Source: Geothrix oryzisoli
Lineage (GTDB): Bacteria > Acidobacteriota > Holophagae > Holophagales > Holophagaceae
DNA length: 64,000 nucleotides
Assembly (NCBI RefSeq): GCF_022808865.1
Contig: NZ_JAKZLB010000004.1
Span: 62,001-126,000 of the forward strand
Direction of reading: 5' to 3'
In this document: positions 1-64,000 of the stretch, in pieces
Layout of the letters: every line of letters begins with the position of its first letter
Numbering within the stretch: position 1 is the first letter of the stretch
Notes under the pieces: generated by a model
Databases searched by the model: none
Told to the model about the DNA's origin: nothing
What the model saw: the letters and a program-made list of their open reading frames with translations, nothing else
Position numbers and translations under genes: made by a program

Positions 1-486
1 CAGGATCTCCATGGCCTCGTCGGGCCACTCGAGCCGCTTCGCCAGCAGATCGTAGTCCCAGGTCACCAGCCGGGCCAGCCTGCGGGCCTGGCCGAGCCGG
101 ACGAGGCTCCGCTGGAGTTCCTGTTCCTCCGTCTGCCGATCCGTCACGTCCCGGGCCATCACCAGGGCCGCCTCCCGTCCCTCGAACGGCAGGGCGTGCG
201 AGGTGATCTCCACCTGGAGGATCCGGCCGGTCCGGGTGATGTGGCGCCAAGTGCCGCTGCGCTGGAAAGGCGGCCGGCCCTGGGCGACATTGCCTTCCAA
301 TAGGCGCACGTCTTCCGGGGGGCGGATGTCGCGCAGGGTGAGGGCGAGGAAGGCGCTGCGGTCGTACCCGTAGGTCTGGCAGGCCGCCTCGTTCACCTCC
401 AGGAACTTGAGCGTCTCCAGATCGTAGATCCACATCGGCACCGGGTGGCGCCGGAACAGTTCCTGGAAGGCGTCAAAGGAAGACAT
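1..486 (-). CDS. PAS-domain signalling protein, C-terminal part outside the window
   Basis: The first 162 codons of a protein that runs off the left edge are open from an ATG at 486. Residues about 10-125 form a PAS fold: the start reads like 'PMWIYDLETLKFLEVNEAA' and the domain ends with the typical 'ARDVTDRQ' linker, followed by a helical stretch that begins a second sensor segment. PAS domains of this kind bind small ligands or dimerise in cytoplasmic sensor proteins. No membrane segment or signal peptide is visible, so the protein is probably soluble. The output domain (histidine kinase, GGDEF or other) lies outside the window and cannot be named. It is on the same strand as the GT9 gene upstream, separated by about 100 bases. 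Confidence 0.8.
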   Translation of the reverse strand, partial: MSSFDAFQELFRRHPVPMWIYDLETLKFLEVNEAACQTYGYDRSAFLALTLRDIRPPEDVRLLEGNVAQGRPPFQRSGTWRHITRTGRILQVEITSHALPFEGREAALVMARDVTDRQTEEQELQRSLVRLGQARRLARLVTWDYDLLAKRLEWPDEAMEIL

Positions 487-588
487 AGCGCATCCGATCC
501 CGATCTGCCCATTCTTGCAAAAAACCACGCTGTAAGCAGGGCTTTCTTGGGAATGTCCTGAATTTCCGGAGACCGCCGGACCCGCGCG

Positions 589-1563
589 TCAGAGGTGGTC
601 CAGCACCTGCCCAGGAAGCAGCTCCTCCAGGCATTGCCTCCGCTGGCAGGCCCGTTCGCGGCAGGGGGAGCAGCTGATGCCGGTCCGCAGGATGGTCCCG
701 ACGCCGCCCGGCAGCCCCGCCACCACCGGGTCGCTGGATCCGTAGAGGCCCAGGACCGGCACGCCGAGGACCACCGCCAGGTGGAGGAGCCCAGTGTCCG
801 GCGCCACCACGCGGTCCGCCTGCCGGAGCGCGGCGGCCAGCTGCCAGAAACCCAGCCGCGGCAGGGCCGGCACTCCCGTGGCTTCCGGCAGCCAGGCCCG
901 CAGATCCTCCTCCTCGGGCCCCAGGGACCAGCGAAGCTCCCACCGGTCCTTCAGCAGCCGCGCCAGGGTGATCCAGTGGCGGAGCGGCCAGCGCTTGATG
1001 GCGCCGCGCCTGGAGGCGCCTGGCACCAGCACCGCCCGGGGCTTCGCGCCCTGCGGCCAGACGGCACCCGGATCGGGCAGTTCCACCGATTTCAGCACCG
1101 GCCTGAAGCGGTCCAGCCCCCCTGCGCCCCGGCTCAGCCCGAAGGCCTCGGACAGTCCCAGAGCCTGGTCGTAGCGGGTCTGATGGCGGAACGGCAGCGG
1201 TCGGGTCTGGAGGGATCCGGCGAACTCCTTCGTGACGCCGTCCCCCCAGCGCTCCGGGATGGCCGCCAGCCGCGGGATGAGAGCCGCCTTCAGGATCCCG
1301 TGGAAATCCAGGCTGACCTCCGCCTCCCGGACCAGACCCGCCACGCGCTTCAACTCGGACAGGGCCGTCAGCGGGTTCGAGAGGCGCTTCCGCCGCACGA
1401 TCACAGGTTCCAGCCAGGGCAGCGGTTCCAGCAGAAAGGCGTGGCGATCCTCCACCACAGCCCGGAAGCGCGCCCCGGGAAAGGCCTCCCACAGGTTTGC
1501 CCAGGCGGGGAGGACGCGGAGGATGTCGCCAAGGGCGGAGAGGCGGAGCAGGACCAGATCCAT
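589..1563 (-). CDS. Glycosyltransferase family 9 (heptosyltransferase-like)
   Basis: This 324-aa protein fits the GT9 / ADP-heptose:LPS heptosyltransferase family, which builds the LPS inner core on the cytoplasmic face of the inner membrane. The N-terminus has the family pattern 'LLRLSALGDIL', and the C-terminal Rossmann half has 'VLVPGASRRGAIKRWP' and then 'DTGLLHLAVVLGVPVLGLYG', the nucleotide-sugar site with its acidic residue. The tail is cysteine-rich (CSPCRERACQRRQC), as in many GT9 members. The exact sugar cannot be told. The ATG at 1563 faces the acyltransferase-like gene across only 38 bases, and a TAGCAT hexamer lies exactly 6 bases upstream, with no Shine-Dalgarno sequence at a normal distance. 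Confidence 0.85.
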   Translation of the reverse strand: MDLVLLRLSALGDILRVLPAWANLWEAFPGARFRAVVEDRHAFLLEPLPWLEPVIVRRKRLSNPLTALSELKRVAGLVREAEVSLDFHGILKAALIPRLAAIPERWGDGVTKEFAGSLQTRPLPFRHQTRYDQALGLSEAFGLSRGAGGLDRFRPVLKSVELPDPGAVWPQGAKPRAVLVPGASRRGAIKRWPLRHWITLARLLKDRWELRWSLGPEEEDLRAWLPEATGVPALPRLGFWQLAAALRQADRVVAPDTGLLHLAVVLGVPVLGLYGSSDPVVAGLPGGVGTILRTGISCSPCRERACQRRQCLEELLPGQVLDHL

Positions 1564-1601
1564 GCCCCCATGCTACCTGCCGATGCCGCTAGGCTGGAGC
1601 C
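1564..1601. promoter_or_regulatory. Back-to-back -10-like hexamers with 6-base spacing to both start codons
   Basis: The 38 bases between two divergent ATGs hold TAGCAT on the minus strand (1575-1570) and TAGGCT on the plus strand (1590-1595). Each is followed by exactly six bases and then ATG. The purine-rich bases next to the starts (GGGGGC, GGAGCC) are too close to serve as ribosome-binding sites. The arrangement resembles the TANNNT-N6-start pattern known for leaderless transcripts in Deinococcus and actinobacteria. No convincing -35 box was found. Confidence 0.45.
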
Positions 1602-2423
1602 ATGAAGCCCTTCGCCCAGGATCAGTCCAAGAATCCCCCGCCGGCGAACTGGCTCGACCGGCTTCTGCGCCGGTTTTCCAGGTTCGCCTACGGTGTCGCC
1701 GTACTGCTGATGTACACCCTGGCCTCCACGGCCCTGGGCCTGGCCCTCGCCCCGGCCCTGTGGGCCTGGACGCAGGTGCGCCCCTGGCTCCGCGGGTTGC
1801 CGTCCCCCCTGCCCTGGGTGGCCTCCGGTTTCACCCTGTCCATCTGCTTCTTCGTCTTCGGGCTCACGCTGCTGCTGGTGATCCCCGCCTACAACTGGGT
1901 GCTCCCCACCCGTGTGAAGCCGTTCAAGGGCGGCTACTACACCATCCATGCCCTGCCCTGGTTCCTGCACAACGGACTCTTCTACCTGGTGCGGTTCACC
2001 TTCCTGCCCTTCGTGACGCTCACGCCCTTCGGCATCTGGTTCCTGAAGGCCATGGGGATGAAGATCGGGCGCCACGCGTTCATCAACACCGAGTACATCA
2101 GCGACCCCCAGCTCATCACCATCGGCGATGACGCCGCCCTGGGAGGCAGCGTGCGCATCTTCGCCCACTACGGCGGCGGCGGAAACCTGGTCATCGCCCC
2201 GGTGACCGTGGGGAACCGCGCCACCCTCGGCCTGGCCTGCTGCGTCATGGGCGATGTCGTCATCGGGGACGACGCCACCATCCTGCCCCAGAGCGTGCTG
2301 CTGCCGGGCAGCCGGGTGGGCTCGGGGGAGACCTGGGGGGGCGTCCCCGCGCGCAGGATCGACCGCGAGGAGATGGCGCGCATCAAGGCCGAGATCCGGG
2401 GGATGACCGAAGCCTTGGGGTGA
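1602..2423 (+). CDS. Membrane-anchored hexapeptide-repeat (LpxA-like) acyltransferase
   Basis: This 273-aa protein has two strongly hydrophobic segments near residues 30-60 and 70-100 and a third near 125-150. A left-handed beta-helix region follows (about 155-245) with repeated short 'IGDDA', 'VGNRATLG', 'MGDVVIGDDATI' steps. Proteins of this type transfer acyl groups, and the architecture recalls the membrane-linked C-terminal part of Pls/PosA-type proteins. The segment 'HALPWFLHNGLFYLVR' before the helix is consistent with that. The substrate is unknown. It is divergent from the GT9 gene, which could point to a shared role in cell-surface polymer or LPS modification, but this is inference. 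TAGGCT lies 6 bases before the ATG. Confidence 0.7.
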   Translation: MKPFAQDQSKNPPPANWLDRLLRRFSRFAYGVAVLLMYTLASTALGLALAPALWAWTQVRPWLRGLPSPLPWVASGFTLSICFFVFGLTLLLVIPAYNWVLPTRVKPFKGGYYTIHALPWFLHNGLFYLVRFTFLPFVTLTPFGIWFLKAMGMKIGRHAFINTEYISDPQLITIGDDAALGGSVRIFAHYGGGGNLVIAPVTVGNRATLGLACCVMGDVVIGDDATILPQSVLLPGSRVGSGETWGGVPARRIDREEMARIKAEIRGMTEALG

Positions 2424-2583
2424 TGCCCGCCAAACCGGATCGACCCACCCAAGCGTGATTTCCTCCTCGCCCAGTGGCGAAGCCTTGGGATAAGGCGACA
2501 TCCGATCCTGGGACTAGCCAAGGCGGGAGGATCTCGGAACAATGGGGGTTTCCCCCTGGGGTAGCCCCCCTTCATCTCGGGTC

Positions 2584-3477
2584 ATGCTGATGCGCACCTA
2601 CGCCCTTCTTCCCGCCCTCCTCCTGTCCGCTGCCCTGGTCGCCCAGGCCCCTGCCGCCTCCTTCGGGGACCGGCTCAAGGCTGAGCGTCCGGCCGTGGAG
2701 AAGCTGATGGTGGACCTCCAGTACCCTGAGGCCCTGAAGCGGGTCGAGAGCCTGCTTCCGGCCGTGAAGCCGGCCTTCGACAAGACCAACAACCAGACCA
2801 TGGTGCAGAGCACCTCCGACTACATGGACCTCTGCCAGACCTACCGTCTGGCCCTGGAGACCGCGGACGCCGCCGGCAGCTGGGAAAAGGCCCTGGACTA
2901 CGCCAAGACCGCCAAGGCCCTGAGCGCCGAGAGCTATGCCGCCATTAAGGAGCCGTTCACCCAGACCATCGCCTACTACGTCCAGGCCGGGGCCAGGGCC
3001 AAGCAGGTGCTCGAGGAGAACGATGCCCGGATCAAGGAACTGAAGGGCAAGAGCGTGCTCGATCCCGGCGAACGCCAGGAGCTGGATCTCGCCATCGGCG
3101 TGGAGAAGGAGCAGGTCGAGGACGCCAAGTGGGTGAAGTTCTTCCAGACCTACCTGGACGTGACCAAGCGTGAGAGCGAGACCTACGATCCCATGGTGAA
3201 GGTGATGGAGGACAAGCTCAAAGGCGAGGTCAACCAGGTGGAGGAATACAAGGCCGGCAAGGGCGACAAGCTCAAGTGGGTCGAAGCCGTCGTCTCCAGC
3301 CCCGCCTACCTTGAGGCCCAGGGCGACAAGGCCGGCAAGGCCCGCTTCCTGTATCGCCTCGCGGTCCTGGATCCCGAGAGCAAGAAGGTCCAGCACCAGC
3401 TGGATGTCCTGTTCGGGCGGGCCCCGGCGACTCCCGTCAAGGCCGCCAAGCCCGTCAAGAAGGGAAAGAAGGGCTGA
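2584..3477 (+). CDS. Predicted exported helical protein of unknown function
   Basis: The frame stays open from an ATG at 2542, but the reading from 2584 (or 2590) gives a clean signal peptide: a short basic start, a hydrophobic run 'ALLPALLLSAALVAQA' and a small-residue cleavage region. I therefore prefer 2584 (297 aa). The mature part is mostly charged and helical, with stretches similar to TPR-type helices around residues 25-130 and a coiled-coil-like region near 135-180. It ends in a lysine-rich tail (KAAKPVKKGKKG). No enzyme motif was seen. It ends 28 bases before the RNase R start and may belong to the same transcription direction, but RNase R appears to have its own promoter. Confidence 0.65.
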   Translation: MLMRTYALLPALLLSAALVAQAPAASFGDRLKAERPAVEKLMVDLQYPEALKRVESLLPAVKPAFDKTNNQTMVQSTSDYMDLCQTYRLALETADAAGSWEKALDYAKTAKALSAESYAAIKEPFTQTIAYYVQAGARAKQVLEENDARIKELKGKSVLDPGERQELDLAIGVEKEQVEDAKWVKFFQTYLDVTKRESETYDPMVKVMEDKLKGEVNQVEEYKAGKGDKLKWVEAVVSSPAYLEAQGDKAGKARFLYRLAVLDPESKKVQHQLDVLFGRAPATPVKAAKPVKKGKKG

Positions 3478-3493
3478 ACCCCTCCAGGCCCTG

Positions 3494-3499
3494 TACCCT
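3494..3499 (+). promoter_or_regulatory. -10-like TACCCT, 6 bases before the RNase R ATG
   Basis: TACCCT is followed by GAGGGC and then ATG at 3506. The GAGGG is only one base from the start codon, too close for ribosome binding. This matches the TANNNT-N6-ATG layout at 1590 and 63576. Confidence 0.4.
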
Positions 3500-3505
3500 G
3501 AGGGC

Positions 3506-5791
3506 ATGGCCCGCCGTTCTTCTTCCCGCATCCCCGTCCGTGCTCCCTCGCGCACGCCTGACCGGCGGGAACCTTCCCGAGCCCCGCGGCCCCAGGCTGC
3601 GGGGCTTCGTCCGTACGAGAGCTTCGAGGCCACGTTCCTGGGCCACCCCGAAGGCGCCGGCGGCTTCCTGAGGCTGGCGGGTGCGCGCAAGGGGCCGGGC
3701 ATGGACCTGCTGGTGGACTGGCGCGACGCGCGCGGCGCCATCCACGGCGACCGCGTGGTCGCCGAAGTGTGCGGCGAAGGCTGGGACGGCCGGCTCAAGG
3801 CCCGGGTGCTGGAGATCAAGGGCCGGGGCGAGGTCCCCCTGCCCGGGACCCTCCAGAAGCAGCCCTGGGGCTGGCGGGTGGTCCCCCTCGAACCCCGCCT
3901 GCCCCAGGTCATCACCGTGCCGCCCACGGACCTGGCCGAGGATGGCGAGCTGGTCAGCGTGAAACTCGAGGCCGATCCCGAGGCCAAGCAGCTGCGCGGT
4001 ACCGTGGTGGCCCGGCTCGGGAAGAAGACCGACCTGAAGATCGAGAACAAGCTCACAGCGGCCCTCTTCAACCTGCGCACGGCCTTCCCGGATGCGGTCA
4101 TGCGCGAACTGGCGCCCTTCCCCACGGCCATCACCGCCGAGTGGATGCAGGGCCGGGAGGACCTCCGCGAGGTGCTCACCTGCACCGTGGATCCGCCCAC
4201 GGCCAAGGACTTCGACGACGCCATCAGCCTGGAGGTGCTGCCCAGGTCCGAAGGCGGCGGCTGGCTCCTGGGCGTCCACATCGCGGACGTGAGCCACTAT
4301 GTCGTTGAGGGCGGTCCCCTGGACGAGGAGGCCCGCCTGCGGGGCACCTCGGTCTACTTCCCGGACGAGGCCATCCCCATGATCCCGGACCGCCTCAGCG
4401 GGGACCTCTGCAGCCTCCGCGAAGGCGTGGACCGCCTCACCATGACGGCCTGGATGACGATCTCGCCGGAGCTGGAAGTCGTGGAGACCCGGATCTCGGA
4501 GAGCGTCATCCGTAGCGCCAAGCGCCTCACCTACGACGAGGTGAAGGAAGCCTGCATCGACCTGTCCACGCGGAAGCGGGCCGAGCTGGGCGACCGGCTC
4601 TGCGCCCTGCTGGACGAGTCGCTGGTGCTGTCGCGCCGGCTCACGGAGATTCGCCTGGGCCGCGGCGCCATGAATCTGGACACCGAAGAGGCCGAGTTCA
4701 TCTTCGATGCCGAGGGACGCCCCGTGGATGCCCGCCGCTACCCGCGCCACGATGCCCACCGCATGATCGAGGAGTTCATGCTCCTGGCGAACGAGACCGT
4801 GGCCCAGTTCTTCACGCGGAAGAAGATCCCCACCATCTACCGCATCCATGACGAACCCGACCCGCTGAAGCTGGAAATCTTCGCGGAAGTCGCCCGCACC
4901 TTCGGGCTGCTCAAACCCAAGGAGACGCCCACCCCCGAGCACCTGAACGCCATGCTCGACAAGATCCGGGGCGGCCCCCTGGAGGCCATGATCAACACTC
5001 TGCTGCTGCGCAGCCTCAAGCGGGCCGAGTACAGCGCGGAGAACATCGGCCACGCGGGCCTGGCCCTTCAGGACTACCTGCACTTCACCAGCCCCATCCG
5101 ACGCTATCCGGATCTCATCGTCCACCGCCTGCTGCGGAAGGTTCTCCGCGGAGAACGCCTGCCCGAGGCCCTGCAGAGCCACCTGGCCGTGCTGGCCAAG
5201 GGCGCCAGCGACGCCGAGCAGAAGGCCACGGAGGCCGAGCGCGAGAACGACAAGTGGAAGGCCTGCCTGCTGATGAAGGGACGCACCGGCCAGCGTTTCA
5301 ATGGGCGCATCCAGGGATTCTCGGCCAAGGTGGTCTTCATCACGCTGGACGCCCCCTTCGTGGAAGTGGGGGTGCCCCTGGCGGCCCTGGGCGGCAACTT
5401 CTGGATCGACGAGCACCGCACCAAGGCCACGGGCCTGCGGGGCACCGTCGTGCTCACCATCGGCGATGCGGTGGAGGTGGAGATCACGACCGTGGACGAG
5501 GACCTGCGCCGCATCAGCGCCTGGGTCACCGAAGCCAAGGCCCAGGATGCCCATGGGAAGGTGTTCCAGTTCGTACCCACGCTCGCCGCACCCGCGACGC
5601 TGCGGGAAGGGGATCTGGAGAAGCCCCGGCGGGGGCGATCCCAGACGCCGGAGACCCGGGCCCGCCGGGAGGCTGCCCCCAAGGGCCGTCCGCCGAAGAA
5701 GGCCCGCGAAACGGCTGGGAAGCGCCGTGAGGCCAGCCCCAAGCCCCCGAAGGGCAGCGTCCGGGGCGTCGGCAAGCGGAAGGGCCGATGA
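3506..5791 (+). CDS. rnr: Ribonuclease R (RNB/VacB family 3'-5' exoribonuclease)
   Basis: This 761-aa protein degrades structured RNA from the 3' end, processively and in the cytoplasm. A basic N-terminus is followed by cold-shock-like OB folds (about 40-190). The RNB catalytic domain starts near residue 220 with 'CTVDPPTAKDFDDAISLEV', containing the aspartates that bind Mg2+, and includes the family signature 'YLHFTSPIRRYPDLIVHRLL'. An S1 domain occupies about 590-690, and a very basic tail ends 'GVGKRKGR'. Length and order fit RNase R. The frame is open upstream, but the ATG at 3506 is the first start that leaves the family N-terminus. Its stop overlaps the ruvC start (ATGA), so the two are probably translationally coupled. 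Confidence 0.93.
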   Translation: MARRSSSRIPVRAPSRTPDRREPSRAPRPQAAGLRPYESFEATFLGHPEGAGGFLRLAGARKGPGMDLLVDWRDARGAIHGDRVVAEVCGEGWDGRLKARVLEIKGRGEVPLPGTLQKQPWGWRVVPLEPRLPQVITVPPTDLAEDGELVSVKLEADPEAKQLRGTVVARLGKKTDLKIENKLTAALFNLRTAFPDAVMRELAPFPTAITAEWMQGREDLREVLTCTVDPPTAKDFDDAISLEVLPRSEGGGWLLGVHIADVSHYVVEGGPLDEEARLRGTSVYFPDEAIPMIPDRLSGDLCSLREGVDRLTMTAWMTISPELEVVETRISESVIRSAKRLTYDEVKEACIDLSTRKRAELGDRLCALLDESLVLSRRLTEIRLGRGAMNLDTEEAEFIFDAEGRPVDARRYPRHDAHRMIEEFMLLANETVAQFFTRKKIPTIYRIHDEPDPLKLEIFAEVARTFGLLKPKETPTPEHLNAMLDKIRGGPLEAMINTLLLRSLKRAEYSAENIGHAGLALQDYLHFTSPIRRYPDLIVHRLLRKVLRGERLPEALQSHLAVLAKGASDAEQKATEAERENDKWKACLLMKGRTGQRFNGRIQGFSAKVVFITLDAPFVEVGVPLAALGGNFWIDEHRTKATGLRGTVVLTIGDAVEVEITTVDEDLRRISAWVTEAKAQDAHGKVFQFVPTLAAPATLREGDLEKPRRGRSQTPETRARREAAPKGRPPKKARETAGKRREASPKPPKGSVRGVGKRKGR

Positions 5792-6282
5792 TCGTCGCCC
5801 CCTCCCCCGTCCGCTGCCTGGGGGTCGACCCGGGCTCCCTGGCCTGCGGCTGGGCCGTGGTGGAACGGTTCGGTTCCCGGCTGACCCTCGTGGAGGCCGG
5901 CGTCATCCGCAATCCGCGCGGGGCCGACTTCGACCAGCGGGCCCTCGGCATCCATGTGCGGCTGTCCGAGGCCATCGCCGCCCACGCCCCTGGCTTCATG
6001 GCGGTGGAATCGCCCTTCGTGGAGAAGAACGCCGCCACCGCCCTGAAGCTGGGCCAGATCCGCGGCGGCATCCTCCTCACGGCGGCCCTCCATGGCCTGC
6101 CTGTGGGCGACTACAACCCCATGCAGGTGAAGAAGGCCGTCAGCGGCTACGGCTGGGCGGACAAGCACCAGGTGGGGAAGATGGTGATGACGCTGTTGAA
6201 CTTGAGGGAACCCCTGGCGGCGGACGCCGCCGATGCCGCGGCGGTCGCCATCGGCCATCTTCTGGCCTCCCGGCGGGCCTGA
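5788..6282 (+). CDS. ruvC: Crossover junction endodeoxyribonuclease RuvC
   Basis: RuvC cuts Holliday junctions symmetrically with RuvAB during recombination. The 164-aa length is typical. The first acidic catalytic residue is in 'LGVDPGS' (D14) and the second in 'AVESPFVEKN' (about E73). The last pair lies in 'ADAADAAAVAIGH' near residues 145-150. The fold signature 'QVKKAVSGYGWADKHQV' is also present. The ATG overlaps the rnr stop by four bases. The ruvAB genes are not in the window, so ruvC is detached from its usual partners here. Confidence 0.92.
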   Translation: MIVAPSPVRCLGVDPGSLACGWAVVERFGSRLTLVEAGVIRNPRGADFDQRALGIHVRLSEAIAAHAPGFMAVESPFVEKNAATALKLGQIRGGILLTAALHGLPVGDYNPMQVKKAVSGYGWADKHQVGKMVMTLLNLREPLAADAADAAAVAIGHLLASRRA

Positions 6283-6378
6283 GCCGGGTGATGCGCGACC
6301 TGAAGGTCATGTTTTTCAAGCGCTTGTCGGATTGTCACGCAATCCATGACAAAAAATGACGTAACTCGTGACATTTCT

Positions 6379-6394
6379 TGTGATGTCTATCACT
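6379..6394. promoter_or_regulatory. CRP/FNR-type palindrome TGTGA-N6-TCACT
   Basis: The bases TGTGATGTCTATCACT match the E. coli CRP core TGTGA-N6-TCACA at nine of ten half-site positions. They lie in an unusually AT-rich stretch (6306-6420) that also has several TGAC/GTGAC half-sites, e.g. GTCAC at 6334 and GTGAC at 6368. The site ends 55 bases before the ATG of the 66-aa protein. A Crp/Fnr-family regulator is the natural candidate, but none is encoded in this window. Confidence 0.45.
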
Positions 6395-6449
6395 AGCATT
6401 GGTGATCATCAAAGACGATGATGATGTCCAGCAAGCAAGTGGAGCGGCC

Positions 6450-6650
6450 ATGCACATGGATACCAGCGTTCGTCAGCACAACCCGGCTTTCTGGACCACC
6501 GCCGAGCGGCTGCACGAAGTCTTCAACCAGCTTGAGCGCCAGATGAGCGCCTCTCCGCGCGGCCTCGCCGTCCTCCGGCAGGTCCAGGCGCTCGAGGCCG
6601 AGCTCGAAGCCGAGGTCATGCACCGCAGCCACCGGACCTTCGCGGCCTGA
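6450..6650 (+). CDS. Small (66 aa) helical protein of unknown function
   Basis: A reading frame with a GGAG box five bases before the ATG at 6450 gives 66 residues, mostly helix. Leucine/glutamate-rich heptads such as 'LRQVQALEAELEAEVMH' suggest a coiled coil. The frame extends upstream to a TTG at 6399, but that start has no ribosome-binding site. I do not recognise a family. The gene stands alone between ruvC and a convergent gene, has an AT-rich upstream region with a CRP-like palindrome, and is followed by a strong hairpin. These features support it being a real, regulated gene. Confidence 0.55.
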   Translation: MHMDTSVRQHNPAFWTTAERLHEVFNQLERQMSASPRGLAVLRQVQALEAELEAEVMHRSHRTFAA

Positions 6651-6663
6651 GGCTGGCTCCTGC

Positions 6664-6696
6664 GCAGAACGGCCCGGCGATGCCGGGCCGTTCTGC
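6664..6696. terminator. 15-bp perfect hairpin between convergent genes
   Basis: GCAGAACGGCCCGGC, a 3-base loop (GAT) and the exact reverse complement lie between the 66-aa gene and the convergent M56 gene. There is no T-run on either side, so it would be an atypical terminator, probably acting in both directions. Confidence 0.6.
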
Positions 6697-6708
6697 GTAC
6701 GGAGCAGC

Positions 6709-8454
6709 TCAGGGTCTGGGAGGTTCCATCCGGAAGGCGAAGGTCTTCCAGGGGGCATCCAGCAGCACCCGGGTCTCGCCACGCCAGCCGGTGCCCGGAT
6801 CCTCGCCGCGGATCCGCAGGCTCGCGCCAGCCTTGGAGCCATCCAGCAGGACCTTGGGCCGGAACTCCGTCCAGGGCCCCACCGTGTAGGTCCCATCCTG
6901 GCGCTTCTCCCCGATCTGGACGGTCCCCAACACCGCGACGCCCTCCGCGGGCAGCAGGTCCAGCTTCAGGTTGCCGCGACCGCTCGCGCGGAGCTGGAGC
7001 GTGATCTGGCCGCCACTGCCCCGCCGGAGCACACCCTGCACCTCTCCCTCCGCCAGCGGCGCCTCCGGCTGCACGGCCTTCGCCGCCAGCACGCCCAGCA
7101 CCATCTCCCGGTAGCGAGTCGCCTCCTCGGTGATGCGTCCCTCATCCAGGGCCTTCTCGCCGCAGTTGTAGGCCGCCACGGCCTTCTGCACGTCCCCCTG
7201 GTAGCGGTCCAGCAGGAAGCGCAGGTATCTCGCCCCCGCCGCCATCACCTGGGTGGGATCATCCAGGTCCTTCGCGCCATAGGTCCGGGCCGTCCCAGGC
7301 ATGACCTGGAGCAGACCCGAGGCGCCTCTGGAGCTCCTGGCCGCAGGGTTGAAGCCACTTTCCACCCAGGCCATGCTGCGGAGCAGCTGGGGGTCCAGGC
7401 CCTCCTGGGCCGCCAGGGCATCCAGCTTCGCCACCACCTCGGCGGGCGCGCCGATGGGAGGCCGTTCCGGGGTTCCCGCCCGCAGGGCCAGGACCAGACA
7501 CGGGGCCAGCAGGAGGGTCAGCAGCCCCCAGGAGGATCCACGGGCAGGCTTTGGGGCAAGCAGGCGTTCGATGCGGGTGAGCAAGTGTCCTCCTCGGGCC
7601 GCGAGGGCCGGGAACAGGGAGTGGGGGAGGGTGCGCTGGAGATCGTCCAGCGCGTTGAGGGCCAGGGCCAGCCGCCGCGGATCACCGAGGCTCCGGGCCG
7701 CCAGGCCGTCGGCGAGTTCTTCGCGCTCGGCCCGGATCCGGGCCGAGAGCCACCAGATGGCGGGGTGGAAGAAGAGCAGAGTTTCGGCCAGACCCTGGAT
7801 GAGGTTGGACAGAGGGTCCAGCCGCTGCACATGGGCCAGCTCGTGGGCCAGGAGGGCCTCCAGGTAGCTGGGCGGCAGGCTGGTGAGCAGGGCCGCCGGG
7901 ACCAGCACCACGGGCTTCCAGAGTCCGAGGACCATGGGCGTGTCGCCCTGCCCCGCCAGGAGCAGACGGATCGGCCTCAAGATCCCCATGCGCCGGGCGA
8001 GCGCCTCCAGCCGCTCCTGCCATTCGCCGGACGCAGGAACCGCCCGCCGTCGCCACCGCAGGCTGAGGCCATACCCTCCGGCGAGGCGCAGGGCCATGAG
8101 GCCGGCCCCCAGGGCCCAGAGGGCCACCAGGAGCGGCAGCCGGGGCTGCAGGGAAGCCTCCCATCGCGCCAGCAGGGGCCGGGCAGGAGGGTTCATCCGC
8201 GGCAGGCTGGTGGAAGCCGCCAAATCCATGTCTGCGCTTCCCGCCTGGCCGTACTCGGCCGGTGCGGGGCGATGGAAGCGCCAGCCCGTGGCGGCCGGCA
8301 GCACCAGGCAGAGGAGCAGGACCAGGCCGTTCAGCCGATGCCGGGCCTGGCCGTGGAGGGCCACTCCGCCCAGGGCTGCCAGCGCGACGAGCAGGCAGCC
8401 CTGCCAGAGCGCGTGGACGAGGGTCCAGCCGAGAATCTGGACGAGGGTTTCCAT
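6709..8454 (-). CDS. BlaR1-like M56 membrane metallopeptidase fused to a lytic transglycosylase (SLT) domain
   Basis: Residues 1-60 and about 105-135 hold N-terminal membrane segments. An M56 peptidase domain follows with the zinc motif HELAH (204-208), a downstream 'REELADG' third-ligand region (about 246) and a further membrane segment near 307-325. After this comes a goose-lysozyme-like SLT domain (about 335-460): 'MAWVESGFNPAARSSRGASGLLQVMPGTA' with catalytic glutamate near 364, and 'AVAAYNCGE'. A beta-rich tail of about 115 residues ends the 581-aa protein. BlaR1/MecR1 proteins cleave BlaI-type repressors on sensing cell-wall stress, and SLT enzymes cut peptidoglycan glycans. The blaI-like gene directly upstream ends in TGATG overlap with this start (ATG 8454; a GTG at 8457 is possible). 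The sensor here would thus be a murein-binding or murein-cutting domain rather than a penicillin-binding one; that last point is inference. Confidence 0.85.
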   Translation of the reverse strand: METLVQILGWTLVHALWQGCLLVALAALGGVALHGQARHRLNGLVLLLCLVLPAATGWRFHRPAPAEYGQAGSADMDLAASTSLPRMNPPARPLLARWEASLQPRLPLLVALWALGAGLMALRLAGGYGLSLRWRRRAVPASGEWQERLEALARRMGILRPIRLLLAGQGDTPMVLGLWKPVVLVPAALLTSLPPSYLEALLAHELAHVQRLDPLSNLIQGLAETLLFFHPAIWWLSARIRAEREELADGLAARSLGDPRRLALALNALDDLQRTLPHSLFPALAARGGHLLTRIERLLAPKPARGSSWGLLTLLLAPCLVLALRAGTPERPPIGAPAEVVAKLDALAAQEGLDPQLLRSMAWVESGFNPAARSSRGASGLLQVMPGTARTYGAKDLDDPTQVMAAGARYLRFLLDRYQGDVQKAVAAYNCGEKALDEGRITEEATRYREMVLGVLAAKAVQPEAPLAEGEVQGVLRRGSGGQITLQLRASGRGNLKLDLLPAEGVAVLGTVQIGEKRQDGTYTVGPWTEFRPKVLLDGSKAGASLRIRGEDPGTGWRGETRVLLDAPWKTFAFRMEPPRP

Positions 8455-8825
8455 CACTCCTCCCCGCTCAGCAGCTCGCGGATGCGGGCCTTTTCCTCGG
8501 GGCTGACCTCCCCGGACCGGAGGGCCGCGAGCACCAGCGCTCCGGCAGAGCCCCCGAAGAGGCGCTCGGTCAGATCTGCCACCAGGCCCCCTTCCATGGC
8601 CGAGCGGCTGTGGGCCGGGGCATAGACGTGGCTGCGCTGCCGCTCATCGCGGGTCACCAGCCCTTTGTCCAGCATCACCTGGAGCATCCGCAGCACCCCC
8701 GTATAGGCGTAGACCTCCCGGCGGTTCAGGCAGGCATGGACCTCTTTCACGGTGGAGGGTCCCAGGTCCCAGAGGACCCGCAGGAACTTGAGCTCCACGT
8801 CCGTCGGCTTGAGGGGGCGCTTCAT
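8454..8825 (-). CDS. BlaI/MecI-family transcriptional repressor
   Basis: This 123-aa protein has the winged-helix core of BlaI/MecI ('KPTDVELKFLRVLWDLGPSTVKEVHACL...YTGVLRMLQVMLDKGLV') and a C-terminal dimerisation helix region containing 'RLFGGSAGALVLAAL'. Family members bind TACA/TGTA dyads and are inactivated by cleavage through their M56 partner, here encoded immediately downstream with overlapping stop and start. The frame is open further upstream, but the ATG at 8825 gives the family N-terminus. A matching dyad sits 8 bases before this start, so autoregulation is likely. No target gene other than the operon itself is visible. Confidence 0.88.
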   Translation of the reverse strand: MKRPLKPTDVELKFLRVLWDLGPSTVKEVHACLNRREVYAYTGVLRMLQVMLDKGLVTRDERQRSHVYAPAHSRSAMEGGLVADLTERLFGGSAGALVLAALRSGEVSPEEKARIRELLSGEE

Positions 8826-8832
8826 GGGAATC

Positions 8833-8864
8833 CTACACAAGATGATGTAGACCATTTTGTGTAG
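8833..8864. promoter_or_regulatory. Inverted repeat upstream of blaI-like gene, probable operator
   Basis: CTACACAA (8833-8840) and TTGTGTAG (8857-8864) form an 8-bp dyad. A third TGTA at 8846-8849 makes TACA-N8-TGTA with the first arm. TACA/TGTA half-sites are typical of BlaI/MecI operators. It lies 8 bases upstream of the repressor start, where a bound repressor would block transcription. Confidence 0.7.
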
Positions 8865-8919
8865 ATTCACCCCGTTGTCAAGGGCCGCCCAGAGACAAAA
8901 CGCCGTCAGGCCAGGAAAA

Positions 8920-8948
8920 GTACAAGCCCGGCTCTGCCGGGCTTGTAC
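8920..8948 (-). terminator. 13-bp hairpin followed by TTTT, second terminator of malic enzyme
   Basis: Read on the minus strand, GTACAAGCCCGGC, loop AGA and the exact complement are followed by CTTTTCC, the form of a Rho-independent terminator. It sits behind the first terminator at 8999-9018. Confidence 0.7.
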
Positions 8949-8998
8949 GCGGGGGCCCCGGGGGTGTTCGCGCAGCGAGGAACCCCCGGACAGCAAAA

Positions 8999-9018
8999 GG
9001 GCACCCCGAAGGGTGCCC
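8999..9018 (-). terminator. UUCG-type hairpin with T-run after malic enzyme
   Basis: On the minus strand GGGCACCC-TTCG-GGGTGCCC is followed by TTTTGCTG. The stable UUCG tetraloop and the T-run make this a classic Rho-independent terminator for the malic enzyme transcript. Confidence 0.8.
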
Positions 9019-9154
9019 AAGTGTCTCGGCCGCTTGGATCATGGGCCGGAAGGGGCTGGCGTGAACGGTCGCCCCGTGGGAGGAAAGAGGGACTCTTCCC
9101 GCCCCCAGGCTAGGCCTTGGCCCAGCCCCCTCAAGGGGGAAAATCGGTCCTGGG

Positions 9155-10885
9155 TCAATCCTCCTGGTGCAGGGTGCCGGGCCGGTACGAGGTGTAGTGG
9201 GGCTCCCACTGGGCCTTGGCGACGATGGCCTCCAACTGCCCGTCATCCAGCAGCCGGCCGAGCCCGGCATCCCGGGCTTCCTTGCCGACGGCCACAGCCA
9301 CGGCGGCGGATACCCCCCGGATGTCCTTCATCTCGGGCAGCAGCAGGCCCGTGGCCTCCTGCTCAGGCGTGACAAAGGCGCTGATGGCCTTGCTGGCCGC
9401 CAGGAACATCCGGTCGGTGATCCGGGTGGCCTTGCAGACCAGAGCGCCGAGGCCCACGCCGGGGAAGATGTACATGTTGTTGCACTGGGAGGCCTGGAGC
9501 GTGCGGCCCTTCCAGTCCATGGGCGCGAAGGGGCTGCCGGTGGCCACCAGGCCCTTGCCGTCCGTGGCCTTCCAGACCGCCTCGGGCGAGCACTCGCACT
9601 TGTGGGTGGGGTTCGAGAGGGCCAGCACGATGGGGCGCTCGGAGTGCTTGGCGGTCTCCGCCAGGATGGCCTCGTTGAAGAGGTCCGGCTGGGCGGTGAC
9701 GCCGATGAGCACCGTGGGGTGGGCGTTGCGGACCACATCCGGGAGGCCGATGCGGGAGGGGTCGTCCAGCTTCCAGCCCTCCACGACGGACCGGCACTGG
9801 GCCAGCGGCAGCTGCGGGCCCTCCAGCAGCGGATCGCCTTCGATGAGCAGGCCCTGCATGTCCACGGCGAAGATGCGCTGGCGGGCCTCTTCGTCCGAGA
9901 GGCCTTCCGCCTTCAGGGCGGCGCGGATGTTCATGGCGATGCCGGTGCCGGCCTGGCCCAGGCCCACGATGACGTAGCGCTCGTCCTGGAAGCGGCTCTT
10001 CTTGATGCGCATGGCCGTCATGAGGGCCGCCAGGGCCGTGGACCCCGTGCCCTGGATGTCGTCGTTGAAGGAGAGGATCCGCTCGCGGTAGCGGTCGAGG
10101 TTCTTGAAGGCCGTGTGCTTGGCGAAGTCCTCCCACTGGAGCAGCGCGCCGGGGAAGTTGCGCTTCACGCCAAGCACGAATTTCTCGACGAGCTCTTCGT
10201 ATTCCGCGCCGCGCAGGCGGGGCTTGCGGATGCCCAGGTAGAGGGGATCCTCCAGCAGCCGGGGATTGTTCGTGCCCACATCCAGCGTGATGGGCAGGCA
10301 GACGCCGGGGTGGACGCCGCCGGCGGCCACGTAGAGGCTCACCTTGCCCACGGGGATGCCCATGCCGTCCGAGCCGAGGTCGCCCAGACCCAGGATGCGC
10401 TCGCCGTCGGTCACGACGACGAGGTTCACCTGGGGCTGGGAGAGGCCATGGAAGATCTGGTCGATGTTCCCGATGTTCTCCGGCGTGATGTAGATGCCCC
10501 GGTAGCGCCGCTGGATGTGGCTCAGCTGGAGGCAGGCCTGGCCGACGGTGGGCGTGTAGACGATGGGCACCATCTCGTCCAGGTGGTCCACCAGGAGCCG
10601 GTAGAAGAGGACTTCATTCCGATCCAGGAGGCCAGACAGGTAGATGTACTTCTCCAGGTCGTCGGACTTGCGCAGGAAGGCTTCATAGGTGCGGTCCAGC
10701 TGGGAATCCAGGCTGGAGATGCCGGGGCGCAGCATCCCGTCCAGGCCCAGGCTCAGGCGCTCCTCCTTGCTGAAGGCGGAGGCCTTGTTCAGGTGCGGGT
10801 TGTTCAGCAGGGCCCGCCCACGGACGTAGACGTCGTAGTATTCCTCGCCCGTCAGCGGGTCGATCTTCAAGGTGAAGGTCTTCAT
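9155..10885 (-). CDS. NAD-dependent malic enzyme
   Basis: Malic enzyme oxidatively decarboxylates malate to pyruvate and CO2, making NAD(P)H. The 576-aa length fits the large (SfcA/MaeA and eukaryotic) type. The malate/metal region includes 'EMVPIVYTPTVGQACLQLS', 'VVVTDGERILGLGDLGSDGMGIPVGK' and 'SFNDDIQGTGSTALAAL', and a Rossmann region holds 'YVIVGLGQAGTGIAMNI'. 'ALSNPTHKCECSPEAVW' is the conserved C-terminal part. The usual NAD-preferring enzyme has this form, but cofactor choice cannot be proved from sequence. It is a single gene with its own tandem terminators. A TACACT element (minus strand near 10954) may be its -10 box. Confidence 0.92.
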   Translation of the reverse strand: MKTFTLKIDPLTGEEYYDVYVRGRALLNNPHLNKASAFSKEERLSLGLDGMLRPGISSLDSQLDRTYEAFLRKSDDLEKYIYLSGLLDRNEVLFYRLLVDHLDEMVPIVYTPTVGQACLQLSHIQRRYRGIYITPENIGNIDQIFHGLSQPQVNLVVVTDGERILGLGDLGSDGMGIPVGKVSLYVAAGGVHPGVCLPITLDVGTNNPRLLEDPLYLGIRKPRLRGAEYEELVEKFVLGVKRNFPGALLQWEDFAKHTAFKNLDRYRERILSFNDDIQGTGSTALAALMTAMRIKKSRFQDERYVIVGLGQAGTGIAMNIRAALKAEGLSDEEARQRIFAVDMQGLLIEGDPLLEGPQLPLAQCRSVVEGWKLDDPSRIGLPDVVRNAHPTVLIGVTAQPDLFNEAILAETAKHSERPIVLALSNPTHKCECSPEAVWKATDGKGLVATGSPFAPMDWKGRTLQASQCNNMYIFPGVGLGALVCKATRITDRMFLAASKAISAFVTPEQEATGLLLPEMKDIRGVSAAVAVAVGKEARDAGLGRLLDDGQLEAIVAKAQWEPHYTSYRPGTLHQED

Positions 10886-11001
10886 GGGAGCCCCTTATCC
10901 ACAGGATCATGCGAACGCGCCGGAATCCAAGAAGGCCGCGCGAATGACCACCCCAGTGTAGCCAATCTACCCCAGGGCAGCGGGTCACATGAGGACCCCG
11001 G

Positions 11002-12996
11002 TCAGTGGAGGAGCGCCGCCAGTTCTGCTGGCGAAGTCACGGGCCGGGCGCAGGTGTGGCCCCGGCAGACGAAGGCGAAGGGACCGGCCGTGGAGAGGCC
11101 TCGCGCTTCGTGGAGCGGGAGGAGCTGATCTTCCGAGGCGGAGAGCACCCTGCCCGGCAAGTGCCGCCGATGGACCTCCGCCAGCAGCGCCTGCACGGCG
11201 GGACTGCCGGGGTCGCCCGAAATGGCCACCTCCACCGGCTCGCGCAGGGCCAGATCGAGCACCCCGAGCATGCCCAGGAAGGCCCGGGGCGCCCGCTGCA
11301 TCCAGGCGGCGAAGCAGCGGAGAGCCCCCTCGGCCGCCTGCCGGAAATCCTCGCGCTGGAGGTGCCGGGAGAGCCGCAGCAGGGCCCGGGCGGCGAGCGT
11401 ATTGCCTCCGGGAAGGGCGTTGTCGAAACCTGGCTTCTGCCGGAAGAGCAGATCCGCCTGGTCCGCCTCGGTGCTGAAGAAACCGCCCTCCGCGGGATCC
11501 TGGAAGCGGGCCAGCAGGTCCTCGGCCAGAGTCTCCGCCCAGCGCAGCCAGGCCGGATCGAAACCGGCCTCATAGAGATCCACCAGGCCTTCGACCACGG
11601 CCGCACTGTCCTCGAGAAAGCCCGGCGTGTGGGCCTGCCCCTGCCGCCACACCCGCAGCAGGCGGCCGTCCCGCCACAGGTCCCGGCGCAGGAAGGCGGC
11701 GCAGGCCCGGGCCGCGTCCAGGTAGCGCGGGTCGCCCAGCACCTGGAACCCCCGGGCCATGGCGGACAGGGCCAGGCCGTTCCAGGCGGCCAGCACCTTG
11801 TCATCCTTGGCGGGGCGGACGCGGCGGTCCCGCCAGAGCCGCAGCTTCTCGCGCAGGGCCCGGTCCTCGCCTTCGGGCAGGCGCGCGCTCGCCTCGCTGG
11901 AGAAGCGGTGGACGACGCTCCGGCCATGCTCGAAATTCCCGCCGGCCGTGATGCCGAAGGCCGCGCAGAACCGCGCGCCATCGGCCTCCCCCAGCGCGTT
12001 GCGGACCTCGGCGGGCGTGAAGGCGTAGAACTTCCCCTCCTCGCCCTCGCTGTCGGCGTCTTCGCTGGAATGGAAACCGCCGCTGGGATCCTGCAGATCC
12101 CGGAGCAGGTAGTCCAGGGTCTCCCGGGCCACCTGGGCGTACCGGGGCTCGCCCGTGGCCTGGAAGGCCGTGAGGTAGCAGGCGGCCAGCTGGGCGTTGT
12201 CGTAGAGCATCTTCTCGAAGTGCGGCACCAGCCACCGATCGTCCACGCTGTAGCGGGCGAAGCCGCCGCCCAGGTGGTCGTACATGCCCCCCTCCCACAT
12301 GGCGTCCAGAGTGCGCCGGGCCATGAGCTGGTCCTCGGCCCCGCCCCGGGCCAGGATCAGTTCCACGGCCATGGGCTGCGGGAATTTCGGCGCGGGACCG
12401 AAGCCGCCCCAGCGGGCGTCGAAGCCCTGGCGGAGCTGCTGGAGGGCGGCCTTGAACCACGCGTCGTCCGGCAAGCCATCGCCCCGCTCCACGGCGGCCT
12501 GGCGACGGAGTTCCGTGGCCAGGCTGCCGGCCTGGGCCACCACCCCGGATCGGTCCTCCCGCCACACCTCGGCGATGCGGGTGAGCAACGGAATGAAGCC
12601 CGGCATGCCGCCCCGCGGCTCCGGCGGAAAGTAGGTGCCGCCGTAGAAGGGCTCCAGGTCCGGCGTGAGCCAGACACTCATGGGCCACCCCCCCCGGCCC
12701 GTGAGCGTCTGCACCGCGTCCATGTAGAGGTCATCCAGGTCGGGCCGCTCCTCCCGGTCCACCTTGATGCTCACGAAGTGCGCGTTCAGCACCTCGGCCA
12801 CCGCCGGGTCCTCGAAGCTCTCCCGCTCCATGACATGGCACCAATGGCAGGCGCTGTAGCCGATGCTGAGGAAGATGGGCTTTGCTTCAGAGCGGGCCTT
12901 GGCCAGGGCCGCCTCGCCCCAGGGGAACCAGTCCACGGGGTTGTGGGCGTGCTGGAGCAGGTAGGGGCTGAGGCTTCCAGCGAGATGATTGGACAT
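11002..12996 (-). CDS. DUF255 (YyaL-type) thioredoxin-fold protein
   Basis: The 664-aa protein has the family opening '[21 protein letters not shown]' and a thioredoxin-like domain (about 1-160) with the redox-like motif '[16 protein letters not shown]'. A long alpha/alpha-toroid region (about 200-600) follows, similar to glycosidases and epimerases. Human SPATA20 and bacterial YyaL belong here; their biochemical role is not settled. The start at 12996 has a purine-rich GGGGGAG at about ten bases. It is divergent from ffh, with about 100 bases shared upstream. Confidence 0.9.
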
Positions 12997-13099
12997 ATCC
13001 GGCTCCCCCGGACCGGATTATGACCGAGGATGCCTTTCACGACAGGGGAATGCCCTCGCACACCGGTAGAATGGAATTTTCGTGCCGACCTGGAGTCCC

Positions 13100-14458
13100 A
13101 TGTTCGACAGCCTCACCCAAAAACTCAGCCAGGCGATGAAGACCCTCCGGGGCCAGTCGAAGCTGACGGAAGCCAACCTCGAAGCCGTGCTGCGCGAAGT
13201 GCGCATGGCGCTGCTGGAGGCCGATGTCCACGTGAGCGTGGCGCGCACCTTCCTCCAGCGGGTGAAGGAGAAGGCCCTCGGCGCCGAGGTCATGCAGGGC
13301 CTCAACCCGGCCCAGGCCTTCATCGACATCGTCCACCGGGAGCTGGTGGAGATCATGGGCGGCCAGGCGCCGGAGCATCCCATCACCTTCGCCTCCAAGC
13401 CGCCGACGGTGGTGATGATGGTGGGCCTCCAGGGCGCCGGCAAGACCACCACCTGCGGCAAGCTGGCGGTGTTCCTGAAGAAGCTGGGCCGCTCGCCCCT
13501 GCTGGTGCCCGCGGATGTCTACCGCCCCGCGGCCATCGAGCAGCTGCATGTGGTGGCCAGGGAGGCCGGCGTGCCCTCCTTCCGCACGGACGTGAAGGAT
13601 CCTGTCGCCATCTGCGCCGCGGCCCTGGCCGAAGCGAAGCTCAAGGGCTGGGATACGGTCATCCTCGACACCGCGGGCCGTCTGCATCTTGATGAAGGCC
13701 TCATGGAGGAGCTGGTCCGCATCAAGGCCGCCACCTCGCCGGATGAGATCTTCTTCGTGGCCGATGCCATGACCGGCCAGGACGCAGTCCGCAGCGCCAC
13801 GGCCTTCCACGAGAAGCTGGGCATCACCGGCGTGGTGCTCACCAAGACTGACGGCGACACCCGCGGTGGTGCGGCCTTCAGCATCAAGCAGGCCACTGGG
13901 CAGCCCCTAAAGTTCGTGGGCGAGGGCGAGAAGCTGGAGGACTTCCAGCGCTTCCACCCGGACCGCATGGCCCAGCGCATCCTCGGCATGGGTGACGTCC
14001 TCAGCCTCATCGAGCACGCCAAGGACAAGATCGACGAGAAGGAAGCCGAGGTCATGGCCCGGCGCATGGCCAAGAACCAGTTCACCCTGGAGGACATGCG
14101 CAAGCAGTTCCAGCAGGTGCAGAAGCTGGGCTCCATGAACAAGATCATCGGCATGCTGCCGGGCCTGGGGCAGATGAAGGATCAGCTTGCGAGCGTAGCC
14201 ACGGACAAGCGCATCAAGCATCTCGAGGCCATCATCAATTCCATGACGCCTGCGGAACGGGCCAACCACAACCTGCTGGACGGCAAGCGCAAGCGCCGCA
14301 TCGCCGCGGGCTGCGGGCGCCCCGTGAGCGAGATCAACCAGCTCATCAAGCAGTACGTGGAGACGAAGAAGATGATGGGCCAGATGAACGATCCCAAGTT
14401 CATGGCCCGCATGCAGCGCATGGCCAAGATGGGCGGCGGGCCGAACCTTCCCTTCTAG
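13100..14458 (+). CDS. ffh: Signal recognition particle protein Ffh (SRP54)
   Basis: Ffh binds 4.5S RNA and signal sequences and delivers ribosomes to FtsY at the membrane. The 452-aa protein has the N domain (1-90), the GTPase G domain with P-loop 'GLQGAGKTTT' (109-118), 'DTAGRLHLDE', 'TKTDGDTRGGAAFS', and the methionine-rich M domain (about 300-452) with 'GMLPGLGQMKDQ' and the RNA-binding segment 'RRIAAGCGRPVSEINQLIKQY'. I chose the ATG at 13100 because it gives the family start and has GGAG five bases upstream. It leads the ribosome-biogenesis cluster downstream. Confidence 0.96.
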   Translation: MFDSLTQKLSQAMKTLRGQSKLTEANLEAVLREVRMALLEADVHVSVARTFLQRVKEKALGAEVMQGLNPAQAFIDIVHRELVEIMGGQAPEHPITFASKPPTVVMMVGLQGAGKTTTCGKLAVFLKKLGRSPLLVPADVYRPAAIEQLHVVAREAGVPSFRTDVKDPVAICAAALAEAKLKGWDTVILDTAGRLHLDEGLMEELVRIKAATSPDEIFFVADAMTGQDAVRSATAFHEKLGITGVVLTKTDGDTRGGAAFSIKQATGQPLKFVGEGEKLEDFQRFHPDRMAQRILGMGDVLSLIEHAKDKIDEKEAEVMARRMAKNQFTLEDMRKQFQQVQKLGSMNKIIGMLPGLGQMKDQLASVATDKRIKHLEAIINSMTPAERANHNLLDGKRKRRIAAGCGRPVSEINQLIKQYVETKKMMGQMNDPKFMARMQRMAKMGGGPNLPF

Positions 14459-14482
14459 CCCTCCCTTCGAGAGGTCCCCCTG

Positions 14483-15967
14483 GTGCTCCCCCGCCCCCTG
14501 TCGTCCGCAAGAACCTGGATGGTCCTCGGGGTGGTTCTGGCCGTCGGACTGGCGGGGGCGTGGCTGTGGCGATCCCAGGCCCACTCCCCAGGGGCGCGGC
14601 GGGTGCTCATCATCAGCCCCGAACCTTCGCATCAGACCGACGTGAACCAGGGGCTCGAGACCCTGATCTCGGACCACTTCGAGGTGCTGGCCGGTGCCAC
14701 GGTCATCCACGCCGCCGCGGTCCCTCCGCCCGCGGTCCTCCGGAAACTCCCTCTGGACCTGGCGCTGTTCCGCTTCCATGGGCGGCGGGAGGGGCAGCGG
14801 CTGGCCCTGACGACCCAGTGGACCACGCCCGCCGAATTGCTGGCGGGACACCCCTGGAACCTGAATGTGCAGCCCCCCATGGACCCCGACCAGGCCATGG
14901 CGGCCTGGCTGGCCCATTGGCCCCTGGAGCGCCGCCATCGTTTCAGGGCGGACCTCTACCCTCGCAATCCCGAGCATTTCTGGGCGCTTCTGCACGCCAT
15001 GGCCATCCAGGACGACCGGGAAGCCACGGCCCATCTGGGTGACACCCAGGCCCTGGCCGAGGCTGAGCCCATGTGCGCCACAGCCTGGGTGACGCTGGGG
15101 GATCATCTCTACCGCAGCCTGTGGGTGGATCCCGCCCAGGCGGGAATCGGCCTCAATTCCCGCACCCACAAGGTGTTCCAGCGCGCCGTCAGCCTGGTTC
15201 CGGGGCACCCCCGGGCCACCTTCCTGTGGTCCCTGATGCTCACGGACACCGGGAACCAGGACCTCGCCCTGCGGGTGCTTGGCGAAGCGGTGCGCCTGAG
15301 GCCCGATGCACCGGACCTCTACCTGGGCCTCACCTACGCGGGCCGCACCGCGGGCCTGCTGGCCGGGGCGCACTCGGCCCTGACCCGGCGGGAAGCCCTC
15401 CTGACCCCCCTTGCGCCCAGTTCATTCTGGACCGTGGAAACCACCAATCTCTATCTCGGCAACTGGCCGGCTTTCGAGCGGGACCTGCAGCAGGCCCGCG
15501 CCGTGCGGGAGGATGCGGGCGTCCTGTTCTACCAGGGCTACCTGGCCCTGCTGAAGGGCGACCGCAGGGCCGCCCTCGCGCACATGAAGGCCTCCGAAGC
15601 GGCGACAGGTTCCAGCCCGTTCCAGGATCTCAGCCGGGTCTATCGCGCCCTGCTCGAGGGGCGCATCGAGGATGGCCTGGCCGAACTGCGGAACATCGAC
15701 GAGATCCGCGGGAAGCTCCGCATCCCCGACGGGGAGCTGACCTTCAAGCAGGCGGAGGCCTATTCGCTCCTGGGCGACGCGGACCGGGCCGTGGACTGCG
15801 CCACCCGGGCTTTCGTCCAGGGCTTCAGCTGCGCCCGCTGGTACGAGACCTCACCCTTTCTCGAGAAGATGCGGACCCATCCGCGCTGGCCGACCCTGAG
15901 GCGGAATGTCCGGGAGCGCCAGGCCGTCCTCGAGGGGACCTTCCCCCTCTCCAGCTTCGAGCCCTGA
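14483..15967 (+). CDS. Membrane-anchored TPR protein of unknown function
   Basis: The 494-aa protein starts at a GTG with GAGAGG upstream. It has one N-terminal membrane segment (12-28), then a region 'RRVLIISPEPSHQTDVNQGLETLI' that looks like the TolB-N-like fold found behind the membrane segment of Ser/Thr kinases in this window, and finally many TPR-like helices (about 170-480). I do not recognise a named family. The layout equals the extracytoplasmic half of such kinases without the kinase. It sits between ffh and rpsP, an unusual place, 24 bases after ffh. Confidence 0.65.
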   Translation: MLPRPLSSARTWMVLGVVLAVGLAGAWLWRSQAHSPGARRVLIISPEPSHQTDVNQGLETLISDHFEVLAGATVIHAAAVPPPAVLRKLPLDLALFRFHGRREGQRLALTTQWTTPAELLAGHPWNLNVQPPMDPDQAMAAWLAHWPLERRHRFRADLYPRNPEHFWALLHAMAIQDDREATAHLGDTQALAEAEPMCATAWVTLGDHLYRSLWVDPAQAGIGLNSRTHKVFQRAVSLVPGHPRATFLWSLMLTDTGNQDLALRVLGEAVRLRPDAPDLYLGLTYAGRTAGLLAGAHSALTRREALLTPLAPSSFWTVETTNLYLGNWPAFERDLQQARAVREDAGVLFYQGYLALLKGDRRAALAHMKASEAATGSSPFQDLSRVYRALLEGRIEDGLAELRNIDEIRGKLRIPDGELTFKQAEAYSLLGDADRAVDCATRAFVQGFSCARWYETSPFLEKMRTHPRWPTLRRNVRERQAVLEGTFPLSSFEP

Positions 15968-15975
15968 ATTAGCGC

Positions 15976-16004
15976 TTGGGCGATGCCCCTTTATGGGATA
16001 CACT
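15976..16004 (+). promoter_or_regulatory. Probable rpsP promoter TTGGGC-N17-TACACT
   Basis: TTGGGC (15976-15981) and TACACT (15999-16004) are separated by 17 bases and end 20 bases before the rpsP ATG, in the gap after the TPR gene. Confidence 0.5.
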
Positions 16005-16024
16005 TTCCTGCTCAGGGAGTGCCC

Positions 16025-16267
16025 ATGCTTTCGATCCGACTTGCTCGCAATGGTGCCAAGAAGCGCCCGTTCTACCACATCGTCGTCTCCGAGAATGACC
16101 GCATCCCCACCGGCCGCGCCGTGGAGGTGCTGGGCTTCGTGAACCCCATCGCCGGTTCCGGCGAAGAGGTCCGCATCGACGCCGAGAAGGCGAAGTCCTG
16201 GCTCCAGAAGGGCGCCCAGCCCTCCAAGACCGTGCTCGATCTGTTCAAGAAGAACCAGATCCTGTAA
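16025..16267 (+). CDS. rpsP: Ribosomal protein bS16
   Basis: The 80-aa protein is a component of the 30S subunit. It shows the invariant S16 opening 'MLSIRLARNGAKKRPFYHIVVSE' in shortened form, then 'GRAVEVLGFVNP' and the 'AKSWLQKGAQPS' helix. The frame is open upstream, but the ATG at 16025 gives the family start and has AGGGAG upstream. A promoter-like pair lies directly before it. Confidence 0.96.
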   Translation: MLSIRLARNGAKKRPFYHIVVSENDRIPTGRAVEVLGFVNPIAGSGEEVRIDAEKAKSWLQKGAQPSKTVLDLFKKNQIL

Positions 16268-16284
16268 TCCGGTTTCCGACGTCC

Positions 16285-16315
16285 GAAAGCCGGGCCCTGG
16301 TCCGGCTTTCTTTGT
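16285..16315 (+). terminator. Hairpin with T-rich tail between rpsP and khpA
   Basis: GAAAGCCGG (16285-16293) pairs with CCGGCTTTC (16302-16310) across an 8-base loop and is followed by TTTGTT. It is probably a partial terminator or processing site that sets rpsP mRNA above the downstream genes. Confidence 0.55.
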
Positions 16316-16328
16316 TCGTGGAGCGACC

Positions 16329-16583
16329 ATGAATCCCGAAGCCTTCCTGCGTGATGTGCTGACCCCCCTGCTGGACCACCCGGAGGCGCTCCGGGTCGAG
16401 ATCAGCGGCGAAGGCAAGAAGCGCGACGTGCTGGTCTTCGCCGATCCCCGGGATCGCGGGCGCATCATCGGCAAGCATGGGCGCATGATCTCGGCGCTCC
16501 GCACCCTCTGCAAGGTGGCCGGCGAGAAGGCCGGCCTGTCGGTGAACCTCGAGCTGGACGACGAGGACGAGCGGGAGGCCTGA
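16329..16583 (+). CDS. khpA: KH-domain RNA-binding protein KhpA
   Basis: This 84-aa protein consists of one KH domain with the GxxG loop 'GRIIGKHG' (44-51). KhpA, usually with KhpB, binds RNAs and affects cell division or sRNA function in Gram-positive bacteria; the gene commonly sits between rpsP and rimM, as here. The acidic tail 'ELDDEDEREA' is short. It is followed after one base by rimM. Confidence 0.9.
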   Translation: MNPEAFLRDVLTPLLDHPEALRVEISGEGKKRDVLVFADPRDRGRIIGKHGRMISALRTLCKVAGEKAGLSVNLELDDEDEREA

Positions 16584-16584
16584 G

Positions 16585-17136
16585 ATGTTGCTGGCGGGTC
16601 ATCTGGCCAAGATCCAGGGACTCAAGGGCGAGTTCCTCTTTCATTCCGTCATGGACGAGCCGGAGCGGCTGGACGGCATGGCCGGTCTGGTGCTGGCCCC
16701 GCCTCAGATGGACCTCGAGCATGGCGAAGCGGCCGCCCCGGCCCGGCCCGTGAAGCTGAGGGGCTTCCGCTGGCACCAGGAGCGGCCCTGCCTCGCCTTC
16801 GCCGAAGTGCCCGACCGCACCGCGGCCGAGGCCCTGAAGGGCTGGGCCCTCTGGATGCCTGAATCGGCAGCGGTCCTGGACGAGGGCGAGAGCTTCCGCC
16901 ACCAGTGGATCGGCTGCGAGGTCTACGTCGGCGGGCGCAAGGTGGGCGAGGTGCTGCGCCTGGATCCCGGACCGGCCGGCTACGACATGGTGGTGATGCG
17001 CGACCTGCGGCCCGGCCGCACGGGCCAGCGGGACATCCCCTACATCAAGGCCTGGTGGACCCTGGACCTGCCGAACCGCCGCCTGGACCTGGATCCCCCG
17101 GAAGGCCTGCTGGACGTGAACCAGGTCGGCGACTGA
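16585..17136 (+). CDS. rimM: 16S rRNA processing protein RimM
   Basis: RimM assists maturation of the 30S head and binds protein S19. The 183-aa protein has the N-terminal beta-barrel ('LAGHLAKIQGLKGEFLFHS') and the C-terminal PRC-barrel ('WIGCEVYVGGRKVGEVLRL', 'IPYIKAWWTLDLPNRRLDLDPPEGLLD'). It lies one base after khpA. The usual next genes, trmD and rplS, are replaced by a DUF4442 gene. Confidence 0.93.
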   Translation: MLLAGHLAKIQGLKGEFLFHSVMDEPERLDGMAGLVLAPPQMDLEHGEAAAPARPVKLRGFRWHQERPCLAFAEVPDRTAAEALKGWALWMPESAAVLDEGESFRHQWIGCEVYVGGRKVGEVLRLDPGPAGYDMVVMRDLRPGRTGQRDIPYIKAWWTLDLPNRRLDLDPPEGLLDVNQVGD

Positions 17137-17146
17137 GAATGAGGGG

Positions 17147-17632
17147 ATGTCCCCAGCCTTCGACCGATTCAAACAGACCTTCGGCATGCGCCTGTTCGGG
17201 TGGCTGAAGATCCCCCTCCTGGCCTCCGTGCATCCCAGCGTGGTCGAGCTGACGGAGGCCCGCTGCGTGGTGCGGATTCCGCTCCGGCGCTGGACGAAGA
17301 ACCACCTGGGCTCCATGTACTTCGGCGCCCTGGCCATCGGTGCGGACTGCGCCGGGGGGCTGCTCGCCATGGACCAGATCAAGCGCTCCGGGCAGCCGGT
17401 CTCCCTGGTCTTCAAGGCCTTCCAGGCCACCTTCCTGAAGCGCCCCGAGTCCGACGTCTACTTCATCTGCGAGGAAGGCGCCGCCATCCGCGACCAGGTG
17501 CGCCGCACGCTGGCCTCCGAGGAGCGCATCACCGAACCCATGCACATCCAGGCGGCCGTGAAGCTGCCGGACGGCTCCTTCGAGCCCGTGGCGGAGTTCA
17601 CGCTGGAGCTGAGCCTCAAGCGGAAGGCCTAG
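17147..17632 (+). CDS. DUF4442 hotdog-fold protein
   Basis: The 161-aa protein fits DUF4442, a family of hotdog-fold proteins related to PaaI-type acyl-CoA thioesterases. It shows the hotdog pattern 'RRWTKNHLGSMYFGALAIGADCAGGLLA' (about 47-75) and later 'FKAFQATFLKRPESDVYF'. The substrate is unknown. It starts 10 bases after rimM and is probably the last gene of that transcript. A second member is found at 24596-25057 with similar length and the same core, so the two are paralogues. Confidence 0.75.
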   Translation: MSPAFDRFKQTFGMRLFGWLKIPLLASVHPSVVELTEARCVVRIPLRRWTKNHLGSMYFGALAIGADCAGGLLAMDQIKRSGQPVSLVFKAFQATFLKRPESDVYFICEEGAAIRDQVRRTLASEERITEPMHIQAAVKLPDGSFEPVAEFTLELSLKRKA

Positions 17633-17635
17633 ACT

Positions 17636-18244
17636 TCAGGCCGCCCGCAGCTGGATCACGAACTTCTGGATGCCGGCCAGCAGCATCTCGATGGCCATGG
17701 CGGTGAGCACCAGGCCCATGAGCCGCTCGAAAGCGAGGGTGACCTTCTCGCCCAGGAAGGCGGCGATCTTCTCGGCGAACCCGAGCACCACCGCCGAGAT
17801 GGCCATGGCCACCGTCAGGGCGCCCAGCCACTCCCAGAGCCGCTGCGGCTCCCGGCTCACCAGCAGCAGGACGGTGGCGATGGCCGAAGGCCCGGCGATG
17901 AAGGGGATGGCCAGGGGCACGAGGAAGGGCTCCCCGTGGACGGGCAGGTCCGTCGGCCCCTCGGCGTGGGGGAAGACCATCTTCAGGGCGATGAGGAAGA
18001 GGATCACCCCGCCGGCAATGCCGAGGGAGGTGTCCGTGAGGTGCATGAGGCGCAGTACCTTCTGCCCGAAGAGGGCGAAGAAGAGCAGGATGGCGAACGC
18101 GAAGACCACCTCGCGCACGATGATCCGCTGGCGCCGGGCCGGGTCCACCTGGCGCAGCAGCCCGATGAAGACCGGGATGTTGCCCAGGGGATCCGTCACC
18201 AGCACCAGCAGGATGATCGCCGAAACGAACGAGGACGAGTCCAT
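17636..18244 (-). CDS. MarC-family integral membrane protein
   Basis: The 202-aa protein has six hydrophobic segments and the MarC signature near the start ('LLVLVTDPLGNIPVFIGLLR') and middle ('VPLAIPFIAGPSAIATVLLL'). MarC/UPF0056 proteins sit in the inner membrane; their substrate is not known, and the early link to multiple antibiotic resistance has not held up. It is five bases downstream of sppA on the same strand, so the two form an operon. It ends three bases from the convergent DUF4442 gene with no clear terminator between. Confidence 0.9.
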   Translation of the reverse strand: MDSSSFVSAIILLVLVTDPLGNIPVFIGLLRQVDPARRQRIIVREVVFAFAILLFFALFGQKVLRLMHLTDTSLGIAGGVILFLIALKMVFPHAEGPTDLPVHGEPFLVPLAIPFIAGPSAIATVLLLVSREPQRLWEWLGALTVAMAISAVVLGFAEKIAAFLGEKVTLAFERLMGLVLTAMAIEMLLAGIQKFVIQLRAA

Positions 18245-18249
18245 GCGGG

Positions 18250-20022
18250 CTATTTCAGGTCGAGCTCGTAGGGCAGCCGGGCGTAGATGCCCTGGGGATC
18301 GTTCAGGGAGGTGAGCAGGTCCAGCTGGCGTCGGAAGGAGTCCACCAGGCCATCCACCGCGCCGCGCTTGGCCAGCTTCCGGGGCTTCCCGCCCAGGTTC
18401 CTCAGCAGCTCCTTGAGGGTGTCCGGCTCCCGTTCCGGCCCTACCACCTGGTAGTCCGTGCCCGCCTTGATCCGCCCTGCGGCGTAGGTCACCGCCGCAT
18501 CGAGGCCCCCGAGTTCGTCCACCAGCCCGAGCTTTACGGCTTCCTGTCCGGACCAGACCCGGCCCTGCGCGATCTCGTGGACCGCCTCCTTCTTCATCTT
18601 CCGGCTGTCGGCCACCTTGGCGACGAACTGATCGTAGATGTGATCCACCAGCCCCTGGATGCGGGCCAGCTCCAGGTCGTTCTTGGGCCGGGCCAGGGTC
18701 ATGGGATTGGCCAGCTTCGCCGTCTGCACGCTGTCCCAGGTGATGCCGTGATCATTGGCCAGCTTCTTCACATTGGGCAGCAGGCCGAAGACCCCGATGG
18801 AGCCCGTGATGGTGCTGGGCTCCGCAAAGATGCGGTCGCCGTAGGTGCTGATCCAGTAGCCGCCCGAGGCCGCCAGGTGCCCCATGGAGACCACCATGGG
18901 CTTCGCCTTCTTCGTCAGGATGACCTCGCGCTGGATGAGCTCCGAGGCCGCCGCGCTGCCGCCGGGGCTGTTCACGCGGAGGACCACCGCCTTGATGCGG
19001 TCGTCCAGGCGCAGCTGCCGCAGTTCGCGACTCAGGCGTTCGCCACCCACCTGGCTGGCCTTGCCTTCACCATCCACGATCTCGCCCTCGGCGACGACCA
19101 CGGCGATGCGGGTCTTCCCGAGCTTCGCCTCGCCGGGGATGCCGGCGTAGGTGGCCAGCGTGATCTGGGGGAAATCCTTGTCCTTGGGCTGCTTGCCCGC
19201 CAGCTTCTTGAGTTCGTCGAGGACCTCGTCGTAGGGGGCGATGCGGTCCACGAGACCCAGCTTCTTCGCGTCCTCGGCTTCCACGAGCCCCTTTTCATCC
19301 GCGATCGTCTGCAGGTCCGCCGGGGTCTTCTTCCGATCCTTGGCGACGGTCTCCTTCCACTCGCCCCAGATGTCGTCCAGCAGCTTCTGCACCTGCTCGC
19401 GGTTGGGCTCGCTCATGCGGTCTGTGATGAAGGGCTCCACCGCGCTCTTGTACTTGCCCACGCGGGTGACCTGCACCTCCACGCCGTACTTCTTGAAGGC
19501 CTCGCCGAAGAACATCGGCTCGCTGGCCAGTCCATTCACTTCCATCTCACCGAAGGGGTTGATGAACACCGTGGTGGCCCCGGCGGCCAGGTAGTAGTCC
19601 CGCTTGGCCCAGCCCAGGTTGTAGGCCAGCACGGGCTTCCGGGTCTTGAACCGCTGGATGGCCTCCCGCAGCTCCCGCAGCTGGGCCGGGCCCGCACCCT
19701 GGAGGCTGCCCGTGAGGAACAGGGCCGTGATGCGACCATCGGCAGCCGCCCGGTCCAAGGCCTCGATGGCCGCGGGGAGGGACTGGGTGTGGGTCCCGCC
19801 GCCGCCCAGGGCCTCGCTGAGGGCCTCGCTGGGCTCGGGATCGCGATCCGCATCCGACAGGCTGGTCCCCAGGTCGAAGACCAGAACGGCCTTGCCCGGC
19901 ACGGTCGGCTTGCCGGACGAGCCGATGGCCGCCAGCACCCCGAAGAACAGCACGAGGGCCAACCCGCCGGTCACCAGCAGGGCCAGCAGCGTGGCGAAGA
20001 AGCTCTTGAAGAAATCCTTCAT
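18250..20022 (-). CDS. sppA: Signal peptide peptidase SppA, 67K type
   Basis: SppA is a membrane serine protease that clears cleaved signal peptides. The 590-aa length matches the long, two-domain form. A single membrane anchor lies at residues 10-33. The general base lysine is in 'VGKYKSAVEPF' (K192) and the nucleophile serine in 'MGHLAASGGYW' (S386), the spacing known from the E. coli enzyme, where the dyad is split between two halves. 'NSPGGSAAASE' precedes the serine. A GGAG box lies before the ATG. Confidence 0.93.
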   Translation of the reverse strand: MKDFFKSFFATLLALLVTGGLALVLFFGVLAAIGSSGKPTVPGKAVLVFDLGTSLSDADRDPEPSEALSEALGGGGTHTQSLPAAIEALDRAAADGRITALFLTGSLQGAGPAQLRELREAIQRFKTRKPVLAYNLGWAKRDYYLAAGATTVFINPFGEMEVNGLASEPMFFGEAFKKYGVEVQVTRVGKYKSAVEPFITDRMSEPNREQVQKLLDDIWGEWKETVAKDRKKTPADLQTIADEKGLVEAEDAKKLGLVDRIAPYDEVLDELKKLAGKQPKDKDFPQITLATYAGIPGEAKLGKTRIAVVVAEGEIVDGEGKASQVGGERLSRELRQLRLDDRIKAVVLRVNSPGGSAAASELIQREVILTKKAKPMVVSMGHLAASGGYWISTYGDRIFAEPSTITGSIGVFGLLPNVKKLANDHGITWDSVQTAKLANPMTLARPKNDLELARIQGLVDHIYDQFVAKVADSRKMKKEAVHEIAQGRVWSGQEAVKLGLVDELGGLDAAVTYAAGRIKAGTDYQVVGPEREPDTLKELLRNLGGKPRKLAKRGAVDGLVDSFRRQLDLLTSLNDPQGIYARLPYELDLK

Positions 20023-20058
20023 GACGGCTCCAGAAAGACGGTTCAGGATCGCATACCT

Positions 20059-20607
20059 CTAAGGCTGCGGGCGGAGTCGCGCCACCAGGGCCAGGAATCC
20101 ATCCAGAGTCTTCTTCACCGAGGCGGCGGTGCGGGGCTCGGTCGGCGCCCCGCACTCATCAAGCTGCTGGTCCGCGTGAGGCACCGTGATCGCGGCGGGA
20201 TAGGCGAGCGCGCCCATGTTCGCCAGGGTCGCCCGCCAGGCCACCAGGCCACGGGCGCCGCCGAAGGCGCCGGGACTCGCCGCGCACAGCAGCACCGGCA
20301 GCCCCTGCCAGGGACTGGGCCCCATGGTGCTGAGCCAGTCCACGGCGTTCTTCAGGTGGCCCGGAATGCCCGCGTTGTATTCGGGCGACACGATCAGGAG
20401 GCCCTCCGCCGCCTGGAGGGCGGCGTGAAGGGCCCGGGCCTCCGGCGACGGGGCGGCCCCATCCTCATAGAGCGGCAGGCGCAGGGCGGCCCCCGTGAAG
20501 GCGGCCACCTCCTGGCCCCGCCCTTCCAGTTCGGCCGCGAGGTGGCCCAGCAGCCGGGCGTTCAGGGAATCCGGGCGGAGACTCCCGCCCATCAAGGCCA
20601 TGCGCAT
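20059..20607 (-). CDS. NADPH-dependent FMN reductase-family flavoprotein
   Basis: The 182-aa protein is a flavodoxin-like NAD(P)H:FMN/quinone reductase. It opens with the phosphate-binding loop 'GGSLRPDSLNARLL', followed by 'LLIVSPEYNAGIPGHLKNAVDWLS', the family FMN-ring contact. It has a strong GAGGAGGAG ribosome-binding site. The gene is divergent from the bacilliredoxin gene, which could imply a shared redox role, but this is inference. The electron acceptor cannot be told from sequence. Confidence 0.88.
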   Translation of the reverse strand: MRMALMGGSLRPDSLNARLLGHLAAELEGRGQEVAAFTGAALRLPLYEDGAAPSPEARALHAALQAAEGLLIVSPEYNAGIPGHLKNAVDWLSTMGPSPWQGLPVLLCAASPGAFGGARGLVAWRATLANMGALAYPAAITVPHADQQLDECGAPTEPRTAASVKKTLDGFLALVARLRPQP

Positions 20608-20637
20608 GGCTCCTCCTCGTCGGCCTGAATTGTGACC

Positions 20638-20666
20638 TGGATCAATCTTTACTTAATCGGTAAACT
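20638..20666 (+). promoter_or_regulatory. Promoter-like TGGATC-N17-TAAACT with overlapping TTTAC-N7-GTAAA dyad
   Basis: TGGATC (20638-20643) and TAAACT (20661-20666) are 17 bases apart, 21 bases before the bacilliredoxin GTG. A 5-bp dyad TTTAC (20648-20652) / GTAAA (20660-20664) overlaps the -10 box. The 10-mer GGTAAACTTT (20659-20668) recurs before the Nfu gene at 48562. Confidence 0.45.
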
Positions 20667-20687
20667 TTAAGACCCGAGGAGGAAGTC

Positions 20688-21116
20688 GTGTCGAACTATC
20701 CGGAATACATGGTCGCCCCGATGCGTGAGGAACTGGTCCGGGAAGGCTTCCAGCAGCTCCTGACCCCGGCGCAGGTGGACGAGGCCCTCCAGCGCCCCGG
20801 CACCACCCTGCTGGTGGTGAACAGCGTCTGCGGCTGCGCCGCGGCGGGCGCGCGACCGGGTGTCACCGAGGCCCTGCGGTCCCAGAACCTGCGCTTCGAC
20901 CATCTGGTGACCGTCTTCGCCGGCATGGAGAAGGACGCCACCGCGCAGGCCCGGGAGTACTTCGAGGGCGCCATGCCCACCAGCCCCCAGGCCGCCATCT
21001 TCAAGGACGGCCAGCTGGTCCACCTCATGCAGCGCCAGGATTTCCTGGCCCACAGCCCCGAAGAGATCGCCGCCACGCTCACGGCGGCCTATCGCCAGAC
21101 CGTGGCCGCAGGCTGA
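20688..21116 (+). CDS. Bacilliredoxin (BrxA/BrxB, YphP/YqiW family)
   Basis: The 142-aa protein belongs to the thioredoxin-fold YphP/YqiW family with the CGC redox motif ('VNSVCGCAAAGARPG', C48 and C50). In Bacillus these enzymes remove bacillithiol from proteins. Whether this organism makes bacillithiol cannot be judged from the window. It starts with GTG and has the strong ribosome-binding site GAGGAGGAA. It sits next to a divergent flavin reductase. Confidence 0.88.
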   Translation: MSNYPEYMVAPMREELVREGFQQLLTPAQVDEALQRPGTTLLVVNSVCGCAAAGARPGVTEALRSQNLRFDHLVTVFAGMEKDATAQAREYFEGAMPTSPQAAIFKDGQLVHLMQRQDFLAHSPEEIAATLTAAYRQTVAAG

Positions 21117-21162
21117 AGGAAGCCCCCGTGGACTTGAAGTAGGCTGGGTGTCGGAGAACCCG

Positions 21163-22281
21163 ATGCCCAAGCCTCTGTCCCACTTCAGGATCGTGGATCT
21201 GTCCTGCGTGCTCGCAGGGCCCTTCTCGACCCAGCTGCTGGCGGATTTCGGCGCCGAGGTGCAGAAGCTGGAGCCGCCCGAGGGCGACCCCACCCGCGGC
21301 TGGGGGCCCCCCTTCGAGGACGGGGACCTCGGCGAAAGCGCCTATTTCCGCTGCGCCAACCGGGGCAAGCGGAGCCGCGCCATCGATCTGCACACGGAGG
21401 AAGGCCGGGCCGATCTCTTCGAGCTGCTGAAGGACGCGGATGTCCTGGTGGAGAACTTCCGCGCCGATTCCGCCGATCGCCTGGGCCTGGGCTGGAAGCG
21501 GCTCCACGCGAAGTTCCCCAAGCTCATCCTGGCCTCCGTGCGGGGGTTCGCCTCGGACGTCACGGCCTCCCGCCGGGCCGGCTACGACTTCATCATCCAG
21601 GCGGAGAGCGGCTGGATGGCCATCAGTGGCGAACCCGAAGGCCGTCCCATGAAGATGGGCGTGGCCCTGGTGGACGTGCTGGCAGGCCTCTACTGCGCCA
21701 ATGGCATCCAGGCCGCCCTGCTCCATCGGGAGCGCACCGGCGAGGCCATGCACATCGAGGTGCCCCTCATGGAGGCGGCCCTGGCAGGCCTGGTGAACGT
21801 CGCCGCCGGCGCCCTCATGACCGGCAAGCCGCCCCGGCGCTGGGGCAACGCCCATCCCCAGATCGTGCCCTATCAATCCTTCGGCTGCACGGATGGGGAG
21901 GTGGCCATCGCCGTGGGCAGCGACCGCCAGTTCGAGGTGCTGGCCATGTGGCTGGACCTGGACCTGGAGGTCCGTCCCGAGTGGCGGAAGAACCGGGGCC
22001 GCGTGAGGGATCGCGAGGAGCTGGTCGCCCTCATCGAGGTCCGCACCCAGGCCAGCACGGTCGACGAGGTCCTCGCCTTCTGCGAAGCCAACGCCATCCC
22101 CGCCAGCCGGGTGCGGAGCGTCGATGACGTGCTGTTCCGCCACGGCGGCGAGCTCCACAACCTCCTCCAGCCCCTGTTCGAACCCGAAACCAACGAGATG
22201 ATCCCCACCCTGGCCACCCCCCTCCTGCTCAACGGCGAGCGCCCCTGCGCGCCCCTTCCCCCGCCCCGCTGGAACCCGTGA
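21163..22281 (+). CDS. Class III CoA-transferase (CaiB/BaiF family)
   Basis: The 372-aa protein moves CoA between carboxylic acids (formyl-CoA, carnitine or similar substrates). The N-terminal Rossmann part opens 'RIVDLSCVLAGPFSTQLLADFGAEVQKLEPP'-like and is typical of the family. The aspartate nucleophile is D171 in 'MKMGVALVDVLAG', matching Asp169 of formyl-CoA transferase. The substrate is unknown. I chose the ATG at 21163 because GGAG lies 7 bases upstream; a GTG at 21148 in frame is possible. Its stop overlaps the next start (GTGA). Confidence 0.88.
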   Translation: MPKPLSHFRIVDLSCVLAGPFSTQLLADFGAEVQKLEPPEGDPTRGWGPPFEDGDLGESAYFRCANRGKRSRAIDLHTEEGRADLFELLKDADVLVENFRADSADRLGLGWKRLHAKFPKLILASVRGFASDVTASRRAGYDFIIQAESGWMAISGEPEGRPMKMGVALVDVLAGLYCANGIQAALLHRERTGEAMHIEVPLMEAALAGLVNVAAGALMTGKPPRRWGNAHPQIVPYQSFGCTDGEVAIAVGSDRQFEVLAMWLDLDLEVRPEWRKNRGRVRDREELVALIEVRTQASTVDEVLAFCEANAIPASRVRSVDDVLFRHGGELHNLLQPLFEPETNEMIPTLATPLLLNGERPCAPLPPPRWNP

Positions 22282-22685
22282 GCTCCGATCGCCGCCGCGC
22301 CCCGCGCCTGGTGCCTCTGGGCGCCCGCCTGCCGGACCAGAAGGCCCTGGCCCGCCTGAACCGGGCCTGGGCCTTCCTCGTCGGCCCCGCCCTGGCGGAC
22401 CGCACCCGCCCCCTGCGTGTGGAGCGGAGCGTGCTCGTCATGGGCTGCTGGGAGCTGACCCGCATCGGTCCCCTTCGCGAAGCCGTCGCCGCCGTGTGGC
22501 CCCAGATCCGGGACCGCATCCACCGGGCCCTGGGCCTCAGCTTGACCGGCCTCCAGGTCGTGCCCTGCGATCCCCCGGCGGAATCCCCCACCGAACCCCA
22601 GGATCCCGATCCCCTCCGCCGCGCCCTGCGTCTCCTCGAAGCCCGCCGCAAAGAGCGCATCCGCCTCGGTCTGGAGAAGGAATAG
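22278..22685 (+). CDS. DciA-like (DUF721) protein
   Basis: The 135-aa protein has the DUF721 pattern 'LNRAWAFLVGPALADRTRPLRVERSVLVMGCWELTRIGPLREAV' in the N-terminal 85 residues, with the conserved tryptophans. A charged linker and a basic C-terminal helix follow. DciA is the ancestral loader of the replicative helicase DnaB in bacteria lacking DnaC/DnaI. The helicase-loader role is known for some members only, so here it is an inference. It starts with GTG overlapping the CoA-transferase stop by four bases. Confidence 0.7.
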   Translation: MSSDRRRAPRLVPLGARLPDQKALARLNRAWAFLVGPALADRTRPLRVERSVLVMGCWELTRIGPLREAVAAVWPQIRDRIHRALGLSLTGLQVVPCDPPAESPTEPQDPDPLRRALRLLEARRKERIRLGLEKE

Positions 22686-22693
22686 CGCCAGAC

Positions 22694-22722
22694 TGGACGC
22701 CCCCGCCCGTTTCCAGTAAAGT
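22694..22722 (+). promoter_or_regulatory. tRNA-Pro promoter TGGACG-N17-TAAAGT
   Basis: TGGACG (22694-22699) and TAAAGT (22717-22722) are separated by 17 bases, just before the tRNA 5' end at 22734. Both hexamers match the sigma-70 consensus at four of six positions. Confidence 0.5.
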
Positions 22723-22732
22723 CAAACCTTCG

Positions 22733-22840
<108 letters not shown>

Positions 22841-22850
<10 letters not shown>

Positions 22851-22877
22851 AAAAGACGATGATTCGAACCTCCGAGT
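22841..22877 (-). repeat. Inverted partial copy of the tRNA-Pro T-arm and 3' end
   Basis: On the minus strand this reads CGGAGGTTCGAATC, ten divergent bases, then CCCGACCAACAAG. The first 14 and last 13 bases equal the T-arm start and the 3' end plus flank of tRNA-Pro. There is no anticodon arm, so this is a fragment and not a tRNA gene. Confidence 0.7.
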
Positions 22878-22976
22878 GGGACCGCCCGAGGCGTGCCTCT
22901 CCACCTGACGCATCCTCCGCGGGAGGATGCTCCCACTCGCTTCGCTCGCGGAGGTGGAGCCTCTGTGGCGCCACAG
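22874..22976. repeat. Nested and crossing inverted repeats
   Basis: GAGTGGGA (22874-22881) pairs with TCCCACTC (22931-22938), and CTCCACCT (22899-22906) with AGGTGGAG (22952-22959); these two pairings cross. GCATCCTCC-GCG-GGAGGATGC (22910-22930) lies inside, and the palindrome CTGTGGCGCCACAG (22963-22976) follows. Confidence 0.6.
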
Positions 22977-23240
22977 AAAGACCGGCACACGGCGAAGCCG
23001 GGTGCGTTCGAATCCGCGCCCGGGTGGATCGAGCCCTCAGAAAGGTCGGCGGGCCCAACTCCGGCAGAGCAACCTCAACCGATCCCCCGCAAATGGATAT
23101 CGCTCCAAATGCGGGCCTAGCCCTGTCGTGGTCAGACCACGGGGAACCGCGGGGATCCAGGCGTGGCTTTCGTGATGAACGGCGCCCCTGCCGGCACGAT
23201 ACAATGGCAGGTTCCGCCCGCCGGGCGGGGAGCCCACCCG

Positions 23241-23567
23241 ATGAGCGACGCCTGCACCATCATGACCACCTGTGGCAGCGAGGAGACAGCCCTGACCATC
23301 GCCGCCGCCCTGGTGGATCAGGCCTACGCCGCCTGCGTGAACATCGTCCCCAGCATCAAGAGCTACTACTACTTCAAAGGCGAGACCCATCTCGATGAAG
23401 AGGTCATGCTCATCATCAAGACCACCCGGGAGCTCTTCCCGCAGGTGTCGGAAGTGATCAGCGACCTGCACACCTACGAAGTCCCCGAGATTCTGATGTT
23501 TCCCGTCGAGGCTGGATCCGAGGGCTTCCTCGACTGGATCCACCAGAGCGTGAACCGGCTCGCCTGA
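23241..23567 (+). CDS. cutA: CutA-type divalent cation tolerance protein
   Basis: CutA is a small, very stable trimeric protein related to PII; it was linked to copper tolerance in E. coli, but its role is still unclear. The 108-aa sequence shows 'AALVDQAYAACVNIVPSIKSYYYFKGE', 'EEVMLIIKTT' and 'HTYEVPEILMFPVEAGSEGFLDWI', all typical. The frame is open upstream, but the ATG at 23241 gives the family start and GGGGAG lies before it. Confidence 0.93.
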   Translation: MSDACTIMTTCGSEETALTIAAALVDQAYAACVNIVPSIKSYYYFKGETHLDEEVMLIIKTTRELFPQVSEVISDLHTYEVPEILMFPVEAGSEGFLDWIHQSVNRLA

Positions 23568-23600
23568 CCCTGCTTCGATCAGCCCCCCCGGGAGTCCCCC

Positions 23601-24581
23601 ATGGAACAGACCCTGTCCCTCGAATTCCTGCGCGTGGTCGAACAGGCGGCCATCGCCTGCGCCACCTCCATCGGCCACGGCCGGCGGAAGCACAGCGACA
23701 AGCTGGCGGTGGAGGCCATGCGTCACACCATGGAGACCGTCCGCATGGACGGCACCATCGTCATCGGCGAGGGCGAGCGTGACGAGGCGCCCATGCTCTA
23801 CATCGGCGAGAAGGTGGGCATGGGGGCGGACCTGGACGGAGATCACCCGGCCGTGGACATCGCGGTGGATCCCCTCGAGGGCACCAACCTGTGCGCCACC
23901 GGCGCCCCCAACGCCATCGCCGTGCTGGCGGCCACCGAGCGGGGCGGCCTCCTGCACGCCCCGGACCTCTACATGGAGAAGCTGGTCGTGGGCCCCGCCG
24001 CCAAGGGCAAGGTGAGCCTCGACGCCTCCGTGCAGGAAAACCTCGACATCATCGCCAAGTCCCTGGACCGCAAGGTCGAGGAGATCACCGTCACGGTCCT
24101 CGACCGGGAGCGCCACGCCCAGCTCATCGCGGACATCCGCAAAGCGGGGGCCCGCATCCAGCTCATCGGTGACGGGGACCTCAGCGCGGCCATCAGCGCC
24201 GCCGTCAGCGGCACGGGCATCCACGCCGTGATGGGCACCGGCGGGGCCCCCGAGGGCGTGCTCTCCGCCGCCGCCCTGAAGTGCCTCAACGGCGAGATCC
24301 AGGGCCGCCTCAAGGTGGACACCAACACCGCCAGTCGCGAGAAGGCCGAGGCCATGGGCGTGGACTTCAACCGCATCTACTTCACCGACGACCTCTGCCC
24401 CGGCAAGCAGATCGTGTTCGCCGCCTGCGGCGTGACCCACGGCAACCTCCTGAAGGGTGTGCTGCACTTCGGGCACGGCGTCCGGACCTCCAGCCTCATC
24501 CTCACCTACGGCAGCCGCCAGGTGCGCTTCATCGACACCGTGCACATGAAGGAAGGCGAGAAGGTCACGGTCCGCTTCTAG
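23601..24581 (+). CDS. glpX: Class II fructose-1,6-bisphosphatase GlpX
   Basis: GlpX removes the 1-phosphate of fructose-1,6-bisphosphate in gluconeogenesis, using Mn2+. The 326-aa protein shows '[22 protein letters not shown]', the metal/substrate site '[14 protein letters not shown]' (about 85-98) and '[18 protein letters not shown]'. GGGAG lies before the ATG. It follows cutA by 33 bases and is followed at once by a DUF4442 gene. Confidence 0.95.
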
Positions 24582-24595
24582 CCTCCGCGAATCCC

Positions 24596-25057
24596 TTGCG
24601 CGAATCCCTCCGCACCCGCCTCTTCCGCTGGGCGTTCAACGTCTGGCCCTGCTTCCGGGGCACCGGCGCCCGGGTGGCCTTCATCGCCTCCGACTGGTCC
24701 GAGATCCGCGTGCGCCTGCCCCTGTCCTGGCGGACCCGGAACTACGTGGGCACCATCTTCGGCGGCAGCCTCTACGCGGCGGTGGATCCCTTCTGCATGC
24801 TCATGCTGATCCACCGGCTGGGCCCGGGCTACGTCGTGTGGGACAAGGCCGCCGCCATCCGCTTCCGCAAGCCGGGCCGCAGCACCCTCTTCGCCACCTT
24901 CCGGATCGATGAGGCCGAGGTGGCCGAGATCCGCCGCCTCCTTCTGGACCAGCCCAAGGTGGATCGCACCTACCCCGTGGAGCTGCGGGATGCCCAGGGC
25001 ATCGTCCATGCGGAAGTGCAGAAGGTGATCCACATATCCCTTCGAGCCCCTTCCTGA
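24596..25057 (+). CDS. DUF4442 hotdog-fold protein, second copy
   Basis: The reading frame after glpX gives about 153 residues from a TTG at 24596. No ATG or good ribosome-binding site lies in a sensible place, so the start is uncertain, and the protein may be translated by coupling to glpX, whose stop is 15 bases away. The core 'PLSWRTRNYVGTIFGGSLYAAVDPFCMLMLIHRLG' and 'DKAAAIRFRKPGRSTLFATFRI' matches DUF4442, a family related to acyl-CoA thioesterases. It is a paralogue of the gene at 17147. The substrate is unknown. Confidence 0.7.
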   Translation: MRESLRTRLFRWAFNVWPCFRGTGARVAFIASDWSEIRVRLPLSWRTRNYVGTIFGGSLYAAVDPFCMLMLIHRLGPGYVVWDKAAAIRFRKPGRSTLFATFRIDEAEVAEIRRLLLDQPKVDRTYPVELRDAQGIVHAEVQKVIHISLRAPS

Positions 25058-25089
25058 TAGGCTTTTACCCTCATCTTACGAGGTCATTT

Positions 25090-27114
25090 ATGGCATCCCC
25101 CTTTCGAGCCTCCCTCTGCCTCTGCCTGGGCCTCGCAGCCTTCAGCCTGGTCGCCCAGTCGAACCCCGGCGTGGATCGCGCCAACCTCGACACCACCGTG
25201 AAGCCCTGCGACGACTTCTACCAGTTCGCCAACGGCGGCTGGCTCAAGTCCCACAGCCTGCCGGCGGACAAGTCCCGCTACGGCGCCATGGAGGAACTGA
25301 GCGAGCGGAACCGCGCCGTCCTCCAGAAGATCCTGAACGAAACCAGCGCGAAGACCACCTGGGCCAAGGGCAGCGTCCAGCAGAAAGTGGGTGATTTCTA
25401 CGCCTCCGGCATGAATGAAGCCGCCATCGAGGCGCGCGGCCTGGCGCCCCTGAAGCCGATCTTCGCCACCATCGACGGCCTCAAGGACGTCAAGCAGCTC
25501 CCCGCCCTGCTGGGGAAGCTGCACAGCCAGGGCCTGCCCGGCGGCTTCGGCTTCTTCGTGCGCCAGGATGCCAAGGCCTCCACCCAGTATCTGGGCAACC
25601 TGGGCCAGGGCGGCACGGGCCTGCCGGACCGCGACTACTACCTGAAGGATGACGCCCGCAGCCGGGACATCCGCGCCAAGTACGAAGCCCACGTGGCGAA
25701 GATGCTGGAGCTGGCAGGCGACGCGCCCGACCTCGCCCGGGTCCGCGCCAAGGTGGTGCTGGACCTGGAGACCCGCCTGGCCCAGGCCCAGTGGAGCCGG
25801 GTGGAGCTGCGGAACCCCCAGAAGACCTACAACAAGCGCACCCTCGACCAGGTGGCGACGGAGGCCCCGGGCTTCGACTGGAAGGGCTATTTCGCGGCCC
25901 GCGGCGTGAAGCTCACCGACCTGAACCTCAGCCAGCCCTCCTTCTTCCAGGCCTTCGGCAAGCTGGCCTCGGAAGTCCCCGCCCCCCAGTGGCGCACCTA
26001 CCTGCGCTGGCATGCCCTCAGCGCCACCGCCAGCCTCCTGCCCAAGGCCTTCGGCGAGGAATCCTTCGCCTTCAATGGCAAGGTGCTGAACGGCACGCCC
26101 GAGCGCGAGCCCCGCGCCAAGCGCATCGAGGCCATGACGGACGGCACCCTGGGCGAGGCCCTGGGCCAGCTCTACGTGAAGGTCGCCTTCCCGCCCGAAG
26201 CCAAGAAGAAGGTCCTCGAGCTGGTGGAGAACCTCCGGACGGCCCTGCGCGAGCGCATCACGAACCTCGACTGGATGGGCGCCGAGACCAAGCAGCAGGC
26301 CCTCACGAAGCTCAACGCCTTCGGCGTGAAGATCGGCTACCCGGACAAGTGGAAGACCTACGCCTTCGATGTGAAGCGGGATGATTTCTTCGGCAACGTA
26401 CGCCGCGCCGCCGCCTTCCGCATCGCCGAGAACCTCGCCAAGCTCGGCAAGCCCATCGACCGCACGGAGTGGGGAATGACGCCGCCCACCGTGAACGCCT
26501 ACTACAACCCCCTCATGAACGAGATCGTCTTCCCGGCGGGCATTCTGCAGGCCCCCATCTTCGACCCGAAGGCCGATGATGCCGTGAACTACGGGGCCCT
26601 GGGCTACGTCATCGGCCACGAGATGACCCACGGCTTCGACGACAGCGGCAGCCAGTTCGACGCCCAGGGCAACCTCAAGAACTGGTGGACCGACGCGGAC
26701 AAGAAGGCCTACCAGTCCCGCACGGACCTGGTGGTGAAGCAGTACGACGCCTACGAACCCATCAAGGGCGAGCATGTGAACGGCAAGCTCACCCTGGGCG
26801 AGAACATCGCCGACATCGGCGGACTCAAGATCGCCTTCGCCGCCTACCAGAACAGCCTCAAGGGCAAGCCCGCACCCGCGCCCATCGACGGCTTCACCGG
26901 CCCCCAGCGCTTCTTCCTGGGCGCCGCGGCCGTGTGGCGCAACCACATCCGCGAGGCGGCCCTGTCGCTGCGCCTCAAGACCGATCCCCACAGCCCGGGC
27001 CGGGAACGGGTCGTCGGTCCCCTGTCCAACCTGCCGGAGTTCTACGACGCCTTCGGCTGCACCGACGGCCAGCCCATGAAGCGGGACATCAAGGTGCGGC
27101 CCGCCATCTGGTAG
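25090..27114 (+). CDS. M13-family (PepO/neprilysin-like) zinc endopeptidase, exported
   Basis: The 674-aa protein starts with a signal peptide (1-21, ending 'SLVAQS'). The mature part begins 'NLDTTVKPCDDFYQFANGGWLK', as M13 enzymes do. The zinc motif HEMTH is at 510-514 and the second glutamate in GENIADIGG (E571, D575). 'NAYYNPLMNEIVFPAGILQ' is the substrate-cleft strand, and the protein ends with the family 'RPAIW'. It cleaves oligopeptides in the periplasm or outside the cell. TACGAGG precedes the ATG. A second M13 gene follows after 52 bases. Confidence 0.95.
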   Translation: MASPFRASLCLCLGLAAFSLVAQSNPGVDRANLDTTVKPCDDFYQFANGGWLKSHSLPADKSRYGAMEELSERNRAVLQKILNETSAKTTWAKGSVQQKVGDFYASGMNEAAIEARGLAPLKPIFATIDGLKDVKQLPALLGKLHSQGLPGGFGFFVRQDAKASTQYLGNLGQGGTGLPDRDYYLKDDARSRDIRAKYEAHVAKMLELAGDAPDLARVRAKVVLDLETRLAQAQWSRVELRNPQKTYNKRTLDQVATEAPGFDWKGYFAARGVKLTDLNLSQPSFFQAFGKLASEVPAPQWRTYLRWHALSATASLLPKAFGEESFAFNGKVLNGTPEREPRAKRIEAMTDGTLGEALGQLYVKVAFPPEAKKKVLELVENLRTALRERITNLDWMGAETKQQALTKLNAFGVKIGYPDKWKTYAFDVKRDDFFGNVRRAAAFRIAENLAKLGKPIDRTEWGMTPPTVNAYYNPLMNEIVFPAGILQAPIFDPKADDAVNYGALGYVIGHEMTHGFDDSGSQFDAQGNLKNWWTDADKKAYQSRTDLVVKQYDAYEPIKGEHVNGKLTLGENIADIGGLKIAFAAYQNSLKGKPAPAPIDGFTGPQRFFLGAAAVWRNHIREAALSLRLKTDPHSPGRERVVGPLSNLPEFYDAFGCTDGQPMKRDIKVRPAIW

Positions 27115-27166
27115 CCCCTGCCCCCGGGGGGCTGCGCCCCCCGGGGAGATAGCCAAAGGAAACCGT

Positions 27167-29173
27167 GTGAACACCCGATCCGCTCTGCTCGTCCTGGCAC
27201 TGCTGGCGCCGCTCTCCGCGCAGCTGCCCTACAAGGGCTTCAACCCCGCCAACCTCGATCCCACCGCGAAGCCCTGCCAGGACTTCTTCCAGTACGCCGT
27301 GGGCGGGTGGGCCCGGCGCACCGCCATCCCGGCAGAGTACGAGCGCTATGGCGTGGATCAGGAGATCGACACCCGCACCCACCAGATCCTGAGGGAGATC
27401 ATGGATTCCGCGGCGGCCGCCAAGGCCGCCGCGGGGACCGAGACCCAGAAGGTCGGGGACTTCTATGCCAGCGGCATGGACGAGGCCGGCATCGAAGCGG
27501 CGGGACTTGCACCCCTGGCCCCGCTGTTCGCGCGCATCGACAGCGTGAAGGATGCCGCCTCCCTGGCTTCCGTCCTGGCGGACCTCCACCAGGTGGGCGC
27601 CTTCGCGGGCTTCTACTTCGGCGTCGAACAGGACGACAAGCAGAGCAGCCGCCATTCCATGGTGCTGGCCCAGGGCGGCCTGGGCCTGCCGGATCGGGAC
27701 TACTACCTGAAGGACGATCCCAAATCGAAGGAACTCCTGGCCGCCTACCGGGCCCACATGGCGAAGCTGCTCACGCTCGCCGGTTCCAGCGCCGGGGAGG
27801 CCGACCGCATCCTGGCCCTGGAGACCCGTCTCGCGAAGGCCAGCATGACCCGGGTGGAGCAGCGCGATCCCAACGCCATCTACCACGCCATGACCCCGGC
27901 CCAGCTCAAGGCCGCCGCCCCCGGCTTCCCCGTGGACCTCTACCTGAAGGCCCTCGGCGTGCCGGCGCCCGACCGCTTCATCGTGCGGCAACCCGCGTTC
28001 CTGGCGGAACTGGGCCGCATGGTCCAGGAGGTCCCGGCAGACCAGTGGCGCGTGTACCTGCGCTGGACGATCCTCCGCAACGCCGCGCCGGCCCTGCCGA
28101 AGGCCTTTGAAGAGGAAGCCTTCGCCTTCTACGGCACGAAACTCCAGGGCACCACCGCCCAGCATCCCCGCTGGAAGCGCGTGATGTTCGCGGCAGATCG
28201 CGGGCTGGGTGAGGCGCTCGGCAAGCTCTACGTGCAGCGGGCCTTCCCCGCCAGCAGCAAGGCCAAGGTGCGCGAGATGGTCGAGAACCTCCGCACCGCG
28301 CTGAAGACCCGCATCGACGGGCTCGCCTGGATGACCGCCCCCACCAAGGCCAAGGCCCGGCAGAAGCTTGCGGCCATGCGCGTGAAGATCGGCTACCCGG
28401 ACGCCTGGCGCGACTACTCGGCGCTGGCGGTGAAGCGGCAGCCCTATGTCCTGAACCTCCTGGAGACCCGGCGTTTCGAGTTCCAGCGGCGGCTGGCGAA
28501 ACTGGGGAAGCCCATCGACCGGAACGAATGGGACATGACGCCCCAGACCAACAACGCTTATTACAGCCCCACCATGAACGAGATCGTGTTCCCGGCGGGC
28601 ATCCTCCAGCCGCCGTACTTCGACGCCTCGGCTGATGACGCGGTGAACTACGGGAACATCGGCGCCACCATCGGCCACGAGATGACCCACGGCTTCGATG
28701 ACGAGGGCCGCCAGTACGATGCGGACGGGAACCTCAAGAGCTGGTGGACCCCTGCGGATGAAAAGGCCTACAACGCCCGCGCCGAGCTCGTCGTGAAGCA
28801 GTTCGACGCCTTCGAACCCCTGCCCGGGCTCCACGTGAACGGCAAGCTCACCCTGGGCGAGAACATCGCCGACCTGGGCGGCCTCAAGATCGCCTGGGAC
28901 GCCTGGAAGCTGAGCCAGAAGGGGAAGGCGGCCGTGGGCAAACTCGACGGGTTCACCCCCGAACAGCGGTTCTTTCTGGGCTACGCCGAGACCTGGCGCA
29001 CCCTCACCCGCGAGGAGGCCACCCGCCTCCGGGTCGTCACCGATCCCCACAGCCCCGCCAAATTCCGCGTCAATGGGCCCCTGGCCAATCTTCCGGAGTT
29101 CTACGAGGCGTTCGGCTGCAAGGGTGGAGATCCCATGAAGCGGCCCCTCAGCGAACGACCTTCCATCTGGTGA
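27167..29173 (+). CDS. Second M13-family zinc endopeptidase, exported
   Basis: This 668-aa protein is clearly paralogous to the previous one: signal peptide (1-18), 'NLDPTAKPCQDFFQYAVGGWAR', HEMTH at 504-508, GENIADLGG with E565, and the end 'RPSIW'. It starts with GTG. Both copies keep all zinc and catalytic residues, so both should be active; differences in the N-terminal helical part may give different peptide preferences. It is followed after four bases by an outer-membrane protein gene, which points to one transcript. Confidence 0.95.
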   Translation: MNTRSALLVLALLAPLSAQLPYKGFNPANLDPTAKPCQDFFQYAVGGWARRTAIPAEYERYGVDQEIDTRTHQILREIMDSAAAAKAAAGTETQKVGDFYASGMDEAGIEAAGLAPLAPLFARIDSVKDAASLASVLADLHQVGAFAGFYFGVEQDDKQSSRHSMVLAQGGLGLPDRDYYLKDDPKSKELLAAYRAHMAKLLTLAGSSAGEADRILALETRLAKASMTRVEQRDPNAIYHAMTPAQLKAAAPGFPVDLYLKALGVPAPDRFIVRQPAFLAELGRMVQEVPADQWRVYLRWTILRNAAPALPKAFEEEAFAFYGTKLQGTTAQHPRWKRVMFAADRGLGEALGKLYVQRAFPASSKAKVREMVENLRTALKTRIDGLAWMTAPTKAKARQKLAAMRVKIGYPDAWRDYSALAVKRQPYVLNLLETRRFEFQRRLAKLGKPIDRNEWDMTPQTNNAYYSPTMNEIVFPAGILQPPYFDASADDAVNYGNIGATIGHEMTHGFDDEGRQYDADGNLKSWWTPADEKAYNARAELVVKQFDAFEPLPGLHVNGKLTLGENIADLGGLKIAWDAWKLSQKGKAAVGKLDGFTPEQRFFLGYAETWRTLTREEATRLRVVTDPHSPAKFRVNGPLANLPEFYEAFGCKGGDPMKRPLSERPSIW

Positions 29174-29177
29174 TCCC

Positions 29178-29804
29178 ATGACACGAGCCACCGCCGCCCT
29201 CCTCGTCCTGTCCTCCCTGGCGCTGCCCCTCAGCGCCCAGGCCGACCCGGGCGGCGAGCGCACCGCCATCGCGGTGGCCTTCCTGGCGCCGGTGGACAAC
29301 CTGGAGCCCGTGTTCAACCCTGGCTTCCAGGCGGGCTTCCAGATCCACTTCAACCGCGAGAGCCGCTTCCTGGGGCGGTTCCGCATGGACTACCTGCGCA
29401 TGGACGCCAAGCGCCCCGTGCTGGCGGGCACCCAGCTCACCTGGACCGGCTCCGCCTGGGTGTCCTCCCCCCTGATGGCCGACAGCCGAATGGAGGCCTA
29501 CAGCGTGGCCTACGAGTGGATGCCCCATGTGGAGGAGCCGGCCCGCCACGGCCTGTTTGGCATCTTCGGCGTGGGCGGGACCCTGTGGAACGAGACCATG
29601 CGCGCCCCCAACCTCTTCGACGGCAGCCACACCGACACCAAATGGGGCCTCACCCTCAGCGGCGGAGCGGGCTGGCGCTTCAACCCCACCTTCTCGGTGG
29701 AGGCCCGCTATGTCTACAGCGACCTGACCTTCCACGAGCACCGGGACGTCCGCTACGGTTCCACCCGGTCCTTCCTGACCTGCGGCGCCACTTTCCGCTT
29801 CTGA
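29178..29804 (+). CDS. Small outer-membrane beta-barrel protein
   Basis: The 208-aa protein has a signal peptide (1-21, ending 'PLSAQA') and then alternating hydrophobic/polar strands such as 'GFQAGFQIHFNRES', 'WGLTLSGGAGWRFNPTFSVEARYVYSDLTF'. The final residue is phenylalanine, as the BAM machinery prefers. The size suggests an 8-stranded barrel. The function is unknown; its place between two peptidases and a dipeptidase suggests a role in that unit, perhaps as a surface or pore component (inference). Confidence 0.75.
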   Translation: MTRATAALLVLSSLALPLSAQADPGGERTAIAVAFLAPVDNLEPVFNPGFQAGFQIHFNRESRFLGRFRMDYLRMDAKRPVLAGTQLTWTGSAWVSSPLMADSRMEAYSVAYEWMPHVEEPARHGLFGIFGVGGTLWNETMRAPNLFDGSHTDTKWGLTLSGGAGWRFNPTFSVEARYVYSDLTFHEHRDVRYGSTRSFLTCGATFRF

Positions 29805-29825
29805 TCAACCTGATACGAGGGTTTC

Positions 29826-31475
29826 ATGCGTTTCCGCCCCATCGTCCTTCTCGCCACCCTCCTCACCGCCGGCGCGGCGCTGGAGGCCTGCACCAACCTG
29901 CTGATCACCAAGGGCGCGAGCAAGGACGGCTCGACCATGATCACCTACGCCGCCGACAGCCACACCCTTTACGGCGAGCTCTACTTCAAGCCCGGCGCGA
30001 AGCACAGCCCCGGTGAGGTGCGCGTGATCCGGGAGTGGGACAGCGGCTTCACCTTCGACACGGGCAAGGTGCTGGGCAGCATCCCCGAAGCCCCCGTCAC
30101 CTACACCCGCGTCGGCAACATGAACGAGCACCAGGTCACCATCGCCGAGACCACCTTCGGCGGCCGGAAGGAACTGCAGGTTCCCAGCGGCCTCATCGAC
30201 TACGGCAGCCTCATCTACATCGGCCTGGAACGGGCGAAGACCGCCCGCGAGGCCATCCAGGTGATGACCAGCCTGGCGGAGACCTACGGTTACGCCTCCG
30301 AAGGCGAGAGCTTCTCCATCGCGGATCCCAACGAAGTCTGGATCCTCGAGATGATCGGCAAGGGCAAGGGCCAGACCGGCGCCCTGTGGGTGGCCTACCA
30401 CCTGCCGGACGGCACCATCAGCGCCCACGCCAACCAGGCCCGCATCCGGCAGTTCCCCCTGAACGATCCCGGCACCGCCCTCTACAGCAGGGACGTCATC
30501 CCCTTCGCCCGGGAAAAGGGCTACTTCAAGGGCGCGGACAAGGACTTCAGCTTCGCGGACACCTACGCGCCCCTCAGCTTCGGGGCCCTGCGCGCCTGCG
30601 AGGCCCGCGTGTGGAGCCTGTTCCGCCGCGCCGCGCCCAGCCAGAACCTCTCCATCGACTACGTGAAGGCCGTGAAGGGCGCCAAGCCCATGCCGCTCTT
30701 CATCAAGCCCGACCAGAAGCTGGACGTGCATGACGCCATGCAGCTCATGCGCGACCACTTCGAAGGCACCGAATTCGATATGACCAAGGACGTGGGTGCC
30801 GGCCCCTACAAGCTGCCCTACCGCTGGCGTCCGATGACCTTCAAGGTGGATGGCCAGGAATACCTGCACGAGCGCGCCATCAGCACCCAGCAGACCGGCT
30901 TCTCCTTCGTGAGCCAGGCCCGCGGCTGGATGCCCGGCCCCGTGGGCGGCATCCTCTGGTTCGGCGTGGACGACACCTACACGACGGTCTACCAGCCCAT
31001 CTCCTGCGCCATCACCGCGCCGCCCAAGGCGTTCGCCATCGGCACGGGGAACTTCGATGCCTTCAGCTGGGACAGCGCCTTCTGGACCTTCAACTTCGTC
31101 AGCAACTACACCTACACCCGCTGGAGCGACATGATCGTGGACGTCCAGAAGGTGCAGCGTGAGTTCGAGGGCCGCTACCTGGCCGAGCAGGCCGAGGTGG
31201 ACCGCAAGGCCCTGGAACTCTACAAGCAGGACCCCGCCCTGGCCCAGGCCTACCTCACCCAGCGCGCCGCCATCCAGTCCGAGGAGCTCATGGGCCGCTG
31301 GAAGAAGCTGGGCGAGTTCCTCATCTGGAAGTACCTGGATGGCAATGTGCGCAACGGCAAGGGCGAAGTCACCCACCCCAAGGCCCCCGAGGACTGGCTA
31401 CGCTGCATCGTCCAGGACCACGGCGACGTGATCAAGATGAAGAAGGTGGATGGGCTGGCGCCAGACGAGGAATAG
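29826..31475 (+). CDS. C69-family dipeptidase, exported
   Basis: The 549-aa protein belongs to peptidase family C69 (PepD-type N-terminal-nucleophile hydrolases). A signal peptide precedes 'EACTNLLITKGASKDGSTM'. The catalytic cysteine is C22, which must become the N-terminal residue, so here export cleavage probably also activates the enzyme. Further family segments are 'GNMNEHQVTIAETTFGG' and 'EGESFSIADPNEVWILEMIG'. The enzyme would split dipeptides released by the two M13 proteases upstream. A C-terminal helical extension reaches the stop at 31475. Confidence 0.9.
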   Translation: MRFRPIVLLATLLTAGAALEACTNLLITKGASKDGSTMITYAADSHTLYGELYFKPGAKHSPGEVRVIREWDSGFTFDTGKVLGSIPEAPVTYTRVGNMNEHQVTIAETTFGGRKELQVPSGLIDYGSLIYIGLERAKTAREAIQVMTSLAETYGYASEGESFSIADPNEVWILEMIGKGKGQTGALWVAYHLPDGTISAHANQARIRQFPLNDPGTALYSRDVIPFAREKGYFKGADKDFSFADTYAPLSFGALRACEARVWSLFRRAAPSQNLSIDYVKAVKGAKPMPLFIKPDQKLDVHDAMQLMRDHFEGTEFDMTKDVGAGPYKLPYRWRPMTFKVDGQEYLHERAISTQQTGFSFVSQARGWMPGPVGGILWFGVDDTYTTVYQPISCAITAPPKAFAIGTGNFDAFSWDSAFWTFNFVSNYTYTRWSDMIVDVQKVQREFEGRYLAEQAEVDRKALELYKQDPALAQAYLTQRAAIQSEELMGRWKKLGEFLIWKYLDGNVRNGKGEVTHPKAPEDWLRCIVQDHGDVIKMKKVDGLAPDEE

Positions 31476-31490
31476 GGCTCAAATCAACGC

Positions 31491-32804
31491 ATGGGGCCCG
31501 ACACTTCCCAATTCGCCACGGGCATCTGGGGATCTCCACCTCCTCTGGAACTCGCCGCCTTCCGCAGGCAGAACAGCCTCCTCATCCTGCTCAGCCTGGG
31601 GGTGCTGCTCTGCCTGCTCGGCATCCACCTGGTCTTCCGCCCCCTCCTCGGACCCCTGCCCTTCGCCATCGCGCTGGCGCTCTGCCTCCGCTTCCTGCTC
31701 CTCCTCGGCGAACTCTGGCTCATGTCCGGCCGGGTTTGGCTGCGGCCGGCCACCTTCGCCCGAGTCTCGGTGGCAGTGCATCTCCTGTTCGCGGTCATCC
31801 TCGCCCGGATCAACTCGGGGCAGGAGAGCCACTATGTGGTCCTGCTCGTCATCCCGGTCCTGGCCTCGGCGTTCTGGTTGTCCCTGGCCGGTTTGGCGGC
31901 CACCGTGCTGGTGGCCAGCGGCCTCACCATCTTCCAGGTCTGGACCCCCGCCGGATCGACGCCGGCGGGAGCACTCGTCGAGTACTTCGAGGCCACCACC
32001 GTCGCGCTCATCTTCCTCCTGTTCGCGATCATCGTCCGCCTCCTCGTGGTCCAGCAGTGGCACCAGGAGGCCGAAGTGCGCGCCGGCATGGCCGAGCTGG
32101 CCCGGACCCGGGACCGCCTGGTCCAGGAGGAGAAGCTGGCGGCGATCGGCCGGCTGTCCGGGGCCATCGCCCACGAGATCCGCAACCCTGTCGCCATGAT
32201 CCGGACAGCGCTCAGCGCCACCCGCCGCCCCGACGCCTCCCCGGAGAACCGGGATGAGTTCTTCTCGATCCTGGCCCAGGAATCCCTGCGCCTGGAGCGG
32301 CTCACAGAGGATTTCCTCGCTTATGCCCGGCAGCGGCGGCCAGATCGCAGGAGCCTGGAGACCGCCACGGCCCTGGGTTCAGCCGCGGGACTGGCCCGGG
32401 CCCGGGCCGAGGAGGCGGGGCTGCAGTTGGAGGTCGTGCCCTCCGAAGACCGGATGGCCAGCCTCGATCCGTTCCAGATCCAGCAGGCGCTGCTCAACCT
32501 GCTCCTCAATGCCGTCGACGCCACGCCCCGCGGACGCCGGATCCGCATGGGCCTCCGGCACGAAGAGGGGCATGTGGTCTTCTTCGTGGAGAACGAAGGC
32601 GACGCGATCCCTCCGGCCGTGGCCGCCCGGCTGGGAGAGCCCTTCTTCACCACCAAGCCCCGGGGAACCGGGCTTGGCCTGGCGATCGCCCGCTCCATGG
32701 CGCGTGGCCACGGGGGGGATCTGGTCCTGGAGGAGAACCGGGCGGGTTGTGTCCGTTTCGGTCTGCGGATCCCTGAGGAGGAGGCCCCATGGGCACCATC
32801 CTGA
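31491..32804 (+). CDS. Sensor histidine kinase (NtrB/ZraS-like), multi-pass
   Basis: The 437-aa protein has about six membrane segments (27-50, 55-75, 88-106, 114-130, 132-152, 168-188), then a HisKA domain with the phospho-accepting histidine in 'GAIAHEIRNP' (H228), and a HATPase domain with 'QALLNLLLNAVDA' and 'GTGLGLAIARSMA'. There is no recognisable periplasmic domain, so the signal is probably sensed in the membrane. Its 3' end overlaps the response-regulator gene by 16 bases. It starts 15 bases after the dipeptidase, so read-through from the peptidase unit is possible. Confidence 0.92.
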   Translation: MGPDTSQFATGIWGSPPPLELAAFRRQNSLLILLSLGVLLCLLGIHLVFRPLLGPLPFAIALALCLRFLLLLGELWLMSGRVWLRPATFARVSVAVHLLFAVILARINSGQESHYVVLLVIPVLASAFWLSLAGLAATVLVASGLTIFQVWTPAGSTPAGALVEYFEATTVALIFLLFAIIVRLLVVQQWHQEAEVRAGMAELARTRDRLVQEEKLAAIGRLSGAIAHEIRNPVAMIRTALSATRRPDASPENRDEFFSILAQESLRLERLTEDFLAYARQRRPDRRSLETATALGSAAGLARARAEEAGLQLEVVPSEDRMASLDPFQIQQALLNLLLNAVDATPRGRRIRMGLRHEEGHVVFFVENEGDAIPPAVAARLGEPFFTTKPRGTGLGLAIARSMARGHGGDLVLEENRAGCVRFGLRIPEEEAPWAPS

Positions 32805-34168
32805 TCGTGGACGACGAGACCAACCTCCGCCGCCTTCTGCGGATGGTGCTCCAGGAAGAAGGGCACCGGGTGGTGGAGGCCGCTTCGGTCGCCGAGGCCA
32901 GGCAGCGCCTGGAGGACGAGGCGCCGGACCTGGTGATCACGGACCAGAAGCTCGGCGATGGCGAGGGCCTGGACGTCTTGGCAGCTGCCCGCCAGGGGGA
33001 GGAGGCCGTCCCCATCGTCTTCCTCACCGCCTATGCCACCGTCGAACTGGCCGTAGCGGCCATGCGTCAGGGGGCCTTCGATGTGGTGCAGAAACCCTTC
33101 GATCCCGAGGGGATCAAGGCCGCCGTGCACCGGGCTCTCGAACATGGCGGGCTCCTGAAGGAAAACCGCCGCCTGCGCCGGCAGGCAGGCCACCCCGAAG
33201 GACTCCGCGGCCTCCTGGGCCTCAGCGCCCCCATGACCCAACTCCGGGATACGCTCCAGCGGGTGGCCCCCACCCAGGCGACGGCGCTGATCACCGGAGA
33301 GACGGGGACGGGCAAGGAACTCGCCGCACGGGCCCTCCATGCGCTGAGCCCGCGGGCCCCGAAGCCCTTCATCGCCGTGAACTGCGCCGCGATGCCCGAA
33401 ACGCTCCTCGAGAGCGAACTCTTCGGCCATGAGCGCGGGGCCTTCACCGGAGCCGACCGGGCCCGCGAGGGGCTCTTCGAGGCCGCCCACGGCGGGACCC
33501 TGTTCCTGGATGAGGCCGGGGAGATGCCGCCTTCCCTCCAGGCCAAGCTGCTCCGGGTGATGATGGATGGGATGGTCCAGCGCGTGGGCAGCCGGACCCC
33601 CCGCCACGTGGACGTCCGGTTGATCGCGGCCACCCACCGCGATCTGCCGGCGCGGGTGCGGGAGGGCCTGTTCCGCGAAGATCTCTACTTCCGCCTCGCC
33701 GTGGTACCCATCCGGGTCCCGCCCTTGCGTGAGCACCTGGAGGATCTCCCGGAACTGTGCTCCCACTTCCTCGACCATGCGATCCGGGACATGGGCCTCC
33801 CGCGCCGTTCCCTGACTCCCGGAGCCCTGGCCCGGCTTCAGGCCTATCCGTTCCCCGGCAACATCCGGGAACTCCGGAACCTCATTGAACGGGCCTGCAT
33901 CCTCGCGAAGGGGCCCGACATCGGGGCGGAGGACTTCCCCCTCGAGCCAGGCCTGGGCGCCGCGACTCCGCCCGACCTCGAGACCTTCACCGGGGGACTC
34001 CCCCTCCCAACGGACATGCCAGCCCTGGTCTCGGCCCTGGAGGAACGCCTGGTCGACCGGGCCCTTCACGAAAGCCGGGGCGTACAGGCGGAAGCCGCCC
34101 GGCGCCTGGGCATCTCACGGAGCGATCTGCACTACCGGCTGAAGCGCCGGGGCGTTCAAGGATCCTGA
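32789..34168 (+). CDS. Sigma-54-dependent response regulator, NtrC family
   Basis: The 459-aa protein has a receiver domain (1-120, phospho-aspartate D52 in 'VITDQKLG', lysine in 'QKPFD'), an AAA+ domain with Walker A GETGTGKE (170-177), GAFTGA (217-222) that contacts sigma-54, Walker B 'FLDEAGE' (239-245), and a Fis-type helix-turn-helix at the end ('AEAARRLGISRSDLHYRL'). All key residues are intact. It should activate sigma-54 promoters on phosphorylation by the overlapping kinase. The nearest good sigma-54 promoter is about 100 bases downstream, before the rubrerythrin gene. Confidence 0.94.
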   Translation: MGTILIVDDETNLRRLLRMVLQEEGHRVVEAASVAEARQRLEDEAPDLVITDQKLGDGEGLDVLAAARQGEEAVPIVFLTAYATVELAVAAMRQGAFDVVQKPFDPEGIKAAVHRALEHGGLLKENRRLRRQAGHPEGLRGLLGLSAPMTQLRDTLQRVAPTQATALITGETGTGKELAARALHALSPRAPKPFIAVNCAAMPETLLESELFGHERGAFTGADRAREGLFEAAHGGTLFLDEAGEMPPSLQAKLLRVMMDGMVQRVGSRTPRHVDVRLIAATHRDLPARVREGLFREDLYFRLAVVPIRVPPLREHLEDLPELCSHFLDHAIRDMGLPRRSLTPGALARLQAYPFPGNIRELRNLIERACILAKGPDIGAEDFPLEPGLGAATPPDLETFTGGLPLPTDMPALVSALEERLVDRALHESRGVQAEAARRLGISRSDLHYRLKRRGVQGS

Positions 34169-34264
34169 CGACCGTTCAAATGGTGGGACGGGCACCGGGC
34201 GGCCGCTTGCGATCGACAGATCATAAACTTTTGCATTTCAATATATCCGCATCAGCGAGGCCTC

Positions 34265-34281
34265 TGGCATGCGCCCTGCCT
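34265..34281 (+). promoter_or_regulatory. Sigma-54 (-24/-12) promoter of the rubrerythrin gene
   Basis: TGGCATGCGCCCTGCCT has GG at 34266-34267 and GC at 34278-34279 with the required ten bases between. It agrees with TGGCAYG-N4-NTGC. The ATG follows about 40 bases later. An AT-rich stretch (34220-34250) upstream could hold the activator sites, but no clear dyad was found beyond GATC-GACA-GATC near 34211. Confidence 0.7.
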
Positions 34282-34319
34282 AGTCCGATCTGGGCCGTGC
34301 CCCACACCGGAGGACCTCC

Positions 34320-34946
34320 ATGATCCGATTCCGCTCCGCTTTCCTCAGCCCCCTGGCCTTGGCCACCACCCTCCTGTCGGCCGCCGGCCCAGCCACCCCC
34401 GGCCCCCAGACCGGCACCTTGAACAACCTGCAGGCGGCCTACAACGGCGAATCCAACGCCCGCGCCACCTACCTGGCCTACGCGACGAAGGCCCAGAAGG
34501 AGGGCTACGCCAAGGCGGCTGCGCTCTTCCGGGCTGCCGCAAAGGCCGAAGAGATCCACGCTGCCAACCACGCCCAGGTGATCAAGGCCCTGGGCTCCGA
34601 ACCCAAGGCCGACATCAAGGCACCCGAGGTCAAGTCCACCCGCGAGAACCTCCAGGCCGCCATCAAGGGGGAGAGCTACGAGCGGGATGTGATGTACCCG
34701 GGGTTCCTCGCCCAGGCCCGCAAGGAGGGCAAGGTGGACGCCATCCGGACCTTCAACTACGCCAAGACGGCCGAGGCGGAGCACGCCCGGCTCTACCAGG
34801 AGGCCCTCGACAACCTGGATGGCTGGAAGACCCAGAACGTCAGCTTCTTCGTCTGCCCGGTCTGCGGGTACACCAGCACCACCCGCCCGCAGGAGAAGTG
34901 CCCGTCCTCCTTCACCGCGAGCGCCCGCTTCCTCACCATCGGCTGA
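34320..34946 (+). CDS. Exported rubrerythrin with incomplete rubredoxin site
   Basis: Rubrerythrins reduce peroxide with a di-iron site. The 208-aa protein starts with a hydrophobic signal-like segment (about 1-22, 'LALATTLLSAAG'), unusual for this normally cytoplasmic family. The ferritin-like domain (about 34-160) keeps the iron-binding pairs: 'NGESNA', 'AEEIHA', 'KGESYE', 'AEAEHARLY'. The C-terminal rubredoxin part has 'FVCPVCGY' but then 'EKCPSSF', so the fourth cysteine is a serine. It is preceded by a sigma-54 promoter and GGAGG. Confidence 0.85.
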   Translation: MIRFRSAFLSPLALATTLLSAAGPATPGPQTGTLNNLQAAYNGESNARATYLAYATKAQKEGYAKAAALFRAAAKAEEIHAANHAQVIKALGSEPKADIKAPEVKSTRENLQAAIKGESYERDVMYPGFLAQARKEGKVDAIRTFNYAKTAEAEHARLYQEALDNLDGWKTQNVSFFVCPVCGYTSTTRPQEKCPSSFTASARFLTIG

Positions 34947-34956
34947 GGTGGTCACC

Positions 34957-35511
34957 ATGCCTCCCATCCCCGCCTGGACCAGCCTCCATCCCCTGATCAT
35001 CCATTTCCCGATCGCACTGCTCTATGTCGCGCCCCTCTTCATCGTGGCGGCGATCTTCTGGCGCCGGGCCCGGGAGGGCTGGTTCCTGGCGGCCCTGGTC
35101 TTGATGGTGCTCGGGACCCTCAGCCTGTTCCTGGCGGCGGCCACCGGGGAGGCCGCCGGCCAGCTGGCGGAACGCACGCCGCAGATCACCGCCGCCTTGG
35201 AGCGCCATGAATCCCTGGCGGAGACCGGGCAGGTCGTGTTCAGTTTCCTCACCCTCGCCTTCGCGATTCTGGTGCTCGTCCCCCTCGTGCTCAAACGGGA
35301 GCCCAAGGCCTGGCTCCGGCAGACCGTGTCGGTGGTGTTCCTGTTCGCCTACCTCATCGGCCTGGGCCAACTGACTCGGGTGGCCCATGAAGGAGGGCGG
35401 CTGGTCCACGAATTCGGCGTCCGTTCGATCGTGGCCGCCACGGGGCCGGATGCTGCAGCGCCGAGCCCGGAGACACACCGGGAGGAATCCCACGAGCGTG
35501 ACGATCACTGA
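34957..35511 (+). CDS. DUF2231 membrane protein
   Basis: The 184-aa protein has four hydrophobic segments and the DUF2231 opening 'LHPLIIHFPIALLYVAPLF', with a conserved histidine pair. A His-rich tail ends 'EESHERDDH'. Proteins of this family are often found with cytochromes and redox proteins; histidines in membrane segments could bind heme, but that is an inference. It starts 10 bases after the rubrerythrin and most likely shares its sigma-54 transcript. A terminator follows. Confidence 0.8.
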   Translation: MPPIPAWTSLHPLIIHFPIALLYVAPLFIVAAIFWRRAREGWFLAALVLMVLGTLSLFLAAATGEAAGQLAERTPQITAALERHESLAETGQVVFSFLTLAFAILVLVPLVLKREPKAWLRQTVSVVFLFAYLIGLGQLTRVAHEGGRLVHEFGVRSIVAATGPDAAAPSPETHREESHERDDH

Positions 35512-35536
35512 CCATCCAGCACCCCCTTTCCCTTAC

Positions 35537-35566
35537 AGAGGCCCCGCTCGCGGGGCCTCTTAGTTG
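35537..35566 (+). terminator. Rho-independent terminator after DUF2231 gene
   Basis: AGAGGCCCCG-CTCG-CGGGGCCTCT (35537-35560) followed by TAGTTGT is a 10-bp stem with a T-containing tail. Confidence 0.8.
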
Positions 35567-35620
35567 TGACGCTTGCCGATCCGCGCCCTGTGGGATGATG
35601 GCGGGTTCCCCGAGGTCCCC

Positions 35621-37399
35621 ATGTCCCGCCCCGATCCGCATTCCTACTACGATGCTGCCCAGCCGAAGGCCCGGCGCCTGCGGCTGAAGCTGGGGGTGGA
35701 CTTCACCGCCAAGCGCATCGAGGGCGAGGTCGCGATCGAGTTCGGCGGCCCCGTGTCGGGGATCCTGGACCTGGACACCAAGGGCCTGGAGATCCACGCC
35801 GTCCAGGTGCCCGGCCAGGGCCCCATCCCCTGGGAGCTGGGCGAGGCGGATCCCATCCTCGGCAGCCGCCTCCGGGTGACGGCGCCCACGGGCACGCAGG
35901 AAGTGGCCATCACCTACCGCACGGCCCCGGACGCCATGGCCCTCCAGTGGCTGGATCCGGAGCAGACCGAGGGCAAGGTGGCGCCCTACCTCTTCAGCCA
36001 GTGCCAGCAGATCCACGCGCGCACCATGGTGCCCTGCCAGGACACGCCCATCGCCCGCGTCTCGTACCAGGCCGAGGTCACCGTGCCCGAGGGCCTCACG
36101 GCCGTCATGTCCGCGGGCCCCGATGGGGATGAAGCCACCGGGGACGGCCGCCATGTCTTCCGCTTCACCATGCCCCAACCCATCCCCTCGTACCTGCTGG
36201 CCCTGGCCGTGGGACGGCTGGAAGCCCGCGACCTGAGCCCCCGCAGCCGCGTGTGGGCCGAGCCCGAGACGGTGGAGGCCGCCGCCTGGGAGTTCGCGGG
36301 CGTGGAGGAGATGATCGTCAAGGCCGAGGGGCTCTTCGGGCCCTATCCCTGGGACCGCTACGACATGCTCGTCCTGCCGCCCTCCTTCCCCTACGGCGGC
36401 ATGGAGAACCCCCGCATGACCTTCCTCACGCCCACGCTGCTGGCGGGGGACCGCAGCCTGGTGGATGTGGTGGCCCACGAGCTGGCCCACAGCTGGACCG
36501 GCAACCTCGTCACCAACGCCAGCATGGAGCACTTCTGGCTGAACGAAGGATTCACCGTCTGGGCCGAGCGCAAGATCCTGCGCACCCTCCACGGTGACGA
36601 CGCCGCGGCCCTGGGCTGGGCCACGGGCCAGAAGGCCCTGGAGGACAGCCTGGAGCGCTTCCAGAAGGAACCCCACCTCACCGTCCTGCGCCTGCACCTG
36701 GAAGGCATCGATCCCGACGACGCCTTCTCCAGCATCCCCTACGAGAAGGGCGCCCGCCTGGTGGCCGCCCTGGAGCGCGAAGCGGGCGAGGCGCGCTTCC
36801 AGCGCTTCATCCGCGAGTACATGGACGCCTTCCGCTTCACCTCCATCACCACCGAGCAGTTCTGCGCCTTCGTGGACGAGCAGCTGCCGGGCGCCCTGAA
36901 GGCGGTGAACGCCAAGGCCTACCTGGACGAGCCCGGCATGCCCGCCACCGCCCCCCAGTTCCGTAGCGCGCAGCTGGATGGCCTCACGGCCCTGGCCGAA
37001 AGCTGGGCCCTCGGCGGCCGGCCCACCCCCCAGCAGATCGCAGCCTGGACCCCCGCGGAGCTGCAGGTCTACCTCCAGAAGCTGCCCCGCCAGCTCTCCC
37101 AGGCCGACTGCGCCTGGCTGGATGGCCACCTCCAGCTCATGGGCCGGGGCAACCACGAGATCCTCGTGGAGTGGCTGACCCTGGCCGCAGCCGCCGAGTA
37201 CGAGCCGGCCTTCCCCCGCATCCGCGAAGTCCTGGCCCGCGTGGGCCGCATGAAGTACCTCCGGCCCCTCTACGGCGCCCTGGGCCAGCACGCCCGCACC
37301 CGCGCCCTGGCCCGCGAGATCTTCGCCGCCGCCAGTCCCGGCTACCACGGCCTGTCGCGCCGCGTGGTGGCATCCGTGCTCGAGTCTTATCCCGCCTAG
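35621..37399 (+). CDS. M1-family aminopeptidase (leukotriene A4 hydrolase-like)
   Basis: The 592-aa protein is a cytoplasmic-looking zinc aminopeptidase without a signal peptide. It shows the substrate motif 'YGGMENPRM', the zinc site 'HELAHSWTGN' (about 286-295) and 'WLNEGFTVW', plus a C-terminal helical domain like LTA4 hydrolase. It trims N-terminal residues from peptides. I chose the ATG at 35621 because it gives the usual family N-terminus. The oligopeptide transporter gene starts 16 bases downstream, so uptake and cleavage of peptides are likely coupled. Confidence 0.93.
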   Translation: MSRPDPHSYYDAAQPKARRLRLKLGVDFTAKRIEGEVAIEFGGPVSGILDLDTKGLEIHAVQVPGQGPIPWELGEADPILGSRLRVTAPTGTQEVAITYRTAPDAMALQWLDPEQTEGKVAPYLFSQCQQIHARTMVPCQDTPIARVSYQAEVTVPEGLTAVMSAGPDGDEATGDGRHVFRFTMPQPIPSYLLALAVGRLEARDLSPRSRVWAEPETVEAAAWEFAGVEEMIVKAEGLFGPYPWDRYDMLVLPPSFPYGGMENPRMTFLTPTLLAGDRSLVDVVAHELAHSWTGNLVTNASMEHFWLNEGFTVWAERKILRTLHGDDAAALGWATGQKALEDSLERFQKEPHLTVLRLHLEGIDPDDAFSSIPYEKGARLVAALEREAGEARFQRFIREYMDAFRFTSITTEQFCAFVDEQLPGALKAVNAKAYLDEPGMPATAPQFRSAQLDGLTALAESWALGGRPTPQQIAAWTPAELQVYLQKLPRQLSQADCAWLDGHLQLMGRGNHEILVEWLTLAAAAEYEPAFPRIREVLARVGRMKYLRPLYGALGQHARTRALAREIFAAASPGYHGLSRRVVASVLESYPA

Positions 37400-37415
37400 C
37401 GCCCAGGAGCCACCC

Positions 37416-39461
37416 ATGCCCCACGGATCCGAACCCCAGGAGATCAAGGGGCTGCCCGCCAACGCGCGGCGGCCGCTGAATGCCGGCGAGGCCTACATCC
37501 CACTGGTGCCCCAGGACGGCGTACCGGAGACCACGCCCCGGGCCATCACCATGGGCCTCATCTTCTGCGCCATCTTCAGCATGGCCGCCGCCTACCTGGC
37601 CCTGAAGCTGGGCCAGGGCATCGAGGCCGCCATCCCCATCGCCATCCTGGCCGTGGGCCTCTCGCGCTTCTTCCCCCGCAAGAACACGATCCTGGAGAAC
37701 GTCATCGTCCAGAGCATCGGCGCCAACAGCAGCCACGTGGTGAGCGGCGCAGCCTTCACCATCCCCGCCCTCTACATCCTGGCCCAGACGCCCGGCAGCG
37801 GCGTGCCCACACCCACGCTCTGGCAGGTGGTGCTGGTGAGCTTCCTGGGCGGCTGCATCGGCATCCTGTTCCTCGTGCCCCTGCGCCACCACTTCATGGT
37901 GGAGAACCACGGCATCTTCCCCTGGCCCGAAGCCACCGCCACCGCCGAGATCCTCGTGACCGGCGAGAAGGCTGGCAACCAGGCCAAGGAGCTGGCCGTC
38001 GCCGCCGGCATCGGCGCCGCCTACGACGGCATCACCTCGATCTTCCGCGGCATGGGTGAATACCTGCGGCTGGAGCACGTCTGGGTCGGCCGGGCGCTGC
38101 GCGACAAGTTCATGTCCTTCAACTTCCTGAACAGCGCCGCCACGCTCGGCATCGGCTACATCATCGGCCTGAAGTATTCCGCCGTGATCGCTGCGGGCTC
38201 GTTCTTCAGCATGTTCGTGCTGGTGCCCCTCTTCCACGCCATCGGCCAGTATGTGCCCCTGGTCGTGGCCCCCGGCACCAAGCTCATCGCCGACATGACG
38301 CCGGAACAGGTGTTCTTCTCCTACATCCGCATCGTGGGCGTGGGCGCCATCGCCGGCGCGGGGGTCATGGGCGTGCTGGCCTCCATGCCCAACATGATCC
38401 GCAGCATCATCAGCAACATGAAGGCCCTCATGAACCGCGACGCCGCGGTCGAATCCCCCCGGACGGCCGTCCGGACGGAGCGCAGCCTGGCGGGCTCCAT
38501 GATCGCCGTGGGCCTCGTCACCAGCATGGTGGGCACCATGGCCTTCCTCAGCTTCGGCCTGGGCATCAAGCAGGCCCTGATGCCGGCCCTCACCGCCACG
38601 CTCGTGGTGATGGTCATCTCCTTCTTCTTCGCGCCCGTGGCGGCTCGCGCCATCGCCACCATCGGCACCAACCCCATCAGCGGCATGACCATGCTGACCC
38701 TCGTCATCACGGGCGTGCTGATGCTCAAGCTGAACTTCACGGGCGGCTACGGCATGTTCCTCACCATGATGGTGGGCGGCATCGTCTGCACGGCCCTGGC
38801 GGCCTCGGGCGCCTTCAGCACCGACCTCAAGATCGGCCACTGGATCGGCGCCACGCCCGCCCGGCAGATCGGCTGGAAGTTCGTGGGCACCTTCGTCGCG
38901 GCCCTCTTCACGGGCATCGCCATGTGGCTCATGGCCAAGCAGGTGAACCTGGACGGCACCATGGCCCTGGGCACCTCCATCCCAGCGCCCCAGGCCAGCG
39001 CCATGAAGGCCATCCTCGAAGGCATCTTCGGCACCGTGTCCATGCCCCTGCGCTGGTATGCCTTCGGCCTGGGCGTGATGCTCTCCATCGTGCTGCGCAT
39101 GGTGGAGCTGCCCGCCCTGGGCTTCGCCCTGGGCATGTACCTCCCCATCGAGCTGAACACCCCGCTGTTCCTGGGCGGCCTGCTGGCCCACTGGGTGAAC
39201 CGACCCAAGGCCGGCACCAGTGAAGCCGACGCCAAGGCCCGCGAGAACCGCGGCGTGCTCATCGCCAGCGGCCTCATGGCCGGCGGCGCCATCATGGGCG
39301 TGGTGGCCAGCTTCGTGAAGCTGAAGTGGACCGAGGGCTTCCCCATCCTCACCGCGCACCAGGCCGAAGGCGCCCTGGGCGAGTGGCTCGGGCTCGCCGC
39401 TCTGGTGGCCCTGTGCCTCTACGTCGTCGTCTACAGCCGCCGGGCCAAGGGCGAGGCCTGA
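37416..39461 (+). CDS. OPT-family oligopeptide transporter
   Basis: The 681-aa inner-membrane protein has around 15 hydrophobic segments and matches the bacterial OPT/YSL family, with 'LENVIVQSIGANSSHVVSGAAFTIPALYI' and 'WPEATATAEILVTGE' in the N-terminal half. OPT transporters import small peptides or metal chelates, usually with protons. The gene lies directly behind an M1 aminopeptidase. It is followed by a long hairpin that also faces the next minus-strand ORF. Confidence 0.93.
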   Translation: MPHGSEPQEIKGLPANARRPLNAGEAYIPLVPQDGVPETTPRAITMGLIFCAIFSMAAAYLALKLGQGIEAAIPIAILAVGLSRFFPRKNTILENVIVQSIGANSSHVVSGAAFTIPALYILAQTPGSGVPTPTLWQVVLVSFLGGCIGILFLVPLRHHFMVENHGIFPWPEATATAEILVTGEKAGNQAKELAVAAGIGAAYDGITSIFRGMGEYLRLEHVWVGRALRDKFMSFNFLNSAATLGIGYIIGLKYSAVIAAGSFFSMFVLVPLFHAIGQYVPLVVAPGTKLIADMTPEQVFFSYIRIVGVGAIAGAGVMGVLASMPNMIRSIISNMKALMNRDAAVESPRTAVRTERSLAGSMIAVGLVTSMVGTMAFLSFGLGIKQALMPALTATLVVMVISFFFAPVAARAIATIGTNPISGMTMLTLVITGVLMLKLNFTGGYGMFLTMMVGGIVCTALAASGAFSTDLKIGHWIGATPARQIGWKFVGTFVAALFTGIAMWLMAKQVNLDGTMALGTSIPAPQASAMKAILEGIFGTVSMPLRWYAFGLGVMLSIVLRMVELPALGFALGMYLPIELNTPLFLGGLLAHWVNRPKAGTSEADAKARENRGVLIASGLMAGGAIMGVVASFVKLKWTEGFPILTAHQAEGALGEWLGLAALVALCLYVVVYSRRAKGEA

Positions 39462-39489
39462 GGCGGCGAATGGCCGAACCCAGAGGTAC

Positions 39490-39532
39490 GGTCGCTCGCG
39501 GATGAAGGCTGAGGCCTCATCCGCGAGTGACC
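39490..39532. terminator. 16-bp hairpin between convergent ORFs
   Basis: Bases 39490-39505 pair with 39517-39532 with one G-T mismatch, across an 11-base loop that itself contains GAGGCCTC. It is placed right after the OPT gene and right after the stop of the minus-strand ORF, so it may serve both. No T-run is seen. Confidence 0.6.
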
Positions 39533-39535
39533 GGT

Positions 39536-39904
39536 TTAGAGCTTCAACCGGCTGAACGCCAGGCTGTCCGAATCGGAGCCGGGGTAGCCGGTCTTGTCGT
39601 GGTTGGCCCTATCCCCTCCCATCGTGGAGGACTGGGAAAGAAGGACCAGCTTGCGTGGTTCCCCATGCCCCGGGGGGGAGGATCCGCACTTGAATGCGAT
39701 GGTCTGGAAACCATTAGCCATGTTGGCCTTGCCTTCCCGGTCCACCCAAACGACCACCGGCCTGGTGAGGGCGAGATGGCTGCAGAGGCGGGGTGACATA
39801 CTGGCGGCGGTTGCAGCGACGAAGCGAGTTCTTCGGGGTGCACCTGATGAAAGGGCTGAAGTCGCACGATCGAATCGTCGGACGTGAGGCCAGCCTGGAC
39901 GCAT
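39536..39904 (-). pseudogene. Possible small or broken gene, unknown function
   Basis: A minus-strand frame of 122 residues ends at 39536, four bases from a terminator-like hairpin. The C-terminal part ('RPVVVWVDREGKANMANGFQTIAFKC', then a polar end) reads like real protein, while the N-terminal part does not. In the other minus frame, open to 39978, the segment 'SDDSIVRLQPFHQVHPEELA' looks protein-like instead. A frameshift between the two, near 39800, would join them. This suggests a decayed gene, but I recognise no family, and a false ORF is possible. Confidence 0.3.
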
Positions 39905-40016
39905 TGACGACGCGGGTATCTTTTCCCTTGAAAAAGACGACCCATCGCTAAACTATCTATCTTCTTAATCCACCCCACCCTCCTGATCCGGCTCGCAAAG
40001 CACCAAGGGAGGCAAC

Positions 40017-42923
40017 ATGTTGTCCCCCCGGTCCGCCAGCTACTTCATCTCTCTTCTGCTGATCGCCGATCCGCCGCTGCGGGGACAGACGTCCACCACT
40101 GGGGCAATCACCGGTCTGGTGTGTGACACCAGAGGTACGCCTCTGGCGGGCGCCAGGATCTGTGCGACCTCTCCGCAAATCCAGCGAACGACCACCTCGG
40201 ACCAGAAGGGCGGGTTCCATCTCGCCCTGCTCAACCCCGGCAACTGGATCCTGGAGTTCACTCTGGCCGGCTACACCACCCTGTCCCTGCCCCTCACCGT
40301 CACCACCGACAATGCCCACCCTGTGAAAGTCAAGCTGGCACCGTTGGGACAGGCGCGGGTCGAGGTTGTGGACACGGCCCTGCAGGTGGATCTGAGCACG
40401 AACACCCAGGGCTCCAGCTTGACCGCCCACGACCTTGAGCGGTTGCCCACCGGCCGGGACTTGAGCGACCTGCTCATGCTCGGGCCCGGGGTGGAGGATT
40501 CGGGTTTCACGGGTACCGGCACCACCAATTGGAATGGCAACCCTTCGGTGAGCGGCGCGTCTTCCCTGGAAAACCTCTACCTGCTCGACGGCCTGGTGAC
40601 CAACGACTTCCGCACCGGCTTTCAGGGTGCCGCATTGCCCAAGGAATGGGTCGACCAGGTGGAGGTTCAGACCGGCGGCTTTGCCCCGGAGTATTCGGCG
40701 CTCGGCGGTGTCGTGGTGGCCGTCACCAAACAGGGCACCAACACTTTCGCCGGCTCCCTGGCCTACACCTCGACCCTGCCGCAGCTGCAGGCGCGCCCGA
40801 AGTACAACCCGGTCGTGGGCCAGCTGAGACCCAACGATCCGCAGCGGACCTGGGACACCACCTTCACCGTCGGCGGCCCCCTGCATGAGAATCGGCTGTA
40901 TTACTTCCTCGGCGGGAACTTCAACCGGGTGGAGCCCGACCCGGCCTCGGTGAGCCCCAACAACCAAGGCCTCAAGTCCGACCCACCGAAGGACGAAACC
41001 CGCAATCTGTACGGCAAGCTGAATTGGTTCCCGCACCCGGACCATCAGCTGACCTTCGTGCTCCAGGACCGCAACCGCGACCAGGGCCAGGACAACCGCT
41101 ATCCCACGCCCAACGGCACTGCCCAACTCGGGGCCGCCGTCCACGACCGCACCCGGAACCTGAATCTCAATTGGGACTGGACCATCAGCTCAACCGTGCT
41201 GCTGGCCGTGAAGGCCGGCCGGTCCCGGTTCGAACTGAATCGGACACCCACGGACGGCGGCGAGGTCCGCGTGTGGGACCGCATGTACTACAGCCCTCTG
41301 GGCCCCTGGGATGGATCGCCATTGCCTCTGGCAACCCTTGCCGGCACGGCCTTCCAGTATGGAGGCCTGGGAACCTACACCATGAAGAACACCATCGCCA
41401 CCCGGCAGATCCGGGCGGACCTCCTCTGGATATGGGACAGCCACGCGCTGAAGGCCGGATTCAGCCGCACCCTCCCGGAATGGATCCAGCAGAGCCGGAC
41501 CACCGGTGGCTACACCATCGACATCTACCAGTTCAACTCCGGCCCCAACCAGTACCAGTTCCGTGGCCTGGTGCGCACCTTCTACACGCGTGATTCCCGA
41601 GCCACGGGCGACTACTCTGCCCTGTACATCCAGGACACCTGGGAGGTTCGGCCGGGTTTCCGCCTGAAGTACGGTCTGCGCTACGAGAGCCAGGAGCTGC
41701 GGGACAGCCAGGGCAGCACCTTCTTCAAGTTCACCAGGGCCAAGGACGTCACCCAGCCACGCATCGGCTTCACGTGGGACTTGAAGGGTGACGGCCACCG
41801 CAAGCTGAGCGGGAGCTATGGCCGCTACTACGAGCAGATCCCCCTCAACCCGGTCATGGCCTCCGGTGGCGGGTACAGCAACTACCTGGAATCCTACAGT
41901 CCGGCCCAGTCCAGTTACGACCTCGCCACCCGCGCCTGGGCCATCACGGGCCCACCGGACGGCATCCCCGGGCTCCAGCCGTTGCCGATCAACGACTACT
42001 CCGCCCACTGGGGAACACGGCCGCCCATCGCCGAAGGCATCCAGCTGCCCCGGCGCGATGAGTACACCCTCGGCTACGACCACCTCTTCGATGGCGGCTG
42101 GTACGCCGGGGTTCACTTCCGCTGGCGCAAGCTGACCAATGTCATCGAGGATTCGGTGCCCACGGACAGGGAGGGCCAGCCCATCGATGGTGAAGGCTTC
42201 TCGATCCTCTGGAACCCCAAGGCCGGCGCCACCGTGCGCTGGCGGAACAATGCCCTGCACAGTGACCCCGGCGCGCTCAACGTGTGGGTGAACGACGTCT
42301 TCCCCACCGCCTACAACCTCTACCGAGCCCTCGACCTCACCCTGGCCAAGCACGGCCCCGACTACAGCCTCGAGCTCAGTTACACGCGCAGCCGCTTCGA
42401 GGGTTCCTACGAGGGCTTGGCCGTGCAGTTCCAGGCCAACGCGAACCTGTCCTTCACCTACGACTACTGGCCCTATGTGGGCGTGGGCCTCCTGCCCCTG
42501 GACCACACCCACAGCCTGAAGCTGCTCGCTACCAAGAGCCTCCCGCTGTTCGGCCACACATTCACGGTCGGCACCTTCTCCCGGCTGGTGAGCGGCATTC
42601 CCAGCACGGATTGGGACGGCACCAACGACTTCGGCGGCTACGGGCCGGCGCACCCCATCGACGGCAGGTACGGCAACCACGGCCGCCTGCCCACCCAGGT
42701 CGTATGCGATCTCAACCTGCGCTATGAGATGCGCTTCCGCCGAGTCAAGGTCACGCCCTCCTTGGACGTGTTCAACCTGTTCAACAAGCTGACGGTCACT
42801 GGCGTGGACGAGAACAAGGCCTGGGGGAATTACCCCTACCCGGAAGGCAACCCTACTTGGCGCCAGCCCTGGGCTTGGCTCACAGGCCGCAACCTGCGCT
42901 GGGGTCTGTCCCTGAGCTTCTGA
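40017..42923 (+). CDS. TonB-dependent outer-membrane receptor with carboxypeptidase-regulatory-like domain
   Basis: The 968-aa protein has a signal peptide (1-24), a CarboxypepD_reg-like beta-sandwich (about 28-112, 'GAITGLVCDTRGTPLAGARI'), a plug region ('LPTGRDLSDLLMLGPGVED', 'NLYLLDGLVTNDFRTGFQG', 'VDQVEVQTGGFAPEYSALGGVV') and a long barrel ending in phenylalanine. Receptors of this kind import large or scarce nutrients with energy from TonB; they are numerous in Acidobacteriota and Bacteroidota. The substrate is unknown. A kinase gene follows after 10 bases. GGGAGGCAAC lies upstream of the ATG. Confidence 0.92.
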   Translation: MLSPRSASYFISLLLIADPPLRGQTSTTGAITGLVCDTRGTPLAGARICATSPQIQRTTTSDQKGGFHLALLNPGNWILEFTLAGYTTLSLPLTVTTDNAHPVKVKLAPLGQARVEVVDTALQVDLSTNTQGSSLTAHDLERLPTGRDLSDLLMLGPGVEDSGFTGTGTTNWNGNPSVSGASSLENLYLLDGLVTNDFRTGFQGAALPKEWVDQVEVQTGGFAPEYSALGGVVVAVTKQGTNTFAGSLAYTSTLPQLQARPKYNPVVGQLRPNDPQRTWDTTFTVGGPLHENRLYYFLGGNFNRVEPDPASVSPNNQGLKSDPPKDETRNLYGKLNWFPHPDHQLTFVLQDRNRDQGQDNRYPTPNGTAQLGAAVHDRTRNLNLNWDWTISSTVLLAVKAGRSRFELNRTPTDGGEVRVWDRMYYSPLGPWDGSPLPLATLAGTAFQYGGLGTYTMKNTIATRQIRADLLWIWDSHALKAGFSRTLPEWIQQSRTTGGYTIDIYQFNSGPNQYQFRGLVRTFYTRDSRATGDYSALYIQDTWEVRPGFRLKYGLRYESQELRDSQGSTFFKFTRAKDVTQPRIGFTWDLKGDGHRKLSGSYGRYYEQIPLNPVMASGGGYSNYLESYSPAQSSYDLATRAWAITGPPDGIPGLQPLPINDYSAHWGTRPPIAEGIQLPRRDEYTLGYDHLFDGGWYAGVHFRWRKLTNVIEDSVPTDREGQPIDGEGFSILWNPKAGATVRWRNNALHSDPGALNVWVNDVFPTAYNLYRALDLTLAKHGPDYSLELSYTRSRFEGSYEGLAVQFQANANLSFTYDYWPYVGVGLLPLDHTHSLKLLATKSLPLFGHTFTVGTFSRLVSGIPSTDWDGTNDFGGYGPAHPIDGRYGNHGRLPTQVVCDLNLRYEMRFRRVKVTPSLDVFNLFNKLTVTGVDENKAWGNYPYPEGNPTWRQPWAWLTGRNLRWGLSLSF

Positions 42924-42933
42924 GGGGAGGAAG

Positions 42934-45510
42934 ATGTCCGCTCAAAATCTTCCCATCGGCACGTTCCTCGGTCCGTATCGCGTGCTCGCGTTGCTGGGCA
43001 AGGGCGGGATGGGCGAGGTGTACCGCGCCTATGACCCGAAGCTCGGGCGAGAGGTGGCGATCAAGGTCCTCCCGGCGACCTTCGCCGAGAATGCTGAGCG
43101 GCTTCGGCGCTTCGAGCGGGAGGCCCGTGCGGCGAGCGCGCTGAACCACCCGAACATCCTCACGATCTATGAACTCGGTACCCACGAGGGCTCGCCCTTC
43201 CTGGTCATGGAGTTGCTCCAGGGATCGACCCTGCGCGAGTTGATGGACCAGGGTCCGCTGACGGTGGCGCGCATCGCGGAACTGGGGAGGCAAACCGCCG
43301 CAGGACTTGCGGCAGCGCACGAGCGGGGGATCATCCACCGGGACCTCAAGCCCGAGAACCTCTTCCTCACCCGGCACGGCGTGGTGAAGATCCTGGACTT
43401 CGGCCTGGCCAAGCGCAGCGACATGGGGGAGGAGCCAACCGCGGCGATGACTCTCGAGACCGGCACCGGGATGGTGGTGGGAACGGTGTTCTACATGAGC
43501 CCCGAGCAGGCGACCGGGAAGCCCGTGGGATTCGCGTCCGATCAGTTCAGCCTCGGCGTGGTGCTCTACGAGATGCTTGCCGGGAGGCGCCCCTTCTCCG
43601 GCGATTCGGTGGCGGAGACGCTGGCGGCGATCGTACGGGACGAGCCAGTGCCGCTGGAAAGCCTGGCGACCGGCATCCCGGCGGGTCTCACCGCGATCGT
43701 CCACCGCTGCCTGGCGAAGGACCCCGCCAAGCGCTACAGGAGCGACGGTGAGCTTGAGGCGGCACTGGCGGCCATGACGACCGAGGAGGGCACGCCGGTC
43801 CTCCGGTCCCCGTCCGGGCTGCGGGCCCGCCTGCGGCTGCCCCGCAGGGGACGGCTGCCCGCCGCCGCAGTGGCACTGACCGCAGTCCTCGGCCTCCTCC
43901 TGTGGTGGCGCCCCTGGGTGCCTGCCGCGCCCAGATGGGACGATCACCTCGCGCTTGTCCTGCCCCTGGAGAACCGGACCGGGGACCCTTCCCTGGACGA
44001 TCTGGGCCAGCAGGCCGCGGACCTGGTCCGCCAGGACCTCGAGAAGGTCCAGAGCCTGAAGCTGGCCGTGACCCCGGGGGGACGTGACACGCACCGGCTG
44101 GCAGAGGCCGCGCACGCGAGGCTGGTTGCGACCGGCAGTTACGCGCGGCGCGGCCGGGACCTGGTGTTCCAGGCCCGGCTCGAGGATCCCTGGACAGGCA
44201 CGACCATCTATTCCCTCGGGCCATGGCAGGCACCGGCAGAGGACCCCACCGTCGCGATGAAAGAGCTCAGGCAGTACCTGGCTGGGGCATTGGCCGTGTC
44301 CCTCTGCGACAACAGCGGGGCCAGGTTCGGCACCTGGCGAGCACCCCGCCTGGACACCTGGCTGCAGTCGAAGAAGTACTACGAGCAGTTCAATGCCGAT
44401 CCCGAAGGGACCATTGCCGCCTTGCGCAAGCTCCTGGAAAGCGACCCGGACGGATTCGACGCCATCCAGGTATTGCTCGCCTACATCGCTACACCCAAGC
44501 GCGCTGAGGAGGCGCGGGCCCTGCTCGACGAGATCGAACCCCGCAGCTCCGGCTACACGTTCGCGGAGCGCGGCTACCTGCGCTACTTCCGGGCCAGAGC
44601 CGAGAACCGGCCCGCGGAAGGCGTCAAAGCCCTGCTGGATGTCCGTGCGGCCTGCGGCGATTTCGATTCGCTCCACTACGACCTGGGGAACCTGTACCTG
44701 AACCTGCACCACGATGGCAGCGCGCTTCGGGAATTCAGGCCAATCATGGATTCGTCGATGGTCTGGGAGGGCTGGTTCGCTGGATGGATCGCCCTCCCCA
44801 TGGGGAGGATCCTGCACCAGCGGGGAGAGTACGAGGAGGAACTCCGGCTGGCCCGCAAAGGCATGACGGTGGTGCTGGACAACACCTTCTTCCGCATACG
44901 GGAAATTGGGGCGCTCGCGGCCATGGGCCGGGTGGCGGAGGTGGAGCAGGCGGTCCAGGCCGGCAGCCTCGTCAAGCCGAGCCGTGGGCTGGCCGGCCCC
45001 CCCCGGGCCCTGGAGGCCGTCGCCGCCTCGGAGTTCCATGCCCACGGCAGGGAGGAGGAGGGCCGGCGCTGGGCGGCGCGATTCCTCGATCGCCATCCCC
45101 CTTCGGCGGACCCGCGGCTGTGGGGCGACACCATCCACATGCTCCGCATTCTGGGGCGGCAGAAGGAGGCGCTGGCCCTGGTGGACGCCCGGCTGGCAAA
45201 GGATCCCGGCAATCCGGATCCGCTCTCCGATCGGGGCATGCTCCTGGCGGAACTCGGTGCGGTCGCCGAGGCCCGTGCGGTGGACGCGCAGCTGGCTGCA
45301 CTTCCACCGCGGCCCGGAGCGATGCCCGGCCATCCGTTCGAACGTGCCTGCGTCCTGGCTGCACTCGGGCAGAAGGAGCAGATGGTCGAACTCCTCCGCC
45401 AGGCTGTGATGGGCGGCTCGAACCTGGCCATCGTCCTGACCCACGATGAGGACTTCCGCAAGTTCCGTGGATACCCCCCCTTCGAGGATCTGATCAAGCC
45501 GGTTGACTAG
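42934..45510 (+). CDS. Ser/Thr protein kinase with extracytoplasmic TPR sensor region
   Basis: The 858-aa protein has an intact Hanks-type kinase domain: glycine loop GKGGMG (22-27), K44, HRDLKPEN with catalytic D137, DFG at 155-157. A basic stretch and one membrane segment (about 308-330) follow, then a TolB-N-like part ('[21 protein letters not shown]') and TPR-like helices to the end. The outer part should sense a ligand or partner and the kinase signal inside. The gene starts 10 bases after the TonB receptor with a strong GGGAGGAAG site, so the two are very likely co-transcribed. Confidence 0.92.
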
Positions 45511-45584
45511 CTGTTCTCCCCGGGGGGCGGACCCACGCACCTCCGCCTCCAGCGCAAAACGGAGCGCCTTTCCCTCGATGCAGC

Positions 45585-46364
45585 CTAGGCCTGGTGCAAA
45601 CAGGCCCGCAACGCCTGCTGCACTCGGGGATTCCCCACCACCAGGCTCCCGCTCTCGAACCAGCCCTGCCCGCCTTCCCAGTCTGTGATCATGCCGCCGG
45701 CCTCCTGCACCAGCAGGGCGCCGGCAGCGATGTCCCAGGGCTTGAGGCCCAGCTCGAAGTAGCCGTCGAAGATGCCGCAGGCCACGTGGGCCAGGTCCAG
45801 GGCGGCGCTACCGGCCCGGCGGATGCCCTTGGCTCTGGGGAACACACGACTAAGGGCGGCATTGAAGGCGGGCCAGCGCTCGCCCAGCTGGAAGGCGAAG
45901 CCCGTGGCCAGGAAGGCGCCATCCAGGCCCGCCTGCTGGGACACGTGCATGGGCTGACCGTTCCAGGTCGCGCCCATGCCCCGCACGGCCAGGAAGCAGT
46001 CGTTTCGCAGGGGGTCCAGCACGCAGCCCACCACGGGGCCCTCGGCGTCCCACAGGGCCACGGAGACGCACCAGTGGGGGAAGCCCTGGACGAAGTTCAG
46101 GGTGCCGTCGAGGGGATCCACGATCCAGCGGCGCTGGGCATCACCTGAGGCTCCACCCTCCTCGCCCACGAAGCCGTACTGGGGGAAGCGGAAGTCCAGC
46201 TCGGCATGGATGGCGGCCTCGGCGGCGCGGTCGGCCTCGCTCACCACGTCGTTCTTGGTCTTCTCGGTGATGGTGGCCGGGTCCAGCTTCCGGAAGTAGC
46301 CCAGCAGCACCTTCCCCCCGGCCTGGGCCGCGGCCAGGCAGGCATCCCGTTGCGCGTCATACAT
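45585..46364 (-). CDS. Inositol monophosphatase family protein (SuhB-like)
   Basis: The 259-aa protein shows the family metal motif 'IVDPLDGTLNFVQGFPHW' (about 80-97), the GE pair 'FVGEEGG' (about 65-71) and 'GLKPWDIAAGALLVQEAGG' at the C-terminal metal site. It is a Mg2+-dependent phosphatase, acting on inositol phosphates or similar sugars; the substrate in this organism is unknown. It lies one base downstream of the SDR gene, as third gene of an operon. Confidence 0.93.
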   Translation of the reverse strand: MYDAQRDACLAAAQAGGKVLLGYFRKLDPATITEKTKNDVVSEADRAAEAAIHAELDFRFPQYGFVGEEGGASGDAQRRWIVDPLDGTLNFVQGFPHWCVSVALWDAEGPVVGCVLDPLRNDCFLAVRGMGATWNGQPMHVSQQAGLDGAFLATGFAFQLGERWPAFNAALSRVFPRAKGIRRAGSAALDLAHVACGIFDGYFELGLKPWDIAAGALLVQEAGGMITDWEGGQGWFESGSLVVGNPRVQQALRACLHQA

Positions 46365-46365
46365 G

Positions 46366-47859
46366 TCAGGCTCCCGGCCTCGATTCTGTCATGGCCGCCT
46401 CCGCCCGCCTCTTCAGCGCCCGGATCATGCCGGGAAAGACGAAGAGGTGGAAGGGCAGCATCGCGTACCAGTAGACCAGCCCGAGGAGGCCGTGGGGCTC
46501 GAAGAAGGCGGTCTGCTCCAGGCGCGAGCCGGCCCCTTCCGGCCGCACGGTGAACTGGAGCCAGGCATGGCCGTCCAGCTTCATCTCGGAGCGGAGCCGC
46601 AGGAGGCGGTCCTCCTCCAGGGCCTCCACCCGCCAGAAGTCCACCGGATCGCCCACGCGCAGCTGCCGGGGGTGGCGCCGGCCGCGGCGCATGCCCATCC
46701 CCCGGAAGACCCGGTCCAGGATCCCCCGGATCTGCCACAGCCAGTTGCCGGCGGGCCAGCCATTCTCGCCGCCCAGGGCGCAGAAGGTCTCGAACACCAC
46801 CTGGGGTGGGGCCTTGACGTGCCGGTGGTGGCGCTCCAGGAACATGCCCTCGTGGGAGCCCAGGACCTCCTCCTCCTGCTCGCGGAACAGGCTCGTGGCC
46901 CAGGTGGTCTCCACCGCATCCTCGTCCAGGCGCTGCAGCGCCAGCGCCAGCGCCTCCTTGTAGGCCATGGGCCGTACCTTGAACACCTCGAGGGCCCGGG
47001 GATCGCGCACCACCACCTCCGTGGTCATGCCTTCGATCAGGGGCTTGGCCAGCACCAGGGGGATGGGCGTGACCAGGTCCACCCACAGGGCCGACAGGAT
47101 CGGCAGCGGCACGCGCATGGGAATGATGTAGCGGCGCAGGCCCCGGGCCTCGGCGTAGCCCAGCATCATCCGCCGGTAGTCGAGGACGTCGCGGCCGCCG
47201 ATCTCGAAGATACCGGACACTTCCGGATGCTCCAGGGCCTCCGTGAGGTAGCCCAGCACGTTGCGCACGCCGATGGGCTGGCAGCGCGTGTTCACCCAGC
47301 GCGGCGTGATCATGACGGGCAGGCGCTCCGTCAGGTGGCGGATCATCTCGAAGCTGGCGCTGCCGCTGCCCACGATCACCGCCGCCCGGAACTCCAGCAC
47401 CGGCACACCGGTGGACCCCAGGGCCCCGCCCACCTCCTGCCGGCTGGCCAGGTGCTCACTGCGCTGGCGGGTGGGATCCCCCAGGCCGCCCAGGTAGATG
47501 ATCCGCTGCACGCCAGCCTGGGCGCAGGCCGCCGCGAAGACCAGGGCATGGCCCAGGTCCCGGTCGCGGAAGTCCGGCCGGTCCTCGCTCATGGCGTGGA
47601 CCAGGTAGTAGGCCTGCGAGACGCCCTCCAGGGCCACCGCCAGGGAGGCCGGGTCGCTCACGTCCCCTTTCACCGTCTGCACGCCCGGCCAGGGACGGCC
47701 CGCCAGGCGGTCGGGGTTGCGCGCCATGCAGCGCACGCGGTGGCCCGCCGCCAGCAGGCGGGGCACCAGGCGTCCGCCGATGTAGCCCGTGGCGCCGGTC
47801 ACCAGGATGAGCGGCTTGCCGGGATCCATCAGGCTCGCGCCCGTGGCCTGCGGGCTCAT
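46366..47859 (-). CDS. SDR-family NAD(P)-binding oxidoreductase with DUF2867 domain
   Basis: The 497-aa protein opens with an NAD(P)-binding Rossmann fold ('ILVTGATGYIGGRLVPRLLAAGH', about 18-40) of the atypical SDR type related to NmrA. A C-terminal DUF2867 domain (about 330-490) with START-like features such as 'HRHVKAPPQVVFETFCALGGENGWP' follows. The frame is open far upstream, but the ATG at 47859 overlaps the stop of the Dph6-like gene (ATGA), which fixes the start. The substrate is unknown. Fused proteins of this layout occur in many bacteria. Confidence 0.88.
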   Translation of the reverse strand: MSPQATGASLMDPGKPLILVTGATGYIGGRLVPRLLAAGHRVRCMARNPDRLAGRPWPGVQTVKGDVSDPASLAVALEGVSQAYYLVHAMSEDRPDFRDRDLGHALVFAAACAQAGVQRIIYLGGLGDPTRQRSEHLASRQEVGGALGSTGVPVLEFRAAVIVGSGSASFEMIRHLTERLPVMITPRWVNTRCQPIGVRNVLGYLTEALEHPEVSGIFEIGGRDVLDYRRMMLGYAEARGLRRYIIPMRVPLPILSALWVDLVTPIPLVLAKPLIEGMTTEVVVRDPRALEVFKVRPMAYKEALALALQRLDEDAVETTWATSLFREQEEEVLGSHEGMFLERHHRHVKAPPQVVFETFCALGGENGWPAGNWLWQIRGILDRVFRGMGMRRGRRHPRQLRVGDPVDFWRVEALEEDRLLRLRSEMKLDGHAWLQFTVRPEGAGSRLEQTAFFEPHGLLGLVYWYAMLPFHLFVFPGMIRALKRRAEAAMTESRPGA

Positions 47860-48524
47860 GCGGGCGCCAGATCCGCGAAGACGAACCCGTCCCGTTCCAC
47901 GACCTCGCCCCGCCGGACTGGCACGGGGTGGCGGAACATGGGCCCGTCCCAGGCGAAGGTGTGGAACTCCCCCCGCTCGCCGCAGGGGTCCACCGGGGCC
48001 GGCAGGTCCGCCAGGAGCTGGGCGTCGAAGGCCCGGCCCGCGAAGGACGGGTCCAGGGCCCGGGGGTCCACGCAGGTCAGGGTGGCTTTCAGGCCCGCGG
48101 CGACCATGGCCTGGGCCAGGGCGGCCGTGTCCGAGTTCCAGATGGGAAAGAGGGGCCTCAGGCCCGTGCCGGCCAGCTTCTGGATGCGGTAGTCCCGCAC
48201 GTCCTCCAGGAACAGGTCCCCGAAGGCCATGGCCCCGATCCCCTCGGCCACGGCCCGGGCGCAGGCCTCGGCCATGAGGGCCTCGTAGGCCTCGTTCGGA
48301 CAGGGCCAGGGCAGCGGCACCTTCCAGAGGGGCAGGCCCGTGGCCTCGGCCTGGGCCTCCAGCAGGGAAGCCCGCACGCCGTGCATGGCCACCCGGTCGA
48401 AGGCGGCGTTCGTGGTGGTGAGCAGCCCGACCACCTCCACCTCGCTGGCCTGCCGGAGGACATGCAGGGCCCAAGCGGCGTCCTTGCCGCTGGACCAACT
48501 CAGGAGAGCCTTGGGTCGAATCAT
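47856..48524 (-). CDS. Dph6-related ATP pyrophosphatase
   Basis: The 222-aa protein has the PP-loop 'SWSSGKDAAWAL' (about 9-20) of the adenine-nucleotide alpha-hydrolase superfamily and the DUF71/Dph6 segments 'GIGAMAFGDLFLEDVRDYR' and 'CGERGEFHTFAW'. Eukaryotic Dph6 amidates diphthine, but bacteria lack diphthamide, so the bacterial role is unknown. The frame is open upstream, but only the ATG at 48524 gives the family N-terminus. A TATCCT hexamer lies 7 bases before the ATG, with no ribosome-binding site, suggesting a leaderless mRNA. Confidence 0.85.
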   Translation of the reverse strand: MIRPKALLSWSSGKDAAWALHVLRQASEVEVVGLLTTTNAAFDRVAMHGVRASLLEAQAEATGLPLWKVPLPWPCPNEAYEALMAEACARAVAEGIGAMAFGDLFLEDVRDYRIQKLAGTGLRPLFPIWNSDTAALAQAMVAAGLKATLTCVDPRALDPSFAGRAFDAQLLADLPAPVDPCGERGEFHTFAWDGPMFRHPVPVRRGEVVERDGFVFADLAPA

Positions 48525-48531
48525 CCCCCAA

Positions 48532-48537
48532 AGGATA
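48532..48537 (-). promoter_or_regulatory. -10-like TATCCT, 7 bases before the Dph6-like ATG
   Basis: On the minus strand TATCCT is followed by TTGGGGG and the ATG at 48524. It belongs to the group of TANNNT-N6/7-ATG starts seen at 1563, 1602, 3506 and 63588. Confidence 0.35.
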
Positions 48538-48561
48538 CGGCTCGAAAATCCTGACGAATTT

Positions 48562-48571
48562 GGTAAACTTT
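48562..48571 (+). promoter_or_regulatory. GGTAAACTTT element before the Nfu gene
   Basis: This 10-mer, with TAAACT as a likely -10 box (48564-48569), is identical to the one before the bacilliredoxin gene at 20659. CTGAC lies seven bases before GTAAA, giving a half-matching dyad with the spacing of IscR/Rrf2 sites. Confidence 0.35.
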
Positions 48572-48585
48572 GTTGGGAGCCCTCC

Positions 48586-49128
48586 ATGCCCAAGGTCATC
48601 AACATCGAGCCCACCCCGAACCCGGACGCCCTGAAGTTCCTGGTGCACCCGGCCATCCTCAAGGCCGGCTCCCGATCCTTCAAGGATTTCGGCGCGGCCG
48701 TGGGCGATCCGCTGGGCTCGGCGCTCTTCGCCCTGGGCAAGGTGACCTCCGTGTTCTACATGGACCGCTTCGTCACGGTGAACAAGGACCCGTCGGCCGA
48801 GTGGACCGACCTCATCGATCCCATCTGCGAGTCCATCGAGGACCTGAAGCTCCCCGAGAACGACACGGGCGACACGGCCCTGACGCCCGGCGGGGACGCC
48901 GACGCCACCCTGGAGCGCATCAATCAGCTGCTGGACTCCCGCATCCGTCCCGGCCTGGCCGGGGATGGCGGCGGCCTGGAGGTCATCTCCTTCGACGGCC
49001 AGACCCTCCAGATCAGCTACCACGGCGCCTGCGGCTCCTGCCCCTCCTCCACCAGCGGCACCCTGCGCTACATCGAGGGGCTGCTGCAGGAGGAAGTGAG
49101 TCCCAGCATTCGCGTTGTGAGCTGGTAG
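48586..49128 (+). CDS. Nfu-type Fe-S cluster carrier protein
   Basis: The 180-aa protein has an N-terminal Nfu_N domain ('MPKVINIEPTPNPDALKF') and a C-terminal NifU-like domain (about 108-180) with the cluster-binding pair in 'GACGSCPSS' (C149, C152). Such proteins carry [4Fe-4S] clusters to target enzymes in the cytoplasm. The ATG at 48586 has GGGAG at six bases. It is divergent from the Dph6-like operon. Confidence 0.9.
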   Translation: MPKVINIEPTPNPDALKFLVHPAILKAGSRSFKDFGAAVGDPLGSALFALGKVTSVFYMDRFVTVNKDPSAEWTDLIDPICESIEDLKLPENDTGDTALTPGGDADATLERINQLLDSRIRPGLAGDGGGLEVISFDGQTLQISYHGACGSCPSSTSGTLRYIEGLLQEEVSPSIRVVSW

Positions 49129-49200
49129 ACCGGCTTTGCACCTCGACCCTTGCGCTGTGGGAAAAGTCCGGCACCCTAGGGTTACCATCTGGAGACATGC

Positions 49201-50202
49201 GTGAGCCCTGGGAAGGCGGTCAAGCGTCGCAGTGCCAAGGGGAACCACCTCGCCGCGCTGGCGGATCTGCTCAACGCCAGCCGGACGGACCCGGCCCGGC
49301 TCTTCGAGCATGGCCTCGCCATGCTGGTGGATCGCCTCGGCGTCGACCGGGCCCTGCTCACCCGCGTCACCGGCCTGGGCTACGAGGTCTTCTGGTGGGC
49401 CGTGGCGGACGGCGCCAACATGAACGGCGTGTTCGAGGCTCCGGAGAAGGGGTTCTGCCCCTGGGTCATGGCCCATCCGGACCGGCCGCTCACCATCCGG
49501 GATGCCGCCCTGGAACCGCGGTGGCGGAAGAGCCCGGGTCATCTGGAACTCGGCATCCGGGCCTACTCCGGCGTGGCCCTGAAGGAAGGCGAGAACGTGA
49601 TCGGGACCCTGTGCGTGCAGCACCGCGCCCCCAAACCCTTCGACCGGGCTGAGACGGAACTGATCCGCGCGATGGGTCATCTCATGGCCCGCACCCTCGA
49701 ATCCGAATCCATGAAGCAGGAGCTGCACGGGGCCCTCGATGCCCTGGAACTCAGCGGCGCCATCGTGGAGGACAGCGCCCTCCAGAGCGCGCGCTCCGGC
49801 CTGCCCAACCGCCGCTACCTCGACATCTGGCTGCGCGCCTCGCTGTTCATGGCCCGCCGCCGCAAGGAGCCCATCGCGCTGGCGATCTGGTCCCAGCCCA
49901 TGGTCACGGGCACCCGGGGCCGGCTGGCCGCTGCCGCCTCACGCCTGCGCGGCGAGGATCTGCTCATCGAACTGTCGACGGACCAGTACCTGCTGATCAT
50001 GCCCCACACCAGCGAGGAGGGCGCAGACGTCCTGATCACGCGGCTTCGCGGGATCCTCGGGGAACACCCCACCGGCGCCACCCTGTGGTTCCCGGGTGAA
50101 GACGACATGACCTTGAAGTCGGCTTTGACGCGCGCCGCCAAAGCCTTTACCGAAGCCAATCGCCAAGGTACCGCGTTGATCTGGAACAGCCGGCGGGGAT
50201 GA
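49201..50202 (+). CDS. GAF-domain protein with degenerate GGDEF-like domain
   Basis: The 333-aa protein begins with a GAF domain (about 15-165: 'LLTRVTGLGYEVFWWAV', 'GIRAYSGVALKEGENVIGTLCV'). The C-terminal part has the GGDEF-family opening 'SGLPNRRYLDIWL', but the active-site stretch reads 'LSTDQYLLIMPH' instead of GG(D/E)EF. It should therefore not make cyclic-di-GMP and may be a receptor or a protein-protein module. The GTG start has GGAG at six bases. It is monocistronic or linked to the E1 gene 90 bases on. Confidence 0.7.
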   Translation: MSPGKAVKRRSAKGNHLAALADLLNASRTDPARLFEHGLAMLVDRLGVDRALLTRVTGLGYEVFWWAVADGANMNGVFEAPEKGFCPWVMAHPDRPLTIRDAALEPRWRKSPGHLELGIRAYSGVALKEGENVIGTLCVQHRAPKPFDRAETELIRAMGHLMARTLESESMKQELHGALDALELSGAIVEDSALQSARSGLPNRRYLDIWLRASLFMARRRKEPIALAIWSQPMVTGTRGRLAAAASRLRGEDLLIELSTDQYLLIMPHTSEEGADVLITRLRGILGEHPTGATLWFPGEDDMTLKSALTRAAKAFTEANRQGTALIWNSRRG

Positions 50203-50292
50203 CCTGCGGCCTGCGCTCTGGCCCGTCCGGCGGGTCCATGGGAAGATGGTGGGCTCTGGTACCGCCGGTGGATTCCGGCCTCGTGGAGGTGG

Positions 50293-52356
50293 ATGTTGGA
50301 AACTCCGACCCTGGTGAAAGCGACCCAGAACGAGCTGGAGGCCGCGGCCTCTCCGAGCCGTGAGGATCTCTGCCACTGGTATGAACTGATGCACCTCGGG
50401 CGCCTGCTGGACGACAAGGCGCCGAACTATCTCAAGCAGGCCATCGGCTGGTCGTACCACGCGCCCTGCGCGGGCCACGACGGCATCCAGCTGGCCGCGG
50501 GCCTGGCCTTCCGGGCCGGCCAGGACTTCCTGTTCCCGTACTACCGCGACATGATGACCTGCCTCGCCGCCGGCCTCACGCCCGAGGAGATCATCCTCAA
50601 CGGCATCTCCAAGGCCACCGACCCCGCCAGCGGCGGCCGGCACATGAGCAACCACTTCGCGAAGCCCGCCATCGGCATCCAGAACGTGTCCAGCCTCACG
50701 GGCAATCACACCCAGCACGCCGTGGGCCTGGCCCGGGCCGTCAAGTACTACGGCCGCGACAGCGTGGTGTTCTGCAGCCAGGGCGAGTCCTCGCTGTCCG
50801 AAGGCTACTGCTCCGAAAGCATCAACGGCGCCGACCGCGAGCAGCTGCCCGTGGTCTTCATCGTGCAGGACAACGGCTACGGCATCTCCGTGCCCAAGCG
50901 CGACCAGAGCGCCAACGCCCAGATCTGCGACAACTTCAGCGGCTACCCGAACCTGAAGATCATCAAGTGCGACGGCCTGGACCTCCTGGATTCCATGCGC
51001 GCCGTGGCGGAGGCCATCGCCTACGTCCGCACGGGTCAGGGCCCCGCCATGGTCTACGCCATGTGCGTGCGCATCGGCAGCCACTCCAACTCGGACCGCC
51101 ACGAGCTGTACCGCGACGACGCCGAGCGGGCCGAGGCCAAAGCCAAGGATCCCCTGCCCAAGTTCCGCGCCTACTGCCTGGCCCACGGCCTCGGCGAAGA
51201 CGAGCTGAAGGCCATCGAAACGGAGAACCAGGCGCGCTACCTGGCCGCCCACGACCAGGCCATGGCCGCCCCGAATCCCGACCCCGCCACCATCCACGAC
51301 TTCGTCATCCCCGAGGGCTGGATCTCCGCGCAGTATCCAGACGGCACGCACCACGCCGAAGGCAGCCCCATCAGCGTGATCACGGCCCTCAACCAGACCC
51401 TGAAGGAGGAGTTCCGCCTCAACCCCGACACCTTCATCTGGGGCCAGGACATGGCCAACAAGGAGAAGGGCGGCATCTTCAACGTGTCGAAGGGGATGCA
51501 GCAGGAGTTCGGCGAGAAGCGCGTCTTCAACGCCCCCATCGCCGAGGACTTCATCGTCGGCACCGCCAACGGCTTCTCCCGCCTGGACGACAAGATCCGC
51601 GTCGTGGTGGAGGGCGCCGAGTTCGCCGACTACATCTGGCCCGCCGCCGAGCAGATCGTCGAGTGCAGCCACGACTACTGGCGCAGCAACGGCCAGTTCG
51701 CCCCCAACGTCACCATCCGCCTGGCCTCCGGCGGCTACATCGGCGGCGGCCTCTACCACTCGCAGAACGTCGAAGGCTGGCTCACCACCCTGCCCGGCAT
51801 CCGCGTGGTCGTGCCTGCCTTCGCGGACGATGCCGCGGGCCTGCTGCGCACGGCCCTGCGCAGCCGCGGCACCACCCTCTACCTCGAGCCGAAGTTCCTC
51901 TACAACGCGAAGATGGCCCACGCCGTGGTGCCGCCGGACTTCGCCGTGCCCTTCGGCAAGGCCCGCGTCCGCCGCGAAGGCACGGACCTCACCATCCTCG
52001 CCTACGGCACGCCGGTCCACTTCGCCCTGGATGCCGCCGCCAAGCTGGAGAAGGAAGGCAAGTCCGCCGAGGTGATCGACCTCCGCAGCCTCAGTCCCCT
52101 GGACCTGCCCGCCATCCTGAAGTCCGTGAAGAAGACCCACCGCGTGCTCATCGCCCACGAGGACAAGGTCTTCGGCGGCTTCGGCGGCGAGCTCGCGGCC
52201 ATCTGCGCCTCCGAGTGCTTCGTCTGGCTGGACGCTCCCGTGGAGCGCGTGGGCTCCGAGTTCACGCCCGTGGGCTTCAACCGCATCCTCGAGCGCGCCA
52301 TCCTCCCCAACGCCGACAAGGTGCTGGCGGCCGCCCGCAAGGTCCTCGCCTTCTAG
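50293..52356 (+). CDS. Fused alpha/beta E1 component of a 2-oxoacid dehydrogenase
   Basis: The 687-aa protein joins the alpha (about 1-330) and beta (about 345-687) subunits of a thiamine-diphosphate E1. The alpha part shows 'GGRHMSNHFAKPAIGIQNVSS' and the ThDP region 'CSQGESSLSEGYCSESIN...VQDNGYGI'. The beta part shows 'APIAEDFIVGTANG' and 'HEDKVFGGFGGELAA'. Similarity is closest to branched-chain 2-oxoacid dehydrogenases. E2 and E3 genes are not in the window, so substrate and complex remain open. The MBL-fold gene follows after 8 bases. Confidence 0.9.
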   Translation: MLETPTLVKATQNELEAAASPSREDLCHWYELMHLGRLLDDKAPNYLKQAIGWSYHAPCAGHDGIQLAAGLAFRAGQDFLFPYYRDMMTCLAAGLTPEEIILNGISKATDPASGGRHMSNHFAKPAIGIQNVSSLTGNHTQHAVGLARAVKYYGRDSVVFCSQGESSLSEGYCSESINGADREQLPVVFIVQDNGYGISVPKRDQSANAQICDNFSGYPNLKIIKCDGLDLLDSMRAVAEAIAYVRTGQGPAMVYAMCVRIGSHSNSDRHELYRDDAERAEAKAKDPLPKFRAYCLAHGLGEDELKAIETENQARYLAAHDQAMAAPNPDPATIHDFVIPEGWISAQYPDGTHHAEGSPISVITALNQTLKEEFRLNPDTFIWGQDMANKEKGGIFNVSKGMQQEFGEKRVFNAPIAEDFIVGTANGFSRLDDKIRVVVEGAEFADYIWPAAEQIVECSHDYWRSNGQFAPNVTIRLASGGYIGGGLYHSQNVEGWLTTLPGIRVVVPAFADDAAGLLRTALRSRGTTLYLEPKFLYNAKMAHAVVPPDFAVPFGKARVRREGTDLTILAYGTPVHFALDAAAKLEKEGKSAEVIDLRSLSPLDLPAILKSVKKTHRVLIAHEDKVFGGFGGELAAICASECFVWLDAPVERVGSEFTPVGFNRILERAILPNADKVLAAARKVLAF

Positions 52357-52364
52357 GAGTCTCC

Positions 52365-53219
52365 ATGCAGTTCGGTCCCTGGGACGTCCAGATCGTCAGC
52401 GGCGGCACCTTCCGGCTGGATGGCGGCGCCATGTTCGGCACGGTGCCGAAGGTGGTGTGGAACAAGCTCTACCCCGCCGACGAGGAGAACCAGATCCTCA
52501 TGGCCACGAACTGTCTGCTGATCCGCGGCGAGGTGGGCGGGAAGCGGCACGTCATCCTCGTGGACAACGGGAACGGCGACAAGGAGACCGACGACTTCAT
52601 GGCCCGCTTCAAGTTCGAGGGCCGGGGCGTGCTGGACGTGAACCTTGCCAAGCACGGCGTGCAGCCGGCCGACATCACCCTCTGCATCCTCACCCACCTG
52701 CACTTCGACCACGCGGGCGGCAGCACGCGCTTCGGCGCCGATGGCAAGCCCGTCCCCAGCTTCCCCAACGCCCGCTACGTGGTGCAGGCGAAGGACCTCG
52801 CGGACGCGAAGCACCCGCACCTGCGCGTGAAGGCCAGCTACCTGCCCCAGAACTGGGAGCCGCTGGAGGCCGCAGGTCTGCTCGACACCGTGGACGGCAT
52901 CGCCGAGCTGCTGCCCGGCATCTCCGTGCGCCCCGCCCCCGGCCACATCGAGGGCCTCCAGAACGTCATCGTCGAGGGCGGCGGCAAGCGCCTCGTCTAC
53001 CTGGCGGACCTCATCCCCACAGCCCGCCACATCCAGCCGGCCTGGTGCATGGGCTACGACCTCGACGTGGTCACCTGCGTGAACGAGCGCCAGAAGCTGC
53101 TCGACGAGGTGACCGGCACGGGCACCGTCTGCATCTTCGAGCACGATCCCGAGTTCCCCGCCGGCACCGTCAGCCGCGACGCGAAGGGGAAGTACGCCGT
53201 GGTGCCCGTCCAGGTCTAG
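52365..53219 (+). CDS. Metallo-beta-lactamase-fold hydrolase
   Basis: The 284-aa protein has the MBL zinc motif HLHFDH (111-116), a third histidine in 'APGHIEG' (about 190), the bridging aspartate in 'LADLIP' (about 213) and a last histidine in 'FEHDPE' (about 260). There is no signal peptide. The family covers lactonases, thioesterases and glyoxalase II-like enzymes; the substrate is unknown. It begins 8 bases after the E1 gene with AGGAG near the stop of the latter, so the two are probably co-expressed. Confidence 0.88.
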   Translation: MQFGPWDVQIVSGGTFRLDGGAMFGTVPKVVWNKLYPADEENQILMATNCLLIRGEVGGKRHVILVDNGNGDKETDDFMARFKFEGRGVLDVNLAKHGVQPADITLCILTHLHFDHAGGSTRFGADGKPVPSFPNARYVVQAKDLADAKHPHLRVKASYLPQNWEPLEAAGLLDTVDGIAELLPGISVRPAPGHIEGLQNVIVEGGGKRLVYLADLIPTARHIQPAWCMGYDLDVVTCVNERQKLLDEVTGTGTVCIFEHDPEFPAGTVSRDAKGKYAVVPVQV

Positions 53220-53311
53220 CAGCCTCCACCTGGGCCTGGACGCGCATCAGGAAAAAGCGTCATGTCCGATGGCGATGGAGCCCGAAAGGGCCCACAATCC
53301 TGCCAGCCGCC

Positions 53312-54934
53312 ATGACCCCCCTGACGCTCCTCCTCCCTGGCCGTCCGCCTCTGCTCCTCAGGGGCGAGGATGGTCGGGCCTGGCACTTCGGGCGGTCGCA
53401 CGAGAACGAGGTGGTCTTCCTCGATGGCGGTCTCAGCCGCAGGCATGCCCGCATCGTGCTCCAGGACGGTACGCCCTGCCTGGAGGATCTGGGGTCCCGG
53501 AACGGCACCTTCGTCAACGATGAGCCGATCCAGGCCCCACGCGCGCTGCAGGGCGGCGAGGAGATCCGCATGGGGTCCGTGCGGATCCGCGTGACCCAGG
53601 GCTCCCGGGGCCCAGAGGTGCGGATCCAGGCCCAGGACCAGATCGATTCCCAGCAGAGTCTCGTCCTGTCCCTGGACCAGGCGCGGAAGGCCTGGACGCC
53701 GGCCCAGGACCGGGACCGGACGGGAGCCGTCATCCGGGCCCTGCAGGAGCTGAGCCTCGAGCTCATCAAGGACGCCCCGGCGGATGCCCTGCTCACCCAG
53801 GTGCTGGACCAGCTGTGGACGCTCCTCTCGCCCTGGCGGGCGGCGATCCTGATGAAGGAGGCCTCGGGCGAGCTCCGCCTGGTGGTGTCCCGCGCGAACG
53901 AGGGACAGGCCCCCATCCTGCTCTCGCGCAGCCTGGTGGAGTCGGCCCTCGAGCGGAAGGAGGCGGTGCTGTTCCGGGAATTCGGCCTGGACATGGCCAG
54001 CCCGTCCATCCTGCTCAGCGGCATCACCACAGCGATCCTGACCCCCCTGGAATACGAGGGAACCGTGCTGGGCCTGCTCTACCTCGATGCCCGCCCGCCG
54101 CGGGGGTCCTTCAACGAACAGGACCTGGGCCTCGCCACCACCTTCGCCCACCTGGCCTCCGCCAAGCTCGAGCAGGTCCGCCTCCGCGAGGCGGAGCTGA
54201 GCCGGCGGAAGCTGGATCACGAGCTGGACCTCGCCCGCCGGATCCAGCAGGGCCTGCTGCCCGGCTTCCCCCCGGAGATCCCGGGCTACCAGCTCTACGG
54301 GACCAACCTGCCGAGCCGCCAGGTGAGCGGCGACCTGTTCGGGTGGTGGCCCCGCGGCGATGGCCGCTGGCTCATCGCCCTGGCGGACGTGAGCGGTAAG
54401 GGCCTGGGCCCGGGGCTCCTCATGGCGAGCCTGGCCGCGTTCCTCGAGGCCTGGGCCGGACGGGACGTCTCGACGGAAACCCTCGCCTTCCACCTCTCCA
54501 AGGCCCTGGCGCGGCATACCGATGGCCGGCGGTTCGTGACCGCCTTCCTCGCCCTGCTCGACCCGGCCACGGGCCTCGTGACCTACACCAACGCCGGCCA
54601 CAACCCCGGGTTCCTCCTCCTTCCCGGCGAGCCCTGCCGGGAGCTGGAATCCCAGGGCCTCCCCCTGGCCATGCTGCCCGGCCAGGGCTACGGCTCCGGC
54701 ACCTTCCTGCTGCCGCCGGGCGGGCTCCTGGCGCTCTACACGGACGGCATCACGGAGGCGGCCGATCCCAAGGATGAGGAATACACCCCGGAACGGCTCA
54801 AGGCCTTCCTCATGGCGAGGGCAGCGGCGCCCGTCGAGGCCCTGGACGCCGAGCTCATGGCCGAGCTGGAGGCCCATGCCCAGGGCACGCCCTTCGCCGA
54901 TGATCGGACGCTGCTGCTGCTCCGGCGGTCCTGA
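53312..54934 (+). CDS. FHA-GAF-SpoIIE (PP2C-type) phosphatase
   Basis: The 540-aa protein has an FHA domain (about 20-95, 'FGRSHENEVVFLDGGLSRRHARI', 'GSRNGTFVN'), which binds phosphothreonine, a GAF domain (about 130-300), a helical linker ('LDHELDLARRIQQGLLP'), and a SpoIIE-type phosphatase domain ('GDLFGWWPRGDGRWLIALADVSGKG', 'YTNAGHNPGFLL', 'LYTDGITEA', 'FADDRTLLLLRR') with its metal aspartates. It probably answers Ser/Thr kinases, two of which lie within the next 9 kb. The ATG at 53312 was chosen because the FHA domain starts right after it; the frame is open far upstream inside the MBL gene. Confidence 0.9.
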   Translation: MTPLTLLLPGRPPLLLRGEDGRAWHFGRSHENEVVFLDGGLSRRHARIVLQDGTPCLEDLGSRNGTFVNDEPIQAPRALQGGEEIRMGSVRIRVTQGSRGPEVRIQAQDQIDSQQSLVLSLDQARKAWTPAQDRDRTGAVIRALQELSLELIKDAPADALLTQVLDQLWTLLSPWRAAILMKEASGELRLVVSRANEGQAPILLSRSLVESALERKEAVLFREFGLDMASPSILLSGITTAILTPLEYEGTVLGLLYLDARPPRGSFNEQDLGLATTFAHLASAKLEQVRLREAELSRRKLDHELDLARRIQQGLLPGFPPEIPGYQLYGTNLPSRQVSGDLFGWWPRGDGRWLIALADVSGKGLGPGLLMASLAAFLEAWAGRDVSTETLAFHLSKALARHTDGRRFVTAFLALLDPATGLVTYTNAGHNPGFLLLPGEPCRELESQGLPLAMLPGQGYGSGTFLLPPGGLLALYTDGITEAADPKDEEYTPERLKAFLMARAAAPVEALDAELMAELEAHAQGTPFADDRTLLLLRRS

Positions 54935-55016
54935 ACGGAACGTGGGAGCGCGCCCGGCCCTATGAGCCGATGGGGCCTGCCACCTCGCCATATAAAGAAA
55001 CTTTTTTATTAAACAA

Positions 55017-55046
55017 TTGCGATTTATTCCATGACACGACTAGGCT
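55017..55046 (+). promoter_or_regulatory. Promoter-like TTGCGA-N18-TAGGCT in an AT-rich patch
   Basis: Bases 54990-55030 are strongly AT-rich. TTGCGA (55017-55022) and TAGGCT (55041-55046) are 18 bases apart, giving a leader of about 70 bases before the small gene at 55122. Confidence 0.45.
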
Positions 55047-55121
55047 ATGAGGCCACTCCCGATCAGCCAGGGTCCGACCTGGGCCTCTGGCATCTACCCC
55101 ACCCCTTCCTCTGGAGGCCCC

Positions 55122-55415
55122 ATGGCCACCAAGCAGATGAACGTCAAATCCGACGGGTTCAATCCGAAGGACCTGTCGGTGAACAAGAACCAGGACTCGG
55201 TGCACTTCGTGCAGAGCGGCCAGGGCGCACCCAGTTCGGTGACCCTCAGCAGCTCCGCGCTCTTCGGTGTGGACACCTGCGAGGTGGACGCCAGCACGAG
55301 CGGAACGAACATCTACCAGGTCCTGGGAACGGCCACGGATGGGAGTTACATCGTGTCGCTGCCCGCTTCGCCCAGGGCGACCAAGGACAGCGGCACGATC
55401 AACGTCACCGGCTGA
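55122..55415 (+). CDS. Small (97 aa) beta-rich protein, possibly cupredoxin-like
   Basis: The ATG at 55122 has GGAGG five bases upstream and gives 97 residues with no signal peptide. The sequence is polar and beta-rich; 'SDGFNPKDLSVNKNQDSVHFVQ' recalls the start of cupredoxin folds, but a complete copper site is not evident. No family is recognised with confidence. It has its own AT-rich promoter region and a leader that shares short motifs with the rubrerythrin leader. Its last 11 bases overlap the 3' end of the convergent kinase gene. Confidence 0.6.
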   Translation: MATKQMNVKSDGFNPKDLSVNKNQDSVHFVQSGQGAPSSVTLSSSALFGVDTCEVDASTSGTNIYQVLGTATDGSYIVSLPASPRATKDSGTINVTG

Positions 55416-58400
55416 GACCCACCGGGCCCGACGGCTGGAGCGGTGCGGCGTCGCCGCGCTCCAGTCGCCGGGCCCGCTCCATCCAGGGCGCCAAAGTCCG
55501 TGCGAGGTGCGGGTTGGCGCCTCCGCAGGCGGCGAGTTCCTTCAGTGCCTCCTGCCCCTTCCTGCGGCGCGTCCCCCGGGGTTCCGCTTCGGCCTCGAGC
55601 AAACGAAGCGTGCCTTTCAAAGCCAGGGCCTCGGCCCACTCGGGACGGGCCTGGAGGAGGGCTTCGGCCCGGGCGCTCCCTTCGGCCAGGGCCCTGCTCG
55701 CATTCTGTCCGCGGGCCAGTTCCCACTCGGCCTGGGCACGCCAGAGCTGCCCCAGGGCGAGCAGCGATTCCTGAGAGGCTGGATCAGCCGCCAGGGCATG
55801 GTCGAAGGCATCCCGGGCGGCGGCGAAATCCGCCTCCGTCGCCTGGGACCAGGTGGCCTTCCACCGGGCATGGGCGGCCCGGAGCGTCCCCAGGTACTGC
55901 CAGGTGTCGTGATTCTTGGGGTCCAGGGCCAGCGACTGGGCGAGGAGCGCCTCGCCCGTTCGCACCTGGGCGCGGGGATCCGCCCCCGAGGCCACGGCCC
56001 AGGCCACGCGGACCGCGCTGCAATGGCCGGCATTGTCCAGGAGTCCCTGGTCTCCCGGCGCCACCTGGCGGCCCCTCCGCACCACGGCCTCGGCCTCCGC
56101 GAGAATCCGGGGGGCGGCGAGCCACTGGCTCTCCGTGATGAGTTGGTCCGAGAGGTTCAGGTAGCCGTAGGACTGGGCCGGGGCCACCTGGATCGCCCGC
56201 CGGAAGCAGGCCTTGGCCTCGGTGCTCCACTGGGCCGGATCCTCGCCCCGCTCCCAGGCCTCCCGGGCCAGTTCGGACAGGGCGATGCCCTCCCCGTTGT
56301 GGAGATGGGGACTGGTGGCATTGATGGCCAGCCCCTGGTGGTTCAGGTCGCGGGAACGCAGCAGGGACGGCCGGGGATCCTCACCCTTGGCCCGGGCGCG
56401 GAGGGCCTGGGCGTAGTGCACCTTCCCGAGCATGAAGTAGGGGACGAAGTGCTTCGGGTTCAGGCTGCGGGCGCGCTCCAGGGCTTCGACGGCGGCCCGG
56501 AGATCGGCCTCAGGCTGGGCGGCCCTGGGCAGCCTCGCCCGCTGTTCGAGGCAGGCGCCGAGGTTGATCCAGGCGGGGAGAAGATGGGGCTCCATCCGCG
56601 TGGCCGTGCCGAAACTCTCGATGGCCGCGCTGAACTGGGCCGAAGGATCCTGCCCCCGGCTGCCTTCGAACTGGGCCAGCGTCTGGTTCACCATGCCGAG
56701 GTGGTTCCAGACCGCATAGTCGCGCTTCTCCGCCGACAGCCCGCCGAAGGCCGCGAGCCCCCGCGACAGAGCCTCCGTGGGGTCCAGGTTGCGCAGGAGG
56801 CGCACGTTCCCCAGCGCGTAGTAGGCCTTGCCCAGGGCCACCCGGGCATCCGCGCGGGCCGGGCCCGCACTCACCGCCTGCCAGGCCGAGGCCACCGCCT
56901 CACCCGCGAGCGCTTGGGCGTCCTCCCCGCGGAGGGCCCGCGTGTCCGCGAGGTTCCCCTGCAGCCCCGCGGCGAGGATCAGCGACGGGGCATGGTCCGG
57001 CTGGAGGCGGAGGGCCGCGGCCAGGGCCTGCATGCCGCGGTCGAAGGGCCCCTGGACATCCCCCTGCCCGTACTTCTCCATGAAGAAGGCGTTGTTCTCC
57101 AGATCGGCGGCCGCGGCGTACACCGCGGGCACGCTGCGCCCGGTGATGGCGGCGGCTTGCAGGGCCTGGCGGCCTTCGGCGAAATCCTCACGGGCCCCCT
57201 CCCGGTCGCCCTGGTTCCACTTCTGCCAAGCCCGGGCCTGCAGGAGGGAGCCGCGCAGCAGGGGCGCCTCGTAGAACCAGGGCAGCTCGGTGCCCAGGGC
57301 CTTGAGGCGGACCAGGGCCTCGTCCAGGCGTCCCTCGTAGAAGGCCAGGAGCGCCTCCACATAGGCGGGCGAGGGGACGTCCGCACCCTTGGCCTGGCGG
57401 AGGTAGGCGAGGGCCGGATCGCGCAGCGTGCGTTCCACCTCCCGCAGGCGGGCCTCCCGCTGATCCTTGGAGACGATGCGCTCCGCCTCCAGGAACTGGT
57501 CCCGGAACTGCCGGCCCAGGGCGAGGCTCAGGGCGTAGGCCACGCGCGGCTCGCGGTAGCCGGCGTCCCAGGCCATCTGCAGGTGCTCCCGGGCCTTCTC
57601 CGTGTCGTCCAGGGTCCAGTGGCCCCGGCCCAGCGCGTAGTGGCCGGGCCCGTTGGCGATGGCGCCGGCCCGGGCCATGTCAGCCTGGAGCTGGGCCATC
57701 TGATCCCGCACGGCCTGGAGGTCGGGCCGGATGTCGTGGGGCGGCGACAGCGCGGAGTAGCGGGCCATGGCATCGATGCGGCCCGTGGCCTCGGTGAACT
57801 GCTGGGCGAGCCGCTCCCGGCGCCCGGCGTCGCGCCGGGTCTTCACCGCCACGCCCAGGGCCACCAGCACCACCAGCAGCGCCGCGGCGCCCACAGCGCT
57901 GAGCTGCCGGTGCTTGCGGACCTTGCGCTGGAGGCGGTACCAGAGCCCCGTGGGCCGGGCCAGCACCGGATCCGCCGCCAGGAACCGGTCGAGGTCATCG
58001 GCGAGGGCGCGCGCCGATTCGTAGCGCCGCGCGCGGTCCTTCTCGAGGCACTTGAGCGTGATGGCTTCCAGGTCCCGGGGGATGTCCAGGCCGGGCCCGC
58101 GCATGGGCTGGATGTCCTCGGAGGCGATGGCGCCCAGGACCTCCAGGGGATTGGAACCGCCGACCGGCGGACGGCCCGTGGCCATGTGGTAGAGCGTGGC
58201 GCCCAGGCTGTAGATGTCCGTGCGGCGGTCCAGGCGCGAGACCTCGCCCCGGGCCTGCTCCGGCGACATGTAGGCGGGCGTGCCCAGCACCGAGCCCGTC
58301 TCCGTGAGGTCCTGGTTCCACTCCCGCGCGAGGCCGAAGTCCATGACGAAGGTGCGCAGGGAGCCGTCCGCCACGCGCTCCACCATGATGTTGGAGGGCT

Positions 58401-58923
58401 TGAGGTCCCGGTGGATGATCCCCACGCGATGGGCTTCCTGGACGCCCAGGGCCGCGTCCCGCAGCACCATCACCTTCTGCTCCAGCGACAGGTCCTTCGC
58501 CGCGGCGTCGAAGGGAAGCCCCGCCACATACTGCATGGCGATGAAGACCCGGCCCTCCACCTCGCCCACCTCGAAGACCTTGCAGACATGGTCGTGGTCC
58601 ACGCGGGCCTGGGCCCGGGCCTCCAGCATGAACCGCGCGACGTAGCGGTCGTCGTCGAGGCGCACAAACTTGATGGCCACCTCGCGGCCCAGGCGCCGGT
58701 CGCGGCAGTGGAACACCTTGCCCATGCCGCCCTGACCCAGGAAGCCCAGGCATTCGTAGCGGTCCCAGGCCGGCACCGGAAAGCCGGGATCTGCGGATCT
58801 GGCCGAGGGCCGGAGGGGTGTCCCCAGCGTGGGGCCGCTTCCGGAATCGGCGGCCCCGCCCGCCAGGGTCTCGGCCCGGGACAGCCCCGGATCCAGGTCG
58901 CGCGCCTTCGGGTCTTCTTCCAT
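55405..58923 (-). CDS. Large Ser/Thr protein kinase with extracytoplasmic TPR array
   Basis: The 1172-aa protein has a complete kinase domain: GQGGMG (63-68), K85, HRDLKPSN with D173, DFG at 195-197, 'GTPAYMSPEQARGE'. One membrane segment lies at about 341-360. The remaining 800 residues are TPR-like helical repeats, probably outside the cytoplasm, a protein-binding surface. The ATG at 58923 has GGGAG upstream. It is surrounded by the FHA phosphatase, ExbD/TonB genes and a further kinase. The target is unknown. Confidence 0.93.
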   Translation of the reverse strand: MEEDPKARDLDPGLSRAETLAGGAADSGSGPTLGTPLRPSARSADPGFPVPAWDRYECLGFLGQGGMGKVFHCRDRRLGREVAIKFVRLDDDRYVARFMLEARAQARVDHDHVCKVFEVGEVEGRVFIAMQYVAGLPFDAAAKDLSLEQKVMVLRDAALGVQEAHRVGIIHRDLKPSNIMVERVADGSLRTFVMDFGLAREWNQDLTETGSVLGTPAYMSPEQARGEVSRLDRRTDIYSLGATLYHMATGRPPVGGSNPLEVLGAIASEDIQPMRGPGLDIPRDLEAITLKCLEKDRARRYESARALADDLDRFLAADPVLARPTGLWYRLQRKVRKHRQLSAVGAAALLVVLVALGVAVKTRRDAGRRERLAQQFTEATGRIDAMARYSALSPPHDIRPDLQAVRDQMAQLQADMARAGAIANGPGHYALGRGHWTLDDTEKAREHLQMAWDAGYREPRVAYALSLALGRQFRDQFLEAERIVSKDQREARLREVERTLRDPALAYLRQAKGADVPSPAYVEALLAFYEGRLDEALVRLKALGTELPWFYEAPLLRGSLLQARAWQKWNQGDREGAREDFAEGRQALQAAAITGRSVPAVYAAAADLENNAFFMEKYGQGDVQGPFDRGMQALAAALRLQPDHAPSLILAAGLQGNLADTRALRGEDAQALAGEAVASAWQAVSAGPARADARVALGKAYYALGNVRLLRNLDPTEALSRGLAAFGGLSAEKRDYAVWNHLGMVNQTLAQFEGSRGQDPSAQFSAAIESFGTATRMEPHLLPAWINLGACLEQRARLPRAAQPEADLRAAVEALERARSLNPKHFVPYFMLGKVHYAQALRARAKGEDPRPSLLRSRDLNHQGLAINATSPHLHNGEGIALSELAREAWERGEDPAQWSTEAKACFRRAIQVAPAQSYGYLNLSDQLITESQWLAAPRILAEAEAVVRRGRQVAPGDQGLLDNAGHCSAVRVAWAVASGADPRAQVRTGEALLAQSLALDPKNHDTWQYLGTLRAAHARWKATWSQATEADFAAARDAFDHALAADPASQESLLALGQLWRAQAEWELARGQNASRALAEGSARAEALLQARPEWAEALALKGTLRLLEAEAEPRGTRRRKGQEALKELAACGGANPHLARTLAPWMERARRLERGDAAPLQPSGPVGLSR

Positions 58924-59016
58924 CTGCTCAGCTCCCGGGACGAGAGGTTGGCGGCGGAGACCGCTATCCAGAACCGAATTATGGCACGGTAGATCCGCTT
59001 GCCATCAACAGTCAAC

Positions 59017-59044
59017 TTGTCAATTTACGATATTAAGGTAGCCT
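59017..59044 (+). promoter_or_regulatory. Promoter-like TTGTCA-N16-TAGCCT before exbD-like gene
   Basis: TTGTCA (59017-59022) and TAGCCT (59039-59044) are 16 bases apart in an AT-rich patch between the divergent kinase and exbD-like genes. On the other strand TTGACT (59015-59010) may be the -35 of the kinase gene. Confidence 0.4.
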
Positions 59045-59127
59045 ACCGCGGATTCGCACGACCCGGGCGGCCGTCCAGAGGCCGGGCCACTCCGCGCTAA
59101 ACTGGTGCCTCCCCGAGCGAGGTACCC

Positions 59128-59559
59128 GTGTCATTCACTCCAGGCAGCAGGCGCGGCGCCATGGCCGACATCAACATGACGCCGCTCATCGACGTGATGC
59201 TGGTGCTGCTGATCATCTTCATGATTGCGGCGCCCATGATGCTGACGGGCGTGGATGTGAAGCTGCCGGAGAGCCGCACGGGCCGGAACCTGGAGAGCGA
59301 GGCCCTCACGGTGAGCATCACCTTCGACGGCCGCCTGCAGTTCGACCAGGTCTTCATGGCCCTGCCCGTCCTCGCCAACCAGCTGAAGGCCAAGGCCCAG
59401 AGCGGCGGCAAGCGCCCCGTGCTGGTGCGGGCCGACCACAACGTGCCCTACGGCCGGGTCATCCAGGTGGTGGACGCCATCCGGGATGCGGGCTTCACCC
59501 AGGTGGGCTTCGTCACCGCCGCCGCGCCCATCGCCGCCCCGCCGACCGAAGCGAAATGA
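59128..59559 (+). CDS. ExbD/TolR-family proton-channel subunit
   Basis: The 143-aa protein has the family pattern 'MADINMTPLIDVMLVLLIIFMIAAP' with the proton-carrying aspartate at about residue 22 in the single membrane segment, and a periplasmic C-terminal domain ('VLVRADHNVPYGRVIQVVDAIRDAGF'). With an ExbB/TolQ partner it powers TonB- or TolA-type proteins. No ExbB/TolQ gene is nearby in the window. It starts with GTG; its stop overlaps the next ATG (ATGA). Confidence 0.92.
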   Translation: MSFTPGSRRGAMADINMTPLIDVMLVLLIIFMIAAPMMLTGVDVKLPESRTGRNLESEALTVSITFDGRLQFDQVFMALPVLANQLKAKAQSGGKRPVLVRADHNVPYGRVIQVVDAIRDAGFTQVGFVTAAAPIAAPPTEAK

Positions 59560-60371
59560 GCCAGGACCTCCAGGCCTACCTCCGCAGCCGCGCCCACCTC
59601 GGCGAGCTCCGCTGGGGGCCGGGTCTGGCCCTGAGCCTGGCCCTCCACCTGACCGTCGGCATCGCCTTCTTCTGGCACCGGGGGGGCGGCCCGACGCCGA
59701 CCGAGGAGGTCAAGGTCACCTGGGTGAACCTGCCCGCGGCCATGGGTGGCCAGTCCGGTGGCTCCGAAGCCATGGAGGTGGGCAAGACCGGCGAGCGCCT
59801 GCGCCGCGTGGAGGAGGTGGCGCCGGTCCGCAGCACCTCGCCCTCCGCCACGGCCCCGGACCCCTTCGCAGCGAAGACGACCAAGTCCGCCGCCAAGGGC
59901 GACAGCAAGGACGCCACCAGCCAGGGCACCGGCACCACCGCCGCCAAGGGCAAGACCGCCACTGCCAACCCCGTGGCCGGCGCCGTGGGCTCCGGCAACG
60001 GCGCGGCCTTCGGGGCAGGCTCCGGCATCCCGGGCCTGAACCCCACCTCCGGTGTCCAGGGCGGCGTGGGCCTCGTGGGGGGCGTGGACGGCAACTTCCC
60101 CTTCGTGTGGTACCTGCAGCAGGTCCAGGCCCGCATCACCTCGAACTGGAACCGGGTGTCGAGCACCCAGGGCCGCGTGCAGATCTACTTCCGCATCGCC
60201 CGGGACGGCAGCCTCGACCGCGTGCGGGTGGAGATCCCCAGCGGCAACGCCGCCATGGACGAGAGCGCCCGCATGGCCGTCCTGCGCGCCGCCCCCCTCC
60301 AGCGCCTGCCGGAGGGCTACGACGGCTCGTACCTGGGCGTGCGCTTCTGGTTCACCTACCTCGGGAACTGA
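59556..60371 (+). CDS. TonB/TolA-like energy-transducing protein
   Basis: The 271-aa protein has an N-terminal membrane segment (about 23-41), an Ala/Gly/Thr/Lys-rich linker (about 60-170) and a TonB-type C-terminal domain (about 185-271, 'NWNRVSSTQGRVQIYFRIARDGSLDRVRVEI'). Such proteins span the periplasm and transfer energy to outer-membrane receptors or the Tol-Pal system. It overlaps the exbD-like gene by four bases. Whether it works with the receptor at 40017 or in cell-envelope maintenance cannot be decided here. Confidence 0.9.
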   Translation: MSQDLQAYLRSRAHLGELRWGPGLALSLALHLTVGIAFFWHRGGGPTPTEEVKVTWVNLPAAMGGQSGGSEAMEVGKTGERLRRVEEVAPVRSTSPSATAPDPFAAKTTKSAAKGDSKDATSQGTGTTAAKGKTATANPVAGAVGSGNGAAFGAGSGIPGLNPTSGVQGGVGLVGGVDGNFPFVWYLQQVQARITSNWNRVSSTQGRVQIYFRIARDGSLDRVRVEIPSGNAAMDESARMAVLRAAPLQRLPEGYDGSYLGVRFWFTYLGN

Positions 60372-60402
60372 ACCAGCGCGCCTTGGGGCGCCGGGTTCAC
60401 GC

Positions 60403-60660
60403 CTAGGGGATGACCGTGCCCCCACCGGGATCCGGGTCGATGATCATCTCGGCCAGGTTCAAGGACTGAACCGGGAAATCGAGGGTGAATTCGCCCGCCG
60501 GCATGGGCAGCAGGATCTTGAGGCCCTTGGCATCGTGCCCGGTCAGCTCCCATTTTTTGTCGGCCTTGAAGTGGATCGAATGCCTCACCTCCGGGTTGGT
60601 GAAGACCCAGTGCCGCGAGGGCTTGGCGAGGCGTTTCCCTGCGTATTTCAGGTTGTGCAT
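60403..60660 (-). CDS. Small (85 aa) protein of unknown function
   Basis: From the ATG at 60660, with AGGGAG six bases upstream, an 85-residue protein is read: a basic N-terminal third ('NLKYAGKRLAKPSRHW'), then beta-like segments ('RHSIHFKADKKWELTGHDAKGLKILL') and a C-terminal 'NLAEMIIDPDPGGG'. There is no signal peptide. No family is recognised. It lies 62 bases downstream of the TPR kinase on the same strand and may share its transcript. Confidence 0.55.
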   Translation of the reverse strand: MHNLKYAGKRLAKPSRHWVFTNPEVRHSIHFKADKKWELTGHDAKGLKILLPMPAGEFTLDFPVQSLNLAEMIIDPDPGGGTVIP

Positions 60661-60722
60661 GGCGGCTCCCTTCAGAGCGGTTGAGGGCGATGGGCCGAGC
60701 GGACCGGCCCGGGGAAAACGGT

Positions 60723-63449
60723 TCAAGAGCGCTTCCGCCAGCTGGAGACCAGCGAAAGGACTTCCTCGCGGTGTTCGGAATCCTCGCTCCGGGGACTGGC
60801 CAGAGCCGCAGCCAGGGCCTCCTGGGCCTCCTTGTCACGGCCCCGCAGGTGCAGCACCCAGGCCCGGGCCCGCCAGATCTGGGGGCGGTCGCCCGCGAGG
60901 CCGCGGGCTTCCTCCAGCAGGCGCTCGGCCTCCGGCAGGTCCCGCTGCCGGGCCCGGCACTCGGCCAGCGCCGCCAGCGCCTCGGCCCGGTTCTGCACAG
61001 TGCCCTTCTTCGCCAGGAGGGCTGTGGCCTCCAGCAGGCGGATGGTCGCGGCGGGCAGCCGGCCGCGTGCCCGCAGGAGGTCTCCCAGCCGGTAGAGGGC
61101 CCGCCCCTGGATCAGCAGGAAGTCGTGCTTTCGCGTGTCCTCCAGGAGCTCCTCGTACCGGGCGGCCGCCAGGTCGAAGTCGCCCTTCATGTGGGCCGCG
61201 ATGCCCAGGAGCAGCAGCGTCCGGCACCCGCCTTCGGCATCCCCCAGCTCCCGGCGCAGCCGGAGGACTTCCAGGAAGGTCTTCTCCGCGGGACCGGCCC
61301 GGCCCTCCTCGAGGTCGAGCAGGGCCAGGTTGGTCTGGGTGAGGGCGCGGTTCAGGGGGCTCTCGGTCGCGCTCGCATCGGCGAAGGCGTCCTGATAGAA
61401 GGCGCGGGCGTCCTGGGTGCGGCCCAGGTACTTGGACCGGTTGCCCAGGTTCACCAGGATCTGGGTCCGCAGCTGCCGGTTCCCCGTGGCCGTCACCATC
61501 TCCAGCGCCGGCCTGAGCGCCCGTTCCGCTGCGGCCCAGTCCTCCCGGTGGATCCAATGGGCGCCGAGCTCGTTCAGGATCTTCGCCTGGAGGTCCGTGT
61601 CCTTTGTGGCCCGGCCCAGTTCCAGGGCCTGCTCGAGCAGCGGGACCTCGGCATCGGAGGTCCGGTCCGTCCGCCGGGCCAGGAGCGCCAGCCCGATCAG
61701 GCCTTCGGCTTCGGAGTAGCGGTCCCTCGATTCGCGGGCAGTGGCCACGGCCCACATGAGCGTGGACAGCGCCCGGGGATCTCCCCGGCCGTACAGCGTC
61801 GAGCCGTAGGTCCGCACGCCCGGGGCGAAGCGCGGCGCCAGCAGCGCCGCCCGCTCCAGGAACGGCAGGGCCCGCAGCGAGTCCCCGTGCCGGACCAGGT
61901 CCCGGCCCATCCCATAGGCCTCGAGGGCCTCCGCCGGGGGCATGGGGGGGAACTCCGGCGACCGGCCCAGGGGCGACAGGGTCCGGTTCAGTTCCTTCAG
62001 CACGGCGGGCACCGCCAGGTTGGGCTCGAAGTTCGGCGTGGGGGCGCGGAACTCCCGGCTCGCCCTCAGACGGCCCTGCCGATCCAGCAGCCTCAGCCGG
62101 AGCACGGGCGCCGCGGAGTCCGGAACCGCGGCCAACTCCCCCTGCATCACCAGGTCCGCGCCGGTCCGGACCACCAGACGCCGGACGAGGGCGGCCTCGT
62201 TCCCCGCGGCCGCCGCCAGGGGGCGGACCTCCCCGGGCTCCCGATCCTGCACGACCTTCACCTGCGGGAAGCTGCGCAGGACATGCTCCAGCAGGTCCGT
62301 GGTGGTGATCTCCGCCTGGGGCGTCAGCCCCGGATCGGGCGTGAAGTTCCGGATCGGCACCACCACCAGCCGGGCCTGATGCGAGGCCGAGAACTCCGGC
62401 AGCACCCCCCGGCCGTAGGCCCAGGTGCCAACCCCCGCCAGGGCCAGCGTGACGGCCGCCGTGGCGGCGGCCCACCACACCGGGGAGGCCGGCGCCTGGA
62501 GCTGATCCAGCCGCTCGACCACTTCCTGGGCGCCGGGGCGGGCGTCCGGATCCATGGACAGCAGGCGGTCCACCAGCACGCGCAGGGCGTGAGGTCCCGG
62601 GGCATGCCCATGGGCATGCTGGCCCTGGCTCGATCGCCACTTGAGTACCCGCCGGGTCCAGGGGATCGGCGTGCGGTCCTTCGCGGGGGGCGGATCGCCT
62701 GCCAGCGCCAGGGAGGCGACCACCCCGAGCGCGTACATATCCGTGGCCGCCGTGGCCTTCTCCCCCAGCAGCAGTTCCGGGGCGATGAACCCCCGGGTCC
62801 CCATGACCGTGCCGGGCTGGGTGAGCGACCCCCGGGAACCCGGGCTCGTCACGGTGGTGGCCTCGTCCTCGGGCCGTGTGGACCGCGTGACCCAGTTGTC
62901 CTCGGGCGCCCCCTCGAAGTCCTTGGCCAAGCCGAAATCCAGGAGCTTGGCCGAGCCCTCGGGCGTGATCAGGATGTTCGACGGCTTCAGATCCCGGTGG
63001 ATGACGCCCTTGGCGTGGGCCGCCGCCAGGGCGAGGGCCACCTCCCGGAGCAGCCGGATCGCCTTCGGCAGCGGCAGGGGGCCCTGCTCCAGCAGCGTCG
63101 AGAGGGGCGTGCCCTCCACCCACTCCATGGCCATGACCAGGGTTCCGTGGTGGTCCAGCCAGTCGTACACGTGGCAGATGCCGCCGTGGTCGAGCTTGGC
63201 CAGGATCTGGGCCTCGCGCTGGAACCGGCTGAGGGCCGCCTGCTGGCTGGCGTGGTCCGTGCGGATGGTCTTCAGCGCGACGCGGCGCTCCAGCGAGCCG
63301 TCCCAGGCCCGGTAGACCCGCCCCATGCCGCCTTCGGCCACAAAAGCCTCCACCCGGTAGCGGCCGACCACATCGCCGGGCTGAAGCGGACTGGCAGTCT
63401 GGAGTGCCATGGGAGGTTGCTGGAACGGGACGCCAGCTGGACTGACCAT
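60723..63449 (-). CDS. Ser/Thr protein kinase with TolB-like and TPR sensor region
   Basis: The 908-aa protein has an intact kinase domain: GGMG in the glycine loop (about 40-43), K60, HRDLKPSN with D153, DFG at 171-173. A membrane segment at about 325-345 is followed by a TolB-N-like part ('ARLVVVPIRNFTPDPGLTPQAE') and TPR-like repeats to the end. The ATG at 63449 was used; an in-frame ATG at 63410 would also keep the kinase domain whole. It has the same architecture as the kinase at 42934 and is the third such kinase in the window. Confidence 0.92.
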   Translation of the reverse strand: MVSPAGVPFQQPPMALQTASPLQPGDVVGRYRVEAFVAEGGMGRVYRAWDGSLERRVALKTIRTDHASQQAALSRFQREAQILAKLDHGGICHVYDWLDHHGTLVMAMEWVEGTPLSTLLEQGPLPLPKAIRLLREVALALAAAHAKGVIHRDLKPSNILITPEGSAKLLDFGLAKDFEGAPEDNWVTRSTRPEDEATTVTSPGSRGSLTQPGTVMGTRGFIAPELLLGEKATAATDMYALGVVASLALAGDPPPAKDRTPIPWTRRVLKWRSSQGQHAHGHAPGPHALRVLVDRLLSMDPDARPGAQEVVERLDQLQAPASPVWWAAATAAVTLALAGVGTWAYGRGVLPEFSASHQARLVVVPIRNFTPDPGLTPQAEITTTDLLEHVLRSFPQVKVVQDREPGEVRPLAAAAGNEAALVRRLVVRTGADLVMQGELAAVPDSAAPVLRLRLLDRQGRLRASREFRAPTPNFEPNLAVPAVLKELNRTLSPLGRSPEFPPMPPAEALEAYGMGRDLVRHGDSLRALPFLERAALLAPRFAPGVRTYGSTLYGRGDPRALSTLMWAVATARESRDRYSEAEGLIGLALLARRTDRTSDAEVPLLEQALELGRATKDTDLQAKILNELGAHWIHREDWAAAERALRPALEMVTATGNRQLRTQILVNLGNRSKYLGRTQDARAFYQDAFADASATESPLNRALTQTNLALLDLEEGRAGPAEKTFLEVLRLRRELGDAEGGCRTLLLLGIAAHMKGDFDLAAARYEELLEDTRKHDFLLIQGRALYRLGDLLRARGRLPAATIRLLEATALLAKKGTVQNRAEALAALAECRARQRDLPEAERLLEEARGLAGDRPQIWRARAWVLHLRGRDKEAQEALAAALASPRSEDSEHREEVLSLVSSWRKRS

Positions 63450-63575
63450 CCCGCCCGGGCGATGGGCCCATCCTTTCAGGAAGTGGTGATAGTCGCAAAA
63501 AGTCTACAACCCCTGTCCATATTCCATGTTTTCGACATCGGCACAGCTGCTGCCTCGACGCAGGCCTTCCAGCGG

Positions 63576-63581
63576 TACACT
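63576..63581 (+). promoter_or_regulatory. -10-like TACACT, 6 bases before the ATG at 63588
   Basis: TACACT is followed by CCCTGA and ATG, with no ribosome-binding site, the same arrangement as at 1590 and 3494. A leaderless transcript is suggested. Confidence 0.4.
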
Positions 63582-63587
63582 CCCTGA

Positions 63588-64000
63588 ATGCATCCCCTCC
63601 TGCCCCTGGTGGCCCTCTACGCCCAGGCTCCGACCCCTGCCGCCCTTGCGGTCGTCACCGCCGAGCCCAGAGAGGTGCGCCCCGGCGAGTCGGTGCTGCT
63701 CGCCTGGACCTGCGCCCAGACGCCCCAGGTGCGGCTGGAACCCGGCGGCATGATCCTGCCGGGGCGCTCCCAGGTGACGGTGCGGCCGGCCTACACGACG
63801 ACCTACCGCGTCTTCGATGCCAGCTCCGGCGGCGCCGAGCTCGGCCACGCGGAGGTGCGCGTCACTCCGGGGCTGCCGCTGGGCGAGGCCGCCCGCATCT
63901 GCGCCTTCGACGCCAGCGCCAAGGCCGTGCTGCCGGGCGATCCGGTGGTGCTCAAGTGGGAGTGCGCCGGCAGCGCCAAGGTGCGCCTGGAGCCCGGCGG
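63588..64000 (+). CDS. Protein with Ig-like repeats, 3' part outside the window
   Basis: The first 137 codons are open to the right edge. A short hydrophobic start ('LLPLVALYAQA') may be a signal peptide. It is followed by two similar units of about 75-80 residues, each with 'PGxxVxLxWxCAxxxxVxLEPGG'-like order (about 30-55 and 115-137), the look of bacterial Ig-like or fibronectin-like repeats. It is probably exported. Function unknown; the stop is beyond the window. Confidence 0.6.
   Translation, partial: MHPLLPLVALYAQAPTPAALAVVTAEPREVRPGESVLLAWTCAQTPQVRLEPGGMILPGRSQVTVRPAYTTTYRVFDASSGGAELGHAEVRVTPGLPLGEAARICAFDASAKAVLPGDPVVLKWECAGSAKVRLEPG

Follow-up and report, generated by a model that had tools for sequence, protein, structure and literature searches.

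The gene at 6709-8454 on the minus strand of the window, which means the whole analyzed stretch of 64,000 nucleotides, encodes a BlaR1-like M56 membrane protease fused to a lytic transglycosylase (SLT) domain and a C-terminal beta-sandwich, and it is paired with an adjacent gene for a BlaI-like repressor. We see an even chance that this pair is an autoregulated wall-sensing BlaI/M56 switch, in which the SLT domain would act as the periplasmic input domain. BlaR1 and MecR1 are the antibiotic-sensor proteases of penicillin-resistant bacteria and carry a penicillin-binding sensor domain, and BlaR1 is thus a case of an enzyme, a penicillin-binding protein, that has become a receptor. If our reading is true, the fusion would be an independent enzyme-to-receptor case with a murein-cutting enzyme, and it would offer a direct route from the peptidoglycan state to gene expression via proteolysis. 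In this way the fusion may enable a cell to monitor the condition of its wall; wall biology in general has received little study in this phylum.

The open reading frame spans 6709-8457 on the minus strand when it is read from a GTG start at 8457. The ATG at 8454 is the likelier start, hence the gene bounds 6709-8454 of the original prediction are correct. Residues are numbered here with the GTG at 8457 as residue 1, i.e. one higher than when counting from the ATG. The ATG overlaps by one base with the TGA stop codon (8456-8454) of the upstream blaI-like gene in the sequence TGATG. A strong hairpin directly behind the fusion stop codon lacks a T-run and is therefore not a standard intrinsic terminator; together with terminator-like stems upstream of the blaI promoter it makes blaI and the fusion gene look like an isolated two-gene operon, in which no beta-lactamase or penicillin-binding protein gene is present. 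The genes, the parts of the fusion protein and the hairpin are located as follows.

6709..8454, minus strand: M56-SLT-beta fusion gene, 581 amino acids from the ATG at 8454, stop codon at 6711-6709, full length in 20 genomes of the genus
7708..8457, minus strand: M56/BlaR1-like membrane protease region, residues 1-250, with TM1-TM3, HELAH and E246xxxD250 (from Pfam, invariant columns, the BlaR1 alignment and hydrophobic segments)
8176..8277, minus strand: hypervariable loop in place of BlaR1 EL1, residues 61-94, predicted periplasmic, pLDDT below 50 at 63-93
7483..7539, minus strand: fourth transmembrane helix, residues 307-325, leading into the predicted periplasmic part (from the structure model and hydrophobic segments)
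7063..7467, minus strand: SLT (GH23 lytic transglycosylase) domain, residues 331-465, with the catalytic Glu366 and Y430-N431
6712..7065, minus strand: C-terminal beta-sandwich, residues 465-582, of which about 470-550 form a swapped, hypervariable patch
8454..8825, minus strand: blaI-like repressor gene, 123 amino acids, with a Penicillinase_R match, adjoining the fusion gene in relatives
6640..6712, minus strand: strong hairpin right behind the fusion stop codon (z -7.5), the probable end of the two-gene operon

The domain anatomy postulated earlier was recovered in all its parts. Peptidase_M56 (PF05569) matches residues 107-250 with an E-value of 5.9e-25 and 88.5 bits, well above the cut-off of 31, and the zinc motif of a BlaR1-type protease is present as HELAH at 205-209 together with E246xxxD250. 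The profile search on which the predicted SLT domain depended likewise found it far above the cut-off (PF01464, E 1.2e-23, residues 349-439, 83.3 bits versus 21.3). All 24 fused homologues share H205, E206, H209, E246 and D250 as well as the SLT glutamate E366; the claimed catalytic glutamate is in place, and the SLT active site appears to be complete. No transpeptidase or penicillin-binding domain was matched by Pfam in the fusion protein at E <= 1, and the NCBIfam model blaR1_generic reaches 40 bits against a cut-off of 400, with the M56 part alone. The neighboring repressor matches Penicillinase_R (PF03965) with an E-value of 6.1e-24 and 85 bits versus a cut-off of 22.6.

An AlphaFold2 model built from the 24 fused homologues has a mean pLDDT of 82, while its overall pTM reaches no more than 0.54, which makes the placement of the domains uncertain. 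In alignments of the AlphaFold model, residues 9-290 match the cryo-EM structure of S. aureus BlaR1 over 239 residues (Z 19.6, 3.1 A), and residues 331-465 match the catalytic domains of Slt and MltF with Z of about 16. The SLT domain follows on the last transmembrane helix and thus occupies the place of the sensor in BlaR1, as had been suggested earlier. BlaR1 has an N-out, C-out topology, with EL1 formed by residues 56-96 (PMC9834060), and by analogy the SLT domain should lie in the periplasm. The expected beta-rich tail is also borne out, because when modeled by itself it folds into a nine-stranded sandwich with a pLDDT of 90. The tail of the window protein matched no Pfam family, and a sequence search with it gave weak matches only, mostly to designed proteins. 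A named fold was rejected for the tail, as merely generic C2/Ig-like structures were matched with Z <= 8.5.

The fusion is widespread among relatives. Among the 47 sampled genomes of the genus, whose named members are Geothrix, 20 carry it in full length with 58-100% identity and one more contains a fragment. Such a number of full-length copies rules out a frameshift, an assembly chimera or a chance fusion. It also occurs in five further genera of the family Holophagaceae, and in the phylum sample three genomes that belong to other classes (G147, G299 and G376) encode M56-SLT proteins next to a BlaI. BlaI lies directly upstream at every fused locus with enough upstream sequence, which agrees with the BlaI-like neighbor originally proposed, and relatives with M56 and SLT as separate genes lacking a link to BlaI were looked for and not seen. 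In seven close pairs the SLT part shows a dN/dS of 0.12-0.21, i.e. strong purifying selection, and all domains have dN/dS values far below 1. A fusion that is degenerate or accidental and plays no part in signaling would fit the absence of both fusion and fragment from about half of the genus (26 of 47 genomes). However, six genera and other classes keep the catalytic residues, BlaI and the operator, which together with the low dN/dS makes this explanation highly improbable. In 398 sampled genomes of Pseudomonadota the fusion was not found at E <= 1e-80, a threshold at which divergent copies could be missed; Myxococcota and Bacteroidota lay outside the phylum-level sampling. A quick M56 tree with long branches needs six label changes, only two of which are forced by its starred branches, so that the fusion may have had one or several origins. 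In L036, two M56 genes occur in tandem, 6357-8459 with SLT and 8529-10265 without it; each is preceded by a BlaI coding stretch, and their promoter dyads differ.

The protein varies most in the loop at 61-94, with a mean pairwise identity of only 17-18% at residues 71-90. In addition, a patch of about 220 bp at window 6800-7050, which encodes approximately residues 470-550 in the first half of the beta-sandwich, is only about 50-60% identical in three comparisons (L010 versus L012; L009 and L008 versus L017; L014 versus L015), while the genes on both sides are mostly 85-99% identical. The patch looks as if recombination had replaced alleles at a diversifying domain. As tail and EL1-like loop vary most, either of them, rather than the SLT domain, might bind the signal, and the latter would merely dock the protein to murein. 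The low identity of the loop is what would be expected of a segment facing a changing partner, and the repeated replacement of the tail patch among close genes points in the same direction. However, a family member of 470 amino acids (L044) has no tail at all, no tail match was obtained in the three other-class fusions of the phylum sample, and the tail of the window protein belongs to no matched family and shows only generic Ig/C2-like folds. Moreover, loop and tail vary independently, with a dN of 0.015 for TM12 plus loop versus 0.46 for the tail in L010/L012. Signal reading by the beta-sandwich or the loop thus appears improbable. A coupled change of loop and tail was considered and was not seen in close pairs. 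In two genera of the family, about 100 extra residues lie between SLT and tail (L038:204-2243, L039:7515-9761, L040:1216-3321).

Upstream of blaI, 20 genomes of the genus share a TTGAC(A) element and a 32-bp block with two dyads. The dyads are of the type CTACACAAnnTTGTGTAG and occur as two overlapping copies across the -10 region that have four bases in common. In the window the promoter elements are found at these positions.

8876..8881, minus strand: -35 hexamer TTGACA, kept in 20 genomes
8854..8859, minus strand: -10-like hexamer CAAAAT, covered by operator dyad 1
8847..8864, minus strand: predicted operator dyad 1, CTACACAAAATGGTCTAC
8833..8850, minus strand: predicted operator dyad 2, CTACATCATCTTGTGTAG, with four bases in common with dyad 1

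The mean column conservation at 8833-8864 is 93% versus 58% upstream, and the dyads are predicted to act as BlaI operator. Their TACA-N8-TGTA half-sites are farther apart than those of TACANNTGTA, the operator reported for the BlaI/MecI repressor family (PMC7253601). In the same genome, two further M56 genes are each paired with a separate BlaI, one with TonB_C and one with a 798-aa open frame, and these paralogous promoters carry TACGAA...TTCGTA-type dyads instead. The recognition-helix residues also differ, being YTGVLRM in the BlaI of the fusion and YTTVLKL/YTTALKM (also given as YTTVLKM) in the paralogous BlaI proteins. The different dyads and recognition helices fit separate circuits for the fusion and the paralogous pairs.

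Searching the own genome with TACACAAnnTTGTRTA and up to two mismatches returned the two operon dyads only, while weaker or different sites are possible. A longer pattern with three mismatches gave one further site, which is at chance level, because the reversed control gave more matches. A large regulon in the own genome was thus rejected, as no close dyads exist beyond the operon. Across the 47 genus genomes, sites with up to one mismatch were found at the blaI-fusion promoter, at the promoters of a CE4 polysaccharide deacetylase gene (Polysacc_deac_1, E 4.2e-18), and once as a stray in G037. The nearest PDB chains of the CE4 protein are peptidoglycan N-acetylglucosamine deacetylases, and it may act on murein. 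Close orthologues (72-100% identity) were found in six genomes of the genus, each of them bearing the fusion. The probability of this by chance is about 0.005 given 21 of 47 genomes, calculated by hand and uncorrected for relatedness. A single dyad lies upstream of the CE4 start in all six, accompanied by a TATACT-like -10 element in four. The sites in G008 and G017 came from an initial pattern, at a stage when the CE4 gene had yet to be recognized; the R-variant pattern was partly drawn up after CE4 sites had been seen. The predicted regulon, consisting of the own operon and of CE4 in six species, suggests that the output of the switch also points to the cell wall.

In the proposed mechanism, for which we infer membrane topology, BlaI-dyad binding, ligand, signal transfer, BlaI cleavage and the direction of control, BlaI would bind the two overlapping dyads across the -10 region of its own promoter and keep the operon low. 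The fusion protein would be embedded in the inner membrane, its zinc-protease site facing the cytoplasm and its SLT domain and beta-sandwich extending into the periplasm; there the SLT domain would bind, and probably cleave, peptidoglycan glycan strands. Altered occupancy or turnover at the SLT site might then be signaled across the membrane to the protease, which would inactivate BlaI in the manner of BlaR1; the latter cleaves BlaI once a beta-lactam has bound its enzyme-derived sensor (PMC9834060). Derepression would yield more operon product and, in some species, also the periplasmic CE4 deacetylase, whose predicted substrate is the glycan cleaved by SLT enzymes. Placed where BlaR1 has its sensor, the SLT domain could in this manner report glycan availability, turnover or inhibition. 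A more specific version appears rather unlikely, namely that the SLT domain is an enzyme turned receptor for glycan turnover or bulgecin-like inhibitors, with BlaI cleavage driving a tiny wall-remodeling regulon and the swapped beta-sandwich tuning the system between species.

A serious alternative, although less probable than the sensor reading, is that the SLT domain is the effector, so that the operon would make an inducible membrane-tethered lytic transglycosylase, while the M56 core, or a muropeptide bound by BlaI, would sense a different cue. The response would then be more wall-cutting enzyme, to which some species add a tempering deacetylase. Most species lack a second target and would induce only the sensor itself, hence an effector role fits equally well in this regard; in the own genome, no output other than the fusion protein is predicted. 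The intact SLT site under strong purifying selection counts against a pure sensor, which need not cut. Moreover, a peptidoglycan dipeptide binds BlaI/MecI and can release the repressor from DNA (PMC3305447), and M56 homologues such as M. tuberculosis BlaR1 (PMC9834060) and the copper-responsive PetP (PMC7896320) can signal without a known sensor domain. However, the SLT domain sits in the sensor place of BlaR1, its pairing with M56 recurs in the three other-class genomes, and a regulatory protease is an odd tether in a genus in which a separate SLT protein, matching fusion residues 338-484, is already widespread. Input and effector roles of the SLT domain are not exclusive and can coexist.

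Compared with known systems, the wall-sensing switch resembles BlaR1/MecR1-BlaI/MecI of Staphylococcus aureus and Bacillus licheniformis in its M56 core with four transmembrane helices, the HExxH..ExxxD motif and the shared fold (Z 19.6), as well as in the adjacent BlaI-type repressor, the promoter dyads and a C-terminal extracytoplasmic domain at the same place. It differs by the SLT domain and beta-sandwich instead of the penicillin-binding sensor, and by its predicted targets, the own operon and the CE4 deacetylase, without a beta-lactamase or penicillin-binding protein in the operon. The cyanobacterial PetRP system is likewise a BlaI/M56 pair (BlaI-like PetR, BlaR1-like PetP) that controls a small regulon and plays no part in beta-lactam responses; however, it responds to copper, regulates plastocyanin and cytochrome c6, and no SLT domain is named for it (PMC7896320). 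With Slt/MltF/MltE-type GH23 enzymes, which release 1,6-anhydro products from peptidoglycan, the fusion shares the SLT fold (Z 14-16), the catalytic glutamate and the Tyr-Asn motif, but those enzymes are free-standing or lipid/outer-membrane-anchored, whereas the SLT domain of the fusion is joined to a regulatory protease of the inner membrane. M56 has also been found joined to another wall hydrolase, the M23 endopeptidase, instead of SLT; these M23 peptidoglycan hydrolase-M56 fusions fall within a group of less than 1% of database matches, and no role was assigned to M56 (PMC9662197). In the open-licence literature, no paper was found that pairs peptidase M56 with an SLT domain, or Geothrix with BlaR1.

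The conserved dyads predicted as operator upstream of blaI and the putative CE4 link are new. The wall-sensing idea is testable owing to the predicted operator and to a regulon that is predicted to comprise one or two transcription units. Finally, at least three genomes (L141, L144, L145; fragments in L146, L149, L150 and L151) contain a second CE4 gene, which shares about 45% identity with the dyad-controlled one and is located immediately ahead of a paralogous blaI-M56 pair, in the same direction; it represents an independent link of BlaI/M56 pairs with CE4 enzymes.
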